A stretch of DNA of 64,000 nt from Monosporascus cannonballus. Lineage: Eukaryota > Ascomycota > Sordariomycetes > Xylariales. A model generated the notes under the pieces. That model saw only the letters and a program-made list of their open reading frames with translations. It was not told the origin of the DNA and ran no database searches. The translations under genes were made by a program, and so were the position numbers. Below are positions 1 to 64,000 of this stretch, piece after piece. The stretch is taken from NCBI GenBank assembly GCA_004154925.1, contig QJNS01000096.1, positions 62,001-126,000 of the forward strand, written 5' to 3'. Numbering within the stretch: position 1 is the first letter of the stretch; the number at the start of each line of letters is the position of its first letter.

Positions 1-2
1 AA

Positions 3-92
3 GGAAGCGAGGGGATGGAAGGAAGCGAGGGGATGGAAGGAAGCGAGGAGATGGACGGAAGCAGGGACACCGACGGAAGCGCGGATAACGGA
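3..92. repeat. 18-bp minisatellite, about 5 copies
   Basis: Five head-to-tail units of 18 bp, each starting GGAAGC. The first two are identical (GGAAGCGAGGGGATGGAA) and the last three are increasingly divergent. The array begins at the window edge, so its true length is unknown. No coding frame is convincing. Confidence 0.85.
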
Positions 93-1160
93 CGACCTGG
101 TACATCACCCACGGCAAGAGCCTGCCACCCACCTGCTGCTCATAAAATGATGTCAAGTCACCCTACCTAGCCCATTATTCCTTAGTAAAAACGACGCAGG
201 ACACGGCGAAGATAGTCTCGGCTACAGAGGAGCCTGGCTATTTCAACGGATACAGAATCGCAATCTGAAGCTCGAGATCATTCTACCTGATTTTGGGAAC
301 CCAATGAGGCATTCTACGATGCCAAGGATCACGTCGAGCCGCCACGGACGGCGGCTGGAGTAGAATGCCGCGAGCTAGTGCTGTACAAAAGTCACCAGCA
401 CAGGAGAGAGAGAAACACGGCATGAGGGGGCAACATCGGGAGTGCCGGTCTAGGGAGCGGAAAGCGTGCATCGTCATTGTTCGCGACATAGACAAAATAC
501 GAGTCATCCACGCCGGTGGAGATACAAAGCAAGCACCGCGAAGAAATGCCAAAGAGGCGCCGTGAGATGCGTGGGGGGATGGCACTTATTTGGGGTGTGG
601 GATGAAGATGAGCCAACCGATGAAGAAAAGGGCATTCTTGTCCCCAAGGGACGCAGATTTACTAAATATCGCGTAATTGAGACAGACTGACTAGCGACGT
701 AGCGCAAATGCGAAGTACTCTTTCCAAGGAAAAATCTGTCATAGTCTGTGCGCATTACTGACCATCGTACGGTTAGTCATACAGAAATGAAGGGGGGGAC
801 GAGCCCCCAAGTATCCCAGCGTGAAGCATTTCGTTATGTAAAATACCAATCACGCTGCCATGGGTGCTGTATCAAACTAGGCGGAGACAACGATGATCAC
901 TGTGGTTCCGAAGCTACCGATAGGGCATAGAGAAGCAGGATATAATATAGCTCCGATATGGGTTTATGGTTGGCAGAAACAAAGATCTGACTGAAATGTC
1001 CACCTAGCCATATCATGCCCAACAGTTAAGCCCTATATCCTTTCTCTCCAGCCGAGAGCCTAAAGAGCCTCCACAAATACCAGAGGTCTAAGTCTATATG
1101 TTAATACCTCAGACGTTGACTTCGTAGGTCCAGGGCTGCTTGGACACACTCTCAGAATTC
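93..1160. other. Gene-free stretch of ordinary composition
   Basis: Mixed-composition sequence with several overlapping short open frames on both strands. None has a recognisable motif, a plausible splice structure or a frame clearly better than its opposite. I see no RNA gene or repeat here. Confidence 0.5.
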
Positions 1161-1418
1161 TCAGTCGCCGGCCAGGTCAACGAACTGCACTTCTCGACCG
1201 GAAGCGAGACGTGACCGCTTCGCCGGCCGCCTGAGCGGCTGGTTCCGAGTGTTGTCGTAGACCTCATCGATCTCGCGTTTGACGGGCCGAGACTCTTCAT
1301 CCACTCTGTACTTCTCCTCGAGTGATTCTTCCAGTTGCTCCATCCGCACCAGCTCCACCTGCACCTCTGCCTCGCCAAATGTCGTCAAGCGGAGGTCGAA
1401 AGATCGCGTAACCAAGGG
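1161..1418 (-). pseudogene. 3' fragment of DUF7918-like gene, cut by the hAT-like element
   Basis: The minus-strand frame from the element border to the stop at 1161 reads as a charged C-terminal tail: an EEKYRVDEESRPVKREIDE segment, a basic RPAKRSR patch and the ending VQFVDLAGD. If the 8,388-bp element and one 8-bp duplication are left out, this frame joins without a break to the one entering the element at 9815 (ELIIPRSPL on the far side, VTRSFDLRLTT here). It is therefore the 3' end of the gene whose 5' part lies at 9815-10705. Tails mixing KRE, KRSR and VDL-type endings occur in fungal DUF7918 proteins; that family call rests on recall and is moderate. Confidence 0.65.
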
Positions 1419-1430
1419 TAGGGTGAGGGA

Positions 1431-1590
1431 ATGGGTACCCGTGGGTGACCCACGAAGACCCATGGGTCCTGATAAGTACCCATCCACTACTCATCTAATT
1501 TGGTGGGTACCCGCAAGTACCCATCGGATTTGCCAAGGACCCATTAGATAGCCATTGGGTCTTGCCAAGAACCCACGGGTACCCAGTGGG
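1431..1590. repeat. Left subterminal GGGTACCC/CCCATGGG palindrome array
   Basis: Dense overlapping copies of GGGTACCC, CCCATGGG, TACCCATC and CCAAGGACCCA next to the left TIR. Their CpA-rich content largely escaped RIP while the interior did not. Subterminal arrays of short motifs are transposase-binding regions in hAT elements; that role is inferred here. Confidence 0.7.
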
Positions 1591-1619
1591 TAAAAAATTT
1601 GCACATAAAACGAATCGCT

Positions 1620-4600
1620 TTAATAATTTAAAATAATTTGAAATAATCCGGTAAAAATAATATTATTAAAAAATTTGCAGCTAAACTATACAAAACTTTT
1701 TAGATATTATAAAACCAAATAACGCCGATTTCCCTTTAAATCAAACCTAAATCTCGTTCAAAATTCTATTATTATTATTATTTTACATATTATCCGAATT
1801 TTTATTATTTTGCGCATTATTATTTTACGTATTATTATTTTACGCATTTTTTTTTAGTACGCTTAAAACTTTGGTTATAAGCTTTGCTTAACAAAACACC
1901 AAGTTTTTTTTATAAAAAGCCGTATTTTTTATTTATAATTTTATTAAGCTTTAAAAATAACTTAAAATATTTTTAACTAATTATATATACTTTTATTAAA
2001 TAATGATTTGTTTAGCATAAATAACGTATAAATTAATTATTATAAAAATTTAAATTATTTTAAAATTATTTCATATATTATTTACTTTCAAATAATTCGA
2101 TTAATATAATTTCTGCTATTTCTTATATAACGATTATAACAAAAATTTAGAATCGTTATTAACTTTTGAATTATTACGAAATTTTTCTTATTAAATATTA
2201 AAAAAGCGCTTTTTTAAATAATAACTTAATATTTATTTAATATTATCGAATTTTACGTAAAGCGGCGGCTATATATATTAATATTATTTCAAGATTATTT
2301 TTTTAAAAAAATTATTATTAAATAAAATACGTTTTTTTTCGCTTTTTAAAAAAAGCCGAGCGTTTAAACATTATTTTCCTAGCCAAACGTTTAAATACTG
2401 TTTTCTTAGCCGAAAATTATTTTATAATGCAGTGATTTTTTTTAACGTTAAATAATTTTTTTAATTCCAAAATTAATTAACGAATTATTTATTTAATACG
2501 CGTTATTTTAGCCATTATTACAATTATTAAATTATTAGCAAACAATTATTATATAATTATTTTAAAATTGGTTTAATAAAACTTTATTATTATAGTTAAA
2601 TTTGTTATTATAATAGTATAAAGTTATTAATTATAATAACGGTATAATAATTTATAAGTGTTCCGCGAATTTTTAATTAAGTAGAAATATAAACCTTTTT
2701 TTGGAAAATAAAATATATAAAATAATATAAAATAATTAAAAAAAGTTTTTATAATTTATTTAGGTATTTTATTTTAAAAAGTTTTATTTCCTTATTTAAA
2801 TAAAAATAATATATATAATATTATTATTTTACGATTGTTTTTTTTTAATTTTAATTTATATAAATAAATATTTTTATAATAAAAATTTATATATTATATA
2901 ATAAAAGTAATTAATAAATAAAAAAGAAAAAAGGAATAAGCTTATATCAAATTTAATTTACTTTTAAAAAATTATAAATATATTAATTATATTATTTGTT
3001 ACTTTAATTTAGTAATTACGTGCCTGGTTTGTTAAAATTATAACGATAAATCTAAGTTATCTCGGAAAAATAGCCGGTTTTAAATAAGCGGTAAAATTTA
3101 ATTTTTCAAAATCTTATTCGTTTATTTTTTAATAACGTCTTTATTTTTAATATTAATTAACTTTTTTTTTTGCAAAATTAATGCTTAAATATAATTGCTT
3201 TATATTAAAATCTGCTTATCCTAGTAATTTAACCAGCATATAAAAATTTCCGGAATTACTAATTTTCGTTTTTGTTCTTTTTGATTTTATCCGGATTTTT
3301 TAAATCGTTATTTAATACCTTATAAAATTTATTTAATAATAGGTTATACTAATTCGGCAATTTTCTTAGGTTTTCGATAAACGGAATTTAAAATATTTCC
3401 TATATTTTTCCTTACGTTTTTCGAATCGTTTTTGGGTATAAACGTGATTATTATTATTGTATGTAATATTATTATTTAAAATAAATAAAATCGAAAAATA
3501 TATTATTAATCCGTTGCCATAATATCAAAATAATTTCGGTCGGACAGATATCTAAATAATATAATTAAGAAATAATTTTTAAATTATTAATTAAATTATT
3601 TACGTTCGTATTAAAAATAATCGTTAATAATATCTTTTTACGAATTATCATTAATAGGGTATACCGAATCCCTTTTTTTAGAACTAAAATTTAACAAAAA
3701 ATTTTAATAAAAGTTTTATAATTCGAAATAAAAATACATACAATAAATTATATATTTCGCTTATAATATTTTTCTTAATATTTTTTACATATTTATTTAA
3801 AGCATTTAACGGCTTTTTCGTAAAAATATATTATTAAATAATTTCAATTAAAAATACTTTTGTTAATTATTAAAATAATTACGGAATTTAATAACCGGAT
3901 TACTTAATAATAAATAAATTAAAACGGAAAGATAAACTAATAAACGATTATTAATAAATAATTTATTAATATATTTGAAAATTTTCGAAATTATTAATTT
4001 ACTACTCTTTTGTAACAATTGTAACTACATTAATAATCGGTTAATAAATTTAAAAATATCAGTTTTTTTCCATTTTTTATATTTTTTTATTTTTTGGTTT
4101 TTTATCCGGATAATATTTTTAATAAATTTTAACGATATGTTTTTCGTATTTACGTAAATACTTAAGCATAAATTTATACCCGCCTACTATATAGAAAACA
4201 TGGTTTTTCCGAGAAAAATCGAAATTATTTATTATCCAGGTAAAATATTTAAAAATATTACCCAAATAACGAATAAATTTAATACCGTTAAAAAGCAATA
4301 TATAACCTACTTTTTTCGATGATAAATATTTGCGTACAAATTTTTAAATTACGAAATATATTTTTATAGTATATAATAAAAAGAAGGTTTTTGAATTTTA
4401 ACGGGCATAAACGTTACGAATTATTTAAAATATGTTCTTATAATCTAAAATCTTATTTATAATTATATTTTATTAGATTTATAAAAAAAACTTCTTTTTA
4501 TCGAAACCGAAATAAATTTAGATAATAAATATATATAATTATAAAAATCAAAAAATTATTTTATAGGTATTTCAAAAGATACGTACCAATATAATTATAT

Positions 4601-7600
4601 ATTTTTTCGGATTAATAAAGTTTTTACCTTATTTTAGCAAGTTTTTAAATTTTTTTTTAAATTTATTCGATAACATTATACCATAAGCCTTAAAAAAGTT
4701 ATTAAATGCCTTTTGTAAAACATACGACGTATATATATAATACCGAATTTCATTTACTTATTGGAATTTATCGCTTAACTTTCGATAAAATTATTTTTGC
4801 ATAATTATTTATTTAATACTAAAGTTATTATTCGTAATAAAACCGCAAAATCAGTTAGTTATTCTTGGCTTTTTTAACCGACGTAATACTTTATTGCTAT
4901 TAAATTTATTCGATTTAATATTATAAAGTTAAATATTAAATAATAAATAATGCCTTTTTTATTCCCGGTTAATTTAATAAATAATAACTTTTTAAAACGA
5001 AAATTTTAAATAAGGCGTAATTTAAATATTATAATTAATTAATATATAAATTTTTAAAGGGATATTTTTAAGTCCATATTTAATAATTACGTTAATATAT
5101 ATCCATATATATTTTATATATGTTTTTATTATTAGTAATTTAAAGCCGTTACCGTAAAATAATATTATAATTCGGAAATATTTATTTAAGAAATTTCTAA
5201 TAAATAATTATTAAAACACGAAATAATTAATTAGAAGGATTTAATTAAGATTAAAATTTAATTACAATAAATAAGTATTATTTTAAAATTATTATTTTTT
5301 AAAAAAAGGGGAAAAAGTTAAAAATAAAAAAGTTTAATAAGAATCCATTAATAAAATATTATATAATAATTATTTTAGGATTATTTTAAATTGTATATAT
5401 ATTGTAATTATATCAAAAATCTTATTCTTAATAATTAGGTCCGTTTAATTTATTTTTTTACGGCATACATTATTCCGTAAATAGTTTTTATAAAATTTAT
5501 TCCATTTTTTTAGGAAAAATAAAATGTATAAAGTAATACTTATATTGCCGATATTTGATCTTAGGTTATTTAATTATTTATTAGTAAATTTATATAAAAT
5601 TCTTTTAATATTCCGAATTACAGTTTATTTTATTAAATATGCCGATAATTTCGTTTAATAGGTTTTCGTTATTTTTATTATTAACGTTTTTTAAAACTAT
5701 AAATGCCGTTAAAATTAAATTATTTAATTTTCGTATTAACGTTTTTGATATTCGTAATATTATCGGCTAATAATAGGAAAATCGGCCTTTTATTATATTT
5801 GGAATTAAGATCGGCTTATATAATTTGGCGTAATAAAGTGGTTTTTTTTTAGCTGAATAAGCTCGGTAAATTAGGTTATTTTTTGTTCGGTAATTATTGG
5901 CTAAATTATAAATAATTAGGTTCCGAATTTGGTTTTCGGATATTTTGTTTTTAATTCGAATTTATTTTAATTGGCCTTTGGTTTTAGTAATTTTTATTGT
6001 TGTTTTTTAGCAAATAATTTTCGTTAAATATTCTGTTATTATTTTAATTATTAATAATAAAATTATTTTTGGAATTATTATTTTAATTCAGGTTATTATT
6101 TTATAAAACAATATTTTATAATAATTTATTATTATCGAAATTATTATTGTCAATGTAAAAATTCTCGAAAATTTATAATATTATTTCGGTATTACAATAA
6201 ATTTGATTAAAATTATAATAAAATTCTTTTTGCAGTAAATAGATAATTAGCGAAAATAAAAAAAAGATAATTAAAATTACGTATTAATTTTTTGGAACGT
6301 CTCTTATTTTGTATTTATTATAAAACCTTTATAATAAAGTTATTTATTTTATTTATTTTAATTCGAACTTAATACCATCGAAATAATGTAATTAGAAAAT
6401 TACCCGTTTTAAGTGATACTTTGAATCCTTTACGAATTAACGATAGCCAAAATAAATTTAATTAAAATTCGAATAATTTTATATTTGATTTTCTTCCGTT
6501 ACTTAAATTTATTGGACATATACTTATTTGACGTACAGTATAAAATAAGCTAGTACGATTAATTGGCTTTGTTTTTAAATCCGCCAAAAAAACATTAAGT
6601 AAACCAATAAAGCTTTAATTAAAAATATTTATACGTAAAGTTTGGCATTATAAACGGAAATCTAATAATAAATATATAACCCGGATTATTTTATAATTAT
6701 TTTATTATTAATATTTTTTAATAAATATATTCTGTAAAATTCGGAAATATTAAAAAAATATCTGCTTAATTTTGAGGAAAGTATTATTTTAATATATTTT
6801 TTGCGAAATATTTGTAAATATATTATTTGAATTTATGCGGAAAAAATATTTATTTTAAAAATATTATAGGAAATTATAAAAAAAATTAATTTTTTCTTTC
6901 AAAATAATAATTTTTATGTTATTTATAATAAGCGAATAATACTTTAAGTAAAAAATATTTATATTATTCGAAAAATGTATTCCTATTAAAATGTAATTAT
7001 TTTAAGGTTAGTTATTAAGGTTTGAAAGAAATTAAAAAAAATAATATATATTTTATGAAATATTTTAATTATTTTTTTAATTATTTTGAACATTTATTTA
7101 AAAAGTATTAAAAAAGTAATTAATATTAATTAATCAGGTAAATCTTATTAGAAATTTTATATTTATTAAAAGCTTTCCATTTTATATTTTCTTTAGTTAT
7201 TTAAATTTTTCTATTTTCAGTTTAATTAAATCTTATTATCTTGCCTTATTATAATACGTTATTTTTAATTATTGTTATTTAATTTCTGAAATAATTTTGA
7301 AATAATTGTATTTAAGATTTTTGGCTTTTAGTTCTATAATATTCCTTTTATTTAAACGTCGAAAATCCGACGAATTATTATTTTAAAATCCGTATACCAA
7401 AAAAATTCGGATACGAAAAATTAATATTTTGACAAAATAAAATGATATTAAAAAAGTTTGTTATAACTTAAAGTAATAAATTAAACAGAAATTAAATAAT
7501 TAAAACCGTTTAAATTTATATATAATTCTCGAAAATTAAACGGCATAAAATATAATTATTAAGTAAAAATTTAATATTTATTAATAATAATTATTTTATA

Positions 7601-8199
7601 ATTATTTTAATATTTTATTAATTATTACTAATCGGGCAAAATAATAATATTTTAATTAAATTATAACGAAGTAAGCATTAATTAAAAATATATTTATAAT
7701 ATTAAATAATGGCGATAAAATATATATTAATATTAATAATAAAATAGCCGAAATATTTTATAATAGAGATAATGCCGTTAATAATATTCGTTATAAATTT
7801 ATCGTTAAATAGTTAAATAAGTTAATATTTTAATTACCGGAAAATCCTATTATATTTTAAGTTAAAACATTTCGTATAATAATCCAATATGTAATTTTTT
7901 GCCTTAATTATTTCTTGATTATTTTATTAATATTTTTCATGTTTATTATTAGCTTAAAGTAAAAATATTTATCAAATATTTATGCAGAAAATAATAACGA
8001 ATTTCTATATATGTATTATATTAAAATTGCCGAATTTATTATTAATAAGAATACGGATTTTTTAATATAATTTTGTTATATATTTTAATTATTTTCGGCA
8101 AATAACGCCTTTATAAATCGAAACGACTTTAATATTAATATGACGGCTAAAAATATTAAGGAAATTATTTTTATATTTCGTTCCGTAAATTCCGATTAT
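1620..8199. other. AT-rich RIP-mutated interior, no gene readable
   Basis: C and G are few and mostly present as CpG. TAA, TTA and TAT triplets dominate every frame, and the longest open frame (3975-4157, plus) is a low-complexity F/I/N/L string without a motif. Short AATAATTTGAAATAAT-like motifs recur near both ends of the element. I found no LTR pair or RT motif. Confidence 0.6.
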
Positions 8200-8412
8200 T
8201 TTTAATTTTTTTTAAATTTTTTTTAATTTTTTTTTTAATTTTTTTTAATTTTTTAATTGTTTTAAATTTTTTAAATTTTTTAAATTTTTTAATTTTTTAA
8301 AATCTTTTAATTTTTTTAATTTTTTTAATTTTTTTAATTTTTTTAATTTTTTTAATTTTTTTAATTTTTTTAATTTTTTTAATTTTTTTAATTTTTTTTT
8401 TTAATTTTTTTA
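8200..8412. repeat. Poly-T / (T7AA)n low-complexity tract
   Basis: About 200 bp of almost pure T and A. The core (about 8310-8395) is a regular 9-bp repeat of seven T followed by AA, flanked by less regular T-runs. Probably slippage-generated inside the dead element. Confidence 0.9.
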
Positions 8413-9605
8413 ACATAACTTTAAATTATTTAATATTTTATATTTAAGATAATATACTATCGTAAACGATTTATACTTTAAGTTATATTAATATAAAAAT
8501 AATCTTTAAATATTTTTAAAATTTATAAATTCTTATTTATAAAAATATTTTAACCTTAGGTATAGTTTTCGACAGTTATCCAAAATACTTTTTATTTACG
8601 AAAAAGGCCTTTTGCTATATTATTTCGCCTGTTATGGATTTTATAATATTTTTACTTGGAAAAAAATATCTTCGTTTAATATTACAAAAAAATAAACTTT
8701 ACAAAAAATTGCCGCGGTTTTCGATTTAAACAAATTCGAAATTAAAGAAACAATTTTACCTATTTAATTACGTTAAAATTTAACGTTATAAACAAATATA
8801 TTAAATAATTATTTTAAAATAATTTTGAAATAATTTAATTATATTTTAAAACGCGTATAAACGGATATTCGGTTTATGTAAGATTATACGGTATTCCATT
8901 ATTACAGGTTACCGGCTTTATAACCTAGCGTAATAAGGCCAAAGGAAACCATTTTATACGTTATTTCGATACGAAATTCCGCAACCTGATTTTTAAAATT
9001 CGCCTCTGGCGTTCGAACCATTTTTTTATTATAGACATATTACGGGAAATTATGGGATAAAGTTTTAATTATATTAAAAAACTTAAGCAAAAATAGTTTT
9101 ACATGTATAAAAATAATAAAGATTAATTAAATCTTAAAATTAACGTATTAATTAAGGGCGTAAAAACCGTTTTAAAAAACTTATTAAATAAAGCCTTTAA
9201 AAAAGGTTTGGCGCTATTAATTATATTTGTATTAAAGTTATTTTTGCCGTATTCGGCAACGTAAACTTTAAATTTTATATAAATAAAGATTTTTCGCCAA
9301 AAAAAAACCTAAGAATAATTTAAGTTAAAAGTAATTATAACATTAATTTGCTAGCTGTAACGTAAATAATTTTCCTTTTTTTTCCGCTAAATTAGAAATT
9401 ATAAAAATAACTGGTTATAATAAATTTAATTTATTATATATAATAATTATTTTAAATTATTTCAAATTATTTTCAAGAAAAAAATTAAATTTACGATATT
9501 ATTTATTTCGCCTAAAGGTAATATATGTTATTTTTATAACATAATAATTATTTCAAATTATTTCCTTATTTTTTCTTTAATATATTTGGAATTTACGTAT
9601 TTTGC

Positions 9606-9790
9606 TAATGGGTAATCGTGGGTATTTAATAAGTCCTGCTAAGGACCTATTGGGTATTCGCGGGTAATGCCAAGGACCTATTAGGTACCTGCAGGTAATT
9701 CTGATTTGTGCCAAGGACCCATGGGTCACCCATGGGTCCTTGGCATTACCCGCGGGTACCCGTGGGTCGTGGGTAATTTTCGGTGGGTGG
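9606..9790. repeat. Right subterminal GGGTACCC/CCCATGGG palindrome array
   Basis: Counterpart of the left array: CCAAGGACC, CCCATGGG, GGGTACCC and ACCCGCGGGT palindromes immediately inside the right TIR. The outer half keeps G+C-rich palindromes while the inner half shows C-to-T decay (GGACCTATTGGG and similar). Confidence 0.7.
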
Positions 9791-9814
9791 TTCCTCCCTC
9801 ACCCTAACCAAGGG

Positions 9815-10705
9815 GCTGCGGGGGATGATCAACTCCTTCTTCAAGGCCTCTGTCGGGTTGGTTAGTCCGTGTACACCGCGTAATCATGCTGATAGTGCAC
9901 CCGGCTCTAGACCTGTACTGAAACCGAAAGACAGCGATAGGTCCGTCATCCCCTTCAAGGTCCCGGAAGGCCTCGCTGGGTCGGCTCTTCTTACCCTGCA
10001 TAATTCTGCCGGGTGTATAGCTGGATTTAACATTAGCACATATGCCTAGCGCGCAAATACAAGTTTATTTTCGACCCACGGGACTCCACGAGAAATGGCC
10101 TTGCCCTTGAGGGACTTCTCGGCAAGCTCGTAGCTGCGAGGCATGGCGACCGACGAAGCTCCCGGCTTACGGCTGCTTGAGGACGTAGATCTGTAGACCT
10201 CAACTTCGATCAAGCCCAGCTTCTTGGCGATACGTGAATCCTCGATTACACGCTCGCGTCCCTCATCATCAACTGATAAGCGGATCAGTAAGCAGTTGGC
10301 CAACCAACATTTGTAGGGGATACCATAACCGTACCTGTGGAGATGGGAGTGAATTGCAGTTATACATGCGTGTCTCCTTAGTCTCCGGGTCGTATTTGGA
10401 AAAGCCTCCATTGCGAATGCAACGGCCGTACAACGCACCTGCTTTGAAGAGGGCTTGCCACTCAACTTCAAACCATCGGCGAAGGTCCGGAACCGAAGTA
10501 CGTGGTCCCGGCAACCTTCCCAGTTTTAACCGGGGCTAGCTTTGTACCGGATGGCGAACTCTGCGTCGTCGATTGACTCGATGTGTTTGCTGGAGGTGGG
10601 ACAAGATCGCACATGCTCCGGAGCGTCAGTACCGTCATATTCGACGACATCCCGACCGCTAATCTGTACGGCGACCTCAATGCCGGGAACGTCGAGAACA
10701 GCCAT
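9815..10705 (-). pseudogene. 5' part of DUF7918-like gene, interrupted
   Basis: The predicted start is the ATG at 10705 (MAVLDVPGIEVAVQISG), followed by VEYDG and DDAEFAIRY. This is the layout I recall for fungal DUF7918 proteins: Ile/Val-rich strand, EYD, then EFAIR. Further down the strand come GRCIRNGGFSKYDPETKE, DDEGRERVIEDSRIAKKLG, LAEKSLKGKAISRG, GDDGPIAVFRFQYRS and LKKELIIPRSPL, in family order but in three frames. Intron-like signals fit some gaps (GTACGG...TTATCAG at about 10325-10275; a GACTAAC branch site before CGACAG near 9855), but the phases do not all agree, so small indels or wrong splice guesses remain. The gene is cut at 9814 by the hAT-like element and resumes at 1418. Function of the family is unknown to me. 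Confidence 0.55.
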
Positions 10706-11274
10706 GCTGGGTGGGTTTCCTCGAAAGAGACGATATTGGAAAACAATGATCGCTGGTGTAAATGGGTTGAAGAATTGGCGGCGAAGTAAATTCAGCAGCG
10801 TGTGTTCGAAGGGGTCATGAAACGTTAAGGTGAAACGGCCAGGTTCGCCAATTTTAAACAATGAATGTTAGCATTTGCAGACTGAGGTTGTGGCCATAGC
10901 GGCTTAGGGCATACACTCTTGCACAAGAGCAAGAAGACACGAAGCCCATAGAGTAACCGTCGCAATGAAGAATGATTCCAACAAACCAATGAGATCCAAA
11001 AGGCATAAATTTATTATAGATAGCATGATAGACCTGCCGGCCCTACATCAACTGTAGATTCGGTGCCCAAGTTCATCATCGTGGAAAAGGGGTATTCATC
11101 CTCTACCTCCAGAGGCTCCATCGTGTCTTGATCTTGTGAAACAATCCTCCGCATTAGTTCTTAATTCATATATATAACGCAAAAAACCAAACTTTAGCCG
11201 TCGCAAGCACGATCGTCTATCCTCTAACGTCAACAACTCGGCGACATGCGTAGTCCAAATCGCACGCTGGGTAT
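10706..11274. other. Intergenic, no gene seen
   Basis: About 570 bp between the broken DUF7918-like gene and the 3' end of the transporter gene. It presumably contains the transporter 3' UTR and terminator and the old promoter of the pseudogene. No motif was recognised. Confidence 0.5.
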
Positions 11275-12235
11275 CTAAGCGATCTCACGCTCAGTCTTGC
11301 CGCGAGCCGCACGTCCCTTCTCAGACCAAGGGAAGTGGAAGACGGGGATTGTGAAGAACGAGTTGCTATTGTCAGCAATACCGGCGAAAGCATTGTACCA
11401 TGCTAGGAATGCAGCAATGAGACCGAAACCACCACCGGCGTGTTGCAGCGTCGTACCCGTGCTGGCGTTGCCGTTAGACTTGGTAAGGTCGGCACATGCA
11501 AGCATGAGGAAGGCCAAGTCCAGGGTGAGGAACAAGAGGAAGAACATGACGGTTGATCGCAGCGTGCAGAGCAGCAGGATGGTGGTGAAAATGAACCAGC
11601 CGAACAGGAAGAAACCGAGTGCCGAGCCCTCATCGGCCGCGCTGCTATACGCATTCAAGGCATTAAAACTGGGGGTCAGGAGAATGCCGTACGCGATCCA
11701 GAAGCCGCCGTATGACGACAGTGCCGTCGCACCAAACGTGTTGCCTACGGCCATTTCCCTAGAGAAGCCCAGTCAGCGGAGAACAGATGACAGATGGAAT
11801 CCGCGTTGACACTCCCGGTCTGTGCCAAGATTTTACTACTTACCACATGCCAGCAAGAAGCTGGACCAGGCCGCCATAACCAAATGCTAGCGCCAGGACA
11901 ATGTTCGGCTGCGTGACGTCCCGCGTGTTGAGGTTGATCAGAGACAATACGAACGTGGTCAATGCGAAAGCGCACAGACCCAAGGGCGCCGGGTTGGCGA
12001 ATTTCCGGTGCTCGATGCCCTTCCACAGACCGGGCTGGAACTCACCACCGAAGGCCGGCAGTCGGGGTTCCGGTCCAGAGTGTTGGTGAAGGAGCGGGTT
12101 GTACCCATAACCGTAGTTGGGAGCGCCGGCTGCGGCATTCCCAGCATTTGCACCATTTGGGTTCGCGGCGCTGGTGTTGACGGAGCTTTCCTTCTCGAGG
12201 GGAGCCGCCGTGTTGTTGTCCGTGATCGTCGCCAT
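11275..12235 (-). CDS. GPR1/FUN34/YaaH family (Ato/Ady2-type) acetate transporter
   Basis: Two exons, 12235-11844 and 11758-11275, joined by an 85-bp intron (GTAAGT...CTAG). Splicing creates MWEMAVGNTFGATALSSYGG, the family's hallmark GNTFGATA region, and gives a 291-residue protein. A hydrophilic N-terminus of about 70 residues, rich in Asn, Ala and Gly, precedes NPAPLGL at residues 81-87, the signature of the family. Five to six hydrophobic segments follow. The C-terminus ends in a short basic/acidic cytosolic tail. Family members sit in the plasma membrane and export ammonium or take up acetate; yeast Ady2/Ato1-3 are the reference proteins. Length and motifs are normal, and I see no disabling change. 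Upstream is a long gene-poor region; the downstream neighbour is the disrupted DUF7918-like gene on the same strand. Confidence 0.93.
11759..11843 (-). other. Intron of the Ato-type transporter
   Basis: Begins GTAAGTAG on the minus strand and ends TTCTCTAG, with a CTGAC branch-like site upstream of the acceptor. Removal restores Trp-Glu-Met across the junction in phase 2. Confidence 0.9.
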
Positions 12236-15200
12236 TTTGCCTGAAATGCTGCGTGCACTGCTTGCTGCTCTCTGGCTCTCTGTCTATTGTGGCCTTTGGA
12301 GAGTGGTCATGTAGGCCCCCGGCGGCTTGGGAGAATGTGAACTGGGAGAGAGGAAGAAAGGTAGGTCCCCAAGCACAGGTAACTCGAAGAGAGGGCACAA
12401 TTTATTTAGTACGCGAGAGGGTTCGAAGGGTCCGCGGATAAATGGAGCGATGAGGCGGAGCAGATATGGTTATGTATGCGACCGCCGGCCAAGCGGTCCA
12501 AATAAGCATCCACCCCTACCCCGGCAGACCCCATATCGCCAACAGCAGCTTGGCGCTGAGGCATAACTACCTAGCTACCATAGCTGTCTAGGGTGTGCAC
12601 AACCAGGGCGGTAAGCTTGTATGCATGTTACCCGAGATACATACGACTTAATTGGTGCTAATATGTTCTGTTATGACTGTGTAGGAGATTGTGCCGGGGT
12701 GTGGTGGTGGCATCCAGATGGACCATCCGTACGCCCATACTCCACGGAACCAGCCTCGGCTGACGATGTGTACCTAGGCATTCTGCGTGCAGCGTGCGAT
12801 AACCACATTGTCGGGGGTCGGCCCACCAATGCCCACCCCCAAGTCGGAGTAATCTTAGTCAACGGATATATGGACAGGTATAGGGACACAAGTTGGAGAT
12901 TCCGGGTTGCCGAGCATCTCGCTCTACAAAGCAGAGGTCCATGCTGACCGGATTGATATGTACAGGGGTAGAGATAGAGAGACCGATGGGGACTGTCATT
13001 ATACGTACTTAAGGACAGCAAGGGAGAATGGCGGGTTTACGAGCACAGAAACTGGAGAACCAGCTCTCACAGGTGGGGTGCGGAGCTTGGACACTGGGGA
13101 GTTGGACTTGGTCGTTCGATCTTCCCCAAACTCTGCTGGAGACGATGGGGAACACATAAGCTAGGCAGTCTGGGGTGCAACCGTGCCAACAAGGAGAGTC
13201 TCGACAAGACGAAACTCTGCCCTTTCTGCTACATCAGCCTTCGCCTCAAAATCGCAATATGATCCTGGGGGATGCGCACTCAGGAAGCCGCCCTGTCTCG
13301 ATGGACGATAACGAGGCATTGAGAATTTCCTTTCTGCAGCCTCCGTGTATTAGTAGCGCAGACCCATTTTTACGTACATTAGTGAGATTGAATAAGACAT
13401 CGTGGGTCATATAATTGCATTGTTACATTCAGTATGCACATGGGATCCTAATGCTACCAACTTCATACCCATTGGCTGGTTGAATCATTTCTTCCTAGAT
13501 AATCCATTAATTGGACTAACATCCTGGGGACAGATGCAGAAAGGAGGGGTTCAGCGTCAGGGTATCGCTTCGAGTAAATGCAGTAGTGAGTGAAATGCCG
13601 CCGGACTCTCTCGTTTCGAATAGTAAGACCGCACGCGATGACACACATTGCGGATTGTTTGGGACAACAGAACAGTATCTTCTAGGCCTCCTCTCACACT
13701 TTTCGCATTTCAATCCACTAGCTCAGTGGAATATTTGTTGCTGAGCATAAAATCTGGAAAGTACTTGGTCACCGGTACAAGTTCTGGAGATTTCTTAGTG
13801 TACTTCGGCCGTGCATGCCCAAGCCAGCTAGATCTTAGCCGCGGATATTTGCCGGCGGCTCAGCAATGGAAACACTACCCGTTTAAGCTATACCAAGGAA
13901 TGTACCAGTTAAACAGCACCTCAAAGGGCTAGCATCTTCCTGCACGCTGCAGTTACAAATTTTCATGAGTGTTGGTGTGGGAACTCCACCTCCAGACAAG
14001 CGGTAGCATTCCGAACGATTGATTACTGTATTAAGGTCGCGTTTCGTGCCCTGGGCGGGGCCAATGGATACCTAGCTGTGAGGAGCACCAGCTTCCAAAC
14101 GAATGGCAGGCATTCGGTAAACACCAGACTTGTATTTTTACCGTCCAATTGCGTGCGCAATCCGGCCTGGCATTCTCATGGAATCGGTTGACGTAATGGG
14201 GCAACTGTAGGAGTTAACGAAGAATGATTGGCCAATTCGGACGGAAGCGCTGGCCGTCTTAACATTGGTGCGGCTGCGCGTTCGGGGGAATGATCTCCAT
14301 ATGAGACCCACCACTCCCTCTCTCACGCCGTAATTGTAACTCCCATGGCCCTAATTTCAGGAGCTCGCGTCACGGAAGTGGGTCGCCGTTTCCACAATAA
14401 CTGATGTCCTCGCCGTCCGACAAAGGAATAAGAAAATAAAAAGGCCGCTTGAAATTCCCCGCCCGTTCTGTTCCAGACTCATCTGCACTGACCCCCATCT
14501 AAATTCAAAGGCCCACATACGATCCTCCGAAAAACACATACCGGATAGACTCCTTCAAAGAGCCTCAAATCAAGGTTTGCCCTTCCCCGCACTTTGCTGA
14601 CATGAGTTCAAGCTTCTCGGCTTGCTGCGCCACTCGGCACTAAGCGGGCCTGCCTAATTTACCATGTGGCGATGCCTTGGCTGACGACCTGCTATTTGCT
14701 TGGCTGCTTGGCTCAGAATGAAAAAAAAAGTAATGCACGGCTAGGTTAATTTCCCGCTTTCGATGGTCGAGGTGTATGTCGTCAATTTCAATTTCAGGGC
14801 CGAAACGAAGAGTTTCTCGCGTGATGTGCGACTACGAGGTACAAGTGCAATATTAACAGGGTTAGTGGGACTATCCACAGAGATATTGAAACTGGTCTAC
14901 CAAGTGCCTGCGTGTGATGGTAACCAACGAAAGGTCCTTACCTGGACCGACCTCGGAGCTGTTGATAGCCTGCTGCTACCAAGTTTGATGTAGGCCGAGA
15001 TTAATGCGATGCAGGGATAAGTAGAAAGGGGGTCGCATTGTGTAGAATGTCAGCGAATGGATGATTTTCCAGCGCTCTAAACGTAGCTCTCGAGCCTAAT
15101 CTTGAAGGTTTGGAATTTGCTAGGGCTGTTGTGATCGCCAAGCGGACTTGCCAGATGCAGTGCCAATCAATGTGTATGACCGTCACATGGCTGACTCCCA

Positions 15201-16584
15201 CGGATGCGTTCCAAGACTTTGACGCTTCGATCGACTTGTTGGAGCCTTGTGAAACGCAGTTCGTTGGCTCCTGCTGGCTTCTCCGCATTCCCCAGATCAG
15301 CCTCCGCGCATGGAATTTTATGCCAAGACTCCATCGCACAGTCAAAACCGGTGCAATGGAAAGTTTGGAGGTTCGGTCTTGGCGGGTGGAGAAGGGGCCA
15401 GCACCTCTGAGTTCAGGCGTCCATGACAGATCCCTAAGGCGCCCGAGCCGGTCTTAGCTAGCCTAGCAGTAAAAAGTCCCAAAGATGCAGGATTTTGAGA
15501 ATAATGGCGTCTATTCATATACTGTATTTTACTTCGTACGCTGGACTGAGGACCAACGCACCTAGTAGGATCACATTGAGGGGTTGGAACCTCTCAGGAG
15601 CGCAGGAATGGCTCCATGCATCTGTCCCACAAGTTAAAACTCCAGTGGTCCAGGACCCTTAATGTAAGTAGGTAATCAACAGGCAAAACACGTACCTTAC
15701 TAGGTATTGAGCTTCGGTTTTGTCTCACAGGTGCGTATTCATCAAAGTTAGTTTCGCTCGAATGGGATTCTGGATTCTGCCCAGCGGTAATGACGTGGGG
15801 ATTCTGTGTAGATGCTCCCGGAATACTCGGAGAGCTCGTTTTGGGGAAGGCGAAGTTCTCGGGACAGTGCCATGTGGCCGGTGCGGGGAGAGACCTGAGC
15901 CTCCACGATGATCTTAGCCCTTGTAATGCCACGCCTCCTTCGTCCGGATGGAAATACGACGGGTGACCTTTTTCCAAGAACAACTGCCCTTTTTCTAGGA
16001 GTTGCTTGTTTGAAACGCGCTCAAATAGTTGCCGGGAAAAAGCACATACAACACCAGAGATTCGCTGGTCATCACCGACCTGACTAACGGTCTAGCGGTA
16101 TCAGGTATATGGCTAAGGGATAACGGACGGGATCCATAATTTTCCAGATTTTATGGTTATATATAACAAACGGCGCGACTATTAGTAAGATATGCTCAGA
16201 CAAGCTGCGCCCGATTCCTGCCTAAGATGATCCCCTGCGGCTCCTAAGTGACCCTTACCGGTAGGTTCTAAGCGGCTACGACCTAGTCTATGGTATAGAC
16301 TGAATGTAGTGGGTCATTAGTAACCGGGTTAACTGTTAAAGAGACAATAAAAATGGCGAGAACGGGAGAAAAGTTGTACATAGTAAAGGCTACTTACATA
16401 AGGCTCGCGATCACGATTAGACTTGGTGTCATCCAATTCCAAGCCGCGCTGTGATGATAGACTCGTGGTGCCCAGGCTCCTTCATCCATCCATCTTGGCC
16501 TCATCCGTCGCATTCAACTACCAGTACTAACAGCGTAGGCGACATGTATAGAGTTTGTCCAGCACAAACTTATAGATCAAGAAG
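12236..16584. other. Long gene-poor stretch
   Basis: About 4.3 kb of ordinary composition. The first few hundred bases must hold the transporter promoter and 5' UTR. The open frames here (for example 12621-12947 plus, 13648-13932 plus, 15110-15457 plus, 15594-15983 minus) lack domains and splice support. They may be random frames or remnants of decayed genes. No tRNA, rRNA or tandem repeat was seen. Confidence 0.5.
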
Positions 16585-16869
16585 TCAGAAAGCGGCCAAG
16601 CGGAGATGCTTTATAGCGGTTCGCGCACAAGGGTGCGAGATCAAAACGCCTGGATATCGTCTGTCAGGTCGGTTTCGTCGTGGCTTCGCTATGTCAATAT
16701 CAGACTGCTCCGTAAATATCAGCTTACCTAACGAGACACGTTTGTCGACAGTGCACACAACTCGTTTAAACATGCAGATGCCACACGACTGAGTGAAGCT
16801 GATATAATTAGGAGCAGTACTTACAGCAACACGACGATCGTCGGAGACATTGGGAACGTTATCCGCATT
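16585..16869 (-). CDS. Doubtful small ORF with possible intron
   Basis: A minus-strand frame beginning at an ATG near 16869 reads MRITFPMSPTIVVLL, which is signal-peptide-like. It meets a good donor, GTAAGT, at about 16823. If the acceptor TATCAG just downstream is used, the frame continues as FTQSCGICMFKRVVCTVDKR and runs to a stop at 16585. This would be a small, Cys-containing, possibly secreted protein. No family was recognised, and the frame could be chance; transcript evidence would decide. Confidence 0.2.
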   Translation of the reverse strand, partial: NADNVPNVSDDRRVAVSTAPNYISFTQSCGICMFKRVVCTVDKRVSLGKLIFTEQSDIDIAKPRRNRPDRRYPGVLISHPCARTAIKHLRLAAF

Positions 16870-16899
16870 ACGACAACAAGTTGCCGACGACAGCAACAA

Positions 16900-17269
16900 T
16901 GCATCGCTCTCACAGCGCCGCCCGAAATACTATGTCTTCTCATATATAGCTAGGGCACCTGTATCTGCTTCGTACTGATTATCCTTTTAGCAACCATCTT
17001 ATCTCCATTAGCTCTACAGTCTGTACCTCGTACTTCTCGTCCGATGACTCGAAGCCGATAAAGTTGACTACCAGTCACGAACCGACGGGCTGTTCTATAT
17101 CGTCGTATCGTGCCTCTCTCATGCGGCCGCTAGGCAGCAAGCCTATATCGCGAAACCAACTTTGCCATATATATTTTTGGTCGCAGTCTCTCATAGAGTT
17201 TTTGCATACTATTGGTCCGGTATCGGACTTGTTGCCGAACTCTGTCGTCTTGCCAGGCAGCTCCCGATG
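16900..17269. other. Intergenic, nothing recognised
   Basis: Ordinary composition, short frames only, between the doubtful small ORF and the split secreted-protein gene. Confidence 0.5.
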
Positions 17270-18036
17270 CTAGACTATCAGGGAGGTGGCAACGACAGAG
17301 CAGAGGGCGAGCCAGAAACAACTAGAGCGGTAATAACATAAAAGCGGTATCTGTGCCCCTTTACTTTCGAGGACTGTTTCATATGTGAAGGCAACACCAT
17401 CCCCATCCGTATCAATCTCCGGCAGCTCGGTAGCATTAACACGCATGCATATCAACTCAGGACCACCCACCGTCTGCCCCTCATCGCCTGCAGGGAGCTC
17501 GATGCTCATCATCATTACGTGCACCCGATTAGGGTTTGCAATGGGTACCCAAATGGGTACCCATCACTACCCACGACGTAAATTCAAACGTCATAAAAGC
17601 TTAATACTTAGGGTTTCCTAGAAAGATTTATTATACAAGTAATTCTGTATTGTTTACAGATGTTTATTATTTATTTATGATTGAAAATATCATCCGTGGG
17701 TAGTGATGGGTACCCATTTGGGTACCCATTGCAAACCCTAGCTCCTGGAGGGAAATGCTTCCGTATGCCGCCGGGGGAGCAGGGGTTACACCTACGCCAT
17801 GTCCATTCTACATCCCGAAGCACCGAGTCCTCAGCCAGGAATCCCCAGTACTGCTCGAAAAGCCTTAAGGGAACGGAACGTGTCAGGGTGGGATCCCGGT
17901 TGGCTTTTTGGATCACTTCTGGAGTAGGTAGGTCGAGTTCGTTGGACAGCGACGGTCCACAGTGGAACGTAGGACCGTAAAAAGCCGCATGGACACCGAC
18001 TCCCAGCAATGCGAGAAATAGTGATGGTTTTGGCAT
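17270..18036 (-). pseudogene. Secreted-protein gene split by a MITE
   Basis: The 5' part (18036 down to 17741) starts MPKPSLFLALLGVGVHAAFY, a clear signal peptide of about 18 residues. It continues with CGPSLSNELDLP, RLFEQYWGFLAEDS and WTWRRCNPCSPGG to FPPGA. The 3' part (17529 down to 17270) reads VMMMSIELPAGDEGQT, GPELICMRVNATELPEID and ends in a hydrophobic Cys/Leu/Val-rich tail before the TAG at 17270. Leaving out 209 bp (the MITE with one copy of TA) joins the halves in one frame; leaving out 211 bp gives an early stop. The pre-insertion protein would be about 185 residues, possibly GPI-anchored given the hydrophobic end. I do not recognise the family. In the present state translation runs into the MITE and ends near 17671. 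Confidence 0.7.
17530..17740. mobile_element. MITE, 211 bp with 45-bp perfect terminal inverted repeats
   Basis: The left end 17530-17574 starts TAGGGTTTGCAATGGG and contains two GGGTACCC palindromes. The right end 17696-17740 is its exact reverse complement. The internal 121 bp is AT-rich and has no coding capacity. Flanks show no 8-bp repeat; a TA duplication is the only one possible and is supported by the reading-frame argument for the interrupted gene. The copy is free of RIP damage, so insertion looks recent. A second, decayed copy lies at 30833-31027. Confidence 0.93.
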
Positions 18037-18950
18037 TGGGCTCTTCGCTGTTAGTCTGCTGTGAACGGTCGTGGGGGAGTGGACTTCTATTGCTGCGTGG
18101 GAGATTCGATCGTATCGTTACTTGGATTAAAGAAGACAGACAACTGTGGTTCAGGTTATTTGAATAGGAGCAACTAACAGTATTTAAAAACAATACTAGT
18201 AGCTCTCTATGATTTCGCGAAGGGGCAGGCTTCCAAAAACCAAAAACCCCTAATCCTCCCACACGAAATGATGTATGCGAAGTCTGTCATCCTCGAACGA
18301 CAGAATAATTAGGGGGAGCACGGTTGAGCGAATCCCTCAGACACGTATGACAGTATCTGATACATTGCTGATGATCGTTATACAGTTGGTTAGTTGTCGC
18401 TTGCGGCTCAGCTAGATTACTCGGCATTTGTCCAATCAGATACTCTGACCAGTGGGTTGATAGATCGACCGCGTAGTCATCCTGCATCCCTTTTGACCGG
18501 GCTCCCATGTCACACTAAACCTAATATTGTAGGTAGCTATTCACAGAATATACGTAATCAGCTAAATACTAGACCTACAACAAGTTACAACGCCAACCTC
18601 TGGAAATCCTGGAAATATCTGGCTCTTGATATGGCATCACTGCCAACGTAGAAAAGCCTTGCTGGCAGTAACTGTATGTGGAACTGTCTAAATTTAGGCC
18701 ACATATCTCCAATATCTGAGTTAAGTACGCTGGCTGTTCATCCTACTGATACGGTGACTAATTTGATAGTGCGAAAGTGCAAATAGACATTGTTATTTTC
18801 TTCATATGGATATGTCAGGCTATGTGGGTGACACGCACGGCTTAGATAATGATGCAAAATGCAGAAACTTGCAAATGAATTAATCCCTATCTGATACAGA
18901 GACGACCGCAGTACTCTCAAATACCTTTGTTCGCCCTAAAGCAAAGCCGC
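18037..18950. other. Intergenic, nothing recognised
   Basis: Promoter side of the split secreted-protein gene, then sequence with only short unconvincing frames. No repeat or RNA gene was seen. Confidence 0.5.
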
Positions 18951-19352
18951 CTATTCGCCGCATTTATATGAGCCGTATCTGATGCTCCGCCCTTTGAGAT
19001 TAACCTGACAGCTATAGTTGTTGTCGGCGAGGTTGCCATCTTCAGCGACCTCCTCCCAGTACTTCTCTCAGACCGATTTACCCATGCAGCCCGCATTGCT
19101 CGGACTCCCGTCGAAGAGGGAGACCTTACACCTGTCGTCCTAGTCCGAAATCAGCATGGCTTGGACGTCCTCGAGGCCAAGCAAGCTGCAGCTCTCCTGA
19201 CAGGGTAGGCCTCCCCGCTCGGTGTCCGCGGTACCGCCGTGATCGCCGCAGTTCGGCTGGGTGTCCCAGAACTCGATTAGCCACGCACTGGTCTGGCTAA
19301 GGAGTGGGAGCATGGTGAGGACGGTGCGAGTGACGGTGCTGGAGGCGTGCAT
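18951..19352 (-). pseudogene. Cysteine-rich small secreted protein, two in-frame stops
   Basis: From the ATG at 19352 one frame of 134 codons runs to a final TAG at 18951, with only two internal stops: TAG at 19140-19142 and TGA at 19068-19070. The N-terminus (MHASSTVTRTVLTMLPLLSQ) is a plausible signal peptide cleaved before AWLIEFWDTQPNCGD. Downstream come GGLPCQESCSLLGLEDVQ, DDRCKVSLFDGSPSNAGCMG, NNYSCQVNLKGR and a final YKCGE. Seven cysteines are spread over the mature part. Both stops are one G-to-A step from TGG, the RIP-type change read on the coding strand. The layout is that of a fungal effector-like protein; no family or function is assigned. Confidence 0.7.
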
Positions 19353-19513
19353 GGCGGTTCTGGTACAGGTTGGGTAGATATGGGTTAAAATTGGAGGCTT
19401 AGAGACCAGCCGTAACGGATGGAGATGTATTGGGTATTGTGGTTGTAGAAGATGACGATGCTTCGCCCAAAAGATTTTGAATGTGCTTCAGTGTGTAGTA
19501 ATAGCAACATGCT

Positions 19514-20181
19514 GTGACCTCGCTTGTCACGAGACATAGGTACTGCTGCGGGAAAGACTGTAACAGGGACATCTCGACCTGGAAACGAGACGAGGAGGTG
19601 TTCCACAGAGATTTTACCGAGATCAAGCGAGCCCCGCCGCTCGACCTTTTATCCTGGGGGGATGGCACTTGTAAATATGTCAAAGACGAAGACGCATATA
19701 CGACATGCGGCCCACATATCATGAATGTCGCAAAGACCGAATGCCTTATTAACAGTACTAACTGTAAAGCCGTAATTAAGTACAGCACCGGAATCGGGAT
19801 AACGAATGGCTAAAATATCCAGGTTAACGTTAGCGCCGAAATCTTTAAGGTTATATTTTTTTAAGCTCTCTGGCGGATACGAACGTTCCGAAAGCGAAAG
19901 CCAAAAGTTCTCTGTTAGCCACTTTGCGCCAAACGGACATAAAAAAAATGATACTTCCAGCCATTATACGTCTGTAAGTAACGCCTCTTTTATGCATTGC
20001 GATGCGAAGTTCACGTTTCTGGAGTCTTGGTAGCTAATACTGCCGAATGTGGAAAGGGACATTTCGAAGGTAACTGCGAGATTTTTAACTGGCCTAAATT
20101 GGGGACGAGCCATTCTGCGTCCAGAAGATGTTTCCTGGCAGCGTACCTGACGGCGCCTACGGGGCTATTACCACCGACTGA
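19514..20181 (+). pseudogene. Decayed secreted-type cysteine-containing protein gene
   Basis: Coding-like stretches follow each other on the plus strand. CKYVKDEDAYTTCGPHI, NVAKTECLINSTNC and AVIKYSTGIGITNG run to a TAA at about 19812. In the same frame NIQVNVSAEIFKV follows, then a T-run where the frame shifts to KLSGGYERSESESQKFSV and SHFAPNGHK. After another shift come ANTAECGKGHFEGNCEIFNW and finally FPGSVPDGAYGAITTD before the TGA at 20179. The paired cysteines and Asn/Thr-rich sequence suggest an extracellular protein. The start lies upstream of 19514 and is not resolved. At least one stop and two frameshifts make it dead unless some breaks are introns. It diverges from the neighbouring cysteine-rich pseudogene. 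No family was recognised. Confidence 0.5.
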
Positions 20182-22092
20182 GATTCTGTCTCGGAGCACA
20201 CAATAGGTGGTGATGGGCGCAGGCGTATAAGTGGTTGAAGGGGATTCATTTGATATACCGGCATCGAAATACGATGGTTTAGTGGATATACTCTTCAAAA
20301 CGCTTGATTTTCGTCTTCTGCATGTTACTGGTATGGATTCTATGGGATCCAGGTCGTTTTGGTGTAAATCATTCTTTAGCAAAAATGATTTGGTCTGCGC
20401 AGCTTGCAGCTTATGAGATATCACTACAGGATGTTTTTATACATTTGCTAGTTTTGTCGTAGTTACCCCTATCTATGATAAGTGCCAAGGAGTTCCCATA
20501 TGATCGAGGCAAGGGAATAGGTAATAATTAGAGACGGAGAATATGTTTTATTCGGAAACGTAGAACTTAGACGCTCAGAAGATGGTAGGTATGTGGCGTA
20601 TTAGAAATTGACATCCTAATTGCGTCCACTTCGATAAAGGCTGAACTTGCTGTTGCATAACGAGTAGCAGGTAAATTTAAGCCACAGTAGTAGACCAAGT
20701 GTTTTCTAGGTCATTAACAACGGACAAGTGGATTTCTTGGGATCAAGGGCCATCACTGGGCGTTGAACCTCTAGCCAAGTTATGCGTTGAGGGTGGAGCT
20801 CTAGTCTAGACCGTCTCCTATTTGAATGCTGGGAGCAGTAACACGATGTTGACATATGGGACTTCAAGTTATTCTCTCCCTGAAGAGATATCACTACTTT
20901 TGACACTGCCATAGAAAACATTCTCTTAAAGGGAGGTTAGGGAGGTTGGGCAAACCAACTACATGCATATGCTCTGACCAATAAACCAGGCCCCTGACTG
21001 ATATCGCCAGAATGCTGTATTAATCTGGCAGAGAAAGGATAAATCACTAATATGCCAGCCTCCTTCTATCTGTAGTTGCTTTACGTATCTAGGAATCCCT
21101 TAGTTAAACAAACCGCGGCATGTATTTTAGTCTTGGTACTAAGATTTATATTTTAATGAATTTATTTCTTCCAACTCGCCATATCGCATCTCGTATCATT
21201 AGCTGAGTAAAGTGGGAAAGCACGAAAAAGTCTGAGTTCTCGGTTCGTACCTTCCAGCACGCTGCTAGACCTCCTATTGACACACGCAATATACAAGCTT
21301 TTAGGCAATTAAGTCTTGCCATAAACAATGTATTAGAAATTTAGTAGGGCTTTGTAAGAGTAGATGAAATTTACGGATGAGGGTGCCCATTTCCCAGTAA
21401 ACATTCCTAATGTGATCAGGCTAGACGGCCATTCTCCCATATTCTGTGTTGAGTGTTCGCACTGTTTACCTAGATTGTCTATACGCTTCTCGTACCTGCC
21501 TACTTACCTAGCTAGGTATATATTCCTCCTTTATGACGTTAGGCAGCCTCGAACATCTGAGTTGCATGCCTTATCCAATAAACGAGCCTGTTTACCGCCT
21601 GAGGTAACTTCAAAATTCTTCAAGGAAAACACTGAGTGAAAGGCGTCAGTCTTCGTCCTCCATAAGTGTCCCACCGCTTCACCAGAAACTTTCTCAAGAG
21701 TCTGCATCTGGGTCCCCCAAAAGAACACATCTTATCACATTAGAGAAAGCCGGTCCATACTGAGAACCAGACTAAGGGCCCACAGCGTGGCCACTACTGA
21801 CCGCTGCCGTCTATTCAATCACGAGGTCTACAGGCGAATTGTGAGTAGAACCAGACGTCCCAAGAACTATTGTCGGCTGCGACATGAAACTTCCCCTTCA
21901 CCTGTGACACACGATCACCCAATTTACTATTTCATCTCAACCCTTTTCCACGATCATGCACTCTTTCAGGATAATCATAATTGTGCTCGAAGTCGCGATC
22001 CCAGACAATCTAACCGAATCCATGGGCTCTTTGGTCGACGTATCAAACCCTTTTCCCACTCAGACACAGGATTGATTTCAATCAAAATAGCT
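20182..22092. other. Gene-poor stretch and RBR 5' region
   Basis: No convincing gene. A short plus-strand frame at 20231-20416 has no motif. The last 300 bp before 22093 is an open frame without its own ATG-supported function and reads like a 5' untranslated region for the RBR gene. Confidence 0.5.
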
Positions 22093-23451
22093 ATGGAGAA
22101 CTCTTTGCCTGTGCCTCCAAGGGCTCCGTCTTCCTTGGATACAGGAACGGAAGCAGAAATGGAAATCGATCATATCGCCGATGTGGGAAACAATGAGCCC
22201 CAAGACACTACTATGGAAGGCAATACGACTTGGTTCCCGAGCTATGTAGACGGCGACATGGATATCGAAATGGACGAAGCAGCAGGTCTCTCACTCGACG
22301 AGGCCCGTCCGCAAGCCGCGACCGAGATTGAAGCGCAGGCGATCGCGGAAGAGTCAAACGAGACAGAAGGACAGATGGCAGAACCTTTCGATCACGAGGT
22401 CGAAAACCCATTTCAGACCACGCTAGATGGCATGGACGAGCTCAGCCGAGTCCTGATTGAGCAGTTACTGAATCAGGGGCGGGCCATCACGCTTGACTGG
22501 AGTGCACAGCCTGACATGAACCCCTCCCCAAACCCCGCTGTGGCTCCTGATGTGACTCGACAAGGTATCATGGACGATGATGGAGAGGACCACGACGGAG
22601 ACGATACTGATGAGCACCACGGAAGCGATGAAGGTGACGATCCCAATGCTGATCCCAATCGTTCAACCCCCCATTTCGCCTGGGTGGATAGACGAGACGC
22701 TGCCACAGAGACTACTAAATGTCCCGCTTGCACGCTTGAAGTCGCCCCCAACGAGATTGTCTACCTGGTCTGTGGGCACCCGTGGTGCAAGGATTGCCTG
22801 AACAACCATCTTCGGGCTTCTCTCAGCAGCCGACAGAACTATCCTTCGCGCTGTTGCCGTTCTACCCCTAACGGGATCGACTTATCTGTCATCCAGGCTT
22901 ACCTCGATGAAGATGTTCTATTCCGGCTTATTGATGTAGGCGAAGAGTACGCCAGCAAAGACCCTAAATTCTGCTTTGATCCTAAATGCAGTGCATTCAT
23001 TCCAGTTCCAGAGACTGAAAGCCAGCAGACCGCTCAATGGGTAACCTGTCAACGCTGCAAGAGGGTTACCTGCACCGAGTGCAAAGGAGACAAGGACCTG
23101 CACCCGACGCCAGAACAGCATCCTGATCTAATAAGCAAGGAGGACAGAGAGCTTGCTGAGAAAGAAGGATGGAAGCAATGCCCTAACCGGAAGTGCCGGA
23201 AAATGATCGAGAGAACCGAGGGGTGTGATCACATGAAATGTGAATGTGGCACACATTTCTGCTACCAGTGCGGGCGCCACCTTGGCGGTCGCGATGTGAC
23301 TGAGATGGCCTGCAACTGCCGAGGGCAGAACCCTTGGGTGAACCGATTAGAGCAGTGGCAGTTCGATCCGAACCCCGAGGGTGAGGATGCTGAGCTGGAC
23401 TCCGACCTGGACTCTGATTCCGACCTGGACCCCGATTCCGACCTGGACTAA
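22093..23451 (+). CDS. RBR (RING-IBR-RING) E3 ubiquitin ligase
   Basis: Intronless, 452 residues from the ATG at 22093. The frame stays open upstream to 21787 but lacks an ATG there, so this start is preferred. Residues 1-205 are acidic and low complexity. RING1 starts at Cys210 (CPACTLEVAPNEIVYLVCGH, then CKDC). The in-between domain is around residues 293-340 (FCFDPKC ... CQRC ... CTEC). RING2 starts at Cys363 (CPNRKCRKMIERTEGCDHMKC, then FCYQCG). Cys378 in the GCDH motif is the expected catalytic cysteine that takes ubiquitin from the E2 before passing it to substrate. The C-terminus is a short DSD/DLD acidic repeat. All zinc ligands appear present. Substrate unknown; in fungi such genes are often expanded and variable. 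Confidence 0.9.
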   Translation: MENSLPVPPRAPSSLDTGTEAEMEIDHIADVGNNEPQDTTMEGNTTWFPSYVDGDMDIEMDEAAGLSLDEARPQAATEIEAQAIAEESNETEGQMAEPFDHEVENPFQTTLDGMDELSRVLIEQLLNQGRAITLDWSAQPDMNPSPNPAVAPDVTRQGIMDDDGEDHDGDDTDEHHGSDEGDDPNADPNRSTPHFAWVDRRDAATETTKCPACTLEVAPNEIVYLVCGHPWCKDCLNNHLRASLSSRQNYPSRCCRSTPNGIDLSVIQAYLDEDVLFRLIDVGEEYASKDPKFCFDPKCSAFIPVPETESQQTAQWVTCQRCKRVTCTECKGDKDLHPTPEQHPDLISKEDRELAEKEGWKQCPNRKCRKMIERTEGCDHMKCECGTHFCYQCGRHLGGRDVTEMACNCRGQNPWVNRLEQWQFDPNPEGEDAELDSDLDSDSDLDPDSDLD

Positions 23452-24618
23452 ATAGGTCATCACTTGCCTATGCTTTTTCCACCACCCATGTTGCATTGGT
23501 TCCACTTTTGCGAAGTTGGGAGATCAGCAGGAGCTCTACACGAATCTGGATGATGCCGTACATCGGTATTGGTCGCCGCTCTTCTAATCTGCGCTTAGGA
23601 AAAGCTCATTTGCAACACCAGCATTTCCCAAGGATAACCTGTGTACCAGTCCAGGAGCGCAATTCGATCTAGCTCAATCGACTAGTTACCACTTTGTTGT
23701 CGCCATCTCTCGATCCAGCTGCCCATTTTCTAGACTCGTTTCTACGTTTCTCGCAACCCAATTTCAGCCTAACCATGGTTGGATTATTAGCAACGGCGGT
23801 AAGCTTGCATCTCTTTACTATGGTTCTACACTTTTGAAAGCCTTAATGGCCCTGGATTCTGTGTCTTTCAGTAGGCGTGGACGGCACTTAGATCTGGAAT
23901 AATACCACTTTGTTAACGAAGGAGCAGTGATGGCAAGGATTATTCGTATCTGTTCGCAGGGGGGGTCTAGGATATGGACAGGCCAACATCACCTCATACA
24001 AAGGCTGGATTATAAGTACACGAGAGCCCAATTTCTCATGTATCTCATCACGTAGGGATCTGATAATGTGCCTCTGAACTCGGTGACCATCCGTCCACTG
24101 CTTGAGGCGCGAGAAATGGAAAGAATCTGTTACGAAATGGACGGTAAGCCTCATGACTTCACCCGTTGATTCAGATCAGCATTTTAAGTGAGCATATCTG
24201 ATATCAGTTCCAAGGCGGATCCAGCACAGAGCAAGGGATGTTGGTAGCATAAATGAATATCTTGGTTGAGGGAACCATCACCACGCGCCAGCTACATAAT
24301 ATCCTTTTCATAGACCTAATGCAGATATCACATGAGCCTTCAAATCAAATATCTTCTGCTGGACTGGGTCACTTATAATGGCTACGTCTTTAGGGAACGA
24401 TTGTCTCACGTGCGTTATAGGCAAAGGTTAAAGGGGGTGGCTGAGAGATCGAATTTCAGCCACACTTCGCCACAGCCTCCGTCTTACCGGATAGGTGCAA
24501 GTCGCATACTGTAGGTACTTCGTACTTGTAGGTAGATATATTCAACCGGGGTTCACAGATCATCTACATCTATACCCAATTCACGAATAAACCGGACCCA
24601 ATACCACACATTCGTTCC
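23452..24618. other. Intergenic between RBR and methyltransferase-like genes
   Basis: About 1.2 kb. A minus-strand frame at 23888-24154 contains FVTDSFHFSRLKQWTDGHRV, which looks somewhat coding-like, but it has no recognised family and no flanking exon. Otherwise nothing was seen. Confidence 0.45.
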
Positions 24619-25197
24619 ATGGAGCTCCCGGAAGTCACCGACGAGCCGAAACACTACCCTGACTGCTGTTTAAGCATCTCAAGGGGCCTCCTCGACGTGC
24701 TAACAGACACGTTCAGGACCGTCGCCGGGACCGGCCTCGTGCTCTCGATTGGCAGCGGCAGCGGGCTGCTCGAGGCGCTCCTGCAGTCGCGGTGGACTGC
24801 CGCCGCCACCAGCAGCACTGCCGCTTTCCCAAGGATAGAAGGCGTCGAGGTCCAGGCGTCCGTCAACAGGTACCTGCCAGCGGCCGCGGTCGGCACGGTG
24901 AAGGGCACGTGGGAGGTGTCGCCGCACGTCCGGTCGGACCCTGCGGTGGCGGCGCTTCTGTTTGCGTATCCGCGCAGCCCGGCGCTCGTGTCGCGGTACT
25001 TGCGGGAGACGGAGGCCAGCGCCGCCCTCTGGCTCGGCCACCGGTCCGACTGGCCCGACTTCGAGCCGTGCTTCGCGGGCGCCCCGGGGTTCGGCGGCGC
25101 CGTGGAGGTAGTCGGCGGGCGCGCCGCTGGCCTCGTCGAGTACGAGATGATGGCTGTCCTGCGGAGGCGGGTGTCATCGGAGAATGGGGAAGGTTGA
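24619..25197 (+). CDS. Methyltransferase-like hypothetical protein
   Basis: Single exon, 192 residues, ATG in a good context (CCATGG). Residues 41-55, VLSIGSGSGLLEALL, resemble motif I (the glycine-rich SAM-binding loop) of class I methyltransferases. GVEVQASVN about 30 residues later could be the acidic end of strand 2, and SDPAVAALLFAYPRSP could be the region after strand 4. The protein is short for a complete SAM-dependent enzyme, and the usual substrate domain is not apparent. Its composition is much more GC-rich (strong C/G third positions) than its neighbours. No catalytic motif allows a substrate call. It may be an uncharacterised fungal family with a methyltransferase-like fold. Confidence 0.7.
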   Translation: MELPEVTDEPKHYPDCCLSISRGLLDVLTDTFRTVAGTGLVLSIGSGSGLLEALLQSRWTAAATSSTAAFPRIEGVEVQASVNRYLPAAAVGTVKGTWEVSPHVRSDPAVAALLFAYPRSPALVSRYLRETEASAALWLGHRSDWPDFEPCFAGAPGFGGAVEVVGGRAAGLVEYEMMAVLRRRVSSENGEG

Positions 25198-25449
25198 GGG
25201 CTGTGGTTAGTTGTGGGGCTAAACTGGGTGGATGGGATCGTCTACTGCGAAACCGGCACGCCTATCCCTTGCCCTTTTTCCCCTATCGAATTTAGTTCCA
25301 CTGAATCATCAATTTCAATTAGCATTCATTTTCGAATTCAAAACGACCCCTAAGTTGCAAATACCAGTACATTGTTCATGAATCTTATTAACAATTACGT
25401 CGAGGATCCTCACAGGAGTGTAAAACCTCTTTCATTCTGGAAAGTATAC

Positions 25450-27102
25450 TCATAGCCTCGCGTCGTGCTGCCACCCAGGCATATCAGCAAGGTCCTTCGC
25501 CGGGGCCGCGCGTATAGACTTAAGCGCATCGCCTCCCGGACGCCACCTCCACGCATAAGCCAGGTCCTCGGCCAAGTTGCCCTCTATCAGCTCAACCACG
25601 TGTTTGCCGATGCTCGGCAGAAGTTTGAAGGTGTGCCTAGAGTGGTCAGCAAAGTTCGTTCTCAGGTTACTGCTAGAGACAGTTACCCGCTATCGCCAGT
25701 GGCGAGGATGAAGTTCTTCCACTTCGGATGCTCGCAGATGAGCAACGCCGCATCAGCCGTATCCGTGCACCAGCAGAGTGCTCGGTTGAAGAGCTCCTTG
25801 TTCTTAAAGCGTGGGAGGAATGTCGAAATAGCTCTGCGGATGGTGACCTCTGACGCGTCGGGAAACGTGTCAGTGGGGTGCTTAGCGTGAGACCGGGGGA
25901 CAGAGACCTTTTTCGGAGAGGAGGCGCCAAAGGGCTGGTGCATCTTGAACCGGGTGAAGCCTGGGAATTCGTCACACACTTTGATGACTCCATTCCTGCA
26001 TACGGTTAGTCTCTACCGTAGTACAATTTCCAGGTAAGATCGGGATGCACTCATTAGGCTCAAAGAAGAAGCCGATATCTCCATTGTACACCACTGGCGC
26101 ATCCTTATATTCAGCCGCTTCCTCGGGCTCCAGTTGTATCATCGCATACACCCAAGCCTACATCGTTGTGCAACATCAGCCTAAGTCCATCTGGCATAGC
26201 AAGGCATTACGTACCTTTGAACAACACTGGCCCTCCAAGTCTACAAATGCTGGGCTCCAAGCTCCAGCGGCCAGTACCACTTTGTCTGCATAGTACTTTG
26301 TCCCATTTTCCGTTTCAACGCCGATACAGGTGGTTCCATCATCCGCGAAAAGCGGCCGTTTGAAGGACCCGGCGCTGTTCAGGCCTAACATTAGCAATGT
26401 CACACAATCCAGAATGATTATGCAGAAGTCCACGCCTCACCCGCCAAATCCGAATTTAACATCACGCTTTCGCAAGTCTTCTCCTATTGCGTTGATCGCT
26501 TTAGCCGCAGCCAGCCACCCACCGTCATGGCTAAAGATAGCCTTCCATCCCTATCATGAAGTCATCGTCAGCATTGCGAACTCTAAGCTTCCAATATACC
26601 AACTCGCCTTGATCTGATCCCGCTGTAGAAGCGGCACTTTGGCCAAGATCTCATCCTCATTTTCTAGCCATTCATGGGTTTTCTCAAGACCAACGCCGGC
26701 GTCAAGAAGGGATTGGTATTGCCGCGGAAGGGATTCGACCCCCTTTTCCGTGTGCTCACAGTCAAGCTAAGTCCCCCGCGTTAGCGCAAGGAATTAGACT
26801 GATTCAAGGGGCAAACCTACCCTACCAGTGTTGTGGAAAAAGGGCTTAAACAACTCGTCGTTTCTCCACATGTCCCGCGCTTCTAGGCTGAGCTGCACGT
26901 CAACTTTGTTGCGTAGGCGGATGCCCATGATCTTGTTCAAGTCATTCCCAGCAGACTGTGCCGAAGGAATGGGATAAGTGTCGAGCACGGTGATGTTTGA
27001 CGGGGTGTATCCAGACCGTACAAGGTGCAGGGCGGTCGATGAACCCATCGTACCGCCGCCTCCGACGACGATAACCTTCGTCGTTTCCCTATATGGAGCC
27101 AT
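25450..27102 (-). CDS. Fructosyl amino acid oxidase (amadoriase), FAD-dependent, peroxisomal
   Basis: Seven exons: 27102-26821, 26766-26608, 26550-26441, 26374-26215, 26157-26051, 25995-25687 and 25636-25450. All phases agree and give 437 residues, the usual length for fungal amadoriases. The N-terminus has the FAD-binding Rossmann loop VIVVGGGGTMGSSTALHLV (residues about 9-27), followed by SAGNDLNKIMG. Later come DGGWLAAAKAINAIG, YYADKVVLAAGAWSP, VCDEFPGFTRF and ALCWCTDTADAALLI; the Cys in that last segment is in the region that carries covalent flavin in this family. GDSGHTFKLLPSIGKHVVEL follows, and the protein ends in Ala-Arg-Leu, a type 1 peroxisomal targeting signal. It should oxidise fructosyl amino acids to glucosone, amino acid and H2O2. 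Intron 2 uses a GC donor. No defects seen, although it borders the RIP-mutated block. Confidence 0.92.
26551..26607 (-). other. GC-AG intron of the amadoriase gene
   Basis: The minus-strand donor reads AAG|GCGAGT and the acceptor GATAG. Frame and family alignment (DQIK before, GWKAIF after) require exactly this 57-bp intron. A GC donor with an otherwise strong consensus is a minor but genuine intron class in fungi. Confidence 0.85.
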
Positions 27103-27530
27103 CTTGTCGCAACTGTTTGGCTTGTTCCTTCGTGCTTCGGTGTTACGTCCTTCAGCTTCGGCCGTCTTTGCCACTCTCTAGGCACCACGTGAGGAAGACC
27201 TTTTTTTTCCATAAATACGCCGAATCAGAAGTCACCTGAACACGTTGGAAGCGAAGTCCCAAGAGGACTCGACAACGGCCAGTTACGGAATCGCACGATA
27301 TCGACTCATCTTTCCCGGGGTCTTGCCGAGTCGAGGAGCCGCGGTCTTTCGTGTTAAGGTCGACGAGGTGTGATTTGGTAATAGTCGGAGCAAGGATTCG
27401 TCTATTTGCCGGGACGGGTGGGGGATGTGGGACACAATCGGCGGAGATAACAGCCTGATTGACGCCATGTGCCTCCCCGACTCCTATCTTGACTTAACCT
27501 CGGACCTCACCTAATGAATTACCCTAGCAA
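27103..27530. other. Amadoriase upstream region up to the AT-rich border
   Basis: About 430 bp of ordinary composition containing the promoter side of the amadoriase gene. A+T content rises abruptly after about 27530, which is where the repeat block starts. No specific regulatory motif is claimed. Confidence 0.5.
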
Positions 27531-28984
27531 TAAATAGCCAAAACACATACAAATTGATAGTAATCTGTATGTTCCAAAGCTTTTTTAATAACATAATAAC
27601 GTATTTCTTTATAAAATAAAGATATTTAGGCTATTTAGATTTGCGCTGCATTTTTTTTAATAAGCTGGTTTTTAATATAATTATTAATTAGAACCTAATT
27701 ACCAGCCTTTATAAACTTTAAACGTTTAATAATTTTGTCTTTAACCGATTTAATATCTAATAAATTCGCAAAAATCTTGTTCGGTTATTTCATAATAATT
27801 TAATATTTATAACTTTCGTATTTCTTAAATTTCGTTTATAAAAATTAATTATTAAAACGAAAAATAACGTTTTCGATATTAAGATTATTAAGTTTTTTTT
27901 TAGCAATTTTAATTATTATTTTTCGTATATCGCGAAACGTCTTTATTTAATTACGTAAGGCCGTTCGTATATTTTTTCGTAATTTTAAGATTTTATAAAA
28001 ATATACACGATTTCGTTTTAATTATTAATTACTTGTTCCGGAGGTATTTTCGATCTAAGGATCGGCTAAAATGTTATTTCGGAACTTTCCAATATTATTT
28101 TAGGTTTAAAAAAAGTAAGCCGGTATAACGCCATTTAACTTTAATATTTTTGTTAATAAAGGTAATTTCGGCAATTTTGCAATATATTTTTAATATACGG
28201 CATTTATATTCAAAAACTATTACCAATAATCTGCCAGTTTTCCGTAAAACAATACGATATTTTTTTAAATACGGAAAATACTGTAACATCGAATAATTAA
28301 AAATTATTATTCGAATAGAATATAAAATATATAAAAGGGATTTTATTTTTAAAATATTTTTATATAAAGCAGAGAATACCTATATAACATAGCCATTTAA
28401 AATAAATAATCGTTATTTATTATAAAAACTGTATTTAATTTCCGGAAAGCTTTTTAATTATTTTAATATAATAATATTATTAATTTACTTTTTTTTAAAT
28501 TAATATATATTCGGCTTTTTTAATATTTTCTAAGAATTATTGTTTTTAAATAATAAAATTATTAAAGATATATACGGCCGTACCCTTTTCGTATGTAAAG
28601 CCGATATATTCGAAAATAAATATTTATAACATTACTTTCGATTTTTCAAATTTTGCGCAAATCGTTTTCGAAAATTTTACGACCATTTTATTAACTTATT
28701 CCTTTTTTTAAACGCCCGTTTTATTTATATTATATTCGTTCGCAGGTTTGATTTTATATTTGGCTCGGACGGCGACAAAAAAAAACTTACGGATATTATC
28801 ATAATCGCATAGCTTTAGGCGATTTCGAAACATAATTTATCCTTTTTTATATATATCTTATTATAACGTACGATAAAGTAATTATCCTAATTTTTTCTAA
28901 CGGTTTTTTTAAGGCTTAGTAAAATTTTCATCATTTAACAGATTTAAATTTTTATAAAAATACGGCCGTATATTTTTTCATATA
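27531..28984. other. AT-rich RIP-mutated repeat of unknown type
   Basis: About 1.45 kb of degraded sequence into which element E is inserted; it resumes at 30502. The longest open frame (28095-28289, minus) is Lys/Ile/Tyr-rich without a motif. The phrase TACGGCCGTA occurs twice. I cannot assign it to an element class. Confidence 0.5.
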
Positions 28985-28989
28985 ATATC

Positions 28990-29154
28990 TGTCACGGGCT
29001 AAGGGCCCTAGTGGAGGGATTAGCGTAACGCTAATCCCGTGGCTCCTGTATATATAACTAGCTGTTCTTACGTATTTTCTTTGTTGTTCCTTAGATTTCT
29101 CAATAGATTTATTATGGCCTATATTTTTAGTTACTGCGTATGCAGCTTTTTATA
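28990..29154 (+). repeat. 5' LTR of element E (165 bp)
   Basis: Begins TGTCACGGGCTAAGGGCC and ends GCAGCTTTTTATA. It has a TATA box at 29049-29057 (TATATATAA). The segment ATTTCTCAATA at 29095-29105, about 40 nt downstream, is where a transcript could begin. Confidence 0.85.
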
Positions 29155-29165
29155 TATTGAGAAAT
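29155..29165 (+). promoter_or_regulatory. Putative self-primer binding site of element E
   Basis: TATTGAGAAAT directly abuts the end of the 5' LTR. It is the exact reverse complement of ATTTCTCAATA at 29095-29105 in the LTR, and this segment is preserved in the 3' LTR. Position, length (11 nt) and internal complementarity match the Tf1-type self-priming arrangement. The function is inferred. Confidence 0.6.
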
Positions 29166-29245
29166 TCTTTTTTTCGTAAACGGTCCGTTGCCGTAAGAAA
29201 TACGCCAACGTTACGTATCCGTTATTCGTACGTAATTTATTCGCC

Positions 29246-30316
29246 ATGGATACCGAAAAACCGCGCCGTCAAATCTTACGAACTGTTCGCAAATTACAAA
29301 GCCGTAAGGACTATAACGCCTGGAGGCTTAAGATAAATAGGAAATTATTCGTTAACGGAAAGGCGATCGGCGATAATTATACGCAATTTTTCTATATTTA
29401 AAGAACCCTTAACCGTTAGTTTCAAAAGTCGACATTTCTGCCGTATATATAAAAACCTTTAAAAAAGCTAAACCTTTAAGCTTTTTTAAATTATATTACC
29501 CTTACTTTGGAAAAATTTAATAAAAATGGAAAATTGGTTAACGTTTAATTAAATTATGTTAACGTAACGCTTAAATAATATCCAAATACGTTTTTATATT
29601 TAAAAATGCTTTTTACTAGGCCGGAAAGAATAAATGGCCGAATAAAGCTAAAACTTTTCTGTTATTTTCGGGCCTTAACGCTAAAACGAAAAAATAGCTG
29701 GATTACGAAAAATAGCTTAATATTTGGGAAAAATTCGCGCAATTTTTTCGCCGTTCGGAAATATCGTTTTTAACGGCCCTTATTCCGGCGTATTCGTACG
29801 TAATAATTTTCTAGTCGGAAGGCGATATTATAAAAGGTATGGAAATTGGTACGTTAGCCGTTAATTACTAACGTAAGCGCCGCTGGCGAACGAAAAAGCG
29901 TTATTTAGGGTATGGCGAAATAGGGTATTTTCGGAAAATTTATCCTAAAAGGAAGGAAATCGCCGTCCGATATATTGGCGCTAATAAGGCCCCAGAGGCT
30001 CCGTTATTACTTAAACGATAAAAAACAGCTGCGGAAACGTTCGATAAAGCCTAAAAGGACTTAAATAAATTTAACGTTTACAAAGCGTTAAAGGAATTAA
30101 CAAAAAAAACCTTAAGGAAAGTAACGCGAAAATATAAAGCTGGTAGCGCGTAACGCGTCAGAAACGTACGGGCGAAAAATACGCGGCGTGGTCTTTTTAT
30201 AACCGTCGGAAAACCTTTCAGATTAAAATTTGCGAATATCCCCGCCTTAGAATAAAGTCCCTAAAAAGGTATTGCAAATAAGCGTTTATCGCGTAATAAA
30301 AAAACGAGAATTAGAT
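29246..30316 (+). pseudogene. gag-like gene of element E, RIP-inactivated
   Basis: The frame opens with ATG at 29246 and reads MDTEKPRRQILRTVRKLQSR, then KDYNAWRLKINRKLF, reminiscent of the N-terminal W-containing domain of gag proteins. The first stop is TAA at 29399-29401. At 29902-29946 is a ghost CCHC zinc knuckle: spacing CX2CX4HX4C is kept, but the three Cys codons and the His codon read TAT (Tyr), each one RIP-type transition away. Scattered TAG/TAA codons replace Trp and Gln throughout. No pol domain follows, so the coding capacity was probably gag only. Confidence 0.6.
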
Positions 30317-30331
30317 TTAAAGAAGGGGTTA

Positions 30332-30496
30332 TGTTACGAGCTAAAGGCCTTAATAAAAGGATTAGCGTAACGTGAATCCCGTGGCTCCTATATATATAAC
30401 TAGCTGCTCCTACGTATCTTCTTAGCTATTCCCTAGATTTCTCAATAGACCTGTTATGGCCCATATCTTTAGCTACTGTGTATACAGCCCCTTATA
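30332..30496 (+). repeat. 3' LTR of element E (165 bp)
   Basis: Same length as the 5' copy, from TGTTACGAGCTAAAGGCC to AGCCCCTTATA, followed by ATATC. It keeps the TATA box and the ATTTCTCAATA segment. Confidence 0.85.
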
Positions 30497-30501
30497 ATAT
30501 C

Positions 30502-30832
30502 TAATTAATAAATTTATCCTTTTTTTAATCCGATAATTTATGGGCATTATTTTGGGCTTCGGAACGCGGTTTAATATTATAAACGCAATATAACAAAATC
30601 GATTAAAATATCTTAAATCGCGCGCTTATTAAAACCTCGAAATGATCTTCTGCAATAACGTTCTTAATATCTTAAATTTTGCGCTTGTGGTCGAAATTAA
30701 CCATTTTTATTCGAAATTAATTAATTAAAAGGTTATAAAATTATTGCAAAATATTATTATAAGAAATAGTTATTATTATGGAAAAAAAATCTGATTTATT
30801 GCTAAAATAATTTATTAAGTAAAGTCCGGAAT
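30502..30832. other. AT-rich degraded sequence right of element E
   Basis: Continuation of the unidentified AT-rich repeat interrupted by element E. No frames or motifs were recognised. Confidence 0.5.
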
Positions 30833-31027
30833 TAGAGTTTATAATAAGTACCTATTTACTATTTACGACGTAAATTAATACGCTATAAAAGTCTAATACT
30901 TCCGGTTACCTAAATATAATTATTATAAAGCAGCTTATTATTATGTACAGGTCTTTATTACTTATGTATAATTAAAAATATCATTCGTAGGTACTGATGG
31001 GTAACGTAGATGGTTAGTGCAAACCTA
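30833..31027. mobile_element. Second MITE copy, decayed (195 bp)
   Basis: It aligns along its length with the MITE at 17530-17740. The left end TAGAGTTTATAATAAGTACC corresponds to the left TIR with G-to-A changes. The interior phrases ACGACGTAAATT, TAAAAG...TAATACTT and AAATATCATTCGT match in order, and the right end closes with GTGCAAACCTA. A short piece of each TIR is missing and many C/G are changed, consistent with RIP. TA is present at both edges. Confidence 0.85.
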
Positions 31028-31072
31028 TCTTGACTTAAAGCAGGTTAGCTACGATGTGTCACAGAGATCACT
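31028..31072. other. Short non-RIP host segment left of chromovirus A
   Basis: Forty-five bases of ordinary composition ending in TCACT, the left target duplication of A. If A is set aside, it continues into 45096-45606, so this is an old low-copy locus split by the retrotransposon. Confidence 0.6.
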
Positions 31073-31468
31073 TGTTATGACCTAACGGTCTTGGCTTTCT
31101 TACGGACGGTCGAGCCCGCGAAGAAAACAAGCCCCGACCACCGCCAAGAAGTCACGTGACCGGCTCAAAGGTCTTAAGGCGCCAAGCACCTTAAGCTCTT
31201 TAAGCCGGCAAAAAAGCTTAAAGAGCTTAACGGGCTTAAAAATTTAAGCCGTTTAAGCATTTTAAGCCAGAACGAAAATATATATATTTATTAATTCTAT
31301 AATTTAAATAACTTTAATTTATAATATAATATTATTATTTAAAATATTTTTAAAATTACAAAATATAATATTATTATTATATTTAGTATTTAAATTTTTA
31401 TAATATTTTTATTAATATAAATTTATATAATTAAATTTAATAATTAATTAAATATTTTAATTATTATA
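31073..31468 (+). repeat. 5' LTR of chromovirus A (396 bp)
   Basis: Starts TGTTATGACCTAACGG. The first 200 bp are little mutated and contain a dense series of TTAAGC/GCTTAA motifs; the remainder is heavily AT-converted. Confidence 0.85.
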
Positions 31469-32292
31469 CGTTATAAAATTTTATTTAATAATATTATTAA
31501 AATTTAAGTAATATCGATTAACGTTATATTTATTAATAAGTAATTCAAATAATTTACGTACCACATTTTTAATTCCCCGGTTATTAAAATAAAATTTAAA
31601 AAGAAAAAAAAAGCCTTATTTTTTTCGCAAAAAAGTTTTTCGATAATTGGATCCCATAAACAAACGTATTTTTTAACTTGAAAAAAACAATATTAATTTT
31701 ACGACGTTTTTTTAAGCCGCTTATAAAAAACTTAAGAAAAAAAAGCTCCCAAAATTAAGAAGCCTTTTTAAGCAAACCAGGTTATTTAGCTAAATTCTAC
31801 CAAAGAATTAAGCAAAATTTTTAAACTTTTTAAACCAGAATTTTTCGACTAAATTTTAATTAAGTTATAATTATTTTTAATGTAATACCGAATATATGTC
31901 AAGTATTTTTCTATTCGACTTATTACGCTTATTATATAAATAAAATTTGTAATTAAACGGTTTACCGAAAATACGGTTATTTAATTCGAATCCATTATAA
32001 GAAAATATATTATTTTACTAATCGAAAAATAGAACGTAAAAGTAATACAAATTTATAGCAATTACGAATAATTCGAACAAATATTAACGAAAAAATTCGG
32101 AATAATAAACGAAAAAATAGAAGGCGAAATTTAAATTTAATAATTACTATAAAAATCAATATTAGATTACGGCAATATTTTAGTTTAATTAGCAGCTAAA
32201 TTAAACTGGAAACAAAAAGTATTAATAGCTAAATTTTTCGACGGCCTGAAAAAAAAAATACAAAAAAAGCTTTTTAAGCTTTATCGGCCTAA

Positions 32293-32707
32293 TGTAACGA
32301 ACCTGTCATACATCCACCTGGAGGTATGAGCAGTATCCGAAAAGGGTCTTAATTTGCAAGTAACAATAGGGCAAAGAATAATTTAGTATATTCGTTAAGG
32401 AGATTTTAAGGTATTCCTTTTTTAATCAGAAAACGGTACAGTTACCTTTGGCTAAAAGCTTAGATTAATAGCTAAGAAACGAAACTAGGTAAATGCTATT
32501 TATATGAAAAACCAATTTATTATATATTCTAACTCCTAAAATAAGTATATCGTAAATTTATATAATTTATATAATCTGGTTAAATTATTTAGATTATTTA
32601 GATTACGGAATAAGCCAAGTTTCCCTATCCGGAATTTAGCCGTAACAGGTCCGCGTTAAGCCTTAAAGGTAGGTTTTTTGGAAGCAGGAACCTTGATTCT
32701 TATAACA
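32293..32707 (-). repeat. 3' LTR of element B (415 bp)
   Basis: Left copy, TGTAACGAACCTGTC... to ...CTTATAACA. It differs from the right copy chiefly by C/T exchanges. Confidence 0.88.
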
Positions 32708-35700
32708 TTATTTCCCCTTTCCAAAGATCTTTGTCCCAAAGATAAAAACCGTAAGTAGCCGTTCTTCAGTAACTGGAAAGATTTCCCTTAAAGCTTTTGC
32801 TAATTTTTACCATAACAGGTCGTATTTAAAAAGAAAAAAGAAAACCGCGATTAAATTAACGCGAATTCCGTAATAAACGCGTTAATTTTATTAAGACGTT
32901 TAGTTCCCAAGTTATTTCGTATTTAAACTGTTTTTATTTTGGGGAACCCGATTATTTTTATTTGGTTAATATCCCGAATTATAATTATTGTACCCGCCGT
33001 TAACGCCCGTTCTGTAACGTACTGGCCATGAATTCGTTAGTTAAAATTAAGGAGGAAAAAATACGTTTACAAAAAAAGTAACGCGAAATGCAGAACTTTC
33101 TAATGGCGTATTAGGAGGCTACCGAAAAGAAAACAAAGGAGTTCGTTAATCGGTTAAAATGTTTTTAATTATAAAACGTTTTTAATAAAAAGGCTTTTAT
33201 AATCTTAAAAGAAAGGTATAAGTTGGATTAATTGGAAAAGCAGGAAAGGTTAGAAAAAAAGCGTCGTTACGTTGGAACGGAATAAGTATAGCTTGTTTCG
33301 GAAATGGACGTTATCGCAAAAGCGTTTATTTTTTTCGACTGGAACGCCGTAAGGCTGGATTTAAACGGGAAACCGTTATCGTTTGCAACCTTAGCTGCGT
33401 TAGAAACGGTCGGTTAGAATTCTGGCGGTAGAACGTCTTAATTAGGTCCATCGCATTCGTTAAATGGTTAAATAGTTCTTACGTATTTTCTTTATGTAAA
33501 TATTTTTCCTATTTAATTAGGTACTGGATTTTATTTTTAATTATTCTGGAATCCAGTATTCGTTTAACTTTGTATTTGTTAAAATCTTTTTCGAATTTTA
33601 AATTTATTTTTAACGGGGCGTTTTTAGGTATTGGTTTAAATAAAAAAAATATGGAAAACAGGATATATTTTTATGTTTTTGGGTAATAACAATTTATAGT
33701 TAGTTTTGAAAATAATTTCGTTAATTTTGAACGGTTTAAATTTTTTGAAATCAAGCTTATTACTGGATCTTTTTGTTTTAATTTGTAAAATGTTCGAAAT
33801 TACGTTTTGTTTTTTGCGTAATAAGTAAACCTTATTTCCTTTTATTAAAATTAATCCCTTAATTTTTTTCTTATTATAATACTGGGTTATCCGTCGTTAA
33901 AGGAATTACAATTTATTTTAAAAACGGGCCTAAATCGTTTTAATTTTTGTAATTAATATTTTTGTTTTTGGAGTAATCGTAATAATTTTTGGTACTTTAT
34001 TAAGCGGTTATTTAGGTCGTTTTATTTTTACATTATGTCCGTATATAGCTGTATAAGGAAATACACCCATATTTTCGTTAATTTATATGTTATAAGCGAT
34101 TTATACTAATGGTAAAAGTTTTACCTAATTATTCTGCTAATAATTAACGTAATTTCGCAAATATTGTTCTAGAGTTTAATTTAATTTTTCGGTTTAGCTA
34201 TTCGTTTAAGAATAATATATTATTAAAAATTTAAGTTTAGTATTAATTTATTTGAAAAAGTTGGTACCGAATTTTAAAATAAATAACGTATTTCGGTTTA
34301 AAACGATTTTTTCAAATATTTTATATTTGTTAAAGTATTATTTAATAAAGGCGTAAGCTAATTATTCTGCCGTTATATTTTTTTTAAAAAATAAAAAGTA
34401 CCTATATTTGGTAAATCTGTTAATAATTATTTATATTCCGTCGTATTTAACTTTAATAATTAGGTTTTTAAATAAAAATAAGTTAATAATAAAGTCCTAA
34501 GTTATGATGTTCTATATTTTATTAGGAATATTAATAAGTTATAGTAACCCGTAAGGCTTATAACGTATTATCTTAATTTTATTATAAATATTGCAATTTT
34601 TGATTATTTTCTTAATTATACGGCTTAATTTTAGAAAATTATATTTTTCTTATAATTGTCTGGTAGTTTTAAAGATTTCTTGGTATCCGTATAATAGGTT
34701 TTCGTAAAATTCCTTTACGAATTATTTTTATTAATCTTTTGGAATATAAATTTTGCCACGGTATAATAATTGATCTTTTGGTTATCCTTTTAGCTGTTGA
34801 ACTTTTTCTTGTTCCTTTATATCGTAAGAATCCCGGAACCGTATTAAAAATTCGGGAATTGGTTTTTTTACCATTTTATATAATTATATAATACCATCCT
34901 AATTATATTGTAATATCTGCATGCTTTTTTTGGGAACTTTGGAGTCGTAATCGTTTTTACAATTAAAAATATCCGTCTGGATATTTTCTTTTCTTTTGAT
35001 ATAATGTATTTTAAAGTTAAATTTTAACAGAAAAATTATTTAAGCCTTATATTTTTTGTTCAGTTCTTATACTTTCATAAATCAGGTAAAGTTTTTGTAA
35101 TTAAAGTAAATATTAAAAGGTTTTTTCGTTCCGCTAAAAAAAGGCTTTTATTTTTTAAAAGTATTAATAATTGCCAATAACTTTTTGTCATAAATCTGGT
35201 ATTTAAGTTCTGTATTTCGGAATACTTTAAAGTAATATGTTACTAAGTATTATTTGCCGTTACCTTTTTGTTATTCCAAAATTACGTCTAGGGCATATTT
35301 TAAAGTATTTGTTTTTAGTTGTTTTGTTTTATCTAGATTTGGTATCTTTACGATAAATCCGCTGGTAATTACTTTTTTTAATTCCCAGAACGCTTTTTTT
35401 ACTTCCTTTAAAAATTCGAATTTTTTCTTAACGTATTCCTTAGTAGTAAGTTTCGTTAAAGGCTTAATTATATTTTTATATCCCTTAATTAGATTACGTA
35501 CGTAATTCGTAAATCCTAAGATTTGCCGGATATCGGTAACGGTTGTTTTATTAAGGATAAATTAATTTTTAATTATTTCTATCTTAAAGCGTTAAATCTA
35601 AATTTGGCCGGAAATAAAAGTATATCCCAAAAAATCCAGTTTTTACGTATGCTATATACTTTTAGCCGGGTTAATTCGGATATTTGCTTTATTTAACATT

Positions 35701-35822
35701 TAAAGCATTTAGGTAACATACTTCTTATATTTTTCCAAAGTTTCGGAGTAAATTAGGATATTATCAAGATAAACGAAAACAAATTTATTCAGAAATTTTC
35801 TGAACGTAATTATTATTAGGCG

Positions 35823-36134
35823 TTAGAAACTGGCGGGAACATTAATAAATCCTATAGGTATTACTTTGTATTCGTAAAATCCATATATTATCTTAAATGC
35901 CGTTTTCCATTTTTCTTTTTTGGCCATTTTAATACGGTAATAGTTATTACGGAAATTAAGCGCCGTAAACCATTTGGCTTTATTAGCATTTTCCTTTAAG
36001 ATATTTATAAAAATTAAAGGATATCCGTTTTTAATCGTAATATTATTTAATTGTTTATAATCGATCATTTTTCGATAAATAAGGTTTCCGTCTTTATTAA
36101 TTTTTTGTTTGTTATTTTTGGTTTTTAGTACCAT
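35823..36134 (-). pseudogene. Reverse transcriptase fragment of element B
   Basis: An open stretch of 103 codons with the Ty3/gypsy RT order: IYRKMIDYKQLNNITIKN, then KWFTALNFRNNYYRIKMA (consensus ALDLxxAYxxI, with Asp now Asn), WKTAFKIIYGFYEYKVIP and NVPASF. The continuing sequence carries FVYLDNILIYS, so two catalytic aspartates have become asparagine by G-to-A change. A relic only. Confidence 0.85.
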
Positions 36135-39100
36135 AAAAACTAGATATTTAATAAGGGAATTAAAAAATTAAATATATCTTTTTTTTAAATTTAGTTATAT
36201 ATTTTTCCATAAAGTTTTTAACTTTTCTGGATTTATATAATAAATCTTATAAAACTTAGGATAATATTTTTCTTTAATAGGTATCCGGTAATTCCATTAA
36301 CCGTATAACGGTAGTTTGTAATTTTCTTTATCTTTAAATAATTTTTTAAATCTTTAATACTCCGGAAATACCGTAAAGATCTAATCAGAAACCCGTACTT
36401 CCTTAATAATATAGTAAATTTTTCGATTATTTTCATTTAATATCTTATTCCAAAAAAATATTCGTTTTTTCCAATTAATCCGTAAGTTATTAAAATAAAG
36501 CCAAAATATTTTTAAAATAATGTCGTATCCGGAAATATTAGTAATATCTAATAAAACGCGTTTTTAATATCCTTAAATTTGTATTAGGAATTCTTCCGTT
36601 TTTCGAAAAACTTGTTTGTTTTCGTAAGTAAATAGGCTGCCGTTTACCGTACGCAATTTATAGGACTTTAATTTATATTTCCAGGGAATTTAATATTTTT
36701 CTGTTATTATAGGAAAAATAAAATTACTTTTTATTCTGGAATTAATTATAACCTTAAGTACCTTACCTTTATATCAAAAAGGGATCTTAATCTGGCTGCG
36801 CATTCCTTTCGTTATTTCGCATAAGGTTTTATTAATTGGGGCTTTTTGATGCCTTATTTTCGAAAGCCTTTGTAATTTTTTAATTTTTGATAATTTCCGA
36901 TTTAAGCGAACCTTTATTCGTAAACTTTTTTAACAGCATATTTGGTATATTGGTCGTTCTTATACCGGAACCATATTTTTTTGCCGTATTTATATTGGGG
37001 TTTTAAAATTTGGTTTTTTTCTTAAGTTATCCTTTTATTCCGTATTTCCCAAATTATGGAATTAAAGAGATAAATTTCCGAAAAAAGTATTCCTATATTT
37101 AAAAGCTCGTATTAGATATAAAGTATCGGGGAATAATATAGGTATTTTTGCGATATAACCTTTTGACTCCGTTTTGATTCGGGATATAAATAATAAGACT
37201 TAAGGTATTTTGGTTATCGAGAAATTTTAATATATCGGTATTTATCGTTTAGTTCGATAAAAATCTTATTATTTTATCCGGGCCAAAAGTTATTATTTTT
37301 TTTGGCTTTAAAATAAATAAAATAATCGTTTTAATAATAAGTAATAAAATATAATAAATCGTAAAGGTTTACCGATAATATTTTTTTGTAAATAATATAT
37401 TTTAAGAATTCGTAAAACTTTAAGGATAATTATCCGTAATTATTAATATTTGGTCGAAATTAACTGTTTTTTATATATATCTTATATTTCTGGAAATTAA
37501 GATAATATTGGTATTTTAGCTTTATAATTATTATGGAAACCGTTTATTCGGAATAATACTTGTAAACTTTAACCTTAAAATCCTGGCAAATAAAATAATT
37601 TTCGTATTTTGGGTTATCGTTTTGAATTTAAATAGTTATAACAATAATAAATTCTGGCTGGAAGGAAATCGAATTAACTTTTTTTTTTCTTTTTTTGCCT
37701 TATTGTCGGTTTCTTATTTAGCCGTTTTGGCTTTTTTCTGAAATTAAGGAATTTTTCCCTTTTTGGAATTCCTTTTGGCAGGGGAACGATATTCGCTTTT
37801 AAAATGCTCCTTTTTGCCATAATTAAAACATTTTATTTTAAATTTGTTTTTTTTAGGCTTTTTCGAAACGGAATTCGTTTTTTTTAAGGCTTGCCCTTAT
37901 CCTTTTTAATTCGGCTATTAAAGCTTTTATCGTTATTTTGTTTATCGGTTTTTTTCTTTTCGAAATACCGATTAAAAGTTTGTCGGTCGGTAATAATAAC
38001 CTTATTTATATATTTTGTAAAAGATTTAATCTTAAGTTCTATATATAGTTCGTTTTTGACCTAAAATTTCAGATTATTATAATAAAAATAAAATAACGCG
38101 TTTTCTGGTAAATTCGAAATAGCAGTTAAACGGTTAAATTTTATTATATATTTAAATATTAATTTGGTTTAATAAAAAAATAAAATTGCTTAATAACGTT
38201 TTATTCCTTTTCGGGATTGCCGAATAAAATACGTATTTTTTTTCAAAATTTTCGTAATTATTAAAAATATAATTAATAAGGTTTAAAAATTCCTTTAGGT
38301 ATTTTGTAAGGTAATCCGTCAAAATCGGTTCGAACTATTAGCAAATTTATCCGATTAATAATTAAAAGATAGCTATTACTTTTTGATATTCCTCCGGCAA
38401 AGAATTCTTATAAAACTTAAGATAAAGTTTTGCTTAAACCAAAAATTTATTAGGGTCCTTTAATTCGTCGTAAGGTTTAGGGGAAGTTGGCTTATAGCCC
38501 TTAATATTTGGCATTCCATAATAACCAAGGGGTGAAATAACTTTTTCCCGTATCCGAATTATGCCGAATAATAGCAAAGTCGAAACTTTTTCTTACGTTC
38601 GCCTTAGGTCCAGCAAAAGGGGTCGGTAACCGGCCCCTTAGTTTCGCCCTTTAAGGAAACCAAATTAAGGAAAAGCTGGTTTTTTTCCTTTTGTAAACCG
38701 AATATTCTTTTCTTTTAGGGTTCGGACTTTTGTTACTAGGGCACTTAATTTTTCCTTCGCAATAAGTTTTTTTTTCTGGTTTTTGGCCCCATATTTTTTT
38801 TTAATTTTTTCCTTAGCCGCTTTTTCTTCCAACGTTTTTCCCTGGATTTCAATAATATCTTTAAGGGCCGGGATAAGTTATTATCTAGGTTATAAGGATA
38901 ACGGGCCTCCTTAAAATCGAATAATAAAAGGTATTATATTATTAATTAATTGGAAAATTTCTTTAATAAAGGGTAAATCGTTAAATTTTGTTAATAACGT
39001 TTCCTTAGCTAATAACGAAGATCGTATATGTTATTTATTTTTTAAATATCGTCCTATATTATTATTTATACTAAGTTCAAAAAAGCTTATACCTTAATTG

Positions 39101-39144
39101 GGCGGTAAATTATCCGTCGGTTATTAATTAAGGAATTATCAAAA

Positions 39145-39558
39145 TATAACGAACCTATTATATATCTACCTGGAGGTATAAGCAATATCCGAAAAAGGTC
39201 TTAATTTGCAAGTAATAATAAGGCGAAAAATGATTTAATGTATTCGTTAAAAAGTTTTAAGGTATTTTTCTCTTAATTAAAAAACGGTATAATTGCCTTT
39301 GGTTAAAAGCTTAAATTAATAGCTAAAGAACGAAATTAAGTAGGTGCTATTTACATAAAAAACCGATTTATTATATATCCCAACTCCCAAAGTAAATATG
39401 TTATAGATCTATATAATTTATATAATCTGGTTAAATCATTTAAATTATTTAGATCACGGAACAAGCCAAGCTTCCCTGTCCGGAATTTAGCCGTAACAGG
39501 TCCGCGCTAGGCCTTAAAGATAGGTTTCTTAGAGGCAGGAACCCTGGTTCCTGTAACA
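39145..39558 (-). repeat. 5' LTR of element B (414 bp)
   Basis: Right copy, TATAACGAACC... to ...GGTTCCTGTAACA, followed by CCTAA. The last 90 bp are nearly unmutated. Confidence 0.88.
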
Positions 39559-41532
39559 CCTAATGATTTATCGGATTATATCGTTATAGTAATTAAAATT
39601 AACGATCGATAATACGTATAATGTATTAAAGGTATTAAAAAAATAATAGCAAACCCCGATATATAGCTAATATTAACATTTCTTAACGCAATAATACTTC
39701 TTACGATATAAAACCAGGACCCATAAAACTAAAAGCCATTTACAAAAAAAACTAAAGCCAAATTAAGTGCTACAATTACAACAAAATGGGATATAAGATA
39801 TCGTGGTATAAAACATTAAAAAAACCCCATTAAAATAACTAGAAATCAATATTGAAAAGATAATCCAGAAAGAATTAAAAAAAAGAAAATAGGTCTATTA
39901 ATATAATTTAGCTTAAATACAGACCAGATCCTTAATAGCAAAAGATTTAATAGGAATTATTACAATAAAAGATTCGACGAAAAATACGAAAAGCTAGAAA
40001 ATTAGCTTAACAGATATTGCAAACATAATAAAAAGCCCTATAAAGATAATTACGCAAATACTAAAATTGGACGGAAAAGATTTATCCCGGAATACCTAAT
40101 CGATATAGCAAAATATACGCCATATACTGTCGACGACGAAAATATCCCGATTACGAAAAAAAAACAATATATTTACGAACGAATTTCCTGTATATATTAT
40201 AAGAGATTCGATTTTTCAAATCGTACCGGAAATAATAAGGACGATAAATAATAATATCGATTTTTTCGAAATATAGCTTCAGGAGATATCTAATAATTAG
40301 CCGAAGCAAAAAGCTGGTCCGAAAAAAATGCCCGTAAGAAAACCTTTTTTATCATTATTAATAATATAATTATCAAACGGAAAAGGAACTAATCTAGAGT
40401 ACGGTAAAAAAGTATTGTCAAAAAAACTATTACGAATTTTTATTTTTAATTAGCATTTATTATAAATCCTTATAAAAAAGCTATTAAGGAAGAAATACGT
40501 TAGTTTATAAGCGAACTTTAGAACGATAATCAGAATAGCGCATAATAAGATATAATCGTAAATATAAGAAAATAGTTTATACGATAAAGAAAAAAACTGT
40601 AACAAAATCAAGAATAGCTGATAAAATTCGAAAGAATAATATGCCGTCAATAACGGTAAATATAGCAGCTTAACGCGTTAAACGAAAAAAATATAAAAAA
40701 GGTTCGATAGATTCGAATAAGAATTAAAAGAAAAAAGTTATTTATAAAAAAATTGCAGAATAACGAAACCTAAAGAAATTAAAAGGAATTCCTAAAAAAG
40801 GGTTTAAACGCGACGATAAAAAACGTTAATAATTTTATTACTTTAGATATACAAATCGGAACGTATTGGTATACCGTAATAATAAACTGCGGAACTTTAG
40901 GCGGAAATTATATTATACCAAATATAGTTAATAAATTCAAATTGCTATAGATATACAAGTTAAGACCTTATATAACAACAAATACCGAAAATTAAAAATA
41001 ATAACAGAAAATTTATACGTAAAATTAATTACCTCGAGATTTTTATTTAAGGATGATATTAGATAATGAATTTCGATATCGTTTTATTTGAGAATTACGA
41101 TATAATCTTAGGATTACTATAAATAGGCCAGTACGGAATTTTGATTAACGGAAAAATTGGCCAGGTAAAATTCATTTTATTCCTTATTAACAAACGAAAA
41201 AAAAAGAAATTGAAATCTTAATATTCGGTCGATAATAGCGACGAATGCAGATATAAGGATATAACAAAAGCCTTACCACCTATAGGGACAAAACATAAGA
41301 AAAAAAATAGACATCAAAAAAGAATACGATATATCGTTACTATTATTAAAGCGAAATTAAAATAATTGAATAACGATTTAAAACAAGAAAAATAATATCT
41401 TTAAAAATTAAAAGATTTAACTAATATGTCATTATAATATTATAGATATAAGCAACTTTTTAAACAAGAGCTCGATACGAAATTACCAGAATATAACGAA
41501 TAAAACCATAAAATAATTCTTAAAAAAGATTT

Positions 41533-41862
41533 TTGATAAAGTTTTACTCTATTTACAATCTTAGCGGAACCGAATTACGTACTTTTAAAAAATACTTAGA
41601 AAATCGGTTACAAAAAAGATGGATTCGATTTTCGAAATTATTAGTAAGATACCTTATATTCTTTGTATCGAAAAAGAACGAAAAATTGGGATTTATGATT
41701 AATTATCGGCATTTAAATAATATTACTATTAAAGATCGAATACTATTACTCCTAATTACAGAAATAAAAAATGAACTTTACGAAATTAAATGGTTTATAA
41801 TATTTAATCTCAGAAATAAATATAACCTTATTAAAATTAAAAAGGATATAAATAGAAAATAA
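41533..41862 (+). pseudogene. Reverse transcriptase fragment of chromovirus A
   Basis: Open piece of 109 codons with FKKYLENRLQKRWIRFSKLL, FFVSKKNEKLGFMINYRHLN and KWFIIFNLRNKYNLIKIKKD. This is the fingers region of a Ty3/gypsy RT, with the ALDLxxAY motif decayed to IFNLRNKY. It is homologous at the DNA level to 56838-57160 in element C. Confidence 0.8.
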
Positions 41863-44185
41863 CTTTTAAACTGAAATACAGACTATTTCAATATTTGGTT
41901 ATATTAATAAAACTTACGAACGTACTAGTAACCTTTTAACGAATAGTAAACCATATATTACGAGAATACCTCCATATTTTTATCGTTTGCTATTTTGACA
42001 ACATATTTATTTTTTCAAAAACGGAAAAAATATATATAGGATACGTTTATAAAATTTTTCAAGTTTTACAGGACGTAAGACTATTTGTTAACGCGGAAAA
42101 AAGTTAGTTCTATAAGCAAAAAGTGAAATATCTGGGATATATTATTACCTGAGGATATATTAAAATAAATTTTAAGAAAATTACTGTAATTACAGAATAG
42201 CAAACGTTAACGATAATTAAGGAAGTACAGGCATTTCTTAAATTCGCTAATTATTATAGAAAATTTATTCGAAATTGTAGTAAAATAATTATACCCTTAA
42301 TAAATTTTACGAAGAAAAAAAGGTTTAAATAAACGCTAAATACGAAAAAAGTATTTTAGGATATCAAAGATATAATTATTAATAAATTAATATTAATTAT
42401 ATATAATTTAAACCGCCCCGTTAAGCAAAAAACCAATATTTCGAATTACGCGTTAAATATAATTATCGGTTAATAAAATAATGAAGGCAAATTATATCAT
42501 ATTATATTTTTTTCGTATAAATTAAAAAAAAGCCGAACTTAATTATCGTATTCCAAATAAAGAATTTATGGTTATTATTATAGCATTTCGAGAATTTAAG
42601 TATTTTTTAAAAAGAAATTTGTACTAGGTTAAAGTTTATACGGATTATCAAAATTTTACCCGATTTACCACGACCAAAAAATTTATAAAACGAAAGTTGA
42701 AATATTTTAAAAAATTGGCGAATTTCGATTTGGTTATTATTTATAGGAAAAGCTTAGAAAATAATAAAGTAAATACCTTAAGCAAGCGGCTAAACCTCAA
42801 AAGAATTGAGTAAAATCAGTTATATAATTTTCGATACTATTATAAAAAATATTTACGTTTATGATAGAGTATAATAATTTGAGCAATGCTGTTCGATATA
42901 TACCAGAAGATTTAATAATATAATAACGGTTTTCTAAAAAACCAAAAAAAACAAATAAGATATAAGTTTTAGAAAAATACTAAAAAAATCTAATACGAAA
43001 AATATACGAACAATAATTATACGGATATCTAGGGATCCATAAAACTTTAAAACGATTTTAACGGATATATTCCTTTTTTAAAATAAAATTAGTAATACAA
43101 AAAATTATATGGCAATACGATATTTGCGCCAAAACAAAAATTCGACGATATAAGCTATACGGAAAATTATAATTATTATTAATTACAAAACGACCATAAT
43201 ATTTAGTTACATTCGATTTTATTATTCAATTTTCTATATCAAAAAATCCAAATAAAAAATTAATAGTTATATCAAATTTTTCATAAGGTTTTATAGTATA
43301 AATCGGCTTAAATCATAATTTATTTAACGTATTTAAACCGTAAACGGACGGATAAATAAAACAAATAAATTAAATTTTGGAAATTTATTTATAATGTTAT
43401 ATTAATTACGAACAAAATAATTAAATTAAAAAATTCTTAATCGCATAATTAACTTATAATATTAGTTATTAATAAAATATTAAGATAATATTAATAAACG
43501 CAAATTTTAATTTTATTTTAAAAATTTACAAAATAATACGTAATAACGGTTTAATTGATATTAAAATAGTTTTTACGTCAAAATAATTACGATAGTTGTA
43601 TTAAGAAATAAAAACGGAACTAAAATTCGTACGAAATCAAATAAATAAGTATTATAATTAAAGAAACTTAGAAAATTAATTTTTGAAAAAGGAAAAATAG
43701 TTCTTTTTATTATCAAAAACTTTTAAACAAAACGATTTAACAACAAACTTAATTTTAAATATATCGGTCCATATAAAATTATTAAAAAATCTTAAAAAAT
43801 AATTATTAATTAAAATGTTTATTAAAAATTAAATTCCATCCAATTTGTTATTTTTTATTCGAATTAATAGCAGATATAATTAAGGTATATACGGTACAAA
43901 ATAATGTAAAAATAAAAAACAAATAAATATACGAAATAAAAAGAATTTTCGATATTTAAAAACGAAATAAATTTACCTAATACTTGATTAAATAAAAAAA
44001 GCACCCGGATTCCGAAAATATCTAGGAACCCGTTAAAAATCTTATTAGCACTTAACACCTATTAAAGAATTTTTATTAATAATAACGGACGCGTTCCAGT
44101 TAACAGCCGACCAGTTAATAGCCGGGATATCGGGCTAATCGGCCGCGGCCTGCGTTAACGTAATAACCGTAATAGCGGCCTTTAA

Positions 44186-44644
44186 TTATTTTTGCTTTTT
44201 TTCGAAACGCTTAAATTCCTTTATAACTTCCGCACCTTTAATATTTCGACAAAATATTTCGATATTACGATAACGGAATAGCCGTCTTTGTTTTTGCAAA
44301 CGATTTAATTTATTAACAATTATTTATAATATTTCGTAAACTTATTCCTTTTTACGTTTTAAACGATCTTTTTTATCTAAAAGTTTTTGATATTTAATTT
44401 CTAAAGGACCAAAAATATTATAAAGGCCGCTATAATAGATATAATACGTATATTTTAAAATACCCCCAACAACCTTATATTTTATGCCTTTTTTATAACA
44501 AAAATAAAAAAATATTTTGAAACCAAAACGTTTAATATATTTTGAAAGAATAAAAACGTTAATACGTTTACGAAAACGAGATTTTTTTCCGCGATTCGAC
44601 ATAATAAAAATAAAAAAGGAAAAGTTACGTAATAAAAATAACAA
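44186..44644 (-). pseudogene. Antisense ORF of chromovirus A: Zn2Cys6-like plus coiled coil (decayed)
   Basis: On the strand opposite gag-pol, between integrase/chromodomain and the 3' LTR, an open stretch of 100 codons (44644-44342) begins near MSNRGKKSRFRKRINVFI. It continues with a Tyr/Cys-rich section that aligns with the six-Cys pattern seen in copy C, then GPLEIKYQKLLDKKDRLKRK. After a TAA the same frame carries VNKLNRLQKQRRLFRYRNIE and ends around 44186. Basic start, cysteine module and Arg/Leu/Gln-rich helix together look like a DNA-binding regulator. RIP has changed cysteines to tyrosines here. Confidence 0.55.
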
Positions 44645-44694
44645 GCGAATAATTTGATTTTTAGGAACAAAAATCCTGGAAAAGAGGAGATTAT

Positions 44695-45090
44695 ATTATA
44701 ACTTAACGGTTTTGGTTTCCTTATTAACGGTCGGGCCCGCAAAAAAAACAATCTCCGATTATCGCTAAAAGGTTACGTAACCGGCTTAAGGGTTTTAAAG
44801 CGCTAAGTACCTTGAACTCCTTAAGTCGGCAAAGAAGCTTAAAGAGCTTAACGAGCTTAAGAGTTTGAACCGTTTAAGTACCTTAAGCCAAAATAAGGAT
44901 ATATATGCTTATTATTTCTATAGTTTAGATAGCTTTAGTTTATAATACAATATCGTTACTTAAGGCATCCTTGGAATTACGAAACGTAATACGATTACTG
45001 TATCTATTGCTTAGATTCCCACGATACTCCTACCAACATAAACCCGTACGATTAAGGTTTAATAGTTGGTTAAACCCCCTAGCCGTCACA
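44695..45090 (+). repeat. 3' LTR of chromovirus A (396 bp)
   Basis: From TATTATAACTTAACGG to AGCCGTCACA, exactly the same length as the 5' copy. It is preceded by a purine-rich tract (GGAAAAGAGGAG). The 3' two thirds are much less mutated than in the 5' LTR. Confidence 0.88.
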
Positions 45091-45095
45091 TTACT

Positions 45096-45606
45096 GGGAC
45101 AAAACCCAAAATTTATGAATACGTACACGCCTGGATAAATTTAAATGCATTTTGAATAAATGAAGCAGAATTCGGATATTGGCTTAAATCAAATATTTTT
45201 TAAATAAATATTAACAAAATATAAATAAGCTTAAATAAGCTTGCACAGATTCGTATAGGCTTTTACAACTTCGTAATAGCTTTATCGTATCTAAATTAAT
45301 TATATTAACTACGTATACGCGTTATTACCTAAGCTTTTACTTTATTCAGTTTTACTTATTTTATAATAACTTATCCAATTAACCATACCCAGTTTTTTCG
45401 CGAATACTTCTAATTTACTATTTGTCCGGCCTATAAAAAAAAGTTCGTACCGGTTATAAGCCTTACTTCCTTTCCACCATCTTCGCCTATTTCGGACCAT
45501 TTTATCCGACTTCAGAATATTACGGCTATCTCCGTTTCAACTGCTACTAAGTTTCATAAACCGCTATCTATTTTCGCAAAAGCTATTTAACTAGCTAAAC
45601 GGGAAC
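45096..45606. other. Low-copy segment between chromoviruses A and D
   Basis: About 510 bp, moderately AT-rich but with many CpA/TpG left, so only lightly affected by RIP. Around 45440-45600 a pyrimidine-rich stretch followed by a reading frame (SVSTATKFHKPLSIFAKAI) resembles a promoter and the start of a gene. Chromovirus D begins directly after it. Identity unknown. Confidence 0.4.
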
Positions 45607-46027
45607 TGTAACGGCTAGAGAGTTTAATCAACTATTAAACCTTAGTCGTACGGGTTTATGTTAGTAGAAGTATCGTGGGAAACTGAGCAATAGATACAGT
45701 AACGTGTTACGTCTCGTAATACTAAGAGTGCCTTGAGTAACGATATTTTATTGCAAACGATTGGTATTAATAAATATTATAAGCTAAAGCTATTTAAATT
45801 ATGGAAATAATAAGCGTATATATTTTCGTTTTGGCTTAAGATGTTTAAGCGGTTTAAATCTCTGAGTCCGTTAAGCTCTTTAAACTTTTTCGCCGGCTTA
45901 AGGGGTTTAAAATGTTTGGCACCTTAAAACCTTTGAGTTGATTACGTAATGTGTTGGCGGGGGTCGGGTTTTGTCTTTTTCGTAGGCTCGATCGTCGGTA
46001 AAAAGCCAAGATCGTTAGGTTATAATA
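45607..46027 (-). repeat. 3' LTR of chromovirus D (about 421 bp)
   Basis: TGTAACGGCTAGAGAG... to ...TTAGGTTATAATA; reverse complement of the A/C LTRs, including the TTAAGC motif array at about 45837-45930. Confidence 0.82.
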
Positions 46028-46319
46028 CGATTTCCCCCTTTTTAAGATCTTTGCCCTTAAAGATTCAATTATTTGTTTATTAATTCTGGTACGTAACCAT
46101 TTTTTTTATATTTATTATATCGAGTCGTGTTAAAAAATCCCGTTTTCGTAAACGTATTAACGTTTTTATTCTTTTTAAAACGTATTAAAGGTTTTAATTT
46201 TAAAAATATTTTTTTATTGTCGTTATAAAAAGAAAATATAAAGTATAAGGTTATTAGGGGTTCTTTAAAATAGGCGCGTTATATGTATTATAATAGTTGT
46301 TATAATATTTTTATTTTTT

Positions 46320-46531
46320 TAAAAATTAAATATCAAAAACTTTTAGATAAAAAGGATCGCTTGGAACGTAAAAAAAGGCAGGTTCGTAAAACGTTACGAA
46401 CGGCTGCCAATAAGCTGGACCGTTTGTAAAAACAGAGGCGGCTGCTCCGTCGCCGTAATATCGAGATGTTTCGTCGAGGTATTAAAGGTACGGAGGCTAT
46501 AGAAAAATTTGAGTATTTAAAAAAGAAATAA
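46320..46531 (+). pseudogene. Antisense ORF of chromovirus D: coiled-coil part
   Basis: The plus strand here (antisense to D gag-pol) encodes IKYQKLLDKKDRLERKKRQV, then RKTLRTAANKLDRL, one TAA (a Gln codon in copy C), then KQRRLLRRRNIEMFRRGIKG and TEAIEKFEYLKKK. It is the best-preserved copy of the helical tail. The cysteine part upstream (about 46200-46300) is scrambled by small indels. Confidence 0.55.
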
Positions 46532-49500
46532 CAATAATTGGAGATTGTCGTTATTGTGATGATATGCACAGCTAGTTCTTATAAGGTGGATTAGAGTGTC
46601 CAAATTCCAATTAGGGTTTGGAATTGCTAATCTTTTAGTATTGTAGCTAGCGTCGCACCCTCGTTATCTCACAGTTATAATTATTACGTTAACGTAGGCC
46701 GCGACTAACTGGCTCGATATCCCGGTTACTAATTGGCCGATTGCTAATTAGGACGCGCCTGTCGTTATTAATAAAAGTTTTTAATAGGCGTTAAATGCTA
46801 ATAAGATTTTTGGCGGGTTTCTAGATGTTTTCGAAATCCGGATGCTTTTTCCATTTGATCAAATATTAAATAAGTCCGTTTTGTTTTTGTATATCGAAGA
46901 TTTTTTCCACTTTATATATTTGTTCGTTTTTTACTTTTACATTATTTTATATTATATAGATTTCGACTGTATCTATTATTAATTCGAATAAGAAAACGTA
47001 AAAAAATGAAATAAAATTTAACTTTTAAAAAAGGTTTTAATTAATAATTATTTTCTGAGATTTTCTTAACGATTTTGTATAGATCGATATATTTAAAATC
47101 GAGTTTTTCGCTAGGTTATTTTATTTGAATATTTTTGGTAATAAGGAAAATTATTTCTCCTTTTTTAAAGATTGGTTTTTTTTAATTTCCTTGGTTATAA
47201 TATTTGCTTATTTAGTTATATACGAATTTTAATACTTTCGTAATAATTGGTATTATAAGTTAATTAAATAATAGATAATTTGTGAATTTTATTATTTTAT
47301 TCGTTTTATTTATTTATCCGCTTTTGGTTTAAAAGCGTTAAATAATTTGTAATTTAGCTTAATTTTTATTATAAGGCTTTGCTAAAATTTTGATGCAAAT
47401 ATCGATTTTTTATTTAAAACGACTTTTATTAATAATCCGTATATATTAAAAATATATCTAAAAAATTGTATGTTATTTGTTCGACCTTTATATCTTTATA
47501 ATATGGTAAAAAAAAGAAAATTTCCGTAAATAGATCGACGATCACGAAAATGCTATCGTAATATATTTTCGTAGTTGGATTTTCTGATATAAGAAGCTTG
47601 ATAATAAAATCGAATGTAATTAAATACTATGATCGTTTTGCGACTAGTAATAGCTGTAGTTTTTCGTATGGCTTATGTCGTCGAGTTTTCGTTTTGGCGC
47701 AAATATCGTATTGCTATATAATTTTTTATATTGTTAATTCCATTTTAGGAAAGAAAAATATACGTTAAAGCCGTTTTAAGATTTTGTAAATCTCTGGATA
47801 TTTATATAGCTGATATTCGTATACGTTTCGTACTAGATTTCTCTGGTATTTTTCTAGAATTTGTATTTTATTTGTTTTTTGATTTTCTGAGAGACCGTCG
47901 TTATACTGCTGGATTTTCTGATATATATCAAAGAGTATTGCCCGAATTGTCGTAATTTATCGTAGGCGTAAATTTTTTTTATAATGATATCGAAAATTAT
48001 ATAGCTAATTTTAACTAATTTTTCTTTAAAGTTTGGTTACTTATTTAAGATATCAGCTTTGCCGTTCTCTAAGCTTTTTTTGTAAATAATAACGCAATCG
48101 AAATTCGCCAATTTTTTTATATAGCGAAATTATCGTCCGGTAAGTTTCTTGGTCGTAGTAAATCGAGTAAGATTTTGATAATCCGTATAAACCTTGATCT
48201 GATGCAAACTTCTTTTTAAGAAATATCTAAATTCTCGGAATGTTATAATAATGGCTATAAATTCCTTATTTGAAATTCTATAATTCAATTTGTTTTTTTT
48301 AAATTTATACGAAACAAAATATAATAAGGTGTAATTTGCATTAATTATGTCGTTATCTAATTATTATGCTTAATACGTAATCGAAAAAATCGGTTTTTAA
48401 TTTAACGGAATGGTTTGGATTATATATAATTAATACTGATTCGCTAATAATTACAGCCTTAATATCTTAAAACGGTTTTTCGTATTTAGTATTTATTTAT
48501 TTTTTTTTTCGTAAGGTTCGTTAGGGGTATGATTATTATGCTAAAGTTTCGAATAAATTTCTTATAGTAATTAACGAATTTAAAGAATACCTATACCTAT
48601 TTAACCGTTATTAACGTCTGCTATTTTATAATTATAACGATTTTTTGGGGTCCATCTTAATATATTCTAAGGTAAAAATATATCCTAGATAATTCATTTT
48701 TTATGCGTAAAATTAACTTTTGTTTGTATTAATAAGTAATCTTACGTCCTATAAAGCTTAAAAAACTTTATAAACGTATTCTATATATACTTTTTCCGTT
48801 TTTAAGAAAATAAAAAATATCGTCGAGATAGCATACGATAAAAATATCGAAATATCTTCGTAGCATATACTTAACTATTCGTCAGAAAATTATTAATACG
48901 TTCGTAAATTCTATTAATATAACCAAATATTCAAATAGTCGGTATTACGTCTTAAAAGCTATTTTCTATTCGTATCTTTTATTAATTTTAATAAAATTAT
49001 ATCCATCTTTAAGATCAAATATTATAAACTATTTGGCTTTATAAAGTCGGTTTTTTATTTTTATGATTAAAGGTAATAATATTCGATTTTTAATAGTAAT
49101 ATTGTTTAGTTATTAATAGTTAATTATAAATTGCAATTTTTCGGTTTTTTTTTCAATACGAAAAATATATGCTATCTTACTAATAACTTCGAAAATCAAA
49201 TCCATCTTTTTTGTAACCGATTTTCTCGGTATTCTTTAAGAACGCGTAATTTGTTTTCGTTAAAGTTGTAAATAGGGTAAAACTTCGTCGAAAATTCTTT
49301 CTTAAAAATTATCTTATAATTTTATTTGGTATATTCCAGTAATTTCGTATTAAGCTTTTTTTGAAAAGAAAAGCTGTTCGTATTTGTAATATTAAAATAA
49401 TACATTAATTAAAATTTTTAATTTTTAGGACTGTTATTTTAAATGGTTATTTAATTACTTTAATTCTGCTTTAATGGTAATAACGATATGTCGTATTTTT

Positions 49501-51981
49501 TTGATACCTAATTTTTTATATTTTGTTCTTTTAAGTGGTAAAATTTCTGTTATATTCTTATGCCTGCATTTATTGCTATTTCCGATTAAATATTAAGATC
49601 TTAATTTTTTTGTCTATTAATAAGGTATAAAATGAACCTTATTTAACTAACTTCTTTAGTAATTAAAATTTCGTATTGGCGTATCTATAGTAATTCTAAA
49701 ATTATATCGTAATTTCCAAATAAAACGATATCGAAATTAACTGTTTGGTATCCTTTTTAAATAAAAATCTTAAGGTAATTAATTTTACGTATAGTTTTTC
49801 GGTTATTATTTCTAATTTTCGGTATTCGTTGTTATATAAGGTTTTAACTTGTATATCCATAGCAGTTTGAACTTATTAATCATATTTGGCGCAATACAGT
49901 TCCCGCCCAAAGTTTCGTAATTTATTATTGCGGTATACTAGTTTGTTCTAATTTGTATGTCCAAAATGATGAGATTATTAACGGCTCCTATTTTTACGTT
50001 TAAAGCCTTTTTTTATTTTTTTTTTAAAAATCTTTTTAAGCTTTGTTATTTTGCGGCTTTTTTATAGATAATCTTTTTTTTAACCTTTTTCAAATTTATC
50101 GAACTTTATTTACATTTCGATATTTAGCGTATTAAGCTGTTATATCTGTCGTTATTGCCGGCGTACTGTTTCTTTGAACTGTATTAATTATTTTTAATTC
50201 TGCTCTAATTTGTCTTCTTATTAAATAAATTATTCTTTTATGATTTCGACTATATCTTATTATACGTCGTACTAGTTATTGTTTTAAAGCTTATTTATAA
50301 ATTAACGTATTTTCTTTAAATAACCTTTTGGTAATATTTTTCTATTATATGCTAAATTCATTCCTTTTCCGTTTAATAATTATATTATTAATAATAACAA
50401 AAAGGACTTTTTTACGAGTATTACTTTTTTTACACCAGGTATTTATTTCGGCCAGTTATTAGATATTTTTTCGGGCTATAATCCAAAAAATATTAATAAT
50501 ATTATTTATCGTTTTTATTATTTACGATTTGGTTTACAAATTCGAATCTTTTACAATATATACGAATAATTTATTTATATATATATAATTTTTATTTTTT
50601 GCAAACGAGATATTGTCGGCGTTAATAATATATAATATATATTTTGCCGTATCGATCGAGAGTCCCGAGACAGAACTTTTGTGTTTAATTCTGGTATTTG
50701 CGTAATTATTCTTATAATGCTTTTTATTATATTTGCTATATTTTTTAAGCAAGCTTTTTATCTTTGCGCATCCCCTGTTGGATTTTTCGCTATAGGAGAC
50801 CTGGTACGTACTTAGGTCGAATTATATTAATAGATTTGTTTCCGTTTTTCTGATTTTCTTTGGATTGTCCTTCGAATATAGGCTTCTAGTTGTCCTAACG
50901 GGGTTTTTAGGTACTTTGTATTACGATACCTTATACTCTATTTTGTTACAATTAAAATATTTGATCTAGTTCTAGTTCTCCTTATAAGTAACTCCTAATT
51001 CTATAAATTCTAGTTTCGTATCGTAAAAAGTGTTACTGCGTCGAAAACCGTTAATATTGGCCGTATAACGGGATTTATTATTATTTTTTTCTTTTTGTAC
51101 TTTGAATACGTTAAACATATTATTAATTATCGATCTTAATTATTATCGCGATATAATCCGATAAATAATTAGGGCGATTGAACTTAAAAAAATTCTTTTT
51201 ATACTTTTTTAAGGTATTTAAAACTTTAATTATTAATATTTTTAATTTTTATTTAATTTAAAATTTAATTAAATTAATATAGTATCATAAATAGATATTA
51301 ATTACTTTTATCATAATTATTAGATTTATATTTTGGATTTCTTTTTTTTATGATTTTAAAAGGTTTCGTTACTATTTATTTAAATTATTCGTAATTATTA
51401 TATATTGATATTATTTTCTAAAATCGTTTTTGATTAATAAAATCATGAACTGTTTTAAAACGGGTTTAAATTAAAAAATTGTGTTTCCGGTGAATTATTT
51501 AATTACGAATTTAATTTGTATAATAAACGTAATTAGTCGAATAGAAAAATACCTGAAATATATTTGATATGAAATTAAAAATAAATATAGTTTAGTCTAA
51601 ATTTTAACGAAAAATTCTCGTTTAAGAAGTTTAAAAACCTTTTGTGATTTCTTAATAAAGTTTAGCTAAATAACCTGGCTTATTCGAAAGGGTTTCCCGG
51701 TTTCGAGAACCTTTTTTTTCTTAAACTTCTTATAGGTAGCTTAAAAAAACGTTGTAAAATCATTATTATTTCTTTTAAGCTAAAGGATGCGTTTGTTTAT
51801 GGCATCTAGGCGTCGGAGAACTTTTTCACGAAAAAAACGAGGTTGCTTTTTTTCGGATTTTATTCCGATATCCGGGTTATTAGGGATTTCGTAAATGGGC
51901 TATTCGAACTACTTATTAGTAAATATAATATCGGCGATATCGCCCAAAGTTTACGGTATAACTAAATAAAAATTTATAACG

Positions 51982-52391
51982 TATAACAGCTAAAATTCTA
52001 ATTAATTATTAAATTTTAATTATATAAATATATATTAATAAAAATAACGTAAAACTTTAAAATACTAAAACAATTTAAATATATTTTTAAATATTAACAA
52101 TAATAAAATTATTTTATAAATAATTAATATTAATAAATATTATAAGCTAAAATTATTTAAATTATAAAAATAATAAGCATATATATTTTCGTTTTAACTT
52201 AAAGTGCTTAAGCGGTTTAAACTTTTAAGCCCGTTAAGCTCTTTGAGCTTCTTTGCCGGCTTAAGGAGCTCAAGGTGCTTAGTATCTTAAGACCTTTAAG
52301 CTAATTACGTAACATCTTGGCGAGGGTCGGGTTTGGTCTTTTTCGTGGGCTCGACCGTTCGTTAAGAAGTCAAGACCGTTAGGTTATAATG
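51982..52391 (-). repeat. 5' LTR of chromovirus D (about 410 bp)
   Basis: TATAACAGCTAAAATTC... to ...CCGTTAGGTTATAATG. More AT-converted than the 3' copy in its first half. It ends directly at the long-TIR element. Confidence 0.8.
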
Positions 52392-53257
52392 TAAGATGAC
52401 CCCCACATCCGCGCTCCACCTCCTCAACGCGCCGCCATTTCCTATACAAAATCACCAAAACTGCATATTTATAATTAATTAACAAAAATATATATTACAA
52501 AACGACCAATGGAATAATAATTAAGACTTTTAGATAATATGATGTACAAAGTTTTATTACATAATATTAATATCTATACCGATTAAATTAAGGTCGAAAT
52601 TATGAAAATTAAACGTTAACGTTTTCCCATACAAATTGTATGGCAAATTTTTAAGATTGAAAAGGTATGTTTATGTATATATAATTCCGTAGAGAAAATA
52701 GGTAAAATTATAAGCGTTTCTATTAATTTCATTTTTTTCGTTTCTTTATAGCTTATTAAAATATTAGAATTATATCTTTAATATTCATCATATTATTAAT
52801 ATTTAAAAACAAGGTATCATTTTTCCTATACAAAATGTTCTTCACTTTTTCTCTACTTTTCGTTTTTACATTATATCATTTTATTTAGTAAACATATAAA
52901 TAACTTTAGACCGGTATTTTATAGCTTATATAATATAATAACTATATGTAAAATATCTTTTTTATATCTTATATGTTAAAAAACTTATAAATTTTTAAAC
53001 ATATATATATAAATTATATAGCAAATAGATTTGTCGAAAATACGAACACTTTAAAAAATATTATGTACGTATAATAATTTCCTAGATATTTTTATTATAT
53101 AAAAGTCTTAATGCCAATAATAATCCCGATGGTGGCTTATTTTTACGATTTTTATTCGAAATTTAAAGTGTTGTTGAAAATATAGCGATCTTGGCGATTT
53201 TGTATGGGAAAACGCTGCCGCGTTGAGGAGGTGGAGCGCGGATAGGGGGTCATCTTA
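52392..53257. mobile_element. 866-bp DNA element with about 70-bp terminal inverted repeats
   Basis: The left end reads TAAGATGACCCCCACATCCG and continues through CCACCTCCTCAACGCG. The right end is its reverse complement with one small indel and a few substitutions, and similarity goes on through the CCATACAAAATC part. The interior is AT-rich with no open frame, so the element is non-autonomous. A TA dinucleotide bounds both ends. The GC-rich ends keep their CpA dinucleotides, so RIP damage is slight. An internal palindrome, CCATACAAATTGTATGG, is present near 52630. Confidence 0.8.
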
Positions 53258-53783
53258 TATATTTTTAATTTTATCCGTAACAAAAAAATAAATAATGTTT
53301 AGGTTATTTTTATTTTTCATTATTTTTGCTATTTTACCGATATTCATTTCTAGATAATGACAAACGAAAAAAAACCTATTAATTAATTTTATTAAATTTT
53401 AGCCTTTCGATATTATAACTTAAAAAGGTTATTTTCCGAAATGACGAAGAAATTCAAATTACGCTTTTAATTTTATAAATTCCGATAAACTAATTATTTA
53501 TTTATTTTATTAGCATATTAATTTTCGTATTAAGATTTTTTTTATCTTAGTTCGAAATGTAAATTTCTTCGCTTTTACTATTTCTTAAAAATACCTTCGT
53601 ATTTTCACTTTTCGATTATCGGAATATTAAGAAAAATAATTTTCTTCGGCTATAATACCCGTAAGTTTCGTAAGTCTTGGTCGATTTATTTTCCCGGCCC
53701 GGCTTAGTTTTGGAATAATGCGATAACGCGATAATTCGAAAAAGCTGTTTTTCGTTTAGCTTGTAAAGGAAAAATAAAGTTGG
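53258..53783. other. AT-rich sequence between the TIR element and chromovirus C
   Basis: RIP-mutated. The part near 53640-53780 keeps more G+C. A minus-strand frame runs through here into the LTR of C, but it shows no family motif. It ends with CGATA, the left target duplication of C. Confidence 0.5.
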
Positions 53784-53788
53784 CGATA

Positions 53789-54196
53789 TGTTATGACCTA
53801 ACGGTCTTGGCTTCTTTTCAGACGGTCGGAACCACGAAAAGGTCAGTTCCGAACCAAGCCAAGACGTCACGTGACTGGCTCAAAGGTTTCAAGGCGCCAA
53901 GCACCTTGAACCCCTTAAGCCAACAGGAAAAGCTCAAAGGGCTTAACGGGCTTAAGGGTTTAAGCCGCTTAAGCACCTTAAGCTAAGGCAAGGATATATA
54001 CGTTTATTATTTCCATAATTTAAATAATTTTAGCTTATAATATTTATTAATATTAATTATTTATAATAAAATATTTCCGATATTAAGAAATATAATACGT
54101 TATTATATTTATTACTTAAATTCCCACGATATTTTTATTAATATAAATCTGTTAACTTAAGGTTTAATAATTAGTTAAACCTTATAGGCCGTTATA
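53789..54196 (+). repeat. 5' LTR of chromovirus C (408 bp)
   Basis: TGTTATGACCTAACGG... to ...AGGCCGTTATA. The first 200 bp are nearly unmutated and hold the TTAAGC motif array. A TATA-like GATATATAC lies at about 53992 with AGCTTATAATA about 45 nt downstream. CGTTATAAG follows the LTR. Confidence 0.9.
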
Positions 54197-56837
54197 CGTT
54201 ATAAGTTTTTGTTTAATAATATCGTCAGATTCTAAGCAATATTTAACATTATTAAAAGGTCGATTAGCGCTTAAAAAACCTTTACTTAATAACTTTAGGC
54301 TCGAATTCGGGAGTTGGAAAGAAAAGTTCGATAACTTAGGGTTATGCCGCCTGCCTAACCTTTTTTCGCCCGCATAAAGCCCAAAAAGCCAGAACCTTAC
54401 GATAAAAAAGATAACCTTTTGATTTTCCTAATTTAGGCACGAATTTATTTTCGTTTTTTAAATTTTAATAACCCAGCGGATATGGTCCTAGCAGTAAGAG
54501 CATGCCTAATAAAAGATGCGGCTAATTGATTTAAGCCTATTATAAAAGATTTCTTAAAAATAAAAGAAATAAATAAAGAAATTTTTATTAATAAGATTCT
54601 TTTAATTTATACCAATTTCGAAAATAAAGTATGCGATAATTTCGGCAATCCGGATAAAAAACGATTAACGGCTTAATAACTTTTATAATTCCGATAAAAA
54701 GGATTGGCGTCCAAATACGCCGTAACCTTTAAGAATTTCGCGGCTAAGGCGAGATAAGGAGATAATAAAGCCGATACCTTTATCGATATATTTTATAAAA
54801 GGTTAAAAGATAATATAAAAGATAAGATTATTCGGATTAAACGATTAATTGTTTTAAACCAGTATATCGTAAAGATAATTAAGATTAATAATCGACAGTT
54901 TAAAAGATAATAAGAGAAAAAGTGATAATATGCCTTATGTTCGGAATATAATAAGTTTAATCAGGGGAAAAAAAGAAACGTACCCTTTACTTTTTACGGA
55001 ACGGTACCAGGACTTTTTAAATTCGACGTTACCCATAAATAAAATTAAAGCCAGATTAAAGGCTTTAATTATGGCAAAATAGGATATAAGGCTTATAAAT
55101 GCAAAAAACCTAAAGAATTACGATAAAATAACTAGACCTTTATATTAAAGACATAACCTAGGAATAATTAAGGAAACGACAGTAAAGCTATTAATATAAT
55201 TTAAGCTAAGTATATAATAAGCCTATAGCCAGAGGTTTAATAGGGACTATTACGATAAGAAATTCGATAAAGGATGCGAGAAGCCAGGAAATTAGTTTAA
55301 CAGGTATTACGAACATAATAAAAAATGTTATAAGGATGGTTATACGAATATTGAGATTGGACAAAAGAATTTTGCCCCGGAATACCCGATAAATACGGTA
55401 AAATATATGCCATATACTGTCGACGACGAAAATATCCCGATTACGAAAAATGGAAATAATATATTTATGTACGAATTACCTGCATATATTATAAGGGATT
55501 ACATTTCCCAAACCGTACCGGGCATAATAAAAATAATAAATAATGGTATCGATAATTTCGAATTATAGCCCTAAGAAATATTTAATAATTGGCCGAAATA
55601 AAAAGTTGGCCTAAAGGAAAATAATGCCTGCAAAAAGATTTTTTTTGTTATTATAGATAATATAATTATTAAACGGAAAAGGAATTAATTTAACGTACGG
55701 TTAAAAAATATTATTAAAAAGTTATTACGGATTTTTATTTTTAATTGGTATTTATTGCGGATCTCTAAGAAAAAAAGGTTATTAAGAAAAAAATATGTTA
55801 ATTTATAGAAGATCTCTGGAACGATAATTAAAACGACATATAATGGAATACGGTTGTAAATATAAAAAAACAATTTATTCGATAAAGAAAAAAATTATAA
55901 AAGAATTAAGAACAGTTAATACGGTTCGAAGGAACAATATGCCAACAATAACGATAAATATAGCAATTAGATGCGTTAAACGAAAAAACATAAGTAAGGT
56001 TTAACAGATTCGAATAAAAGTTAAAAAAAAAGATTATCTGTAAAAAAGCTGCAGAATAACGAGATTTAAAGGAATTAAAGGAAATTCTTAAAAAAGGCTT
56101 TGAATGCGACCATAAAAAACGTTAATAACTTTATTACTTTGGAAATATAAATTGGAACCTATTAATGTATTATAATGGTGGATTACGGAGCTGTGGGCGG
56201 AATTTATATTATACCGGATGTGGTTAATAAATTTAAATTATTATAAAAATATAGGTTAAAACCTTATATAACGACGAATGCCGAAAATTAGGAATTTATT
56301 TATAATAACGGAAAAATTATACGCGAAATTAATTACTTCGAGATTTTTATTTAAGAATAATATTAAACGGTTAATTTCGATATCGTTTTATTCGGGAATT
56401 ACGATATAATGTTAAAATTATTATGGATACGTTAATACGGAATCTTAATTAATGGAAGGATTGGCCAGGTAAAATTCGCCTTATACCTTATTAATAAATA
56501 AAAAAAGAAAAAATTAAAATCTTAATATTTAATCGATAATAATAATAAATGTAAGTATAAAGATACGATAAATACCTTATTCCTTAAAGAAATAAAATAC
56601 AAAAAAACAAGTATTAAAAAATACGATGTATCGTTATTATTATTAAAACGAAATTAAAGCAATTAAATAACGATTTAAAATAATAAAAACAGCCGCCTAA
56701 GAAATTAAAAAAGTCTGATTAATATCTTACCATAATATTATAAATACGAGCAGCTTTTTAAAAAGGAATTTAATATAAAATTATTCGAATATAGCGAATA
56801 GGACCATAAAATAATCCTTAAAAAGGATTTTCGACAA

Positions 56838-59505
56838 AGTTTTATCTTATTTACAATTTTAACGGAAACGAATTACGTATTTTTAAAGAATACCTAGAAG
56901 ATTGGTTACAAAAGAGATGGATTTAATCTTCGAAATTACTAACAGGATACTTTATATTTTTCGTACCTAAAAAAATGGGAAATTACGATTTATAGTTAAT
57001 TACCGATAATTAAATAATATTACTATTAAAAATTAAATATTATTATTTTTAATTACGGAAATAAAAAACCGACTTTACGGAGCTAAATAGTTTATAATAT
57101 TCGATCTTAAAGATGGATATAACTTGATTAGGATTAAAAAAGGATATAAATGAAAAATAACTTTTAGGACGAAATACGGATTATTTAAGTATTTGGTTAT
57201 ATTAATAGGACTTCCGAACGTACCCGAAACCTTTTTGCGGATAATAAACCATGTGTTACGAAAATACTTTAACGTTTTCGTCGTTTGCTATCTCGACGAT
57301 ATTTTTATCTTTTTAAAAACGGAAGAAGTATATGTAAGATACGTTCATAAAGTTCTTTAAGTTCTATAAGACGTAAAGTTATTTATTAATGCAAAAAAAA
57401 GTTAGTTTTATATATAGGAAATGGAATATTTGGGACATATTATTACCTTAGGACATATTAAGATGGACTTTAAGAAAATCGCTGCAGTTATAAAATGATA
57501 AACGTTAACGATAGTTAAGGAGGTATAGGTATTTCTTGAATTCGCTAACTATTACAAAAGTTTATTCAGAACTTTAGCAAAATAATTATACTTTTAATAA
57601 AGTTTACGAAGAAAAAAAGAATTTAAATAAACGCCAAATACGGAAAAAGTATTTTAAGATATTAAGGATGCGATTATTAACGAATTAATATTAATTATGT
57701 ACGATTTAAACCGCTTTGTTAAATTAGAAACCGATATTTTAAATTACGCGTTAAGCGTAATAATCAGATAACGAAATAATTAAGGCAAATTGTACCTTAT
57801 TATATTTTTTTTCGTATAAATTAAAAGGAGCCGAACTTAATTACGGTATTTCAGGTAAGGAATTTATAGCCATTATTATAGTATTTCGGAAGTTTAAGTA
57901 TTTCTTAAAAGGAAATTTGTATTAGGTTAAGGTTTATACGGATTATCAAAATTTTACCCGATTTATTACGATTAAATAATTTATAGGACGATAATTAAAA
58001 TACGTAAAAAATTGGCAAATTTCCATTTCGTTATTATTTACAAAAAAGGATTAAAAATAGTAAAACAAATACTTTTAGTAAACGACCAAACCTTAAAAAG
58101 AAATTGGTTAAAATTAACCATATAATTTTCGATATTATTATAAAAAGATATTTATGCTTACGATAAATTGCGACGATTCGGGTAATACCTAATAATATAT
58201 ATTAGAAAATCCAATAATATAATATTAATTTTTCAGAAAACCTAAAAACGGATAAAATATAAGTTTTAAAAAAATATTAAAAAGATTTAGTACAAAAAAA
58301 TACGAATATTAATTATATGGATATTTAGAGATTTACAAAACCTTAGAAAAGCTTTAATGCATATATTTTTTTCCTAGAATTAAATTAACAGTATAGAAAA
58401 TTATATAATAATGTAATATTTGCGCCAAAGTAAAGGCTCGACGACATAAGCCATACGGAAAATTATAGTTATTATTAGTTACAAAACGACCATAATATTT
58501 AATTATATTTAACTTTATTACCAAATTTCTTATGTCAAAAAATTTAGTTATAGAAATACATTACGATAGCATTTTCGTAATTGTCGATCGATTTACGAAA
58601 TTTTCTTATTTTTTACCATATTATAAGAATATATATGCCGAATAACTGGTATATATTTTCTTCACACATATTTTTATTATATACGGATTATTTATGGAAA
58701 TTATATCAGATAAAAAATTAATATTCGTATTAAAATTTTAATAAAGCCTAATAACATAAATCGGCCTGAATCATAAGTTATTTAACATATTTAAACTATA
58801 AATGGATAAATAAATAAAACGAATATACCAAATTTTAGAAACTTATTTACGATATTGTATTAATTACGAACAAAATAATTAAGTTAAAAAGTTATTAATT
58901 GCATAAATAATTTATAATACCAGTTATTACGAAAGTATTAAGATAATACCTGGGACGTAAATTTTGATTTTATTTTAAACGTTTATAAAAAAATACGTAA
59001 TAACGGTTAAATTAATATTAAAGCAATTCTTACATTAAAATAATTACAATAACTGCATTAAAAAGTAAAAACAAAATTAAAATTTATACGGAATTAAATA
59101 AATAAATATTATAATTAAAAAGGGTTAAAAGGATTATTTTTCGAAAAAAAGAAAATGGTTTTTTTCGTTATTAAAAATATTTAAATAAAGCAACCCAGCA
59201 AAAAACTTGATTTTAAATATATCGGTTTATATAAAATCGCCAAGAAAATCTTAGAAAATAATTATTAATTAAAACTTTTACCAAAAGTCAAATTTTATCT
59301 AATTCTTTATATTTCCTTATTCGAATTAGCAGTAAATATAATTAAAGTATATATAATATAGGACGATATGGAAATAAAAAACGAACGAACATATAAAGTG
59401 GAGAAAATTTTCGATATACGAAAATAAAACGGATTTACTTAATATTTAATTAAATGGAAAAAATACCCAAAATCCGAAAACACCTGGAAACCTGCTAAGA
59501 ACCCT
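56838..59505 (+). pseudogene. pol region of chromovirus C (RT, RNase H, integrase, chromodomain)
   Basis: The RT part reads FGSEYLEDWLQKRW-like segments with stops, then VCYLDDIFIFLKTEE at about 57280-57320, in which both catalytic aspartates survive. A QKFTRIYYD-like RNase H part and an integrase H2C2-like segment (GYLEIYKTLEK near 58320) follow. At 59398-59505 a chromodomain keeps the aromatic Trp residues in LIKWKKYP and ENTWKP, which in this domain contact methylated histone H3K9 and steer integration to heterochromatin. Stops and small shifts make it non-functional. Confidence 0.75.
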
Positions 59506-59653
59506 ATTGGCGCCTAGCGCTTATTGAAAAACTTTTATTAATAACGACGGGCGCGTTTTAATTAAGAGTTGACCAGTTAGTAGCCGGGATATCGGGCCAG
59601 TTGGCCGCGGCCTGCGTTAACGTAGCAGTTGTAACGGCGGCCTCCAATTATTT

Positions 59654-60108
59654 TTATTCTTTTTCGAGGCGCTTAAATTTTTTTATGGCCTTTATACTTT
59701 GAATATTGCGATAAAGCATTTCCATATTACGATAACGAAATAGCCACCTTTGTTTTTGCAAATGATTTAATTTGTTGGCGGCGGTACGCAACGTTTTACG
59801 AGTTTGTTCTTTTTTATATTTTAAACGGTCTTTTTCGTTAAGAAATTTTGGTATTCGGCCTTTAAAGGACCAAAAACGTTATAAGGACCCTTATAATAAA
59901 TATATTGCGCATATTTTAAAAACCTTCGAACAACTTTATATTCCGTATTTTCCTTTTCGTAACGGGAATAAGAAAATATTTTGAAATTAAGACGTTTAAT
60001 ACGTTCTAAGAGAATTAAATCGTTAATACGCTTACGGAAACGAAATTTTTCGATTCGGCCTGATATAATAAATATGTAAAAAGGAAAGTTACCTACCGAA
60101 ACTAACAA
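59654..60108 (-). pseudogene. Antisense ORF of chromovirus C: Zn2Cys6-spaced module plus coiled coil (decayed)
   Basis: Minus strand, between chromodomain and 3' LTR. The N-terminal part is basic (SGRIEKFRFRKRIN). It is followed by FSYSRYEKENTEYKVV, RRFLKYAQYIYYKGPYNVFG and PLKAEY. Tyrosines TAT/TAC at six positions sit at spacing X2, X6, X8, X2, X6, the CX2CX6CX5-12CX2CX6-8C spacing of fungal Zn(II)2Cys6 clusters, and each is one G-to-A step from Cys. After a 1-base loss near 59845 the frame continues as RKTLRTAANKLNHLQKQRWL and IKKFKRLEKE to the TAA at 59654. Equivalent frames exist in A and D. Reading it as a zinc-cluster/coiled-coil protein is inference. Confidence 0.6.
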
Positions 60109-60157
60109 ACAAATAATTTGATCTTTAGGGACAAAAATCCTGGAAAAGGGAAGATTA

Positions 60158-60565
60158 TGTTATAATTTAACGGTCTTAGCTATTTTTCAAACAGTCGAAA
60201 CCACGAAAAGGTTAATTCCGAACCAAGCCAAGACGTTACGTAACTGGCTCAAAGGTCTTAAGGCGCCAAGCACCTTAAGCCCTTTAAGCCAGCAGGAAAA
60301 GCTTAAAGGGCTTAACGGGCTTAAGGATTTAAGCCGCTTAAGAATTTTAAACCAAGGCAAGGATATATATGTTTATTATTTTTATAATTTAGATAACTTT
60401 AATTTGCAATATTTATTAATACTAATCGTTTATAATAAAGCATTTCCGGTATTAAGAGATGTAATATGTTATTATATTTATTGCTCAGATTCCCACGATA
60501 TTTCTGCTTATATAAACCTGTCAACTTAAGATTTAATAGTTGGTTAAATCTTATAGGCCGTTATA
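60158..60565 (+). repeat. 3' LTR of chromovirus C (408 bp)
   Basis: TGTTATAATTTAACGG... to ...AGGCCGTTATA, then CGATA. Same length as the 5' LTR, with C/T and G/A differences. Confidence 0.9.
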
Positions 60566-60570
60566 CGATA

Positions 60571-60984
60571 ATATTAATATATATCTCGAAAGTTTTTCCG
60601 AATACCCTAAAGATATTAATAAATAACTGTTTTTCAAACGTATATTCGCTTAGCTTACAAAGCATAATAAATTAAGTTATTTGCCTAAATTAAATAATTC
60701 GTAATTAGTTTTATTTAATTTATAAAACAAAGCAATTATTATATAAATTAATACGCAATTAATAATAATTTTATTTTTAAAGTAAATTGGATTTTAGTTC
60801 GTTATATTTTAATATTATTATAATTTTTACCTAATAGGTACCCGTGGGTAATTAGCTCGTAAGTGGGTAATTGTGAGTATTTTTGAAAAAATGCCAAGAT
60901 TACTCACGGTTACCCACCCATGGTCGTGGGTAGTCCGTGGGTACCCATTGGGTACCCATTGAGTACCCATTGCAAACCCTACTA
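60571..60984. mobile_element. Right terminal part of a GGGTACCC-type (hAT/MITE-like) element
   Basis: About 260 bp of AT-rich sequence followed, from 60830, by GGGTACCC, CCCATGG and CCGTGGGTA palindromes. It ends with CCCATTGCAAACCCTA, the same terminus as the 211-bp MITE. The subterminal phrases resemble those of the 8.4-kb element. The matching left end is not in this window next to a TAACC-type repeat, so the element is truncated or its left arm was separated by later insertions. It abuts the LYS9 pseudogene. Confidence 0.7.
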
Positions 60985-61052
60985 TAACCATTGATGAGTC
61001 AGTCCCATCTAAACGAGACCTCTACCTAAGATTTATATGCCCTTGCAAAGCT

Positions 61053-62535
61053 TGCCGAACACTCTCCACCGGTCAAGAATTAGCTGCTGATCGTCCTCGC
61101 ATTACGGCCATTTCACTCGATGTCCCGTCTCTTGAATTGGAAAGCACCGTCGCTGAGCATGACCTTGTTATCTCACTTGTGCCTTTCATATACCACGCAG
61201 ATGTTATCCGCTCAGCCATCAAAGGCAAGACGCAGGTTGTTACCACAAGCTATGTCTCACCCGCCATCAAGGAGCTCAACGGCGCGGCTAAGGAAGCAGG
61301 AATTACGGTGCTGAATGAAGTTGGTGTCGACCCCGGGGTGGACCACCTTTATGCCATCAAAGTGATCAGAGAAGTGCATGAGAAAGGCGGAAAGGTACTG
61401 GCTAAACCTGTTTCTAGGATAGGATTTCCGTCTAGTTAACATAAATTATAGGTCCGGGAAATTTATTCCTATTGTGGTGGGCTGAGAGCTCCTGAGGTAA
61501 CAGACAATCCTCTCAAATTGAAAGTAAGTAAACGTATCATTCACTGAATGAACAGTAGCTCAAGCTGAGTCTGAAATTAGTTTTCATGGTCGCCACGCGG
61601 TGCCTTGCTCTCTCAGTATAACTCAGCCACCTTTCTTAAGGACGGAAAGGTGGTGGAAATCCCGAAAGACAAAGTGATGGCGAGCGCTATCCCCTACTAG
61701 GTCATAGACGGGTACTCCTTCCTGGCCTACCCCAACCGGAACTCTGTCCCATTCCGCGAGTTTTACCAAATTCCGGAAGCCCAGACTATCATTCGGGGTT
61801 CACTGAGGTATGATGGCAACCCCCAGTTGGTCAAGGCCTTGATCGACATTGGATGGCTAGATGTCGAGGCCAAAGACTGGTTGTCGCCCGGTATTACGTG
61901 GGCTCAAATTCAGCAGAGGACAACTTCGGCAAGTTCCAGCTCCGAGCGTGATCTCCTTGTGAGGGTGGATGAGTGCTGTAGCTTTAGAAGTTCCGAAGAA
62001 CGAAACAGCGTCATCGCAGGGCTGCGATGGATTGGCCTGTTCTCGGATGCACCGGCGCCAGTGCAGGGCAACTTACTTGACACAGTCTCCGCGCATCTGG
62101 ATAAAGTGTGCAAATTTCGACCTGGATAGCGAGACTTGGTTATGTTTCAGCATAAATTCGTTGTAGAATGGCAGGAAGGCATAAAGGCAAGCAACAATGA
62201 TTGCTTCAGCTTTCAATGCGCTTTAAAGGTTATCTGACCTAACTTAAAGAACACTAGGAAACGATCACGTCCACCATGGAACTGCTCGGCGACCCTTCAG
62301 GCTACTCAGCAATGTCCAAGTCAGTCGGTCTCACATGCGGATCGCAACCCAAATGCTACTCGACAGGCATCCCGCTATCGCAAAGCCCGGTGTGGTGGCG
62401 CCATACACCAGTGAAATGTGCGATGCCTTGCGGGAGAAGGTTGAGGCAGAAGGCATCAAGCTTGTTGAGAGGGTTATCTCACGGGAAAGGCCTTCACTTC
62501 TTTCGCAAGCTAGCGCAGAGAGACGACCCAAGTGA
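61053..62535 (+). pseudogene. LYS9: Saccharopine dehydrogenase (L-glutamate forming), 5'-truncated and mutated
   Basis: The family sequence starts at 61053 (CRTLSTGQELAADRPRITAI), about 30 residues into a normal protein. It continues with VAEHDLVISLVPFIYHADVI and ITVLNEVGVDPGVDHLYAIK to HEKGGK. Two introns are preserved (61395-61451 and 61524-61580) around REIYSYCGGLRAPEVTDNPL. Then FSWSPRGALLSQYNSATFLK, GYSFLAYPNRNSVPFREFYQ and GLRWIGLFSD follow. Defects: no first exon; TAG at 61698-61700; TAG at 62127-62129; and a 1-base loss near 62340 before ATQMLLDRHPAIAKPG and GVVAPYTSEMCDALREKVEA. The enzyme makes saccharopine in fungal lysine synthesis, so a working copy presumably exists elsewhere. 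Its 5' edge lies about 70 bp from the element end at 60984. Confidence 0.9.
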
Positions 62536-64000
62536 ATTGTCATAGAATAGAGGTATCTCTTAGTTATTAAGCCCTAAGAGCACCGCAACAACCATATTCC
62601 GGTACTCCTACAATATATAAAAAGCTTTCTGGCCACAATTCTTTAAAGTTTAGTTTTAACAAAACAATTATTACTTCTCATATTTTATATAACTTTATCT
62701 CTCGATTACCTTAATTAAAATAATTATAAACCCGGTATTTTAATTACGTAAAATAATTGCCGTTAAATTAATTTCAACTTTTTTCATTAAATTACACTTT
62801 ATTCCCGTTAGTATATCGAATAATTCAATATCTAAGTATATAATTCTTAAAAATTACTTTACTCATCTTAATTAATTTTTTATATTACATTGAAGGTTTT
62901 TACGCTGTATTTAAAATGTTATTACTTTAAATAAGCTTGACATAAAATAATTTACAAACGTTATCTAATTCTTGTCGTTCAAAATATGTTCCAGAATATA
63001 ATGCTCAAACGAGAAAAATACGTTAAAACTTTAACGAAAACCTCGTTTAATACACCTTCATTTTAAAATTTTCAAATAAAGTAAAACATTTCGAAAAGAA
63101 ATGGATAATTTCCAAAATCAATATTTGTAATACGAATATTTAAATATAAATTATTATAATAATAGAAAATTAAATGGTGAAAAAGGTGGATTCTAGTTTA
63201 ATAATACGAAACAAAATATAATTTTTACGGTATATAAAAAATATTATAAATATTTACGCCAAGTTAAAATAAATTACTTAAAATGTTATTAATAATATAA
63301 AAGTTATTTTAGCATTTGTATCTTATTAAAAATATATAATGTTAGAAAATAAGATATACGATTATTATTAAATATTTTATAAACGCTTTAATACAATATT
63401 CTATTTAATTAAGCTAAACGAAAACTTTTTAAATTTATTTACGATAAATTCTTTACAATCTTTTTTTAATATTTAAGATATATAAAAGTTAATTTTCAGC
63501 CTTATAATATCAGATTAATTTGTGGACGAAATTTAAAGTTTTTAAATTAAATATAACATCGTTATTAAATCTTATTTTTTTGGAATTTAATACGCTTAAA
63601 CATTTTCTAAAAATAGTAAATATATATTTTATACATTAAATAGCAAGTATTTGCCAAACAAATATCAAATAGGTGAAATTATGTTTTACGATTCCGAAAG
63701 TAATTATTTAGAAAAATCTTCATTTTAATTTAAAGAAAATAAAAGACAAGTTTAAAAAGTCTACAAATTTAAGAATTAAAAATAACTTTATTATAAATAT
63801 TTCACATTTTTAAAATAAAACAATTAAACCGGAAATAAGAGTCCTATAATTAATAATATTATTTGGTATGATAATATTAATATGATATTAATTAATATAA
63901 ATTGCTATATGTTTATTAAAGTATTTTAGAAATTAATAGATATATATATTCCGATAGATATCTGATAATGTAATATACGTTAAATAATGATTTTAAAAAC
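62536..64000. other. 3' flank of LYS9 pseudogene, then AT-rich block
   Basis: About 100 bp of ordinary sequence, then from about 62640 to the window end AT-rich sequence. It retains somewhat more CpA/TpG than the blocks to the left. There are no open frames, LTR pair or palindrome array. It is probably another degraded repeat that extends beyond the window. Confidence 0.55.

Follow-up and report, generated by a model that had tools for sequence, protein, structure and literature searches.

Accessory genes antisense to gag-pol have been described in LTR retrotransposons, with no settled function according to the available part of the literature (PMC7264820). In plant Ty3 elements, genes of the aORF-3R type include Grande gene23, that of RIRE2, and Retand TRP28, and the accessible text suggests a nuclear or DNA-binding role for them (PMC7264820, PMC11963269). 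Among fungi, the Boty-like retrotransposons of Botrytis cinerea carry brtn as an additional antisense gene (Zhao 2011, Virology 417:248; PMC8365987, PMC5987419, PMC4227169), and Boty gag-pol has a CHROMO domain (PMC4227169). As far as the excerpts of these sources go, HBZ of HTLV-1 is likewise an antisense regulatory protein, expressed from the 3′ LTR (PMC10186651).

We analyzed a stretch of 64,000 nucleotides from Monosporascus cannonballus, below called the window, in which an earlier note had found a reading frame antisense to gag-pol in chromovirus copies A and C, with its helical tail kept in copy D. Compared by description rather than through the BRTN sequence, this gene resembles brtn in being an additional antisense gene of a fungal chromovirus. 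The plant aORF-3R genes differ in host kingdom and, in the excerpts available, in the type of element (Retand is described as a non-chromovirus) and in the domain (TRP28 or others, with no mention of a six-Cys module); their function is likewise only suggested. By analogy, the closest functional comparison is HBZ: both are antisense genes of retroelements, ours recognized as such from gene position only, but HBZ is presented in the available text as a bZIP protein, whereas the Monosporascus gene encodes a zinc-cluster-like module and its product gave no Pfam match for a bZIP domain.

Fungal zinc clusters of the Zn2Cys6 type have the spacing CX2CX6CX5-12CX2CX6-8C, and their homodimers classically bind inverted CGG triplets. 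In GAL4-type clusters, basic residues between Cys2 and Cys3 contact DNA, and GAL4 itself combines the six-Cys spacing with a following coiled coil and inverted CGG triplets as target. The antisense protein resembles GAL4 and PF00172 in its six-Cys spacing, in the coiled coil after the module, and in having inverted CGG triplets as a candidate target, but it falls below the Pfam cut-off, lacks the basic patch between Cys2 and Cys3, is borne by a retrotransposon, and comes without a large regulatory domain. The earlier note knew of no fungal chromovirus with a zinc-cluster antisense gene; within the partial coverage of the literature, brtn was all that we met in looking for such a gene in a fungal retrotransposon. 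Antisense accessory genes, including brtn in a fungal chromovirus, were already known. If BRTN has already been described as a zinc-cluster protein, the present gene would be a new member only.

The assembly holding the window comprises 88.8 Mb in 618 contigs; published Monosporascus assemblies range from 70.6 to 103 Mb, and the available text reports some AT-rich contigs without predicted genes (PMC7407469). Element C has a reverse transcriptase, an RNase H, an integrase zinc-binding domain, and a chromodomain between LTRs, as expected of a Ty3 chromovirus. Its pol domains are spread over different frames, and gag and integrase-core models gave no match to pieces of the element at E 0.1. The two LTRs, compared over 53787–54201 and 60156–60570, are 86% identical. 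The RIP indices of the element were 1.11 for TpA/ApT and 0.62 for (CpA+TpG)/(ApC+GpT); a GC-rich part of the window gave 0.82 and 1.18. Around other copies, LTR pairs were sought in four stretches of 9.9 kb, which may stop short of the far LTR, and none were found.

Table 1. Coordinates in the window of the antisense gene, its parts, and the surrounding element
Feature	Position	Strand	Basis or state
Element C, RIP-mutated Ty3 chromovirus	53788..60570	+	LTR pair, pol domains, RIP indices
5′ LTR of element C	53788..54201 (approximate ends)	+	LTR pair comparison
Reverse transcriptase domain	56971..57444	+	PF00078, E 2e-21
Chromodomain, C-terminal end of pol	59392..59535	+	PF00385, E 9.9e-11
Antisense accessory gene, copy C	59504..60066	-	start ATA, stop TAG, one frameshift and stop codons; homologue P0004
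C-terminal tail with repeated Trp, Asp, Asn, copy C	59504..59610 (approximate)	-	
Coiled-coil helices, copy C	59611..59865 (approximate)	-	mapped from P0004 model; heptad steps
Six-Cys (now Tyr) zinc-cluster-like module, copy C	59881..59970	-	codon spacing, column test
3′ LTR of element C	60158..60570	+	LTR pair comparison
U3 inverted repeat, candidate target	60193..60223		RIP-mutated in copy C; GGTCGG-N19-CCGACC elsewhere
Antisense gene, copy A	44042..44602	-	ATG kept, in-frame stops
Six-position module, copy A	44420..44506	-	X5 between positions 2 and 3
Antisense gene region, copy D	46120..46805 (approximate)	+	frameshifts and insertion; element D on minus strand

The frame that the earlier note had placed in copies A and C between the chromodomain and the 3′ LTR is real, but the limits given for it were too short (Table 1). 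In copy C, the end of the gene overlaps the chromodomain, tail to tail, and the 3′ LTR begins about 90 bases upstream of the antisense start codon (60064–60066; ATA here, ATG in copy A). A single frameshift splits the gene into stop-free pieces at 59821–60159 and 59654–59878, while copy A keeps one frame throughout, interrupted by in-frame stops. The stop at 59504–59506 was common to 16 of 18 aligned copies, the exceptions being D, with a gap at this position, and L045, which continues into other sequence. Copy D had been credited with the helical tail of the protein; it does keep the tail, but not the tail alone, as the module region is also retained, out of one frame. Very few stops (0.57 per 100 codons, 58 copies) occur in the 31 antisense codons ahead of the start either (60067–60159), although this stretch covers the primer tract. 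In L045, L046, and L078, the gene or its U3 passes into unrelated sequence, probably through nested insertions or truncations.

Further copies came from a DNA search of the genome, in which the best 40 of 748 candidates were scored, and from a protein search with the homologue P0004, which gave at least 151 matches from 983 candidates, 150 of them scored. We cut 60 loci, of which 4 were duplicate places; the remaining 56 (among them L001, which is copy C) and window copies A and D made up 58 copies. Twelve further loci brought the set to 68, and as these were picked for their likeness to L038, class 3 is large among the three module classes of 48, 7, and 13 copies. Module class 3 is divided by its U3 subtypes into 3a and 3b; L078, whose U3 forms a separate type, was counted in 3b. 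At each of the 60 loci (56 distinct), the gene is flanked by an LTR on its N-terminal side and by pol, encoded on the other strand, on its C-terminal side, and a chromodomain match was found at 58. An additional antisense ORF between pol and the 3′ LTR was thus present in 60 of 60 loci, a count that leaves out elements without the gene because the loci were found through the gene itself.

We assessed the gene by per-copy counts and by its unmutated homologue. Among the 58 aligned copies no intact frame was found; only L014 has no in-register stops, but it is frameshifted. Stops occupied 229 of 8,964 codon cells, and 224 of the 229 fell in columns in which CAA, CAG, CGA, or TGG is present in another copy. 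When differences were reduced to purine/pyrimidine (R/Y) changes, which RIP cannot cause, the variable columns were distributed 17/11/36 over the three antisense codon positions, of 155 each (P = 3e-4, 58 copies), in comparison with 8, 14, and 7 in the LTR (P = 0.23, 54 copies); the end of pol, with 3, 6, and 7 (P = 0.44, 53 copies), has too few variable columns to give a positive control for codon periodicity. The homologue, P0004 of Monosporascus sp. 5C6A, has 194 residues and matches at E 1.9e-44. Its Met1 aligns with codon 31 of the register, the start codon position of copies A and C, and its cysteines at 33, 36, 43, 52, 55, and 62 match the six module positions. P0004 was the sole significant protein match among candidates limited by length and shared words. 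P0005, a 130-residue metagenome protein fragment (E 2.3), gave a coiled-coil match with an hhalign probability of 96.5 and one 7-residue gap; judged from this alignment, it is likely, if unproven, a distant member and a hint of a wider fungal family. A search for relatives of A2 in viral contigs and prokaryote contigs found none.

The earlier note had observed that six Tyr codons of copy C stand at X2-X6-X8-X2-X6 spacing, each one G-to-A step from Cys. The spacing is confirmed at the mapped codons on the minus strand (59968–59970, 59959–59961, 59938–59940, 59911–59913, 59902–59904, and 59881–59883), and the step is that expected from RIP, whose change of TpG to TpA turns Cys (TGY) into Tyr (TAY). 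Taking columns with at least 85% Cys plus Tyr and at least three Cys, we found exactly 6 among 155 in the 58 copies, all at CX2CX6CX8CX2CX6C, so that by this measure Cys/Tyr alternation occurs at those positions only. None of 20,000 shuffles matched this result, and the other five frames reached zero to three of the six. Cysteines had been expected in less mutated copies, and among the 60 locus rows (4 of them duplicates) L031 and L038 indeed have all six and L060 has five. The 68-copy set gave a register for 66 copies, with all six Cys again only in L031 and L038; just 11 of 396 cells were neither Cys nor Tyr, a low count that is partly built in, since the register rule calls for Cys or Tyr at four or more of the six positions. 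In a set of 32 copies, Tyr columns 86, 87, and 101 outside the module vary to His (6, 1, and 5 copies) and never to Cys. The same set is untidy in places: column 16, which precedes the start codon, also alternates between Tyr and Cys (13 Cys), the Arg-rich columns 141 and 149 show 3 and 2 Cys, and module positions 2 and 1 have one His and one Arg, respectively. The gap between positions 2 and 3 was X6 in 62 of 70 copies and X5 in 5, and was not found in 3; three of the five X5 copies fit at only four of the six positions and are probably frameshifted.

P0004, L031, and L038 have the spacing of Zn2Cys6 proteins. The profile comparison that the earlier note had proposed came out mixed: the spacing fits and P0004 comes near the Zn_clus cut-off (PF00172; 19.6 bits, E 0.001), but it stays below the gathering threshold of 21. 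L031 scored 15.7 bits (E 0.017), and neither L038, L060, L046, and L029 nor four RIP-mutated read-through copies gave a match. Between Cys2 and Cys3, the segment reads EKEGVD in P0004 and KFANKT in L038 and lacks the basic residues usual there. This lack and the score are why we call the module zinc-cluster-like. A PDB search gave four insignificant matches, the third-ranked being GAL4 (3coq; E 1.1). A profile built from 16 sequences matched no zinc-cluster chain, and Foldseek and VIA-align listed coiled-coil or helical matches only and no zinc cluster. An AlphaFold run with 16 sequences left the module at pLDDT below 50, while a second with 5 sequences gave helix 34–39, strand 43–46, and helix 53–57 at about 63, with the two short helices each following the first Cys of a half. 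The module probably has a zinc-cluster-like fold, with putative zinc binding.

A helix had been read after the module, and a coiled coil does follow it. Both AlphaFold runs predicted helices at 68–119 and 125–152, with pLDDT mostly 72–86 in the first run and 63–80 in the second. From Cys6 to the second helix motif, as measured in 61 of 68 copies, there are 51 residues in class 1 (43/43), class 2 (7/7), and P0004, 58 in class 3b (4/4), and 65 in class 3a (7/7). Classes thus differ in length by exact heptads, which fits a coiled coil kept under selection.

The U3 region carries an inverted repeat, GGTCGG-N19-CCGACC, about 35 bases from the LTR start, with N21 in most class 3a copies; the form GGTCGG-N19-21-CCGACC occurs in some copies of every module class. 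Exact GGTCG..CGACC was found in 30 of 68 copies (17/48, 3/7, 5/7, and 5/6 in class order), in comparison with 0.3 in shuffles. Only this exact form is telling: a RIP-tolerant pattern, also tried, was uninformative, as it matched nearly as many shuffled as real copies (59.6 and 65 of 68). R/Y conservation was 0.99 in the arms, 0.84 in the spacer, and 0.85 on average in U3, and the arms rank about 26th of 260 six-base U3 windows, so other boxes are as conserved. Genome-wide, the inverted-repeat pattern had 454 sites and a reversed control 14; among the places listed, at least nine site pairs lie 6.3–6.6 kb apart, as expected of two LTRs. An array of GGCTTAAG / CTTAAGCC boxes in U3, seen for example at 60230–60350, with 187 CTTAAG in 66 of 68 copies (18.6 in shuffles), is possibly a further binding array, and the palindrome GTTACGTAAC (60235–60244), in a conserved part of U3, resembles a bZIP (Yap-type) site.

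Modules and U3 differ together between classes. Module, U3, and pol types were clustered at cut-offs of our own setting (0.12 and 0.10 for 56 copies; 0.14, 0.11, and 0.06 for 68), with U3 compared over bases -340 to -140 from the start codon. Of the six U3 types, none is common to two module classes, whereas one C-terminal/pol type covers 64 of 68 copies across all classes. Between-class R/Y divergence was 14–22% in the module and 10–18% in U3, in comparison with 4–6% in the 90 bases beside the LTR, 7–10% in the N-terminus, and 3–7% in the C-terminal end and pol. In the early part of the coiled coil, divergence reaches 23–25% in comparisons with class 3, as high as in the module, and is 6.5% between classes 1 and 2. 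Within classes, U3 varies by 2–3% in class 1, 4–11% in class 2, and about 11% in class 3, where the module varies by 4%. Both observations count against a regulator paired with its own U3. For segments between U3 and the coiled coil, both included, pairwise distances are mutually correlated (0.48–0.81, 56 copies) but show little correlation with those of pol (0.09–0.33), indicating that the 3′ part moves as a block. In 56 as in 68 copies this haplotype block is separable from pol, suggesting that recombination or template switching took place close to pol's end.

The antisense frame is almost certainly a real gene, as the earlier note had proposed: it is conserved apart from RIP-type stops, has a homologue, shows a third-position bias, and varies in length by exact heptads. 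The nearly stop-free codons before the start, over the primer tract, would fit a chance open frame opposite a conserved noncoding region, but we rejected this explanation as highly improbable given the unmutated homologue, the codon-position bias, the six Cys/Tyr columns, and the heptad steps. As to function, a GAL4-like regulator of the element's own LTR is the best explanation of the whole and, in our judgment, somewhat probable. In this Ty3 chromovirus family the RIP-decayed gene, which faces gag-pol in the interval from the chromodomain to the 3′ LTR, would most likely be transcribed from the 3′ LTR; it encoded about 186–200 residues with a basic N-terminus, the six-Cys zinc-cluster-like module, a putatively dimerizing coiled coil, and a tail rich in Trp, Asp, and Asn. 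The protein would dimerize through the coiled coil, bind the inverted GGTCGG repeat in the U3 of both LTRs, and tune the element's transcription in the way that GAL4-type regulators work at inverted CGG triplets; we infer both the promoter and the direction of regulation. Whether a regulator binding its own LTR, at this candidate site, is the right description we hold to be evenly balanced on sequence evidence.

The missing basic patch and the weak Zn_clus score, together with the coiled coil as the best-supported fold in AlphaFold, would also suit a protein that does not regulate through DNA but serves as a zinc-stabilized coiled-coil adaptor for RNA, Gag particles, or nuclear import. We consider this possible but rather doubtful, as U3 copies from every class contain the inverted repeat and as modules and U3 types, each specific to a class, stand side by side. 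The repeat may instead be the site of a host zinc-cluster regulator that the antisense protein counteracts or copies, with the pairing of module and U3 due to linkage only. Module and U3 are neighbors, so linkage alone may explain their pairing; the linked block and the further conserved boxes in U3 agree with a host factor, but between-class divergence has its peaks at the module and at U3, with lower values in the stretches that separate them, and we rate this explanation as unlikely. Two such peaks are also what a regulator and its target would show. Returning to the GAL4-like regulator, its module and the inverted CGG-type target in U3 could have been exchanged as one cassette among elements with a common pol backbone, a suggestion we offer tentatively.

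The gene shows that a RIP-mutated coding sequence is recognizable by its alternating residues, Cys/Tyr as opposed to His/Tyr, with no consensus needed. With a recognizable module type, a dimerization helix, and a candidate target in the LTR, the role of the protein is directly testable. If the cassette reading is true, several self-recognizing regulator–LTR pairs would exist in one genome.
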